A DNA stretch of 32,819 bases from Microthrixaceae bacterium (GTDB taxonomy: Bacteria; Actinomycetota; Acidimicrobiia; Acidimicrobiales; Acidimicrobilacustridaceae). The stretch lies in the NCBI GenBank assembly GCA_947446975.1, contig CANFHM010000026.1:1-32819 (forward strand), read 5' to 3'. How positions within the stretch are numbered: the first letter of the stretch is position 1; each line of letters starts with the position of its first letter. Below the pieces are notes generated by a model. The model ran no database searches, was not told the DNA's origin, and saw only the letters and a program-made list of their open reading frames with translations. Position numbers and translations under genes: made by a program. Of this stretch, positions 1-32,819 are shown one piece after another.

Positions 1-39
1 GAGATGTTCCGGGATCTGGCCCTGCACCAGCAGGACTGA
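1..39 (+). CDS. 3' end of an unidentified gene
   Basis: The first 39 bases read as an open frame (EMFRDLALHQQD) ending in TGA at 37-39. Only the last 12 residues lie in the window, too few to assign a family. It points the same way as the serine hydrolase gene that starts 96 bases later, so the two could be co-transcribed. It might also be a chance open frame. Confidence 0.35.
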   Translation, partial: EMFRDLALHQQD

Positions 40-135
40 CCCAGGAGCGATGCACGACCCGCATCGCCGGTTCTCCGAGCAGCACGGCGGCGTCTCGGCC
101 ATCATGTCGGCACCGATCGACAGGAGTGACAGGCG

Positions 136-1260
136 ATGACGACAGCGGGGTTCACCACCGAACAGTTCACCGGGGTGCGCGAGGTGCTCGAGGCGCAGCT
201 CGCGAGCGGCGCCGACATCGGCGCCTCGGTGAGCGTGCATCATCGCGGCGAGGTCGTCGTCGACATCTGGGGCGGTCACGTCGACCGGGATCGAACCACG
301 CCCTGGGAGTCCGACACCATCACCAACGTGTGGTCGACCACCAAGACCATGACCTTCCTCGTGGCGCTGATGCTGGCCGATCGCGGCGAGCTCGACCTCC
401 ATGCACCGGTGGCCACCTACTGGCCGGAGTTCGCCGCCAACGGCAAGGCCGACATCGAGGTCCGTCACATCATGAGCCACACCGCCGGCCTCTCGGGGTT
501 CGGCGAACGCATCGACGCCGAGGACCTCGCCGACTGGGAGAAGTGCGTCGGCATCCTCGGGGCCCAGGCTCCATGGTGGGAACCCGGCACCATGCCCGGC
601 TACCACGCCGTGACCCAGGGCTATCTCATCGGTGAGATCGTCCGACGCATCACCGGCGTGTCCATCGGGACCTTCTTCCGGACCGAGGTCGCCGAACCCC
701 TCGGCGCCGACTTCCACATCGGCCTGCCCGAGAGCGAGGAGCCGCGGGTCAGCGTGGTCATCCCGCCACCGGCGGCTGACTTCGGCGAGATCGACACCGA
801 GTCACTCGCGTTCCGCACCTATGCGTCCTCGCGCATCGACGCCCGGGCGCCGCGCGAGCGCTGGTGGCGGGCCGCCGAGATCCCCGCCGCCAACGGACAT
901 GGCAACGCCCGATCCGTGGCACTGGTGCAGTCGATCATCGCCAACCGGGGCGAGACCGGCGGCATCAGGTTCCTCTCCCCCGCCGGCGTCGAGCGCATCT
1001 TCGAATCGCAGATCAACGCCTACGACCCGGTGCTGGCGAGGGTCTCGCACATGGGGATGGGCTACGGACTCTCGAACGACTCCATGCCCATCGGCCCGCA
1101 CGCCTGCTACTGGGGTGGCTACGGCGGCTCGGTCATCATCATGGACCTCGACGCCCAGCTCACCGTGGCCTACATGATGAACAAGATGGAACTGGGCCTG
1201 TCGGGCGACCTCCGCGGCGCCACCATCGCCATGACCGCCGCCCTGGCCGCCGCCGGCTGA
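136..1260 (+). CDS. Serine hydrolase, beta-lactamase/esterase (class C, family VIII-like)
   Basis: A 374-residue protein of the penicillin-binding-protein-like serine hydrolase superfamily (EstB-type esterases, class C beta-lactamase fold). The SxxK nucleophile motif is S67-T-T-K70, in the context NVWSTTKTM. Y156 in GYHAVTQGYL fits the second catalytic (YxN-like) motif, and a CYWGGYGGS segment near residue 320 sits where these esterases carry the third, glycine-rich motif. No signal peptide is evident, so the protein is probably cytoplasmic and more likely an esterase or lactone hydrolase than an exported drug-resistance enzyme. The ATG at 136 is preceded by an AGGAG element. Substrate unknown. 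Confidence 0.88.
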   Translation: MTTAGFTTEQFTGVREVLEAQLASGADIGASVSVHHRGEVVVDIWGGHVDRDRTTPWESDTITNVWSTTKTMTFLVALMLADRGELDLHAPVATYWPEFAANGKADIEVRHIMSHTAGLSGFGERIDAEDLADWEKCVGILGAQAPWWEPGTMPGYHAVTQGYLIGEIVRRITGVSIGTFFRTEVAEPLGADFHIGLPESEEPRVSVVIPPPAADFGEIDTESLAFRTYASSRIDARAPRERWWRAAEIPAANGHGNARSVALVQSIIANRGETGGIRFLSPAGVERIFESQINAYDPVLARVSHMGMGYGLSNDSMPIGPHACYWGGYGGSVIIMDLDAQLTVAYMMNKMELGLSGDLRGATIAMTAALAAAG

Positions 1261-1321
1261 CCCACGACGGCGCCGAGCAGGACGATCCCGCGGCCTCGAT
1301 CGGGCGCGAGGATCGACGGCG

Positions 1322-2272
1322 TCAGTCGCTCGACGCAGCAGTCGCGTCGCGGGCCGCGAGTTCGGCGGCGATCCGTCGCTCGGCCAGTGCCGCGTACTCG
1401 GGATCGAGTTCGACCCCGACGTAGTGCCGGCCGGTGCGCAGCGCGGCGATCGCCGTCTGCCCGGCACCCATGAACGGGTCGAGCACGGTGTCGCCGACAT
1501 AGGTGAACAGCTCGATGGCCCGCCGGGGGAGCTCCACCGGATAGGGCGCCGGGTGACCGACCCGCTTGGCCGACTCGGGCGCGATGCGCCAGGTGTCGAG
1601 GGTCCAGGCCATGAAGTCCTCGGGGGCGATCGTGTTCTCGAAGGGCAGACCCTGCTTCTGGCGCTGCGCCCGTGTGAGCGCCCGGTCGAAGCGACCCTTG
1701 CTGGCCACGACGATCCGCTCGGTGAGATCTCGGAACACCGGATTGGCCGCCGAGGCATAGGAACCCCAGGCGCAGTTGCCCGAGGCACCCTCGGCCTTGA
1801 TCCACACGATCTCGCCCCGCAGCAGGAAGCCGAGATCATCCTGGAGCAACGAGGTGACGTCCCCGGCCAGCGACCGGTAGGGCTTGCGGCCGAGGTTGGC
1901 CACGTTGATGGCGATCCGACCGCCGGGTTCGAGCACGCGCCAGCATTCGGCGAACACGTCGTGGAGCATCTGCAGGTAGTCGAGGTACGAGGCCGGCACC
2001 GCCCCCTGACCGAGCTCGGTCTCATAGGCCTTGCCGGCGAAGTACGGCGGCGAGGTGACCACGAGGGCGACCGAGTTCTCGGGGATGACGGAGAGATCCC
2101 GGGAATCGCCGACGAGGATCGTGTCCTTCACCGGGCAGTCGACCACGGTCGAGTCGGTGAGGAGCGTCGGGGCGGGGAACCGTTCGTAGAACGCCGAGGC
2201 ATCGTGGCTCTCGCGTCGGGACACCCCGAAGGTCGACGTGGAGGTCGCACCGCGCGGGCGTCGTTCGGTCAC
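1322..2272 (-). CDS. Site-specific DNA methyltransferase (N4-cytosine/N6-adenine type), orphan
   Basis: A 316-residue SAM-dependent DNA methyltransferase. Catalytic motif IV is TSPPY (residues 73-77), and the SAM-binding region DPFMGAG (about 265-271) follows near the C terminus. Motif IV before motif I is the beta-class order. TSPPY is common in N4-cytosine enzymes but does not by itself exclude N6-adenine. The frame stays open upstream, but the GTG at 2272 fits best because the protein-like sequence begins there and a -10-like hexamer lies 8 nt upstream. No restriction endonuclease or specificity subunit is nearby, so it is an orphan here. Target site cannot be read from the sequence. Confidence 0.85.
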   Translation of the reverse strand: MTERRPRGATSTSTFGVSRRESHDASAFYERFPAPTLLTDSTVVDCPVKDTILVGDSRDLSVIPENSVALVVTSPPYFAGKAYETELGQGAVPASYLDYLQMLHDVFAECWRVLEPGGRIAINVANLGRKPYRSLAGDVTSLLQDDLGFLLRGEIVWIKAEGASGNCAWGSYASAANPVFRDLTERIVVASKGRFDRALTRAQRQKQGLPFENTIAPEDFMAWTLDTWRIAPESAKRVGHPAPYPVELPRRAIELFTYVGDTVLDPFMGAGQTAIAALRTGRHYVGVELDPEYAALAERRIAAELAARDATAASSD

Positions 2273-2280
2273 GATCCGAA

Positions 2281-2286
2281 ACCCTA
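2281..2286 (-). promoter_or_regulatory. -10-like TAGGGT hexamer for the methyltransferase
   Basis: On the minus strand TAGGGT lies 8 nt before the GTG start at 2272. That spacing would put transcription initiation at or within a base or two of the start codon, giving a leaderless mRNA. No Shine-Dalgarno sequence is present. Confidence 0.45.
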
Positions 2287-2387
2287 CCGGTCGCCCCCGA
2301 ACCGGGCGGGCCGATGGCCCATGGGTGACATGATCTGCACCGAGCGCCGAGACGTCCGATGCGACGTCCCAACAGCATGGGGGAACG

Positions 2388-3107
2388 ATGGCAGTCGCCG
2401 TGATCACCGGAGCCGGACAGGGACTGGGTCGGGCCGATGCCCTGCGTCTCGCGAGCGACGGGTTCGAGGTCATATGCCTCGATCTGGACCCGGACGCCGC
2501 CCGGGAGACCGCCGAGCTCTGCGGCGGCACCGCCTTCGGATGCGATGTCACCGACCGCGCCGCCGTGATGGCCGTGGCCGGACGGATCCCGTCCTGCTCG
2601 GCCCTCATCAACAACGCCGGCATCTGGAACTTCCCGTCCATCCTCGAGGTCGACGAGCAGCAGCTGCAGTCGGTGATCGAGGTGAACATCAAGGGCATCG
2701 TGTGGTGCTGTCAGGCGTTCGTGCCGAAGATGCGCGCCGGGGGTGGCGGCAGCATCGTCAACATGTCCTCCGGTGCCGCATGGACGAACTCGCCGAACAT
2801 CGGCATCTATCCCGCCACCAAGGCCGCGGTGGAATCGCTCACCCGGACCCTCGCCCTCGAGCTCGGTGCCGACAACATCCGGACGAACGCCATCGGGCCG
2901 GGGCTGATCGTGAGTGATGGCACCGCCGCCAACTTCCAGGGCGACCGCGCCGCCGAACGGGCCAAGGGCGTGCCGATGGGCCGCGTCGGGTCACCCGCCG
3001 ACATCGCAGACGTGGTGTCGTTCCTGTGCAGCGACGATGCCCGCTACGTGAACGGTCAGGTCATCTATGTCGACGGGGGCATCACCGCCGGCACGATGGC
3101 CCGCTGA
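2388..3107 (+). CDS. Short-chain dehydrogenase/reductase (SDR family)
   Basis: A 239-residue classical SDR, an NAD(P)-dependent oxidoreductase. The dinucleotide motif TGAGQGLG is at residues 7-14, NNAG at 75-78, catalytic S128, and the active-site YxxxK is Y141-P-A-T-K145. An acidic run (LDLDPD, about 31-36) after the second beta strand favours NAD over NADP. The C-terminal YVNGQVIYVDGG is typical of FabG-like members. The ATG at 2388 follows a GGGGG element. It is followed 18 bases later by a MaoC-like dehydratase and then an epoxide-hydrolase-like gene, suggesting catabolism of a lipid-like or hydrophobic substrate (inference). Confidence 0.92.
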   Translation: MAVAVITGAGQGLGRADALRLASDGFEVICLDLDPDAARETAELCGGTAFGCDVTDRAAVMAVAGRIPSCSALINNAGIWNFPSILEVDEQQLQSVIEVNIKGIVWCCQAFVPKMRAGGGGSIVNMSSGAAWTNSPNIGIYPATKAAVESLTRTLALELGADNIRTNAIGPGLIVSDGTAANFQGDRAAERAKGVPMGRVGSPADIADVVSFLCSDDARYVNGQVIYVDGGITAGTMAR

Positions 3108-3116
3108 TGGCCCGAT
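3095..3116 (+). repeat. 11-bp tandem duplication across the SDR stop codon
   Basis: Two adjacent copies of GATGGCCCGNT (3095-3105 and 3106-3116) differ at one base. The TGA stop of the dehydrogenase falls at the junction, so the second copy makes up most of the 18-base spacer before the next gene. Confidence 0.7.
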
Positions 3117-3125
3117 GATCCTTCG

Positions 3126-3911
3126 ATGAGCAGCGGGGGCGGTCTCAGGGACGGTCGCGGGGGCGGCGGCACCGGCATCGCGCTGCATGACTCGCTCAAG
3201 GAGCGGTTCGGCTTCGATCGCGGCATCGTGCGCTCGTACCGGCTCACCCATGGCGAGGCCGCCGGCCGATCGCGTCGGCCCGACGACCTCGTCGAGGAAT
3301 CACTCGTGGAGCTCGGCGAGGAGATCACCACCACGGTGGGGACCGGCCGCGACTGGGTGATCGACGTCGAACGGCGCACCGGCGACGGCGCCCTCATCTG
3401 CGTGGAGCGATGGTCGATGTTCGGCTATCCGAGCGGCTCACCGCGCGCCGGGCGACAGCCGGTGCCATCACCGACCGCCCCGGACGGACGCGCCACCCAT
3501 CCCGAGGATGACGCAGTCCGGGATCAGGTGCCGGAGGAGGTGGTCGGAGCGTTCCTCGTCAGCGCCGCATTCGTGCGATCGAGCGCCACCGCCAACGGGG
3601 TCGAGGTGGCCGTGCATCACGACACCGACGCCGCCCGCGCCGCCGGCGCCCGCGACATCTTCCTCGACACCGCCACCCAGGTGCGGCTGTTCTCGGATCG
3701 GGCCAGAGAGGTGTTCGGGACCGAGCGGGCGATCGCGTCGGTGGAACTTCGCATGCGGGCACCGATCTGCGCCGGCGACACCGTCGGCTTCATCACCGAC
3801 CGCTCGCCGGAGGATCCCGCCGACGGCTCCCACCCGCCGCATGAGCTCCGGCTCCGCGCCCTCGTCGACGGCACCACCGTGAGCACCGCTGTCGTAGCGT
3901 TCGTCCCATGA
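3126..3911 (+). CDS. MaoC-like double-hotdog acyl dehydratase
   Basis: A 261-residue protein that looks like two hotdog-fold domains. The N-terminal half (about 1-105) has the ERWSMFGY segment often seen at the end of the FAS1-like/MaoC N-terminal hydratase domain. The C-terminal half (about 135-261) contains DTATQVRLFSDRAREVFG and ELRMRAPICAGDTV, resembling the MaoC core. I do not see a clean catalytic D-x4-H hydratase motif, so it could be a thioesterase-like or inactive relative. Co-oriented with the SDR before it and overlapping the epoxide-hydrolase-like gene by 4 bp (ATGA). Family is moderately certain; substrate is unknown. Confidence 0.65.
   Translation: MSSGGGLRDGRGGGGTGIALHDSLKERFGFDRGIVRSYRLTHGEAAGRSRRPDDLVEESLVELGEEITTTVGTGRDWVIDVERRTGDGALICVERWSMFGYPSGSPRAGRQPVPSPTAPDGRATHPEDDAVRDQVPEEVVGAFLVSAAFVRSSATANGVEVAVHHDTDAARAAGARDIFLDTATQVRLFSDRAREVFGTERAIASVELRMRAPICAGDTVGFITDRSPEDPADGSHPPHELRLRALVDGTTVSTAVVAFVP
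3895..3900 (+). promoter_or_regulatory. -10-like TAGCGT hexamer for the epoxide-hydrolase-like gene
   Basis: TAGCGT sits 7 nt before the ATG at 3908, inside the 3' end of the preceding gene. This spacing would yield a leaderless transcript in addition to any read-through. There is no Shine-Dalgarno sequence. Confidence 0.45.
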
Positions 3912-5068
3912 CCCCGCAGCCGTTCACCATCGCCGTCCCCGACGAGGTCCTCGACGACCTCCGCCGTCGTCTCGACCATGCCCGCTGGCCCGATCAGGCA
4001 CCCGGCGATCCCTGGTCGCTCGGCATCCCGGTCACCGAGGTGCGGGCCGTGGTCGATCACTGGCGTACCACCTACGACTGGCGGGTCCGGGAGGCGGCGA
4101 TGAACCGGTGGCCGCATTTCATCACGCAGGCCGCCGGCGAACAGGTGCACTTCATCCACGTGCGCTCCGCCGAACCCGACGCCACCCCGATGGTGCTCAC
4201 CCACGGCTGGCCCGGTTCGTTCGTGGAGTTCCTCGACGTCATCGGGCCGCTCACCGATCCGGTGGCCCACGGTGGCGACGCCGCTGATGCCTTCCATGTC
4301 GTGGTGCCCTCGATGCCCGGCTACGGGTTCTCCGGCCCGACGGTGCAGCCGGGGTTCGACGTGAACCGGGTGGCCGACGCCATCGCCGAGGTCATGGAAC
4401 AGCTGGGCTACGACCGCTACATCGCCCAGGGCGGCGACTGGGGTGCCATCGTCACCCGGCGCCTGGGTGAGGCCTTCGCCGACCGCCTCCTCGGCATCCA
4501 CGTCAACATGCTCTTCGCCTTCCCCGGGCCCGACGATCCCGATCCCATGGCCGGGGTGACCGACGCCGACAGCGCCCGCCTCGCCACCGCCGGGGCCCGC
4601 ATCGCTGACGGCACCGGCTACATGGCGATCCAGAGCACCCGTCCGCAGACCCTCGCCTACGGACTCACCGATTCACCCACCGGCCTGGCCGCCTGGATCC
4701 TCGAGAAGTTCCAGGCCTGGAGCGATCTCGACGACGACAGCGCCATCGCCACCTTCGGCATCGATCGTCTCATCGACAACCTGATGGTGTACTGGGTCAC
4801 CAACACGGTGGGATCAGCCGCCCGCCTCTACGCCGAATCGGCCCGGGCCGGCACCGGCGCCGCGCAGGCATGGGCCGGCACCGTCACCGCACCCACCGGC
4901 CACACCGTGTACCCCTACGAACTGCTGCAGACCCCGAGGGCCTGGGGCGAGAAGCGGTACAACCTCGTGTACTGGGCCGAGGAGGCTCGCGGCGGCCACT
5001 TCGCCGCCTTCGAGCGACCCGAGGCGTTCGTGGCCGATGTGCGGGCCTTCGCCCGGGTGGTGCGCTGA
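3908..5068 (+). CDS. Epoxide hydrolase family protein (alpha/beta hydrolase)
   Basis: A 386-residue alpha/beta hydrolase with the epoxide-hydrolase N-terminal (EHN) region at about 1-110, including the typical opening PDEVLDDLRRRLDHARWPD. The oxyanion motif HGWPGS is at 99-104, the nucleophile elbow GGDWGA carries D177, and the catalytic histidine is H364 in GGHFAAFERPE. Length matches microsomal-type bacterial epoxide hydrolases (about 380-400). An aspartate nucleophile is expected for hydrolysis of epoxides to diols. It overlaps the upstream dehydratase by 4 bp, and its end lies 4 bp from the convergent FKBP gene. The natural substrate is unknown. Confidence 0.93.
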   Translation: MTPQPFTIAVPDEVLDDLRRRLDHARWPDQAPGDPWSLGIPVTEVRAVVDHWRTTYDWRVREAAMNRWPHFITQAAGEQVHFIHVRSAEPDATPMVLTHGWPGSFVEFLDVIGPLTDPVAHGGDAADAFHVVVPSMPGYGFSGPTVQPGFDVNRVADAIAEVMEQLGYDRYIAQGGDWGAIVTRRLGEAFADRLLGIHVNMLFAFPGPDDPDPMAGVTDADSARLATAGARIADGTGYMAIQSTRPQTLAYGLTDSPTGLAAWILEKFQAWSDLDDDSAIATFGIDRLIDNLMVYWVTNTVGSAARLYAESARAGTGAAQAWAGTVTAPTGHTVYPYELLQTPRAWGEKRYNLVYWAEEARGGHFAAFERPEAFVADVRAFARVVR

Positions 5069-5072
5069 GGGA

Positions 5073-5447
5073 TCAGCGAACGTCGAGGAGATCGACGACG
5101 AAGACGAGGGTCTCGCCGCCCTTGATGACGCCACCGGCGCCCGCAGCCCCGTAGCCGAGATGCGGCGGGATGGTGATGCTGCGGCGACCGCCGACACGCA
5201 TCCCGGCCACACCCTGATCCCAGCCGCTGATGACCTGACCGGCGCCCAGACGGAACGAGAAGGTGTCGTTGCGATCCCATGAGGCGTCGAACTGCTGACC
5301 GTTGCTCCATGCCACGCCGACGTAGTGCACCGTGACATTCGTGCCGGCCACGGCTTCGGTGCCCTCACCGAGTTCGAGATCCTCGAGGACGAGTTCGGCC
5401 GGGGCGTCGCCGGCGGGGATGGTGATGGAGGGTTTGGTGTCAGCCAT
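5073..5447 (-). CDS. FKBP-type peptidyl-prolyl cis-trans isomerase
   Basis: A 124-residue single-domain FKBP. Characteristic segments are VTVHYVGVAWSNGQQFDASW, VISGWDQGVAGMRVGGRR and LGYGAAGAGGVI, which line the FK506-binding pocket (Tyr, Phe, Asp, Trp and the second Tyr retained). There is no signal peptide, so it should be a cytoplasmic folding catalyst. Its ATG lies 9 bp after the prmA stop on the same strand, allowing co-transcription, but it also has its own -10-like hexamer. Confidence 0.95.
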   Translation of the reverse strand: MADTKPSITIPAGDAPAELVLEDLELGEGTEAVAGTNVTVHYVGVAWSNGQQFDASWDRNDTFSFRLGAGQVISGWDQGVAGMRVGGRRSITIPPHLGYGAAGAGGVIKGGETLVFVVDLLDVR

Positions 5448-5453
5448 GGCGAG

Positions 5454-5459
5454 AACCTA
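5454..5459 (-). promoter_or_regulatory. -10-like TAGGTT hexamer for the FKBP gene
   Basis: On the minus strand TAGGTT lies 6 nt before the FKBP ATG; its TAG is also the prmA stop codon. The spacing predicts a leaderless mRNA. Confidence 0.45.
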
Positions 5460-6320
5460 GTTGGCCCGACGCAGCACCAGCGCACGCCAATCTCCGTCGG
5501 CCGCCGTGCTGGTGAGCACCGGGCCATGTGTGGCGAACGCCTCGAGCAGCTCGGGGACCTGCTCATCGAGGACACCGCTGATGACGAGCGCCCCGGCCGG
5601 AGCCAGCGCAGCGACGAGCGGCTCGACCATGCCATGCAGCACGGCGGCGGGGATGTTGGCCACCACCACCTCGAAGGTGCGACCGGCCAGGAGCTCGATC
5701 GATCCCTCGAGGAACTCGACCTGATCGGTGACACCGCACGCGGCGGCGTTGGCGAGGCTGACCCCGACGGCCTCGGGATGGAGGTCGACACCCACGGCCC
5801 GGGCGGCGCCCAGACGCACGGCGGCGATGGCGAGCACACCGCTGCCGCAGCCGATGTCGGCCACGGAGTCACCGACGGAGACGAGGAGTTCGAGTTCGGC
5901 CAGACACATCCGGGTGGTGGGATGCGACCCGCTGCCGAAGGTGCGCCCCGGATCGATCGGGAGGACGAGATCGTCGTCACGACACCATTCGGGCGTGTCG
6001 AGCCAGGTCGGGGCGATCACGAGGCGACTGCCGGCCCGCCACGCCTGGGCGAACTCCCGCCAGGCATCGAGGCCCTCATCGGCGTCCACCGGTTCCACGG
6101 CGGCGACCCACCCCGGGTGCAGCGCCGACAGCACGGCGTCCACCGACCCGGCGAGGAGCCCGGCGCGCAGTTCGAGATCATCGTCATCGTCGGCCGCCCG
6201 TTCCTCGACACCTGCTGCACCGGCGTCCCACAGCACGCCGGAGGCCAGGTCGAGGTCCTCGGCCGGCACCGTGATCGAGAGGGTCACCCACTGCGACGAG
6301 GATCCGTCCCCGGAACGCAT
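5457..6320 (-). CDS. prmA: Ribosomal protein L11 methyltransferase
   Basis: A 287-residue class I SAM-dependent methyltransferase of the PrmA family, which trimethylates ribosomal protein L11. Seen: the PrmA segment TFGSGSHPTTRMCL, SAM motif I DIGCGSGVLAIAAVRLGA, and the post-I NIPAAVL motif that replaces the usual NPPY. The N-terminal substrate-recognition part (about 1-100) is present but divergent. The ATG at 6320 was chosen because the frame upstream loses protein-like character. The gene sits between DUF3039 and FKBP genes on one strand. Confidence 0.9.
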   Translation of the reverse strand: MRSGDGSSSQWVTLSITVPAEDLDLASGVLWDAGAAGVEERAADDDDDLELRAGLLAGSVDAVLSALHPGWVAAVEPVDADEGLDAWREFAQAWRAGSRLVIAPTWLDTPEWCRDDDLVLPIDPGRTFGSGSHPTTRMCLAELELLVSVGDSVADIGCGSGVLAIAAVRLGAARAVGVDLHPEAVGVSLANAAACGVTDQVEFLEGSIELLAGRTFEVVVANIPAAVLHGMVEPLVAALAPAGALVISGVLDEQVPELLEAFATHGPVLTSTAADGDWRALVLRRAN

Positions 6321-6346
6321 CGGGCCACCGGGGTCAGCCACAGGGT

Positions 6347-6574
6347 TCAGCCCCCGTAGGCGGCGGTGAGCGCCTCGCGGCAGGCCTCGCACACGGGGTA
6401 CTTGTTGGGATCGCGGGTGGGGATGAACCGCTCGCCGCACAGCGCCGTGATCTCCTCACCGAGGACGTAGCCGCGCATCTGATCGTCCTTGCGGATGATG
6501 TGGGCGACCTTGCCGTCCTCGAGATCGGGGTCGGAGGGTCGCGTCGACGGGCGTTCGATGACCTCGGTGCTCAC
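6347..6574 (-). CDS. DUF3039 family small protein
   Basis: A 75-residue protein matching what is known of DUF3039 (small actinobacterial proteins of unknown function). Three cysteines, C46 and the C62-x2-C65 pair in PVCEACREA, could bind a metal. The GTG at 6574 has a -10-like hexamer 6 nt upstream and is preferred; an in-frame ATG at 6602 would add nine residues. It ends 26 bp before prmA on the same strand. Function is not known. Confidence 0.8.
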   Translation of the reverse strand: MSTEVIERPSTRPSDPDLEDGKVAHIIRKDDQMRGYVLGEEITALCGERFIPTRDPNKYPVCEACREALTAAYGG

Positions 6575-6580
6575 AGGGTC

Positions 6581-6586
6581 AGGGTA
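6581..6586 (-). promoter_or_regulatory. -10-like TACCCT hexamer for the DUF3039 gene
   Basis: On the minus strand TACCCT lies 6 nt before the GTG start at 6574, consistent with a leaderless transcript. If used, it would argue against the upstream ATG at 6602. Confidence 0.4.
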
Positions 6587-6662
6587 ACCGTTGGCCGCCA
6601 TCGCACCCACCCGCCCACGGGGGATGGCCCGAACGACCCCGGGGTCTCGGGACGGCTGGATC

Positions 6663-7955
6663 TCAGAACCCGGTGACCGACCAGTGCCAGGGCTCGCTCG
6701 GGAGATTGCTGAACCCGAACCGACCGGCATTGGCCGCCAGCCAGATGAACCCGGGATTGCTGTGGGAATTGATGAACGACCCGTTGGCCTGGAAGTCGAT
6801 GGCGAGACCACGCTCATGCATCGAGGAGCCGGGTCGGGCGGTCGGCGGTCGACATGCATCGGCCGGCATGTACCAGATGGCGTAGTCGGAGGTCCCGCAG
6901 TTCTGGCGGCGCAACTGGATCTGCATGGCGTTGTCCCGATAGCCGTAGCCACCGAGGTTGATCCCGGCGGCCGAGGCGGCTGCCAGCAGCTGTCGGAGCT
7001 GCTCGCCGATGCTGGCGGCCACGGTGATGCCGCCCACGGTGACCAGCCCGGGCGCGGGCGTGATGGGCGGCGCGGTCACCGGTGGACCCCCGGTGCCGGA
7101 GCCACCCGACCCCGAACCACCCGACCCGCCACCGGAACCGGAGCCGCCGCTGCCGCCACCCGGTGGGGTCACCGGCACATTCGACACCGCGTCGATGAGC
7201 TTCGACTCCTCAGCGGTGATCTGGGCGGCGAAGGAGGCATCGAGTCGAGCCAGGTACTGGGCATCGGAGAGCCGCTCGTCGAGTCGGATCCGCACCTGCT
7301 CGGCGACACGCTGCTGGGCGGCCCGGGCCTCGGTGAGCGATCCGAGCGCGGCATCGGCGGCGGCCAGCTGGGCCTCTGCGGTGGCACGGGCCCTGCGAGC
7401 CCGGTCCAGCTGCTCCTCGAGGCGACGCTTGGTGGCCCGGAGCTGATCGATGAGATCCATGTCATTGCCCGACCGCAGATCCAGGAACGCCCGGCGATCG
7501 GCATCCTGCTGGGCCGAGGCCGCCTCGAACTGGCGGAAGAGCTGCTCATCGGGCGGGCTCACATAGGCCGCGACCGCGTAGTCGGTCATACGAGCTCGGA
7601 GCCGATCCAGCTGACGGCCGGTCTCGGCGGCGTCGGCCTCCGCCTTCTCGGCCTCCAGACGGCTCGCGTCAGCCTGTCGCCGGGCCTCCACCATGGCCGC
7701 CTGCTGCCCGCGCACGTTCTCGTCGAGCGCTGCCAGCGCCGCCACCACCGAGGCCGAACTTCCCTGGAGCACATCGACCTGCGCCGCCACCTGTGCCTGC
7801 TGGGCGCGCACCGCCGCCCGACGATCCCGGGCTGCGGTCAGATCGGCGCCCGCCGTCACCGAGGAACCGGCGAGGAGCGCGACGAGACCGACGACCAGAA
7901 CCCCGAGAAGGGTTCGGGCGGCAGCGCTGCGAGCTGATCGACGGTCGGGTTCCAT
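6663..7955 (-). CDS. Secreted coiled-coil M15 (VanY-type) peptidase
   Basis: A 430-residue exported protein. An N-terminal hydrophobic segment (about 15-35) serves as signal or anchor. Residues about 40-270 are Ala/Glu/Arg/Gln-rich heptad sequence, a long coiled coil like those of NlpC/P60- and PcsB-type cell-wall proteins. A Gly/Ser linker and a Pro/Thr stretch follow, then a C-terminal M15 D-Ala-D-Ala carboxypeptidase domain. Predicted zinc ligands are H380 and D387 in SMHERGLAIDF and H424 in SEPWHW, with E421 catalytic. A role in peptidoglycan trimming is inferred. A GAGGAG Shine-Dalgarno precedes the ATG at 7955. Confidence 0.9.
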   Translation of the reverse strand: MEPDRRSARSAAARTLLGVLVVGLVALLAGSSVTAGADLTAARDRRAAVRAQQAQVAAQVDVLQGSSASVVAALAALDENVRGQQAAMVEARRQADASRLEAEKAEADAAETGRQLDRLRARMTDYAVAAYVSPPDEQLFRQFEAASAQQDADRRAFLDLRSGNDMDLIDQLRATKRRLEEQLDRARRARATAEAQLAAADAALGSLTEARAAQQRVAEQVRIRLDERLSDAQYLARLDASFAAQITAEESKLIDAVSNVPVTPPGGGSGGSGSGGGSGGSGSGGSGTGGPPVTAPPITPAPGLVTVGGITVAASIGEQLRQLLAAASAAGINLGGYGYRDNAMQIQLRRQNCGTSDYAIWYMPADACRPPTARPGSSMHERGLAIDFQANGSFINSHSNPGFIWLAANAGRFGFSNLPSEPWHWSVTGF

Positions 7956-8089
7956 GGCTCCTCGGGGCGGTTCGCGCGAGTACGCGTACGTGAAGCGAAG
8001 GCCCGGCATCCGCCCGAGAACGACTGAGACCCTATCCGTTGATCCTCCCCGTGACCAGTGATCCCCCCTGCCGGCGCCGGTGCGGGCGG

Positions 8090-8095
8090 TACCGT
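8090..8095 (+). promoter_or_regulatory. -10-like TACCGT hexamer for the nitroreductase-like gene
   Basis: TACCGT ends 8 nt before the ATG at 8104 with no Shine-Dalgarno between, matching the leaderless pattern seen elsewhere in the window. Confidence 0.45.
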
Positions 8096-8103
8096 CGGGG
8101 ATC

Positions 8104-8715
8104 ATGACCGATCCGCTCGCCGCCTTCACCGATCTCGCCCGTCGCCGCCGTTCCAACCTTCGGATCGATCCCGACCGGTCGATCGATCCGGACCTGCTCG
8201 ACCGACTCATCGAGGTGGCCGCCACCGCACCCAACCATCACCGCACCACCCCCTGGCGATTCCGGATCATCACGGGGACCGGTCGCGACGGACTGGGCCG
8301 GGCCCTGGCCGCCGGACTGGGTGCTGGACCGGGTGCTGGACCGAGTGCCGGCGGCGAGCAGGGCACCGCCGCGGACGCCGCGGACCCGAAGGTGGCCAAG
8401 GCGCTCGTGAAGTATCTCCGGGCACCGGTGATGGTGGTCGTGGCCGCCCGGAGCGGCGACGACCCGATCGTCACCCTCGAGAACCGCGACGCCGTCTCCG
8501 CGGCGGTGCAGACCCTGCTGCTGGCCGCCACCGCCGCCGGTCTGGCCTCGTTGTGGTCCACGGGTGCCGCCGCCACCTCGGCGGAGGTCGCCCGGTTCTG
8601 CGGGTTCGATCCCTCCGACACGATCATCGGGCTCATCTACCTCGGCTGGCCCACCGCGGAGCTCGAACCCGTCGATCGTCCGGCCCCGGAGATCCTCCAC
8701 ATCGACCGCGCGTAG
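8104..8715 (+). CDS. Nitroreductase family protein
   Basis: A 203-residue protein of the FMN-dependent nitroreductase superfamily. The N-terminal RRRRSNLRI and AATAPNHHRTTPWRFRII segments match the FMN-phosphate-binding and NxxxxxPWxF-type region. DAVSAAVQTLLLAATAAGLASLW is the dimer-interface helix, and GLIYLGWP matches the C-terminal flavin-contacting strand. Between them is a low-complexity Gly/Ala/Pro insertion encoded by a 12-bp DNA repeat. Divergent from the M15 peptidase gene. Substrate unknown. Confidence 0.87.
   Translation: MTDPLAAFTDLARRRRSNLRIDPDRSIDPDLLDRLIEVAATAPNHHRTTPWRFRIITGTGRDGLGRALAAGLGAGPGAGPSAGGEQGTAADAADPKVAKALVKYLRAPVMVVVAARSGDDPIVTLENRDAVSAAVQTLLLAATAAGLASLWSTGAAATSAEVARFCGFDPSDTIIGLIYLGWPTAELEPVDRPAPEILHIDRA
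8314..8349 (+). repeat. Three in-frame 12-bp tandem repeats in the nitroreductase-like gene
   Basis: Units 8314-8325, 8326-8337 and 8338-8349 (GGACYGRGTGCY) encode GLGA, GPGA and GPSA. Copy-number change would keep the reading frame, so the loop length could vary between strains. Confidence 0.8.
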
Positions 8716-8718
8716 GGT
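8713..8718 (+). promoter_or_regulatory. -10-like TAGGGT hexamer for the first tandem membrane-protein gene
   Basis: TAGGGT lies 7 nt before the ATG at 8726 and overlaps the TAG stop of the nitroreductase-like gene, so a leaderless start is possible. It is identical to the hexamer before the methyltransferase gene. Confidence 0.45.
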
Positions 8719-8725
8719 TGCACCG

Positions 8726-9319
8726 ATGGCTCGTCAGAAGACCCGCGCCCGCGGCCCCCGACCCGACCGCTCCCCCGCACCGGCCCGGGTCCATCGCACC
8801 CGGCTCGTCTCGATCGTGTGCACGGCGGCATTCATCGCCATGTTCTTCGCCGCCCCCACCGTGATGGGCAGTCCGCTGTTCATCATCCCCACGATCGTCG
8901 GGGTGGTCGCCCTCGTGGCCACCATCCGTGACTCCCGTCGACCCGACGGCCCCGATGCCCAGACCCTCGAGCCCGACGCGCTCGCCAACGCCACCAAGCG
9001 GCAGCCCGTGGAGGTCGACGGGCTGCTGTTCTCGGGTGGCGCGGTGCGGGCCGCCGCCGTCAAAGGTCGGCTCCGGGTCACCGACCGCCGGATGATCTTC
9101 GAGGGGGCCGATGGTGCCATCCGGTTCGACGTCCCGATCGGAAAGGTCACCTTGGCCGGCACCCCCGGGTTCTGGCGACCACAGCTCGATCTCGAGATCA
9201 ACCAGGTGAACCACACCGTGCGGTTCCTGCCCATGTGGGATCTCGGCGCCACGTTCGTCGGGCCGATCATCGCCGGCGAATGGTTCGCCCAGCTCCGCGA
9301 GCTCGGGGCCGGCGGATGA
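8726..9319 (+). CDS. Membrane protein with C-terminal GRAM/PH-like domain, tandem copy 1
   Basis: A 197-residue protein of unknown function. A basic N terminus (about 1-25) is followed by two hydrophobic segments (about 28-65), then a cytoplasmic domain rich in beta strands. The KGRLRVTDRRMIFEG segment resembles GRAM or bacterial PH-like lipid-binding domains. The end, WDLGATFVGPIIAGEWFAQL, is closely similar to the end of the next gene. The ATG at 8726 was chosen because the frame upstream overlaps the nitroreductase-like gene. Overlaps the next gene by 4 bp (ATGA), so the two are probably translationally coupled. Confidence 0.72.
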   Translation: MARQKTRARGPRPDRSPAPARVHRTRLVSIVCTAAFIAMFFAAPTVMGSPLFIIPTIVGVVALVATIRDSRRPDGPDAQTLEPDALANATKRQPVEVDGLLFSGGAVRAAAVKGRLRVTDRRMIFEGADGAIRFDVPIGKVTLAGTPGFWRPQLDLEINQVNHTVRFLPMWDLGATFVGPIIAGEWFAQLRELGAGG

Positions 9320-9951
9320 CCGACGACACCACCATCGGGCGGACCAATCCCGTCCAGTCGAAGGCCCGCGCCCGACGGGGCATGATCCTGGCGTTCTGGT
9401 GGGGCATCGTGCTGCTGGGCCTGTTCGCCGTGTCCAGCGGCGGGCCACCGGTCCTGGTCGTGCCGGTCATCCTGATCGGCATCATCGTCGCCTCCAACAC
9501 CATCATCGTGATCCGGGGCACGGGCCCCGAACAGCAGGCGCTGGCGCCGGGTCGCTTGGCCCGGGCCGATGCCGAGGAGGACCCGGTGGCCGTCACCGCC
9601 AGCCGGTCGCCGAAGCGGAACGGTTCGGAACGCACCCGCCGGGCCGGGGTCCTGCACTACGAGCGGCGTCGGCTCCGTTTCACCTACTACGAGACCCTGC
9701 AGAAGCGGACCTCTGCATCGGGTCCCATCGACCCGACCGACGAGATCACGGTCTTCGACACCAGCCCCCGCGACATCGAACTCGGCCCCCGCCCCACCGC
9801 ACTGCGCCCCGCACTCTCCCTCACCATCGATGGATCACTGCATGTGATCGAGTTCAGCCCGGCGATGGATCTCGGCGCCGGTGTCGTCGGCGCCATCGTC
9901 GCCGGCGCATGGTTCGACCAACTGCTCGAACTCGGCGCCCGCCCGGGATGA
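9316..9951 (+). CDS. Membrane protein with C-terminal GRAM/PH-like domain, tandem copy 2
   Basis: A 211-residue protein with the same plan as its upstream neighbour: two hydrophobic segments (about 23-60) followed by a soluble domain of about 140 residues with HYERRRLRFTYYE in the position of the neighbour's KGRLRVTDRRMIFEG. The C terminus, MDLGAGVVGAIVAGAWFDQL, aligns with the neighbour's. The pair therefore looks like an old tandem duplication, with divergence greatest in the middle. Function unknown; a hetero-oligomeric membrane complex is an inference from the coupling. Confidence 0.72.
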   Translation: MTDDTTIGRTNPVQSKARARRGMILAFWWGIVLLGLFAVSSGGPPVLVVPVILIGIIVASNTIIVIRGTGPEQQALAPGRLARADAEEDPVAVTASRSPKRNGSERTRRAGVLHYERRRLRFTYYETLQKRTSASGPIDPTDEITVFDTSPRDIELGPRPTALRPALSLTIDGSLHVIEFSPAMDLGAGVVGAIVAGAWFDQLLELGARPG

Positions 9952-9968
9952 ACCGCCCGGGATGAACC
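9941..9968 (+). repeat. 14-bp tandem duplication across a stop codon
   Basis: GCCCGGGATGAACC occurs twice in perfect tandem (9941-9954, 9955-9968), and a decayed third unit with GCGGGATGAGCC follows. The TGA stop of the upstream gene (9949-9951) lies inside the first copy. The repeat makes up much of the spacer before the phosphatase gene. Confidence 0.8.
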
Positions 9969-10017
9969 ACTGCGGGATGAGCCGGTACGGGGTGATCCGG
10001 CGTGGGAGCATGAGCGA

Positions 10018-10833
10018 GTGACCGAGCCCACCACGACCGCCCCGCCCACCGGACTCCCCGGCCCCGATGCCGATCCCGCACTGCTCGCCCTCGCCGTCGA
10101 GCTGCTGCAGGAGGCGGGGGACCTCACACTGAAATGGTTCGATCGCGAGGATCTCGCCATCGATCAGAAGGGTGACGGCACCCCGGTCACCGAGGCCGAT
10201 CGTGCCGCCGAGCGTCTCATCCGCGAACGGCTGGATGCCGCCCGTCCCGATGACACCGTCCTCGGCGAGGAGGAGGCCGACAAGCAGGGCACCAGCGGCA
10301 TCACCTGGATCATCGACCCCATCGATGGCACGAAGGCGTTCACCCGCGGCGTGCCGCTCTACTCCAACCTGCTCGGGGTGTTCGACGAGCACGGTCCCCT
10401 GATCGGCGTCATCCACCTCCCGGCGCTCGGCATCACCGTGTACGCCGGCCGCGGCACCGGCTGCTTCCGCAACGGCACGCCCGTCCGGGTCAGCGATCGC
10501 TCCGATCCCGCCGCCTGTGTGCTGTCCTCCAGCGGGTTCAACCCCTGGACCGATGCGGCACTGCTCGGCGTGAAGCGGGCCGAGTTCCAGCTGCGCACCT
10601 GGGGAGATGGCTACGGCTACGCGATGGTGGCCTGCGGGGCGCTCGACGCCATGGTCGATCCCTCCGTCTCGCTCTGGGATGTGGCGCCGCTCCCGGTCAT
10701 CATGGCCGAGGCCGGCGGCTGCTTCACCGCACTCGACGGCTCCGCACCCACGCTCGAACCGGGCCGGTCCACCTCCGCAGTCGCCACGAGCGCGGCCATC
10801 CACGCCGCGGTCATCGCCGCCCTCGCCTCCTGA
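10018..10833 (+). CDS. hisN: Histidinol-phosphatase / inositol monophosphatase family protein
   Basis: A 271-residue Mg-dependent phosphatase of the inositol-monophosphatase superfamily. Metal-binding motifs are GEEE (83-86), D100-P-I-D103-G-T-K and W220-D221-V-A-P. The GDGYGY block (197-202) with the following VACGALD matches HisN-type histidinol-phosphate phosphatases, which remove phosphate from histidinol phosphate in histidine synthesis. GTG at 10018 is the only good start; a nearby ATG at 10010 is out of frame. No other his genes are visible, so assignment to HisN rather than another inositol phosphatase rests on the motif. The copper cluster starts 32 bp downstream. Confidence 0.85.
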   Translation: MTEPTTTAPPTGLPGPDADPALLALAVELLQEAGDLTLKWFDREDLAIDQKGDGTPVTEADRAAERLIRERLDAARPDDTVLGEEEADKQGTSGITWIIDPIDGTKAFTRGVPLYSNLLGVFDEHGPLIGVIHLPALGITVYAGRGTGCFRNGTPVRVSDRSDPAACVLSSSGFNPWTDAALLGVKRAEFQLRTWGDGYGYAMVACGALDAMVDPSVSLWDVAPLPVIMAEAGGCFTALDGSAPTLEPGRSTSAVATSAAIHAAVIAALAS

Positions 10834-10865
10834 CGCTCGGCCGTCGCCTCCAGTCACACCGACCC

Positions 10866-12545
10866 ATGCGCCCCCTCCTGACCCACCGGCCGCTCCGTCG
10901 CCTCCTGCTCGTCGTCGCCACCGGCCTCACCGTCCTCAGCGGTGTGCTGGCCCTCGGCACCGGCGTGGCCAGCGCCCACGCCGGGCTCGTCGCCACGAGT
11001 CCCGCCGACGGCACCTCGGTCACCCCCTCGCCCGATGCCGTGAGCGCCACGTTCTCCGAGCGCGTCTCGATCGGCGTGGGTGGTCTCACCGTCCGCAACA
11101 CCCGGGGCCTGCGGGTCGACACCGGGTCGAGCACCCTCGACCCGGCCGGCACCACCGTGCGCGTCGCCCTGCAGCCCGCACTCCCCGACGGCACCTATGT
11201 GGCCACCTACCGCGTGCTGTCGGCCGATGGTCATCCGGTCAGTGCGTCGTTCCTGTTCGGCGTCGGATCCGGACCCATCGACCAGACCGCCGTCACCAGC
11301 GGCGCCGCCAACCGGGTCTGGGAGATCGCCGGGGCGGTGGCCAGATTCCTGATGTACGTCTCGGCGCTGCTGGCCGCCGGCATCGCCTTCTTCGTGGCCT
11401 TCCTCCATGATCAGGACGAGGATCGCTGGCGACTGATCGGCTGGGCCCGGATCGCCACCATCACGGCGGTGTTCGGCGCCGCCGGGATCATCCTCGTGCA
11501 GGCGGCACTGCTGTCGGGCCGGGGCGTCGCCTCGGTCACGGATGGTTCGGTCCTCGCCGATGTCCTCGACAGTCGACTCGGCTGGTCGCTGGCCGTGCTG
11601 GTCATGGGTCTCATCGCCGTGCATCTCTCCACCGATGTCAGGAACCTCACCGCCTCACAGGCGCTCGCCCTGTACGGCGGCCTGGCCACCGCCGGATCCT
11701 TCGCCATCTGGGGCCACTCCACCGAGCTGACCCCGATCTGGCTCAGCACCGTCGCCGATGTCGTGCATGCCACCGCGGCCGCGGTCTGGTTCGGCGGCAT
11801 CATCGGCCTGGTGGTGGTGCTGCGCCGACCCACGGACCAGCCGGTCGCATCCACCGCCCGGATCGTGCAGCGCTTCTCCGGTGCAGCGGCCATCACGGTG
11901 GCGTTCCTCGCCGCCGCCGGTCTGGTGCTCAGCTGGAACGCCACCGGCGGATCGGTGGATTCCCTGATCTCCACCACCTATGGCCGTCTCCTGCTCGTGA
12001 AGGTGCTCATCACCGGGGCGATCCTCGCTGTCGCCGGGTACAACCGCTCCCGGCTCGTGCCGGCGCTGGTGGACGACGACGATCCGCCGGAGGCCGGCTG
12101 GCGACGACTCCGCCGGTCCGTCTCCATCGAGGCGATCGCCCTGGTCCTGGTGCTGGCCCTCACCTCGGTGCTCGTCAACGTCACGCCCGCCCGCACCGCC
12201 GTGGCCACCCGTGACCGGGTCGTCAACCAGACCCAGAGCGTGCCCACCGGCACGGTGAACCTCGTGGTGGTCCCTGCCCGTGTGGGTCCGAACACCCTCC
12301 ACATCCAGTACGCCGACGCCGCCGGCCGACCGATCGATGTCGCCAACACGCTCACGATCGAGTTCTCCCTCGCCTCGGCCGACCTCGCCGCCATCAGCCG
12401 CCAGACCTCCAAGGCCGGGCCCGGTCATTTCATCTACACCGGTCCGGAGCTCTCCATCGCCGGCACGTGGACGGTTACCCTCGTGGCACGAACCAGCGAC
12501 TTCTCCGAGCAACGCAGCACCTTCGCCGTGCCCATCCGCAACTGA
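10866..12545 (+). CDS. CopC-CopD copper resistance/import fusion protein with YtkA-like tail
   Basis: A 559-residue fusion. Signal peptide about 1-37, then an exported CopC domain (38-140) whose Cu(II) ligands are visible: the new N-terminal H38 after SA-HAG, plus D121 and H123 in SADGHPVS. A CopD domain follows with about eight membrane helices (about 155-440), then an extracytoplasmic beta-rich tail (about 450-559, VNLVVVPARVGPNTLHIQYA) like YtkA/FixH domains. CopCD proteins move or buffer copper at the membrane. No clear Shine-Dalgarno precedes the ATG. Followed 20 bp later by a YcnI-type gene, a known partner, which supports a copper role. Confidence 0.92.
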   Translation: MRPLLTHRPLRRLLLVVATGLTVLSGVLALGTGVASAHAGLVATSPADGTSVTPSPDAVSATFSERVSIGVGGLTVRNTRGLRVDTGSSTLDPAGTTVRVALQPALPDGTYVATYRVLSADGHPVSASFLFGVGSGPIDQTAVTSGAANRVWEIAGAVARFLMYVSALLAAGIAFFVAFLHDQDEDRWRLIGWARIATITAVFGAAGIILVQAALLSGRGVASVTDGSVLADVLDSRLGWSLAVLVMGLIAVHLSTDVRNLTASQALALYGGLATAGSFAIWGHSTELTPIWLSTVADVVHATAAAVWFGGIIGLVVVLRRPTDQPVASTARIVQRFSGAAAITVAFLAAAGLVLSWNATGGSVDSLISTTYGRLLLVKVLITGAILAVAGYNRSRLVPALVDDDDPPEAGWRRLRRSVSIEAIALVLVLALTSVLVNVTPARTAVATRDRVVNQTQSVPTGTVNLVVVPARVGPNTLHIQYADAAGRPIDVANTLTIEFSLASADLAAISRQTSKAGPGHFIYTGPELSIAGTWTVTLVARTSDFSEQRSTFAVPIRN

Positions 12546-12565
12546 TCCACCAATCGAGGTCATCC

Positions 12566-13249
12566 ATGTCGTCACTGCTCCGGTCCGCACTCGCCGCCTC
12601 GGCTGCGATCCTCCTCGTCACCATCGCCTCCGTGGCCCCGGCATCGGCGCATGTCGAGGCGAGCAGCATGGAGACCGCCGGAATCACCACCGTCACCCTC
12701 AACGTCGAACATGGCTGCGGCGAGCTCGACCTCACCGGACTGCGGGTGCAGCTCCCCGAGGGCTCCACCGGTGTCACCGCCGAGAACCCGGGGTCCTGGA
12801 CCAACACCATCTCGGCCACCGAGATCTCCTGGTCGGGTGGACCACAGCCGGCCCATGAGGAGCTGGCGTTCGAGTTCGCCCTGAAGCTGGCGCAGCCGGC
12901 CGGCACGGTGGTGCGGTTCCCCACCATCGAACTGTGCCCCGGTGCCGAGATCGCCTGGATCGAGGTGACCCCCGAGGGTGGTCCCGAGCCCGAGCATCCC
13001 GCACCGCAGATCACGGTGGGCGGTTCGGGATCCATGGAGCACATGGCCATGGACCCCGCCCCTGACTCCTCCTCCACCACGAAGGCCGGCCCCGCCGCCA
13101 CCATGGCGCCCGAGCAGACCCCCATCACCCAGTCCGGCAGCGAGACCCATAACGCCGGTCTCGTCGTGCTGCTCGTCGTGATGGCGATCATCATCGGCGG
13201 CGCCGTGGTGCTCTACCTGCGGAACCGTCGCCCGAAGACGGACAGCTGA
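12566..13249 (+). CDS. YcnI/DUF1775 copper-binding lipid-anchored-like membrane protein
   Basis: A 227-residue exported protein. The signal peptide (1-28) ends in ASA, leaving H29 as the mature N terminus; in YcnI this histidine binds Cu(II) through a single-histidine brace. The DUF1775 core (about 29-145) contains LNVEHGCGE and a later tryptophan-containing PGSWTNT. A Met/His/Asp-rich linker with SMEHMAMD could offer further copper ligands. A C-terminal membrane helix (about 195-217) and basic tail RNRRPK anchor it to the outer face of the membrane; no lipobox is seen. A GAGGT element precedes the ATG. Its stop overlaps the CTG proposed as the start of the next gene. Confidence 0.9.
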   Translation: MSSLLRSALAASAAILLVTIASVAPASAHVEASSMETAGITTVTLNVEHGCGELDLTGLRVQLPEGSTGVTAENPGSWTNTISATEISWSGGPQPAHEELAFEFALKLAQPAGTVVRFPTIELCPGAEIAWIEVTPEGGPEPEHPAPQITVGGSGSMEHMAMDPAPDSSSTTKAGPAATMAPEQTPITQSGSETHNAGLVVLLVVMAIIIGGAVVLYLRNRRPKTDS

Positions 13250-14253
13250 GCATCCTGCGCCGACTCCTTCCCGCCGGGCTGCTCGCCGCAGTCCTGCTCC
13301 TGGTGGTCACGGCCCCGGCCGGGGCGGCGAACCTCGTGGCCACCGATGCTCGCTCCACGGTGATCGGCATCCAACCACCGGACTCCGGCGTCGAGGTCGG
13401 TGTCATCGGCGGCGATGCGGCACTGCGTGTCCGGGCCGAGCCCGGCCACGAGGTCATCGTGCTCGGGTACGACATGGAGCCCTACCTCCGCATCGCCGCC
13501 GACGGCAGCACCGCGGTGAACCGCCGTTCCCCCGCACGGGCCCTGAACGAGACCCGTACCGGCACCAGGTCCGACGCCACCGCCGATCCGACCGCCGCAC
13601 CTGAATGGATCCCGCTCGATGGTTCGGGGGAGGTCGTCTGGCATGACCACCGGATCCATTCGATGACCCCGGCCGACGACGGCCATCGCTGGACCATCAC
13701 GCTGCTGGTCGATGGTCGACGGGTGGAGGTCGAGGGTGAGCTCCGTCTGGAGCAGCCGCCCTCACCGCTTCCCTGGATCGCACTGATCGTGGGTCTGGTG
13801 CTGACAGCGGTGCTCCTCGGACGCCTGCGCCCCCACCCCAACGGCATCATCGCTGCGCTCATCGGTGCGCTGATCTCGTTGGCGCTGGCCATGATCACTG
13901 TTCTCGACACCCCGGCGGCACTCGGTCGGCAACCCCTGCCGATCCTGCTCACCGCGGCGGCGGAGCTGAGCGCCATGGCCGCTCTGCTGCTGTCGGGGCG
14001 CCCCCGGCGTCTGGCCACCGCTGCATCGCTCGCGCTCAGCGCCGGATTCCTCGCCACCGTGGCCCGGGACCTCGGCAGCGCATGGGTCCCCATGATCGGA
14101 CCGGCCGTGATCGCCCGGGCACTCGTGTCCATCGCGATCGCCTCGGTGATCTCCGGCACCGCCCTGCTCATCATCGGCGCCGGTCGACCGATCGAACCGG
14201 GGGACGACGGCACCCCCACCGATGAGGGCGTCCACGGCGGACAGGGCGCCTGA
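13246..14253 (+). CDS. Copper-cluster multi-pass membrane protein with exported N-terminal domain (probable CTG start)
   Basis: About 335 residues, family not recognised. The frame from 13246 reads (CTG)SILRRLLPAGLLAAVLLL, a clear signal peptide, followed by VVTAPAGAA. Next come an extracytoplasmic domain (about 35-170) and five hydrophobic segments (about 180-325). Between the in-frame stop at 13150 and the GTG at 13303 there is no ATG, GTG or TTG. Starting at 13303 would delete the signal peptide, so the CTG at 13246, which overlaps the previous stop as CTGA, is the likely start. Coupling to CopCD and YcnI genes suggests a role in copper handling. A sequencing error hiding a normal start cannot be excluded. 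Confidence 0.75.
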   Translation: MSILRRLLPAGLLAAVLLLVVTAPAGAANLVATDARSTVIGIQPPDSGVEVGVIGGDAALRVRAEPGHEVIVLGYDMEPYLRIAADGSTAVNRRSPARALNETRTGTRSDATADPTAAPEWIPLDGSGEVVWHDHRIHSMTPADDGHRWTITLLVDGRRVEVEGELRLEQPPSPLPWIALIVGLVLTAVLLGRLRPHPNGIIAALIGALISLALAMITVLDTPAALGRQPLPILLTAAAELSAMAALLLSGRPRRLATAASLALSAGFLATVARDLGSAWVPMIGPAVIARALVSIAIASVISGTALLIIGAGRPIEPGDDGTPTDEGVHGGQGA

Positions 14254-14255
14254 GC

Positions 14256-15113
14256 TCAGGCGATCTCGCTGGCCGTCGACCGGGCGATGCGCCGCTCCTC
14301 ATCGAATCGCTGATCCCATCGGCGGGCCCGGGCGATGGCCTCGGCATAGGCGCTCCGACGAGCTGAGGGTCCTTCGGTCCGATCCTCCCCGAGATACTGC
14401 GAACTGAGGCCCCAGCGCAGCTGGGCGATGGCCTCGGCCCGCAGCTGGCTCACCCGCGACTCGGTGACCCCGAGCTGGCGGGCGAGCTCCCCCGCACTGC
14501 GCTCCTCGAAGAACGCACCCAGGATCACCACCCGATGGCGCTCAGACAGCAGATCGACGGCATCGTGCAGATACCCCATGAGTTCCCGCTGCTCGAGCAC
14601 GACCGAGGGTTCGCCCTCCCGGCCGTCCACGAGCAGTTCCACCAGCGTCGTCTCGGCATCCTCCCCGCCACCCACCGGGCGGTCGAGGGCGATCGGGACG
14701 AGGCGGGCGAGGGCAGCGCGGACCCGCCGCAGATCGGCCTGCTCCAGTCCGAGCGCACCGGCGAGTTCGGTCTCGGTGGGGCGTCGGCCGAGGTCACCGA
14801 TGAGCGACTGCTCGGCGGCGTCGATGCGCCGGGCCATCGTGCGCAGGGGCCGTGGCGCCCAGTCAGCGGCGCGGGCGGCGTCGAGAACCGCACCGCGGAT
14901 GCGCAGCACTGCGTACCCCTCGAACGGCACCCCTCGCTCCGGATCCCATCGTCTGGCCGCCTCGACCAGACCCAGCGCCCCGGCTCGCAGGAGCTCATGC
15001 CGATCGACATGGGCGGGGAAGGACCCCGACACCTGCGCCACCACCCGACTCACAACGGAGAGCGCCCCCTCGACCAGCGCATCCCTGTCGGTTCCACCCT
15101 GCCCCTCGGTCAT
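14256..15113 (-). CDS. FliA/WhiG-like RNA polymerase sigma factor
   Basis: A 285-residue group 3 sigma-70 factor. Region 2 is seen as LLRAGALGLVEAARRWDPERGVPFEGYAVLRIRGAVLDA (quoted in pieces: GALGLVEAARRWDP; FEGYAVLRIRGA), region 3 as RRPTETELAGALGL, and region 4 helix-turn-helix as RSAGELARQLGVTESRVSQL. FliA/WhiG-type sigma factors direct motility or development genes; no flagellar or anti-sigma gene lies nearby. About 50 extra residues with many charges follow region 4. ATG at 15113. It converges with the copper cluster, 2 bp apart. Confidence 0.88.
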   Translation of the reverse strand: MTEGQGGTDRDALVEGALSVVSRVVAQVSGSFPAHVDRHELLRAGALGLVEAARRWDPERGVPFEGYAVLRIRGAVLDAARAADWAPRPLRTMARRIDAAEQSLIGDLGRRPTETELAGALGLEQADLRRVRAALARLVPIALDRPVGGGEDAETTLVELLVDGREGEPSVVLEQRELMGYLHDAVDLLSERHRVVILGAFFEERSAGELARQLGVTESRVSQLRAEAIAQLRWGLSSQYLGEDRTEGPSARRSAYAEAIARARRWDQRFDEERRIARSTASEIA

Positions 15114-15158
15114 CTCGCACCACCCGGTTCGGTGTTCCCACGCTCCTGCGACGTGTCC

Positions 15159-15179
15159 CGCTCCCGATGAGCGGGAGCG
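15159..15179. terminator. 8-bp hairpin downstream of the dehydrogenase-like gene
   Basis: CGCTCCCG (15159-15166) pairs perfectly with CGGGAGCG (15172-15179) around a five-base loop. On the minus strand it lies about 110 bp after the Rossmann-protein stop and before the sigma gene, so it may end that transcript. No U-tract follows. A second inverted repeat, CCGGATG/CATCCGG at 15239-15255, lies between. Confidence 0.4.
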
Positions 15180-15287
15180 CACTGTAGGAGTGGCCGAGCG
15201 TCAAAACCTGCGCAGGATGACCATCGTTCGATGAAGAGCCGGATGGCCCATCCGGTACCGCAGGCAGGTGAGGGATCGAGCGAACGA

Positions 15288-16292
15288 TCAGCCGCGTGGT
15301 GCGAGCGTGGCCCGGCCGTCGAAGGTGGCGGCGCGCACACCCCGGCGGGCCAGTTCCTGCAGGAACGGCAGCGGCTCGACGAGTTCGGCGAGTCCCGCCG
15401 CTCCGGACCGCCGCACCCGGCCCTCGATGGCGAACTGGGTGGCCACGGCGGCCACCGCACCGGCCGCCACCGCCGGACGGTCCATCGCGCCGAACACCAC
15501 GACATCACGGACGCGCCCGCGCTGACCGCGCAGCTCGACCCGCACCGCACCGGGCCCGCCCTCGGGATGGGTGGGCCACAGCATCGGCAGACGGGCAGTG
15601 AGTCGATCCCGGCGGGTGGCGGCCATCCGCGACGTGGCCCGCCGGAGTTCCGGGAAGGCCGGCACGAGGAGCATGGGGTCGGCCAGTTCGGCCCGGTAGC
15701 AGTCACGGGCACCGATCGGTTCGGGGAACCAGCACAGCTCGCGACCCGACCCGCCGGCCCGGCTCTCCCAGGCACCATCGCGCCAGTCCACACTCATCCG
15801 ACCGAGGGACCGATGGTGCTGGCGGGCGCAGGCCGGACCACCGGTGCCCGTGCTGGCCACATGGATCTCATCGACCTGATCGAAGAGTCGGGCGCCATGG
15901 GCAGCCAGCACGCACGTGAGCCCGGGGGCGAACCCGGCACCGATCACGACAGTGGTACCGAGCTGCCGGGCCTGACGATCGAGGGCCAGCAGTCCGCGCA
16001 CATCAGAGAGATCGTCAGACACCGACACGATCGGCGCACCACCGGCGAGCAGTGCCGCGGCCTGCTGGGCATGCACGCGTGGTCGGCCGGCCAGCACCAC
16101 GACATCGACGTCGAGCGGTGCGGTCAGATCGGACCTGTCGACCCGCGACCGCTCCCCGAGGCTCTGCGCGACCATCTCGGCGCGGGCATGGTCCTCATCG
16201 CGCAGCACGACCTCATCGGCGTCGGTGGACACGAGTTGTCGCGCCAGGCGCGCACCGACCGCACCGACACCGAGGATGGCGACCCGTGCCAT
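15288..16292 (-). CDS. Rossmann-fold saccharopine-dehydrogenase-like oxidoreductase
   Basis: A 334-residue protein with an N-terminal NAD(P)-binding fold: VAILGVGAVGARLARQL (4-20) carries GxGxxG. The middle contains VSDDLSDVRGLLALDRQA and VVIGAGFAPGLTCVLA, typical of saccharopine dehydrogenase-like/homospermidine-synthase-like proteins in which the second domain binds substrate. Reaction unknown. The ATG at 16292 follows the stop of the 45-codon gene by one base, implying co-translation and transcription from upstream, possibly from the tRNA-Ile promoter. Confidence 0.8.
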   Translation of the reverse strand: MARVAILGVGAVGARLARQLVSTDADEVVLRDEDHARAEMVAQSLGERSRVDRSDLTAPLDVDVVVLAGRPRVHAQQAAALLAGGAPIVSVSDDLSDVRGLLALDRQARQLGTTVVIGAGFAPGLTCVLAAHGARLFDQVDEIHVASTGTGGPACARQHHRSLGRMSVDWRDGAWESRAGGSGRELCWFPEPIGARDCYRAELADPMLLVPAFPELRRATSRMAATRRDRLTARLPMLWPTHPEGGPGAVRVELRGQRGRVRDVVVFGAMDRPAVAAGAVAAVATQFAIEGRVRRSGAAGLAELVEPLPFLQELARRGVRAATFDGRATLAPRG

Positions 16293-16293
16293 A

Positions 16294-16431
16294 TCAGTCG
16301 AGCTCGGGACCGGAGAGCTCTCGCCAGCCCCCCGACTGGGGTGGCACACCACCCGATCCGCGGAGCCGGACGGCGGCAGCGACGAGCGCCGCCATACCGA
16401 TCGCTACGAAGGCCCGACGGATCATCCTCAT
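16294..16431 (-). CDS. 45-residue membrane mini-protein
   Basis: The frame from ATG 16431 encodes 45 residues: a basic start (MRMIRRA), one hydrophobic helix (FVAIGMAALVAAAV) and a polar tail ending in GPELD. It starts 2 nt after the 3' end of tRNA-Ile and stops 1 nt before the Rossmann-protein ATG. That packing supports a real gene, although the length gives little statistical support. There is no room for a Shine-Dalgarno outside the tRNA, so translation may be leaderless after tRNA 3' processing. Function unknown. Confidence 0.55.
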   Translation of the reverse strand: MRMIRRAFVAIGMAALVAAAVRLRGSGGVPPQSGGWRELSGPELD

Positions 16432-16433
16432 CG

Positions 16434-16507
<74 letters not shown>

Positions 16508-16535
16508 GTAGCGGCTCGTCACCATACCGGACGGG

Positions 16536-16901
16536 TCAGCCGCGAGGAAAAACCGGGGGATCCTCGTGATCGGCGACCGTGACGCCGAGCCCCCCGACCC
16601 GGCCGGCGACGAGGTTGAACAGCGTGGACATGATGCCCGAGAGGATGGCGGCGGTGAGCAGCAGCACGACACCCACGGCGGCGGCCCCGAGGAGCAGTTG
16701 CAGCGCTTCCAGGTGGAAGCTGCTCTCGGCGAGGAGTTGGGCGATGAAGTCCTCGATCCGATGCAGCGTGCCGGTGAGCGAGGCCACCACCCACAGCAGC
16801 ACCCCGGCGACCAGAAGCATCGACCAGACACACAGGGCGAACACGATCGAGAACCGGAACATGGCCCGTGGGTCGATCCTGGTGATGCGCACCTGGCTCA
16901 T
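16536..16901 (-). CDS. DUF3566 membrane protein
   Basis: A 121-residue protein starting MSQVRITRIDPRAMFRFS, which fits the DUF3566 opening found in the gene after gyrA in many Actinomycetota (Rv0007 type). Two membrane helices (about 16-40 and 68-92) flank a helical segment with HRIEDFIAQLL. Function unknown; a link to envelope or division proteins has been proposed for relatives but is not shown here. The ATG at 16901 has a -10-like TACACT 6 nt upstream. The classical gyrA-DUF3566 neighbourhood is interrupted by the TadG-like gene. Confidence 0.88.
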   Translation of the reverse strand: MSQVRITRIDPRAMFRFSIVFALCVWSMLLVAGVLLWVVASLTGTLHRIEDFIAQLLAESSFHLEALQLLLGAAAVGVVLLLTAAILSGIMSTLFNLVAGRVGGLGVTVADHEDPPVFPRG

Positions 16902-16907
16902 CGCAGC

Positions 16908-16913
16908 AGTGTA
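16908..16913 (-). promoter_or_regulatory. -10-like TACACT hexamer for the DUF3566 gene
   Basis: On the minus strand TACACT lies 6 nt before the ATG, predicting a leaderless mRNA separate from the gyrA transcript. The same hexamer at the same spacing precedes the DUF721 gene. Confidence 0.5.
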
Positions 16914-16959
16914 GGGACCCCATGGTGATCCGGTGGGCGACGGCATCACCCGGCAGGAC

Positions 16960-17313
16960 TCACCAGTGCAGGGTCGCCCTCGCCGTGGCCCGTTCCTGCC
17001 CGACCCGCACCGTCACCTCCACCTGATGGCTCCGGGCCACGTACTGCTCGAGGAGGGCGTGGTTGTCCTCGGCCACCCGGGCGGCACCGTCCTCACCGTC
17101 CCGGGCTCCGGCGATCGCAGCGGCATCGGCGGCGGTGCGGGCGCGGGCCCGATCGGAGAGCCCGCCGGCGAGCCGGCTGAGGCCGAATCCGATCAGGAGC
17201 ACGAACAGGAGGGTCACGGCCATCAGTGGCAGCACCTGTCCGGACTCCGGTGCCGAGATGCTCCAGGGTGCCGCCCGGCACCGGTCGCGTCGATCGCCTC
17301 GGGGTCCATCCAT
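16960..17313 (-). CDS. TadG/TadE-like pilus-assembly-type membrane protein
   Basis: A 117-residue protein with a basic N terminus, then ESGQVLPLMAVTLLFVLLIGFGLSRLAGGL. This is the E/G-Q-(A/V) plus single-helix motif of Tad-like/TadG N termini. It is followed by RARARTAADAAAIAGAR, the DAAALAGA-like signature of TadG proteins. The remaining 60 residues form a short extracytoplasmic domain. No other tad genes are visible, so its partners must be elsewhere. ATG at 17313 has GGAGG 9 nt upstream. It lies between gyrA and the DUF3566 gene, an unusual position. Confidence 0.75.
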   Translation of the reverse strand: MDGPRGDRRDRCRAAPWSISAPESGQVLPLMAVTLLFVLLIGFGLSRLAGGLSDRARARTAADAAAIAGARDGEDGAARVAEDNHALLEQYVARSHQVEVTVRVGQERATARATLHW

Positions 17314-17377
17314 GGGTCTGCCTCCATCCCGATCCGGGGATCGGTACGAACGATGTCGGGCAGATCACTCTGCGATG

Positions 17378-17399
17378 CGCCGGGCGACGCCGCCCGGCG
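17378..17399 (-). terminator. gyrA terminator hairpin
   Basis: CGCCGGGCG (17378-17386) and CGCCCGGCG (17391-17399) form a perfect 9-bp stem with a four-base loop, 12 bp after the gyrA stop. No U-tract follows on the minus strand, which is common for actinobacterial terminators. Confidence 0.55.
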
Positions 17400-17411
17400 G
17401 GGACTGATGGA

Positions 17412-19901
17412 TCAGTCCGAGGATTCCTCCGGGCCGAGCACGGGAGCGACCGAGGCGACGACCTCATCGCCGGTGAGGTTCATGACCCGCACACCGGTGG
17501 CATCGCGCCCCTGCGAGGAGATCTGACGGACCTCCATGCGGATGACGGTGCCCCCACTGTTGATCACGAAGATGTCGTCGTCGATGCCGACCATGAAGGC
17601 CGCCACGACGCCACCCTTCTTGGCGTTGATCCGGATGCCCCGCACGCCCTGGCCACCGCGACCCTGGGTGTTGAACTTGTCGAGCTGGGTGCGCTTGCCA
17701 TAGCCGCCATCGGTGACGATGAGGATGGCGGCGTCGTCGCGGGCGACATCGCAGGACACCACTTCATCGCCGACCTTCATCTTCATGCCCCGCACACCGG
17801 CGGCCGCACGACCCATGAACCGGACCTCGTCCTCGGAGAAGCGAATGGTCATCCCGGCCTTCGAGACCATGAACACCTCGTCACCACCATTGGTGGGGAT
17901 GACCTTGACGAGCTCGTCGCCATCCTTGAGGTTGATGGCGATGATGCCGGCTCGCAGCGAGGAGTCGTACTCGGTGAACTTGGTCTTCTTGACCTGACCG
18001 TTCTTCGTGGCGAAGAACAGGAACCGGTTGGTCTCGTAGTCGCGGGTGTCGATGATGGCCCTGATGGACTCGCCGGGCTGCAGCGGCAGCAGATTCACGA
18101 TGGCCGTGCCGCGGGCGGTGCGGTCCTTCATCGGGATCTCATGGGCCTTCAGGCGGTACACCCGACCGAGGTTCGAGAAGAACAGCAGATAGGCATGCGC
18201 CGTGGTGTGGATGATGTGGGTGACGTAGTCCTCGTCCTTGAGCTTCGCCCCGGCCACACCGCGACCACCACGGGCCTGCACCTTGAAGGCGTCGACGGCG
18301 ATGGTCTTGATGTAGCCCTTGGCGCTCATGGTGACCACGAGTTCCTCATCGTCGATGAGGTCCTCGATGTCGAGATCGCCGACGTCGTAGGTGATCTGGC
18401 TGCGGCGACCCTGGCCGTAGGTCTTCTTGATCTCCCCGAGTTCCTCGGAGATGACGGCACGCTTGCGGCCCTCGTCGGAGAGGATGAGCTCGAGTTCGGC
18501 GATTGTCTCGCGCAGCTTGGCCATCTCCTCCTCGAGCTGGGAGCGGCCCAGCCGGGTGAGGCGGGACAGCTGCATGTCGAGGATGTGCTCGGCCTGTTCG
18601 GTGGAGAACTCGAACGGCGCGGCCATGAGGGCCTCGCGGGCACCGGCCTTGTCCTCGCTGGCCCGGATGGCGGCGATGATCTCGTCGATGAGATCGAGGG
18701 CCTTGAGGAGACCCTCGACGATATGGGCCCGGCGTCGGGCCTCATCGAGGCGGTACTGGGACCGACGGGTGATGACCTCGACCTGGTGGTCGATGTAGGC
18801 GACCAGCGCATCACGCAGGTTGAGCGTGCGCGGGATGCCGTCGACGAGTGCCACGGTGTTGACCGAGAAGTTGGTCTGCAGCGGTGTGCGCTTGTAGAGG
18901 TTGTTGAGGATGACGAGTGCGGGCGCGTCGCGCTTGAGACGCAGCACCAGGCGCATCTGGCCCTTGGCCGACTCGTCGTTCAGCTCGGCGATGCCGTCGA
19001 GCTCGCGGTTGTCGACGAGTTCCTTCACCTTGACGATGAACTGGTTCGGGCTCACCTGGTACGGCAGTTCGGTGATCACGATGAAGTCGCTCCGGGCGCC
19101 CTCCTCGATCTCGGCCTTGCCGCGCAGCTTGATGGAGCCACGGCCGGTCCGATAGGCGTCCATGATCCCCTGGCGGCCCATGATGAGCGCCCCGGTGGGG
19201 AAATCGGGACCCTTGACGAACTCCATGAGGTCGTCAGGTGTGGCCTCGGGGTTGGCGAGCAGATGGTTCACCGCGTCGATGATCTCGGCGAGGTTGTGCG
19301 GCGGGATGTTCGTGGCCATGCCGACGGCGATGCCCTGGGAACCGTTCACCAACAGGTTGGGGAAACGGCTGGGGAGAACCATCGGCTCCTGGAACTCACC
19401 CGAGTAGTTGTCGACGAAGTCGACGGTGTTCTCGTCGATGTCGGCGAGCATGTCGAGCGCCATCGGAGCGAGACGACATTCGGTGTAGCGGGCGGCGGCC
19501 GGCGGCTCGTCGAGCGATCCGAAGTTGCCCTTCGGGTGGATGAGCGGATGACGCAGGCTGAACGACTGCCCCATGCGGACGAGTGCGTCGTAGATCGCGG
19601 AGTCGCCATGGGGGTGGTACTTGCCCATGACCTCACCGGTGACACGGGCGCATTTCATCGTGGGCCGGTCAGGGAGCGCGCGCAGGTCGTACATGCCCCA
19701 GAGGATGCGGCGGTGCACCGGCTTGAGGCCGTCGCGGGCGTCGGGGAGTGCACGCGACACGATGACCGACATGGCGTAGTCGAGGAAGGAGCGTTCCATC
19801 TCCTCCTGGATCTCGATGGGCTCGATGGTGCCGACGGCCGCTGCTGCGGTGATGGGACCGTCGTCGGTCGGCGTGTCGTCGGTGGGGGTGTCGTCGCTCA
19901 T
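17412..19901 (-). CDS. gyrA: DNA gyrase subunit A
   Basis: An 829-residue type IIA topoisomerase breakage-reunion subunit; with GyrB it introduces negative supercoils. Catalytic tyrosine is Y139 in AARYTECRLA. The quinolone-resistance region YHPHGDSAIYD has S101 and D105 at the positions of E. coli S83 and D87, the usual sensitive-type residues. The GyrA box QGRGGQG lies in the C-terminal DNA-wrapping beta-pinwheel, which distinguishes gyrase from topoisomerase IV. A repeated TPTDD near the N terminus is low-complexity. ATG at 19901, 31 bp after the gyrB stop. Confidence 0.98.
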   Translation of the reverse strand: MSDDTPTDDTPTDDGPITAAAAVGTIEPIEIQEEMERSFLDYAMSVIVSRALPDARDGLKPVHRRILWGMYDLRALPDRPTMKCARVTGEVMGKYHPHGDSAIYDALVRMGQSFSLRHPLIHPKGNFGSLDEPPAAARYTECRLAPMALDMLADIDENTVDFVDNYSGEFQEPMVLPSRFPNLLVNGSQGIAVGMATNIPPHNLAEIIDAVNHLLANPEATPDDLMEFVKGPDFPTGALIMGRQGIMDAYRTGRGSIKLRGKAEIEEGARSDFIVITELPYQVSPNQFIVKVKELVDNRELDGIAELNDESAKGQMRLVLRLKRDAPALVILNNLYKRTPLQTNFSVNTVALVDGIPRTLNLRDALVAYIDHQVEVITRRSQYRLDEARRRAHIVEGLLKALDLIDEIIAAIRASEDKAGAREALMAAPFEFSTEQAEHILDMQLSRLTRLGRSQLEEEMAKLRETIAELELILSDEGRKRAVISEELGEIKKTYGQGRRSQITYDVGDLDIEDLIDDEELVVTMSAKGYIKTIAVDAFKVQARGGRGVAGAKLKDEDYVTHIIHTTAHAYLLFFSNLGRVYRLKAHEIPMKDRTARGTAIVNLLPLQPGESIRAIIDTRDYETNRFLFFATKNGQVKKTKFTEYDSSLRAGIIAINLKDGDELVKVIPTNGGDEVFMVSKAGMTIRFSEDEVRFMGRAAAGVRGMKMKVGDEVVSCDVARDDAAILIVTDGGYGKRTQLDKFNTQGRGGQGVRGIRINAKKGGVVAAFMVGIDDDIFVINSGGTVIRMEVRQISSQGRDATGVRVMNLTGDEVVASVAPVLGPEESSD

Positions 19902-19932
19902 GATGTGTCGTCGTCTCCGAATGGTGGCGTCC

Positions 19933-22059
<2,127 letters not shown>

Positions 22060-22095
22060 CTCGAAGGTGGTGACTGCATGCATCACTGCCTCCGA

Positions 22096-22101
22096 ATTCT
22101 A
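22096..22101 (-). promoter_or_regulatory. Possible gyrB -10 element (TAGAAT)
   Basis: On the minus strand TAGAAT is the best -10 match in the spacer between the DUF721 gene and gyrB. No convincing -35 is found at 16-18 nt. It would give a leader of roughly 215 nt containing the tandem repeats. Confidence 0.3.
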
Positions 22102-22132
22102 CCAGCGCGAGCCGTGAAAACTGGGGATTTCC

Positions 22133-22474
22133 CTAGGTGTTCCTGCCTGTTCGCGGCCGCACACGGACCTCGATGGAGCCGATCGCCGACTCCCCCATCT
22201 CGGCGTTGAGACGGGTGACGAGAGCGGTCTCGAGGAACCGGACCTCGGTGGACCACGCGGGGTCGTCGACCGCCACCAGCAGCACCCCGCTGCGCAACGA
22301 CACCGGGCGGCAGTGGGCGCCCATGGTGTCGCCGACGAACTCGTTCCAGCGGTCGAACAGGGTGCTCATGGCATCGGCCGAGGAACCGCCGAGATGGCGG
22401 ACGAGACGATCGAGGCCGGCGCTCATGGGGGCCGGTTCGGGCTCGTGTCGGTCGGGCAGGGGCTCCCAGGGCAT
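22133..22474 (-). CDS. DUF721/DciA-like protein
   Basis: A 113-residue protein with the DUF721 core: WNEFVGDTMGAHCRPVSLRSGVLLV and AWSTEVRFLE. The domain defines DciA, which in many bacteria acts with the replicative helicase DnaB; in Actinomycetota a DUF721 gene regularly lies between recF and gyrB, as here. The short N terminus is Pro/Glu-rich. ATG at 22474 has TACACT 6 nt upstream. Role in helicase loading is by family, not shown. Confidence 0.88.
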   Translation of the reverse strand: MPWEPLPDRHEPEPAPMSAGLDRLVRHLGGSSADAMSTLFDRWNEFVGDTMGAHCRPVSLRSGVLLVAVDDPAWSTEVRFLETALVTRLNAEMGESAIGSIEVRVRPRTGRNT

Positions 22475-22480
22475 GGGTGG

Positions 22481-22486
22481 AGTGTA
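22481..22486 (-). promoter_or_regulatory. -10-like TACACT hexamer for the DUF721 gene
   Basis: On the minus strand TACACT lies 6 nt before the ATG at 22474, in the 20-bp gap after recF. It suggests an internal leaderless promoter within the dnaN-recF-DUF721 run. Confidence 0.5.
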
Positions 22487-22494
22487 CGAACCGG

Positions 22495-23574
22495 CTACGA
22501 CGGTCGGATCGAGCCGTCCTCGATGCGGAGGATCTGCTCCGGATGCGCCCCCGGTGGGAGCCCGGTCGCGCTCGACAGCAGGGTCTGGCCGGCTGGCAGA
22601 TGGGCGAGCAGTGCCCAGCTCCGATCAGGGTCGAGTTCGGAGAACACGTCGTCGAGCAGCAGGATCGGCGGCGTGCCGGTGCTGTCGGTGACGACCCGGT
22701 GCGCCGCCAGACGCAGGGCCAGGGCGAGCGATCGCTGCTCCCCCTGCGATGCGTGGGTCCGGGCGGGCATCCCGTCGATGGTGAGCAGCAGTTCGTCGCG
22801 ATGCGGACCCACCAGCGAGGTTCCCCGACGCAGCTCATCACGGCGGACCGCCTCGAGCGAGGCCGCCAGACCGGCCTCCCGCCACGGGGCCTCGTACGCG
22901 GCACCGACATGGGCGCGCTGGCCGGCCACATGGTCGTACGCGGTCATCAGCACCGGGGAGAGCTCCTCGATCAGCGCCGAACGTGCGTCGGCGAGCGCCT
23001 CGCCCACATCGACCAACTTGGCGTCCCAGACCATGAGTGTGGCTTCGATCTCGGGGCTCAGCCGCCCACCGGACTGCTTCAGCAGGGCGTTGCGCTGCCG
23101 CAGGATGCGCTCGAGATCCGTGCGCAGCACATCGAGCGAGGTCCGGCGGGCCACGAGGGTCTCATCCAGGAACCGGCGTCGTTCCGCCGGTCCCCCCTTG
23201 ACCAGTTCGAGATCATCGGGCGAGAACACCGACACCCGAAGAGCCCCGAGGAGATCGCGGGTGCGAGCCAGCCGCTGCTTGTTGACCTGGACACGACCCC
23301 GACCCGACGGGGTGATCTCCGCCTCTATGAGCAGTGATCGTCCCTCACGCTCCCCCTCCGCACGGACGACCGCACTGGTGGCGCCGCGACGGATGAGGGC
23401 CTCGCTCGGCGCCCCCCGGAAGGACCCGAGGGTGGCGAGATAGCCCACCGCCTCCATGATGTTGGTCTTGCCCTGACCGTTGGCGCCCAGCAGGGCGGTC
23501 AGACCGGGGGCGAACTGCAGCTCGGCGCTGGTGTACGAGCGGAAATCGGTGAGCCAGAGCTGGTGGAGATGCAC
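22495..23574 (-). CDS. recF: DNA replication/repair protein RecF
   Basis: A 359-residue SMC-like ATPase that helps load RecA at gapped DNA. Walker A GANGQGKT is at 30-37, the signature region is SQGEQRSLALALRLA, and Walker B is ILLLDDVFSELD. GTG at 23574 is chosen because MHLHQLWLTDFRSY is the standard RecF beginning; it lies 7 bp after the dnaN stop, so the two are in one operon. Confidence 0.96.
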   Translation of the reverse strand: MHLHQLWLTDFRSYTSAELQFAPGLTALLGANGQGKTNIMEAVGYLATLGSFRGAPSEALIRRGATSAVVRAEGEREGRSLLIEAEITPSGRGRVQVNKQRLARTRDLLGALRVSVFSPDDLELVKGGPAERRRFLDETLVARRTSLDVLRTDLERILRQRNALLKQSGGRLSPEIEATLMVWDAKLVDVGEALADARSALIEELSPVLMTAYDHVAGQRAHVGAAYEAPWREAGLAASLEAVRRDELRRGTSLVGPHRDELLLTIDGMPARTHASQGEQRSLALALRLAAHRVVTDSTGTPPILLLDDVFSELDPDRSWALLAHLPAGQTLLSSATGLPPGAHPEQILRIEDGSIRPS

Positions 23575-23581
23575 GGACCGA

Positions 23582-24679
23582 TCAGGGGACCCGGACGGGC
23601 ATGAGCAGATAGAGGAAGTCCGGGGTCTCCGCACTGCGGAGCAGGGCCGGCTTCTGGGGGTGCACGGTCTCGAGGATGACCTCGTCACCGGGCATGACGT
23701 CGAGCCCTGCCATCAGATACTCGGGGTTGAAGGCGACCGTGAGCTCCTCACCCTCGTGCTGGGCGTCGATCTCCTCACGGGCCTGACCCAGCTCCGGGCT
23801 GCTGACGAGCAGATCCACCCCATCGGCGCGCAGCGCCAGACGGACCGGAGTGGCGTCCTTGGCCAGCAGACGCACCCGGCGGAGCGCCTCGATCAGGGAC
23901 TCGCGCCCCACGGTCAGACGGTTCGGATGGGTGGTGGGGATGAGCGACCGGTAGTTCGGCGGGAACTCACCGGCGATGAGGCGGCTGGTGAGGCGGGCAT
24001 CGTCGACGTCGAAGGTGACATCACGTTCACCGAGGCGCAGGGTGACCACCTCGGCGGTGCTGAGGAGTCGGAGGAGTTCCTTCAGCGCGGATGACGGGAC
24101 CAGCACCTGCTGCCCCTCGGCGAGCACCGAGGTGCCCGGGAGGTCGCGGACGGCGAGACGATAGGAATCGGTGGCGGCGAGACGGAGTCCCGGTCCCTCG
24201 GCGGCCATGAGGACACCGGTGAGCACCGGTCGGGATTCGTCGGTGCTCGCAGCCGAGACCACCTGACGCAGGGCGTCGGCGAGGAGCCCGGCGTCGATGA
24301 CCACGGAGTTCTCGGCGGGTTCCGGCAGCTGTGGGAACTCGTGGGCGGCGATGGTGCGCACGGCGAAGGCGGACCGGCCCGAGCTGATCCTGGCCTCCTC
24401 GTCGTCGACCTCGAAGGTGACCGCCCCGGACGAGAGGCTCCGGATGATGTCGGTGAGCAGCTTGGCCTGCACGATCGCGGTGCCGTCGCGTTCCCCGCTC
24501 ACGGCGGCGCGCACGGCGATGGTCAGGTCGAGATCACTGCCGGTGACCTGCAGCTGGTCACCCTTGAGATCGAGGCGCAGACCCGACAGCACGGGCATTG
24601 AGCTTCCACGGTTGGTGACCGCCTTGGAGGCGGTGGTCAGGGCGTCGACCAGGGGGTCTCGTTCACAACGGAACTTCAC
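23582..24679 (-). CDS. dnaN: DNA polymerase III sliding clamp (beta subunit)
   Basis: A 365-residue beta clamp with the three repeated clamp domains; the N terminus MKFRCERDPLVDAL, the SGLRLDLKGDQLQVTGSDLDL segment and the C-terminal YLLMPVRV are typical. It tethers the polymerase to DNA and is a docking site for many partners. Starts with GTG at 24679, directly beside oriC; an ATG at 24681 is out of frame. Shine-Dalgarno is weak. A TAATAC hexamer (24731-24736, minus strand) could be its -10, overlapping the triplet track of oriC. Confidence 0.97.
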   Translation of the reverse strand: MKFRCERDPLVDALTTASKAVTNRGSSMPVLSGLRLDLKGDQLQVTGSDLDLTIAVRAAVSGERDGTAIVQAKLLTDIIRSLSSGAVTFEVDDEEARISSGRSAFAVRTIAAHEFPQLPEPAENSVVIDAGLLADALRQVVSAASTDESRPVLTGVLMAAEGPGLRLAATDSYRLAVRDLPGTSVLAEGQQVLVPSSALKELLRLLSTAEVVTLRLGERDVTFDVDDARLTSRLIAGEFPPNYRSLIPTTHPNRLTVGRESLIEALRRVRLLAKDATPVRLALRADGVDLLVSSPELGQAREEIDAQHEGEELTVAFNPEYLMAGLDVMPGDEVILETVHPQKPALLRSAETPDFLYLLMPVRVP

Positions 24680-24971
24680 ATCGACTCGCTTTCAGTTGTG
24701 ATCAGGAAGAAGTTGAGAAAGGCAGTAGTAGTATTAGGTGCTGTGGATTGTGGACGACGGCGCGTTCTCCCAGCGTGTGGGGCATTTCCGGCCGCGCGGT
24801 CTGTCCACAGGTATGCACAGGTTCGCAGCACCGCGCGCCTGTTCGGGGGATGACCGAGGGGTTCTCCCTCCCTCATCCACGGGGTCGCGCGGTGTCGTCC
24901 ACAGGCTTGTGCACCGCGCGGATGTTCGGATCGGTGGGTGCGAGCGGGCGTCGAAGGAGATGCCATGGGTG
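24680..24971. other. oriC: Chromosomal origin of replication (oriC) between dnaN and dnaA
   Basis: A 292-bp gene-free region. DnaA-box-like 9-mers: CAATCCACA (24742-24750, minus), TCGTCCACA (24749-24757, minus), CTGTCCACA (24801-24809, plus), GTATGCACA (24811-24819, plus), TCGTCCACA (24895-24903, plus) and TTGTGCACC (24907-24915, plus). Boxes near dnaN face one way and those near dnaA the other. The least GC-rich stretch (24690-24740) flanks dnaN. The region is shorter than described Streptomyces or Mycobacterium origins. Placement between dnaA and dnaN is the standard one. Confidence 0.88.
24726..24757 (+). promoter_or_regulatory. DnaA-trio-like triplets next to DnaA boxes
   Basis: TAG-TAG-TAT-TAG (24726-24737), then a four-base spacer GTGC, then two overlapping minus-oriented DnaA boxes (24742-24757). 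This is the order described for the basal unwinding system of Bacillus subtilis, where DnaA extends from boxes onto repeated trinucleotides. Three of four triplets fit the published triplet rule; the assignment is inference. Confidence 0.5.
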
Positions 24972-26420
24972 TCATTCGCCGCTCCGGATCCGCTGGGCCA
25001 GCTCCGTGACCTGGTCATAGATCTGTCGGCGTTCCTTCATGAGCCCGCCGATCTTCTCGACGGCATGGATCACCGTGGTGTGGTCCCGTCCGCCGAACTC
25101 CCGGGCGATGGCCGGATAGCTGAGGTCGGTGAGCTCGCGCATGACGTACATCCCGACCTGCCGGGCGGTGACGAGCGGGCGCCGGCGGCTCTGACCCCGG
25201 ATCTCGTCGATCGGGAAGCCGAACATCTCAGAGGTCTTCTCGAGGATGAGGTCGGGGGTGAGCGGCCGGGGCTGGGTGTCGGAGATGAGGTCGTCGAGCA
25301 CGAACTCGGCGAGTGCGACGTCGAGCACCTGGTTCGTGAGGCTGGCGTAGGCGCAGACCCGGATGAGCGCCCCTTCGAGCTCCCGGATGTTGCTGGTGAT
25401 GTTGGAGGCGATGAACTCGAGCACCTCCGGTGACGGGGTGATCGGCTCCCCCTCGGCCTTCTTGCGCAGGATGGCGAGGCGGGTCTCGAGTTCGGGCGGG
25501 TTGATCTCGGTGGTGAGACCCATCTTGAACCGGCTCCGGAGACGATCCTCGAGCGTCGAGATGGCATCGGGCGGTCGGTCGGAGGACAGCACGATCTGTC
25601 GGTTGGCCTGATAGAGCGATTCGAAGGTGTGGAACAGCTCCTCCTGGAGCCCCTCCTTGCCCTCGATGAACTGGATGTCGTCGAGCAGCAGGACGTCGAC
25701 CTCGCGGTATCGCTTCTTGAACTCGCTCAGCGTGTTCTGGCGGATGGCCTCCACGTACTGGTTGAGGAACTGCTCGGTGGAGACGTACCGCACCTGGTAG
25801 GTGACGTAGTTCTCGCGCACATAGTTGGAGATGGCCTGCAGCAGATGGGTCTTGCCCAGACCGGCATCCCCGTAGATGAACAAGGGGTTGTACGACCGGG
25901 CCGGGGTCTCGGCGACGCTCATGGCGGCCGCGTGGGCGAACCGGTTCGAGGTGCCGGTGACGAAGGCGTCGAAGGTGTATCGGGGTGAGACCTGGAGACC
26001 GATCTCCCCAGTCGGGCCACTGTTATCCCCAGAAGGAAGGGGGTTCGTCAACAGGCTTCGGTCCGGGTTGTGGACAGAGCTGGGGATGGAGGTGTCGGTG
26101 GACGCTGTGGCCGGCGCTGTGCCCGATGCTGCGCCGAGTTCGGGGGCCGCCGGTTCGGGGGCGTCATCGGTGCGGACCTCGATGACCAACCGCATCCCGG
26201 GCTTGCCGATATCGCCGAGGACGCCGTCCACCAACGGCAGATAGCGGTTCTCGATGCGTTCCCGGACCAGGGAGTTGGGCACGGCGATCCGCAACTGGTT
26301 GCCCTCGACCCGCAGCGCCACCACGGCGGAGAAGGTGGTCATCCAGACGGCTTCCGACACCTGCTCGCGCAGAGCACCGGCGCATGCTGTCCACAACTGT
26401 TCTGCTTGTTCTGCCTGCAC
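24972..26420 (-). CDS. dnaA: Chromosomal replication initiator DnaA
   Basis: A 482-residue AAA+ initiator. Domain I about 1-85 (EQLWTACAGALREQVSEAVW), a variable Pro/Ala/Ser-rich domain II about 86-140, and domain III with Walker A GDAGLGKT (184-191) and Walker B LLLDDIQ (D247, D248). Domain IV carries the DnaA-box-binding signature GGRDHTTV (443-450). GTG at 26420 is supported by GGGAG 5 nt upstream. DnaA-box-like sites lie in its promoter and early coding region, suggesting autoregulation. Confidence 0.98.
   Translation of the reverse strand: MQAEQAEQLWTACAGALREQVSEAVWMTTFSAVVALRVEGNQLRIAVPNSLVRERIENRYLPLVDGVLGDIGKPGMRLVIEVRTDDAPEPAAPELGAASGTAPATASTDTSIPSSVHNPDRSLLTNPLPSGDNSGPTGEIGLQVSPRYTFDAFVTGTSNRFAHAAAMSVAETPARSYNPLFIYGDAGLGKTHLLQAISNYVRENYVTYQVRYVSTEQFLNQYVEAIRQNTLSEFKKRYREVDVLLLDDIQFIEGKEGLQEELFHTFESLYQANRQIVLSSDRPPDAISTLEDRLRSRFKMGLTTEINPPELETRLAILRKKAEGEPITPSPEVLEFIASNITSNIRELEGALIRVCAYASLTNQVLDVALAEFVLDDLISDTQPRPLTPDLILEKTSEMFGFPIDEIRGQSRRRPLVTARQVGMYVMRELTDLSYPAIAREFGGRDHTTVIHAVEKIGGLMKERRQIYDQVTELAQRIRSGE
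26023..26077. promoter_or_regulatory. DnaA-box-like sites inside dnaA domain II
   Basis: TTATCCCCA (26023-26031, plus) and TGTGGACAG (26069-26077, i.e. CTGTCCACA on the minus strand) lie in the part of dnaA that encodes the unconserved linker. Each is one mismatch or so from known boxes. Confidence 0.3.
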
Positions 26421-26473
26421 CGAAGCTCCCGTCGACCCGTGAGGTCCACAGTGACGTCCACACTTGTGGAAAA
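26387..26473. promoter_or_regulatory. DnaA-box cluster at the dnaA promoter/start
   Basis: CTGTCCACA (26387-26395), AGGTCCACA (26442-26450), ACGTCCACA (26454-26462) on the plus strand and TTTTCCACA (26465-26473) on the minus strand. All share the TCCACA core. Three lie just upstream of the GTG start, where DnaA binding could repress its own gene or form a second origin subregion. Confidence 0.55.
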
Positions 26474-26656
26474 CCTAGCCCACTGTCGGGGCGACCGCTC
26501 CGGTGTCGCACCGACCCATCTGGGTCGCCGCTGGCATCGGTCGATGCGTGATCCGATCGGGATCGAACCATGCGCCATGCACTCGCCCGTGTCCGTCCCG
26601 ACGAGCTCGCGGACGGGCTCTGTGGACGGGTCGGGGACGGTAGCACGGACCCGATG

Positions 26657-26686
26657 TTGCCGCAGCAGTGAGGTCGCGCCTACCGT
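26657..26686 (+). promoter_or_regulatory. Candidate promoter for rpmH-rnpA
   Basis: TTGCCG (26657-26662) and TACCGT (26681-26686) are separated by 18 bp, a plausible -35/-10 pair. Initiation near 26693 would give a leader of about 90-110 nt. The rest of the dnaA-rpmH spacer (26474-26656) shows no protein-like frame; it holds one TGTGGACGG box-like 9-mer at 26621. Confidence 0.4.
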
Positions 26687-26707
26687 GGCGGGCCGAACGG
26701 TTCCCGG

Positions 26708-26759
26708 CATGCTCGATGCTGCGAGCATGGAACCACCACATCTGTCGATCAGCATCGAC
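26708..26759 (+). promoter_or_regulatory. Two consecutive hairpins in the rpmH/rnpA leader
   Basis: CATGCTCG (26708-26715) pairs with CGAGCATG (26722-26729), and GTCGAT (26744-26749) with ATCGAC (26754-26759). Both stems are perfect. They end 12 nt before the AGGGAGG Shine-Dalgarno at 26771, so they could shape translation of the operon. Confidence 0.4.
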
Positions 26760-26781
26760 CCGAAGGCTGCAGGGAGGCCCG

Positions 26782-27273
26782 ATGGTCGAGGAGGCCCAAA
26801 GTGAAGCGCACGTTCCAGCCCAACAACCGCCGCCGCGCCAAGAAGCACGGCTTCCGCCATCGCATGGCCACTCGAGCCGGTCGGAACGTTCTCCGTTCCC
26901 GTCGTCTCAAGGGCCGCGCTCGCCTGTCGGCCTGATCTGGCGCATCCGTGACCGTCGCTCGTTCGTCGAGCTCCGTCGCCGCGGTCGACGCGCCCATGCG
27001 GGCAGTGTCACCGTGACCTTCGCCGCAGCACCGGTGGGGACACCGGCCGAACCACCGCGAGTCGCATTCGCCCTTCCCCGCAAGGTCGGAACCGCCGTGG
27101 TGCGCAACCGCGTCCGCCGTCAGGTCCAGGCCCATCTCCGGTCGGTGGCATCCTCGATGGCCCCCGGCGCGTACCTGTTCACCCTCAAGCCCGGCGCCGC
27201 CGAACTCGACCGCGATGCCCTGCTGCAGGCGGTCGACACCTGCCTCGCCCGTCTCGCACCGAGGGCGTCATGA
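26782..27273 (+). CDS. rnpA: Ribonuclease P protein component (start uncertain; may contain rpmH out of frame)
   Basis: The RNase P protein cofactor for tRNA 5' maturation. The conserved domain starts at about 26935 ([19 protein letters not shown]) and includes [20 protein letters not shown] with the RNR motif. No ATG, GTG or TTG occurs in frame between 26782 and the conserved domain. ATG 26782 has AGGGAGG four nt upstream and would give 163 residues with a Pro/Ser/Arg-rich 50-residue extension, fully enclosing rpmH. The alternative is CTG at 26932, overlapping the rpmH TGA, giving a standard 113-residue protein. Thermus is known for rpmH nested inside rnpA. The gene is certain; the start is not. 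yidD overlaps its end by 4 bp. Confidence 0.88.
26801..26935 (+). CDS. rpmH: 50S ribosomal protein bL34
   Basis: A 44-residue, strongly basic protein: [18 protein letters not shown], then [15 protein letters not shown] and ending KGRARLSA, matching bL34 almost throughout. GTG start at 26801 preceded by GAGGAGG with six-nt spacing. Its whole length is also open in the rnpA frame. It has the standard place next to dnaA and rnpA, in the opposite direction to dnaA. Confidence 0.98.
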
Positions 27274-27536
27274 CCGACCTCCTCATCGAATCCTCCGGGT
27301 CCTCGGTCCCCCTGCTCGCCCGGGGTCCCCATCTGCTCATCCGGGCCTACCAGTGGGTGTTCGCCGGCCGCATCTCGCCCTGCCGGTTCGAACCCAGCTG
27401 CTCCTGCTACGCACTCGAGAGCCTCGAGGTCCACGGTCTCGTCCGTGGGTCGCTGCTGTCGCTCCGACGTCTCGGCCGCTGTCATCCCTGGGGTGGCCAT
27501 GGCTGGGATCCCGTGCCCCGAAAGAAGGCTGCATAA
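27270..27536 (+). CDS. yidD: Membrane protein insertion efficiency factor YidD
   Basis: An 88-residue YidD family protein: [31 protein letters not shown] and [14 protein letters not shown] give the conserved cysteines and the HPW-GG-DPVP end. It is thought to sit at the inner face of the membrane and help YidC-dependent insertion. ATG overlaps the rnpA stop by 4 bp (ATGA), and yidC starts 3 bp after its stop. Confidence 0.96.
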
Positions 27537-27539
27537 CCG

Positions 27540-28709
27540 ATGGACGCATTCTTCAAGGCCTTCGCCTCCGTACTGGCGTTCTTCTACGACTTCACCGGCA
27601 ACTACGCCCTCGCCATCATCGCCCTGACCCTGCTGGTGATGATCATCGTCACCCCGCTCACGCTCAAGGGCACGCGGTCGATGATGATGATGCAGCAGCT
27701 CCAGCCGGAGATGAAGAAGATCCAGACCCGGTACAAGGACGACCGGCAGAAGCTCAACGAGGAACTGCTGAAGTTCTACAAGGAGAACAACATCAACCCC
27801 CTCGGGGGCTGTCTGCCGCTGCTCGTGCAGATGCCGGTGTTCCTCGTGCTGTACCAGGTGCTGCGGGGCCTCACCCAGCGGGTCAGCGATCTCGGCTCCG
27901 ACATCGGCTGGGTGTCGGGCCAGTTCGGCATCGGGAATTCCCCCTCGAAGGCCCCCACGTTCGAACGTGTGTTCGATCCGGCATGGATCAGCCACAGTTC
28001 CAAGATGTACGAGAACCTCTCCACTTCGTACCAGATGAAGGCCTTCGGCCTCGACCTCGCCGAGAGCGCCAGTCAGGCGTTGAAGTCCGGCATCCTCCAC
28101 GCACTGCCGTTCCTGGTGCTCATCGCCATCGTGGCCTTCACCGGCTTCGTGCAGCAGCGTCAGATCCAGGGCCGGAACCCCAACGCCCAGTCGAATCCGC
28201 AGCAGCAGATGATCATGAAGATCATGCCGTTCTTCCTGCCGGTCATCTCCTTCGGACTCCCGTCGGGCCTCGTCCTGTACTTCGCCGTGTCGAACATCTA
28301 CCGCATCGGCCAGCAGGCGTTCATCTCCCACAGCATCTATGGCATGAAGGACGGCGGGTCCTGGAAGCAGATGTTCGGCTTCGGTGCCACCCCCTCGGCG
28401 GCCAAGCCGAAGACCAGTTCCAACGCAGCGAAGAAGAAGGCCGCCGGCCGCACGCAGGAGAAGCCGGCAGCGAAGTCCTCCGCCAAGGCGGGTTCGAGGA
28501 CCACCACGAAGTCTCGGGCGAACGCTTCGGCGAACGCCTCCAAGGGCGCCGATGCGGCGTCCACCCGAACGAGTGCCAGGGACCGGAAGGCTCCTCCCGC
28601 AGCGACGAAGCCCGTGAAGGCTCCGCCCAGCGCATCGGGATCCTCCGGCGCGACGGAGCAGACAGCGTCTGCCCCATTGCAACCCCGGGCGCGCAAGAAG
28701 AAGGATTGA
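27540..28709 (+). CDS. yidC: Membrane protein insertase YidC/Oxa1
   Basis: A 389-residue insertase of the short (Gram-positive/actinobacterial) form. The first helix is about 20-42, followed by TPLTLKGTRSMMMMQQLQPE, where R46 corresponds to the groove arginine, and a charged coiled-coil loop (EMKKIQTRYKDDRQKLNEEL). Then come GGCLPLLVQMPVFLVLYQVL and further helices ending near 275. The last 100 residues are a Lys/Ala/Ser/Thr-rich basic tail ending RARKKKD, which could bind ribosomes as basic tails of other YidC/Oxa1 proteins do. Followed 3 bp later by jag. Confidence 0.97.
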   Translation: MDAFFKAFASVLAFFYDFTGNYALAIIALTLLVMIIVTPLTLKGTRSMMMMQQLQPEMKKIQTRYKDDRQKLNEELLKFYKENNINPLGGCLPLLVQMPVFLVLYQVLRGLTQRVSDLGSDIGWVSGQFGIGNSPSKAPTFERVFDPAWISHSSKMYENLSTSYQMKAFGLDLAESASQALKSGILHALPFLVLIAIVAFTGFVQQRQIQGRNPNAQSNPQQQMIMKIMPFFLPVISFGLPSGLVLYFAVSNIYRIGQQAFISHSIYGMKDGGSWKQMFGFGATPSAAKPKTSSNAAKKKAAGRTQEKPAAKSSAKAGSRTTTKSRANASANASKGADAASTRTSARDRKAPPAATKPVKAPPSASGSSGATEQTASAPLQPRARKKKD

Positions 28710-28712
28710 CCC

Positions 28713-29606
28713 ATGGAATGGGTGGAAGTCACCGCACGTACCGTCGATGAGGCCAAGGATCTGGCCCTCGACCAGCTCGGCGTCGATACCGATGACGCCG
28801 AGTTCGAGGTCCTCGAGGAGCCCCGACCGGGACTCTTCGGTCGCACCCGTGGTCAGGCCCGGGTCCGGGCCAGGATCCGACCCACCCGCCCGCGGGCCAA
28901 GGTCGAACGCCGCGACCGTCGCCGCAGTGGTGGCAAGAAGCGCAGCGATCGCCCCGCCAACGATCAGGCCGACACCGACACGACCACCGATCGCCCCGAC
29001 GATTCCAGCGCCGCCGAGGCCACCGCTGTCACCGAGGAGCAGGCCGCGAAGCGCCCGCCCCGTCGCCGCAACGCATCGAACACCCCCAAACCCACACCCC
29101 AGGGAGCCCCTGCCATGTCTGAGACCGCAACCGACGCCGATGTCGACCTCGAGACCCATACCGCCATCGTCTCGGAGTTCCTGACCGGTCTGGTCGAGGC
29201 CTTCGGTCTCGAGGGCACCATCGAGGTGGAGTCCGTCGAGGAGGACACCAACGAGATCCGGGTGCAGGGTTCCGATCTCGGTCTGCTCGTCGGACCGAAG
29301 GGCAACACCCTGGCCGCGGTGCAGGAACTCTCCCGCACGGTCGTCCATCGTCGGGTGCCGGGCCACGCCGCCGGTCGGATCCGACTCGATGTGGGGGGCT
29401 ACCGCCAGCGTCGTCGTGAGGCCCTCGAGCGCTTCACCCAGTCGATCGCCGAGGAGGTCCGCACCTCCGGTGTGCAGAAGGCCCTCGAGCCGATGAGCCC
29501 GGCCGACCGCAAGGTCGTGCACGACACGGTCAACGAGATGGAGGGCGTCTCGACCATCTCCGAGGGCGAGGATGCACGCCGCAGGGTGGTCATCATCCCC
29601 GCATGA
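28713..29606 (+). CDS. jag: RNA-binding protein Jag/KhpB
   Basis: A 297-residue protein. Jag-N domain at 1-56 (VEVTARTVDEAKDLALDQLG, then PGLFG), a basic to acidic low-complexity linker (about 57-135), a KH domain with LLVGPKGNTLAAVQELSR, and an R3H domain with MSPADRKVVHDTVNE ending VVIIPA. KhpB-type proteins bind small and messenger RNAs and affect cell wall growth. An in-frame ATG at 29115 (M135), with AGGGAG eight nt upstream, could also produce a 163-residue KH-R3H form. Co-transcribed with yidC. Confidence 0.95.
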   Translation: MEWVEVTARTVDEAKDLALDQLGVDTDDAEFEVLEEPRPGLFGRTRGQARVRARIRPTRPRAKVERRDRRRSGGKKRSDRPANDQADTDTTTDRPDDSSAAEATAVTEEQAAKRPPRRRNASNTPKPTPQGAPAMSETATDADVDLETHTAIVSEFLTGLVEAFGLEGTIEVESVEEDTNEIRVQGSDLGLLVGPKGNTLAAVQELSRTVVHRRVPGHAAGRIRLDVGGYRQRRREALERFTQSIAEEVRTSGVQKALEPMSPADRKVVHDTVNEMEGVSTISEGEDARRRVVIIPA

Positions 29607-29633
29607 CCGAGCCGCAGCTCGCAGTATCTGACG

Positions 29634-29658
29634 ACGGCCCCGCTCCATGCGGGGCCGT
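29634..29658 (+). terminator. 10-bp hairpin after jag
   Basis: ACGGCCCCGC (29634-29643) pairs perfectly with GCGGGGCCGT (29649-29658) around TCCAT, 28 bp after the jag stop and 22 bp before rsmG. Short U-poor tail (TCGTGC), so it may attenuate rather than fully stop transcription into rsmG. Confidence 0.55.
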
Positions 29659-29679
29659 TCGTGCACCCGAGGAGCACCG

Positions 29680-30291
29680 ATGACCGGTTCCGCTCCCCTG
29701 CTCGAGGTCCTCGAGCGGGCCAGGACCCTCGGCGTCCTCGGTCCCGGTCCGGTCATCGACCATGTGATCCACGCCCGGTGCTTCATCGATGCCCTCGCCG
29801 ATCTCCCTGCGGGATCCAGCCTCGTGGACCTCGGATCGGGTGGTGGGGTGCCCGGACTGGTGATCGCCGAGGCCCGTCCGGATCTCCGACTCACCCTGCT
29901 CGACTCGATGCAGCGCAGGACCGCACTGCTCGTCGAGGCCATCGAGTTCCTCGGATGGGGTGATCGGGTCACCGCCGTCCTCGGGCGTGCGGAGACCTTC
30001 GGCCGTGAACCCGAACATCGCGGGACCTTCGATGCCGCCACTGCACGATCCTTCGGACCACCGGCCACCGTGGCGGAGTGCGCTGCACCCCTGCTGCGCA
30101 CCGGTGGCCTGCTCGTGGTCAGCGAGCCTCCGGAACAGCCCGATCGCTGGCCGGTGGATGGCCTGGAGTTGATGGGACTGGCGGTGGAGCAGGGAGATTC
30201 CCCCGGCGTGCGGGTCCTGCGGCAGGTGGCCCCCTGTCCGGACCGACTCCCCCGTCGCAACGGCGTGCCGGCCAAACGCCCGCTGTTCTGA
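29680..30291 (+). CDS. rsmG: 16S rRNA (guanine-N7) methyltransferase
   Basis: A 203-residue SAM-dependent methyltransferase of the RsmG/GidB family, which makes m7G527 in 16S rRNA; loss gives low-level streptomycin resistance in several bacteria. Motif I DLGSGGGVPGLVIAEARPD and motif II TLLDSMQRRTALLVEA are clear; ATARSFGPPATVAECAAPLL matches the RsmG block VTARA-hydrophobic-E. ATG at 29680 has GAGGAG upstream. Confidence 0.94.
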   Translation: MTGSAPLLEVLERARTLGVLGPGPVIDHVIHARCFIDALADLPAGSSLVDLGSGGGVPGLVIAEARPDLRLTLLDSMQRRTALLVEAIEFLGWGDRVTAVLGRAETFGREPEHRGTFDAATARSFGPPATVAECAAPLLRTGGLLVVSEPPEQPDRWPVDGLELMGLAVEQGDSPGVRVLRQVAPCPDRLPRRNGVPAKRPLF

Positions 30292-30305
30292 GTCCGTCTC
30301 CCCGA

Positions 30306-30321
30306 TGTTCCACGTGGAACA
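30306..30321. promoter_or_regulatory. parS site 1
   Basis: TGTTCCACGTGGAACA, a perfect 16-bp palindrome differing from the general bacterial parS TGTTTCACGTGAAACA at two symmetric positions. It lies 15 bp after the rsmG stop and is the loading site for ParB. Confidence 0.92.
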
Positions 30322-30373
30322 TCGGGCCGACTGCTGTCGTCTCGGCGAGGAGCGTCACCGCACGCGGTGTGAC

Positions 30374-30389
30374 TGTTCCACGTGAAACA
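30374..30389. promoter_or_regulatory. parS site 2
   Basis: TGTTCCACGTGAAACA, one mismatch from the general parS consensus, 68 bp from site 1 (start to start). Both are in the rsmG-parA spacer, within 6 kb of oriC. Confidence 0.94.
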
Positions 30390-30533
30390 CGCGAGTGGTC
30401 TTGACCACCCGTTCCTGTGCGGGCAGGATGTCCCCCTGCGCACTGGGACGGGCAGTCGGCGCTGGAGGAGCGCCCGGTTCACCCGGGGCGATCCCATCGC
30501 TGCACGGGCCCAGCACCTCCCGGAGCGCCATCG

Positions 30534-30561
30534 GTGATCACGACCCAGTGATCACGACCCA
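30534..30561. repeat. 14-bp tandem repeat upstream of parA
   Basis: GTGATCACGACCCA occurs twice in perfect tandem (30534-30547, 30548-30561), followed by CCGATCACC. Each copy holds the palindrome TGATCA; two more TGATCA sites lie at 30618 and 30627 within the parA start. No gene lies in 30292-30585 apart from the parS sites and this repeat. Confidence 0.8.
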
Positions 30562-30585
30562 CCGATCACCACCAGAAACCACGAG

Positions 30586-31551
30586 ATGTCTATGGAACCC
30601 GAGGATCAGCACCATCATGATCACGATGATCATGACCCGAGCCAGGATGATCGGGCGACCGGTGCGCAGACCGGCGGACTGACAACGGCTGCAACGCCCG
30701 AGGCGCCGATCTCCCCTGCTCCCCCAGTCGCCGATCCGGCGACTGATGGCACGCCGATCTCCCGTGGCCGCACGCTCCCCCGGGTGATCGCTGTCGCCAA
30801 CCAGAAGGGTGGGGTGGGCAAGACCACCACCGCCGTGAATCTCGGGGCCTGTCTCGCCGAGCTCGGCTATCGCACACTGGTGATCGACCTGGATCCCCAG
30901 GGCAACGCCTCCACGGGCCTCGGGCTCGATATCTCCCGGGCCCGATCGACGGTGTACGACGTGCTCCTCCATGATGTGCCGCTGGGTGAGGTGATCGAGG
31001 CGGCATCGGTCCCGAATCTCTTCGTCGCCCCGGCCAATCTGGATCTCGCCGGCGCCGAGATCGAACTGGTGCCGATGTTCAGCCGTGAGCATCGCCTCCG
31101 GCTGGCGATCGACTCCGTGCTCCCGGTGTTCGACTTCATCCTGATCGACTGTCCGCCGTCGCTGGGACTGCTCACCGTCAACGCCTTCACGGCCGCTACT
31201 GAGGTCCTGGTGCCCGTGCAGTGCGAGTTCTACGCCCTCGAGGGGCTCCGCCAGCTCACCATGAACATCGAGCTGGTGCGACGGAGCCTCAATCCGCAGC
31301 TCGAGATCAGTGCGCTGGTCCTCGTGATGTTCGACGCCCGGACCAATCTGGCCGAGCAGGTCGCCGCCGAGGTCCGCACGCATTTCGGCGATCGTGTGTG
31401 TCGCCATGTCATCCCCCGGACGGTCCGTCTCTCCGAGGCTCCCTCGTTCGGTCAACCCATCATCTCGTTCGACTCCAGCAGTCGTGGTGCACTCGCCTAT
31501 CGGGATCTAGCCAAGGAGGTCAGCGGTGGCACGCCAGAGCGGACTCGGTAG
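30586..31551 (+). CDS. parA: Chromosome partitioning ATPase ParA (Soj)
   Basis: A 321-residue Walker-type ATPase that moves ParB-parS complexes over the nucleoid. Deviant Walker A KGGVGKTT is at 74-81 with K74 as signature lysine; VIDLDPQGNAST and DFILIDCPPSLG are the switch and Walker B regions. The first 65 residues form a low-complexity extension with H9-H10-H11-D-H13-D-D-H16-D, a possible metal-binding stretch. Start ATG 30586 (or 30592). parB starts 26 bp before its end. Confidence 0.96.
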   Translation: MSMEPEDQHHHDHDDHDPSQDDRATGAQTGGLTTAATPEAPISPAPPVADPATDGTPISRGRTLPRVIAVANQKGGVGKTTTAVNLGACLAELGYRTLVIDLDPQGNASTGLGLDISRARSTVYDVLLHDVPLGEVIEAASVPNLFVAPANLDLAGAEIELVPMFSREHRLRLAIDSVLPVFDFILIDCPPSLGLLTVNAFTAATEVLVPVQCEFYALEGLRQLTMNIELVRRSLNPQLEISALVLVMFDARTNLAEQVAAEVRTHFGDRVCRHVIPRTVRLSEAPSFGQPIISFDSSSRGALAYRDLAKEVSGGTPERTR

Positions 31552-32419
31552 GGGACTGGGGTCCCTCATCCCCACCACGGAACGGCTCCAGGAGAGCGAC
31601 GCCCAGCTCCGGGAGCTGCCCATCGGGCAGATCGAACCGAACACCTATCAGCCTCGGGCGTTCTTCGACGAGGATGCGCTCGCCGGACTGGCGGCCTCGA
31701 TCGAGGCGGTCGGTGTGCTCCAGCCCATCCTGGTGCGGGAGGTGGCACCCCAGAAGTTCGAACTGATCGCCGGGGAGCGTCGGTGGCGGGCCGCCCAGCG
31801 GGCCGGTCTGGAGTCCATCCCCGCCATCGTGCGGCCCGCGGAGGATCTCCGATCACTGGAACAGGCCCTGGTCGAGAACCTCCATCGCGAGGATCTCAGC
31901 GTGCTCGAGGAGGCGGCGGCCTATCTGCAGCTCTCCGAGGAGTTCGGGCTGACCCAGGAGGAGGTGGCAGGCCGGGTCGGCCGCAGCCGCTCGGCGGTGG
32001 CCAACACCGTCCGGCTCCTGCAGCTCTCCGACTCGATCCAGCGGCTCCTCGCCGATGGCCGCATCACCGCGGGCCATGGTCGGGCCCTGCTGGGAAGCGC
32101 TGATCCGGCGTTCCAGGAGGCGCTGGCCCGCACCATCGTGGCCGAGAACCTCACCGTTCGCGAGGTGGAGGAACGGGTCCGCCGCCACGAATCCCCCAGC
32201 ACCACCACCGAGCCGGCCCCCGAGAAGGTCCGCCCGGCACCGCAGCTGCGTCCGGCGGCGCTGCTGGAACTCGAGGAGCAGCTGTCGGGTCTGCTCGAGA
32301 CCCGGGTGCAGATATCCACAGGGGCGAAGCGCGGACGGCTGACGGTGGAGTTCGCCAATCTCGAGGACCTCGAACGGATCTACCGGATCATCCTCGACGG
32401 CCGCGAGGACCTCGACTGA
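31526..32419 (+). CDS. parB: Chromosome partitioning protein ParB (Spo0J)
   Basis: A 297-residue ParB. The N terminus MARQSGLGRGLGSLIP contains the ParA-stimulating basic segment. The CTPase/ParB-N domain has TYQPRAFFDEDAL, AGERRWRAAQRAG and the ENLHREDL box. The helix-turn-helix LTQEEVAGRVGRSRSAVANT recognises parS, and the C-terminal dimer domain is about 245-297. GTG 31526 follows AAGGAGG and lies inside the parA 3' end, so translation is coupled. Confidence 0.97.
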   Translation: MARQSGLGRGLGSLIPTTERLQESDAQLRELPIGQIEPNTYQPRAFFDEDALAGLAASIEAVGVLQPILVREVAPQKFELIAGERRWRAAQRAGLESIPAIVRPAEDLRSLEQALVENLHREDLSVLEEAAAYLQLSEEFGLTQEEVAGRVGRSRSAVANTVRLLQLSDSIQRLLADGRITAGHGRALLGSADPAFQEALARTIVAENLTVREVEERVRRHESPSTTTEPAPEKVRPAPQLRPAALLELEEQLSGLLETRVQISTGAKRGRLTVEFANLEDLERIYRIILDGREDLD

Positions 32420-32477
32420 GATCCCAGTGATCCCAAGGGGCCCTTGGCATCGCGGGGATCATCGGTCCGACTGGAAG

Positions 32478-32498
32478 TTCTCCACAACCTGTGCACAA
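32478..32498. promoter_or_regulatory. Pair of DnaA-box-like 9-mers after parB
   Basis: TTCTCCACA (32478-32486, plus) and TTGTGCACA (32490-32498, minus), each one mismatch from TTATNCACA. They lie in the spacer between parB and the thioredoxin gene, about 7.5 kb from oriC. Confidence 0.3.
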
Positions 32499-32554
32499 AC
32501 CTGTGATGTTCGGTTGAACTCGCGACATGCCCCAGGTGGAGGGTGTGACTCTCA

Positions 32555-32589
32555 ACCCTCACGGGAGACTCGAGGCCTCCCGTGAGGGT
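32555..32589. terminator. Bidirectional terminator between parB and trxA
   Basis: ACCCTCACGGGAG (32555-32567) pairs perfectly over 13 bp with CTCCCGTGAGGGT (32577-32589) around a nine-base loop. It lies between convergent genes and can serve both. No U-tract on either side. A weaker inverted repeat, CCAAG/CTTGG, lies at 32433-32447. Confidence 0.7.
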
Positions 32590-32616
32590 CGGATGGAGCG
32601 ATCTGACCCCGGGGGA

Positions 32617-32819
32617 TCAGAGGAACGGCTGGAAATCGGCCATCAGCTGGCCCTTGGCCTTGGCGCCGACCACCCGGCTGACCTCCTGACCGTCCTTGAA
32701 CACGATCATGGTCGGGATGCTCATGACACCGAAGCGGCGGGCGACATCGGGGTTGTCGTCCACGTTCAGCTTGGCGATCGAGAGGGCGCCGGCCTGCTCG
32801 TCGGCGATCTCCTCGAGGA
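32617..32819 (-). CDS. trxA: Thioredoxin, 3' part
   Basis: The last 67 residues of a thioredoxin: LNVDDNPDVARRFGVMSIPT with the conserved cis-proline, MIVFKDGQEVSRVVGA and a C-terminal amphipathic helix. The N-terminal half with the CGPC active site is beyond the window edge. trxA next to parAB is common in Actinomycetota. Confidence 0.93.
   Translation of the reverse strand, partial: LEEIADEQAGALSIAKLNVDDNPDVARRFGVMSIPTMIVFKDGQEVSRVVGAKAKGQLMADFQPFL

Follow-up and report, generated by a model that had tools for sequence, protein, structure and literature searches.

Organization of the rpmH–rnpA locus

The window, that is, the whole stretch of 32,819 nucleotides analyzed here from a Microthrixaceae bacterium, carries dnaA on the reverse strand followed by rpmH, rnpA, yidD, and yidC on the forward strand (Table 1). 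The identities of rpmH, RnpA, and YidD were confirmed with profile searches; dnaA and yidC are names that we assume from the sequence and the gene order. The RnpA domain is nearly complete (positions 6–108 of the 109 in PF00825, E = 5.5e-17), and the protein scores narrowly over the cut-off of TIGR00188 (39.4 bits, cut-off 38.35). Its frame terminates at TGA 27273. The junction between rnpA and yidD (27270–27273) is an ordinary ATGA, which contrasts with the CTGA directly upstream, at the end of rpmH.

Table 1. Features of the rpmH–rnpA–yidD region (SD, Shine-Dalgarno)
Feature	Coordinates	Strand	Remarks
SD-like AGGGAGG	26771..26777	+	4 bases 5' of ATG 26782
ATG, candidate nested rnpA start	26782..26784	+	19 bases 5' of the rpmH start
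Alternative long rnpA (163 aa), rpmH entirely inside	26782..27273	+	open frame from ATG
GAGGAGG, SD of rpmH	26788..26794	+	sequence inspection
rpmH (ribosomal protein L34)	26801..26935	+	GTG start, TGA stop; PF00468, E = 7.8e-21; TIGR01030
CTGA, where the proposed rnpA start CUG overlaps the rpmH TGA	26932..26935	+	sequence, relatives
rnpA read from CTG (RNase P protein, 113 aa)	26932..27273	+	PF00825; predicted start
yidD	27270..27536	+	ATGA overlap with the rnpA stop; profile-checked

The initial annotation had pointed out that, reading back from the RnpA domain, no ATG, GTG, or TTG occurs in frame until an ATG that precedes the rpmH start and has its own AGGGAGG, and that all of rpmH is open in this frame. 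Reading the locus base by base bears out each of these statements. Standard start codons are absent from 26785 to 27012, and the first one 3' of ATG 26782 is GTG 27013, within the RnpA domain. The rnpA frame, which is −1 relative to rpmH, is open back to a stop at 26641, through all of rpmH. This openness says little by itself, because an open rnpA frame across rpmH arises in 45% or 67% of synonymous shuffles, depending on the codon usage taken; we rejected it as proof of a nested gene. Between 26782 and 27020, the codons CTG, ATT, ATC, and ATA are found in the rnpA frame only as CTG 26932, ATC 26935, and ATC 26944. As had also been proposed, CTG 26932 shares bases with the rpmH stop as CTGA, an overlap of just four bases, and gives a protein of normal length.

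Other ways to account for the missing standard start were discarded. Initiation at GTG 27013 would lose domain residues 1–26. In six solved RnpA chains the alignment begins at profile residue 2 or 3, so that such a start would remove conserved residues; R3, R5, D6, R7, F10, L13–R15, G17, R19, and G23 are invariant in an alignment of 11 sequences. An assembly or base error was rejected as well, as the junction is identical in all 21 genomes of the genus. A relaxed initiator tRNA as the reason for CUG use was ruled out: the anticodon arm of the initiator tRNA in this genome is canonical (GGGCTCATAACCC), and we therefore do not propose altered decoding.

The junction within the genus and family

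Of 61 related genomes, counting the window's own, 56 gave an RnpA match, and all of these 56 loci were read; the other five gave none. All 21 genomes of the genus, again including the window's, read GCC TGA TCT GGC, which is CTG ATC TGG in the rnpA frame. The initial annotation had looked to the alignment of relatives for the CTGA overlap, for an open SD-preceded ATG, or else for a normal start right after rpmH. The CTGA is present in 21/21 genomes and the ATG, at −19 from the rpmH start and in an open frame, in five (G000, G011, G012, G008, and G003), and none of the 21 has a normal start at the end of rpmH. Outside the genus, some families carry TTG or GTG at the exact position of the rnpA junction.

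In 15 of the 21 genomes the frame is interrupted by a stop at −24, −108, or −150 relative to the CTG, and between this stop and the RnpA domain no ATG, GTG, or TTG is found; the CTG and the adjacent ATC sit in these genomes at the edge of the domain. A nested start is therefore impossible in all 15, and the sequences rule it out as the general route to RnpA in the genus. The frame is closed inside rpmH in 14 genomes, and by a stop just upstream of rpmH in G017; G013 has an open frame and no SD-preceded ATG at −19.

The last codon of L34 encodes alanine and could also be GCA, GCG, or GCT, which would create ATG, GTG, or TTG, respectively, for rnpA. It is GCC in all 21 genomes, whereas 21 of 26 fourfold degenerate rpmH columns vary within the genus; four further columns are invariant (the start codon and columns 7, 38, and 43). 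Across the window's family, overlapping junctions have CTG in 31 of 32 cases and TTG in one.

The junction codon across the order

A junction pattern blind to the varied base and demanding GCN-TGATC located 140 places in 127 of the order's 298 genomes, and none in the other 171. The survey covers these matches plus the loci from the 61 related genomes; since some of its genomes were selected through a pattern requiring the junction, it shows which base is used and not how frequent the overlap is. Twenty-six of the 140 places were set aside as not rpmH-like (G169, G031, and G102 re-entered through their own loci), and 111 pattern genomes were kept, with G078 left out. Nine loci yielded no rpmH, among them G088, G206, G152, G231, G288, and G145. 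In total, the survey comprises 149 genomes with rpmH and 128 with the four-base overlap, or 125 once G158, G142, and G318, where a standard start may lie further down, are excluded. A filter on the rpmH start codon removed G053 from the upstream-start, tree, and forced-start counts. The record titles of several contigs matching the lineage (Bifidobacterium breve and Acidobacteria, for example) seem to reflect mistakes in naming or binning.

Among the 125 overlapping genomes, from 25 families, the junction codon is CTG in 81, TTG in 32, GTG in 11, and ATG in one, so that the codon at the four-base overlap is most often the one that is not recognized as a standard start, as it is in the window. 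CTG is forced, with no ATG, GTG, or TTG possible, in 33 genomes of eight families; the window's family contributes 15 of these genomes. The 33 fall in 10 separate clades, and parsimony counts 17 changes of the junction codon, on a rough RnpA plus L34 tree of 124 genomes. In 24 of the 33, the open stretch upstream lacks even CTG, ATT, ATC, and ATA. CTG and TTG are both found at the junction within families f1, f3, f10, f20, and f59, and CTG and ATG within f24; since the same families hold both at the same place, CTG appears to swap with accepted start codons. Forced CTG is also present in IMCC26207 (L115), a record not titled as a MAG, and in three sisters (L118, L120, and L121); the same junction turned up when named genomes were scanned, many of which overlap with those already sampled.

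Counted by genome, the base that decides the junction codon is not distributed as in internal alanine codons. Purines occupy this third base of the last alanine codon in 12 of 125 genomes, versus 143 of 437 internal alanine codons of the same genes (p = 6e-8 by genome, a value that overstates independence because the genomes counted are related); by family the scarcity is weak (19 families up, 4 down, Wilcoxon p = 0.11). GCG, the codon that yields GTG, is likewise scarce at the end of rpmH (11/125 versus 109/437 internal); among 62 genomes with neither a forced CTG nor an open upstream SD-start, however, its avoidance is not clear (10/62 versus 49/220 internal). An SD-like 4-mer precedes rpmH in 121 of the 125 genomes, and the rnpA junction in 10; the junction of the window's genome has none.

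Two variants of the junction are worth recording. TTG occupies it in all overlap-counted sampled members of f7 (10 genomes), f28 (five), and f54 (four), with examples at L165, L195–L199, and L178–L181; because TTG is found in every counted member, a weak start may be selected in these families too. In L030 (genome G041, from another family), rnpA is in frame with the rpmH stop (RnpA domain PF00825, E = 5.2e-18), and before the domain begins that stop is followed by a single start-like codon, a CTG nine bases past the TGA, which makes it a candidate CTG start without stop overlap.

A probable CUG start with proposed coupling to rpmH termination

We consider it probable that rnpA starts at CTG 26932, overlapping the rpmH stop, and that re-initiation on CUG after rpmH yields an RnpA of normal length. 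Because of the four-base overlap, termination on UGA places the ribosome one base from the CUG. Ribosomes terminating rpmH would slip back by this one base and re-initiate with the initiator tRNA, giving an RnpA that presumably starts with methionine. As CUG is a poor start and the junction lacks an SD, the share of ribosomes making RnpA should be small: few of those that translate L34 would continue into rnpA, resulting in a low ratio of RnpA to L34. RnpA is presumably needed far less than L34, and a low yield would suit it. Coupling is described as most efficient at spacings from −4 to +3, with exceptions (review, PMC12548453). CUG is described as an inefficient and uncommon bacterial start whose complexes are less stable than those of AUG, GUG, and UUG (PMC11497404), and its inefficiency counts against the CTG reading.

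Alternative starts for rnpA

The main competing account is that RnpA is made in this genome as a protein of 163 residues from ATG 26782, the first 50 read out of frame across rpmH, while the CTG stays idle. By the usual rules ATG 26782, with its AGGGAGG and in an open frame, is the stronger start in this genome, and it has counterparts elsewhere in the order. SD-preceded starts upstream of rpmH number 36 in the rnpA frame, versus four in the rpmH frame and seven in the third; those in the rnpA frame come from 35 of 148 genomes in 13 families, 21 of them at −19 and 10 at −4. The frame is open in 33 of the 35 genomes with such a start (19.4 expected) versus 75 of the 113 without (53.3 expected), and, under other codon weights, in 31 of 32 with a start at −4 or −19 versus 60 of 96 without. 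The starts accompany CTG junctions in 28 of 81 cases versus 4 of 43 for TTG, GTG, and ATG (Fisher p = 0.002, relatedness ignored). Ten have the form ATG-N-GTG at −4, all with an open frame and with the spacing quoted for the Thermus AUGGAUG. As for the 14 genomes of the genus whose frame closes inside rpmH, the ATG at −19 is missing from 13; G004 alone retains it, with the frame closed after it. Other observations count against the nested start. In the 15 closed genomes of the genus it is unusable. The preference of upstream starts for the rnpA frame is weakened as evidence, because it is also seen outside the order, where an upstream ATG falls in the same frame class in 27 of 47 genomes (no SD filter), and at high GC the frame is open with or without a start (19/19 and 26/27). 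Third positions of rpmH, which are the first positions of the extension, diverge alike in open upstream-start and in closed genomes of f1: 0.119 (one pair) versus 0.121 (47 pairs) above 80% RnpA identity and 0.262 (six) versus 0.258 (31) at 65–80%, with the open genomes slightly below the closed ones at 50–65% (0.427, 25 pairs, versus 0.472, 11 pairs). Across these three identity bins of f1 genomes, no clear amino acid constraint on the extension was seen. Moreover, among the 30 genomes that combine an upstream SD-start with an open frame, 27 still end rpmH with GCC, and GCG is never found there (0/30 versus 32/115 internal). The junction thus looks selected also where the upstream start is available, and an idle CTG in this genome seems to us improbable.

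A compromise, which overlaps with CTG initiation, is that this genome makes RnpA in two forms, a long one from ATG 26782 and a short one from CTG 26932. The two sites seem to be preserved both here and in the nearest relatives, G011, G012, and G008; the extension, with no clear constraint, speaks against it, and we regard production of both forms as doubtful. Given the bias outside the order, the openness at high GC, the extension without clear constraint, and the junction that looks selected, we hold the long form as a possible second product and not the main one. A nested start is best seen as possible, judging from the genomes compared, in this genome and in the subset of relatives with an open SD-preceded start, perhaps as a second start. 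Of the two readings left side by side by the initial annotation, then, CTG initiation gained from the comparison, being forced in 15 genomes of the genus and in 33 genomes of eight families, and the nested gene fell as the general mode of the genus, keeping a place in this genome and such relatives. Two further options concern the junction itself. RnpA could begin one codon later, at ATC 26935: all 33 forced genomes have ATC or ATT right after the CTG (the isoleucine codon in all 125 is by construction, because the counting script required it), and the TG of the CTG is already fixed by the TGA stop, so that sequence alone leaves this codon eligible. We consider it very unlikely, however, as 44 of the 125 genomes have T, G, or A as the first base of the junction codon and hence an ordinary start there, and as this base is distributed, by genome, unlike that of internal alanine codons. 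A frameshift at the end of rpmH, producing an L34–RnpA fusion, would fit the −1 frame and the short overlap, but by inspection TCG GCC TGA contains no slippery run, and accepted starts sit at the same site in those 44 genomes; we judge it extremely unlikely.

Upstream ATGs were also read at 20 loci, 19 of them outside the order, and only that of G333, from another actinobacterial family, continues into RnpA. There (L243:101–691), an ATG 19 bases before rpmH opens a frame of 197 aa that crosses rpmH into the RnpA domain (PF00825, E = 1.5e-20, residues 74–180). It is a candidate nested rnpA outside the order, with standard starts further down possible. Inside the order, ATG-A-GTG or ATG-G-GTG is found at the rpmH start in L186–L190 (f16), L154 (f10), L057 (f30), L175 (f55), L029 (f8), and L042 (f2); the first ATG is in the rnpA frame at these loci, and the frame is open.

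Discussion

The arrangement proposed here resembles known systems in part. Conserved poor start codons in core translation genes have a precedent in infC, which starts with AUU and is autoregulated by IF3; the codon, the gene, and the likely purpose differ, a fixed low ratio being what we propose for rnpA. ATGA and TGATG are the overlaps named for start/stop coupling by termination–reinitiation in PMC6728339, in whose main text a word search found no CTGA, GTGA, or TTGA. The rpmH–rnpA junction shares with ATGA-type coupling the downstream start that overlaps the upstream stop by four bases; it differs in that the proposed start is CTG, conserved in a core gene, and in that an SD-like 4-mer precedes the junction in just 10 of 125 genomes. 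In Thermus, rpmH is nested within rnpA, with an AUGGAUG start arrangement (Feltens 2003, as described in PMC9841429). The gene pair is the same, and in the window, too, rpmH is preceded by an ATG in the rnpA frame that has an SD, and this frame is open through rpmH; ten genomes of the order, those with SD-preceded ATG-N-GTG at −4, match the spacing given in that description. Unlike there, the ATG of the window lies 19 bases upstream with its own SD, so that two starts one base apart with a shared SD are not what we find, and 15 of 21 genomes of the genus are unable to use an upstream start. A CUG start for rnpA was not named in titles or abstract openings among the matches listed, most subscription literature being outside the coverage.

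A broader idea, which we put forward tentatively and regard as somewhat unlikely, is that the order has repeatedly switched the start of rnpA between a conserved, purposely weak CUG or UUG at the rpmH stop, a Thermus-like ATG upstream of rpmH, or both. The window's genome would then be a two-start intermediate that produces RnpA in a long and a short form, and the start codon a dial for the ratio of RnpA to L34.

The initial annotation had called either answer unusual, and for a core gene to start at a conserved CUG is, in our judgment, just that. If the CUG start is real, rnpA would be missed or mis-started wherever gene callers accept only ATG, GTG, and TTG, and the locus would offer a natural system for quantifying how the strength of a start codon fixes the relative amounts of two coupled proteins. 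On present sequence evidence, a CUG start of rnpA, placed inside the stop signal of rpmH, is likely in this bacterium and its relatives. Kept across an order in a core gene, it would mean that coupled re-initiation can rest on CUG, and this rare start may serve to keep RnpA scarce beside abundant L34.
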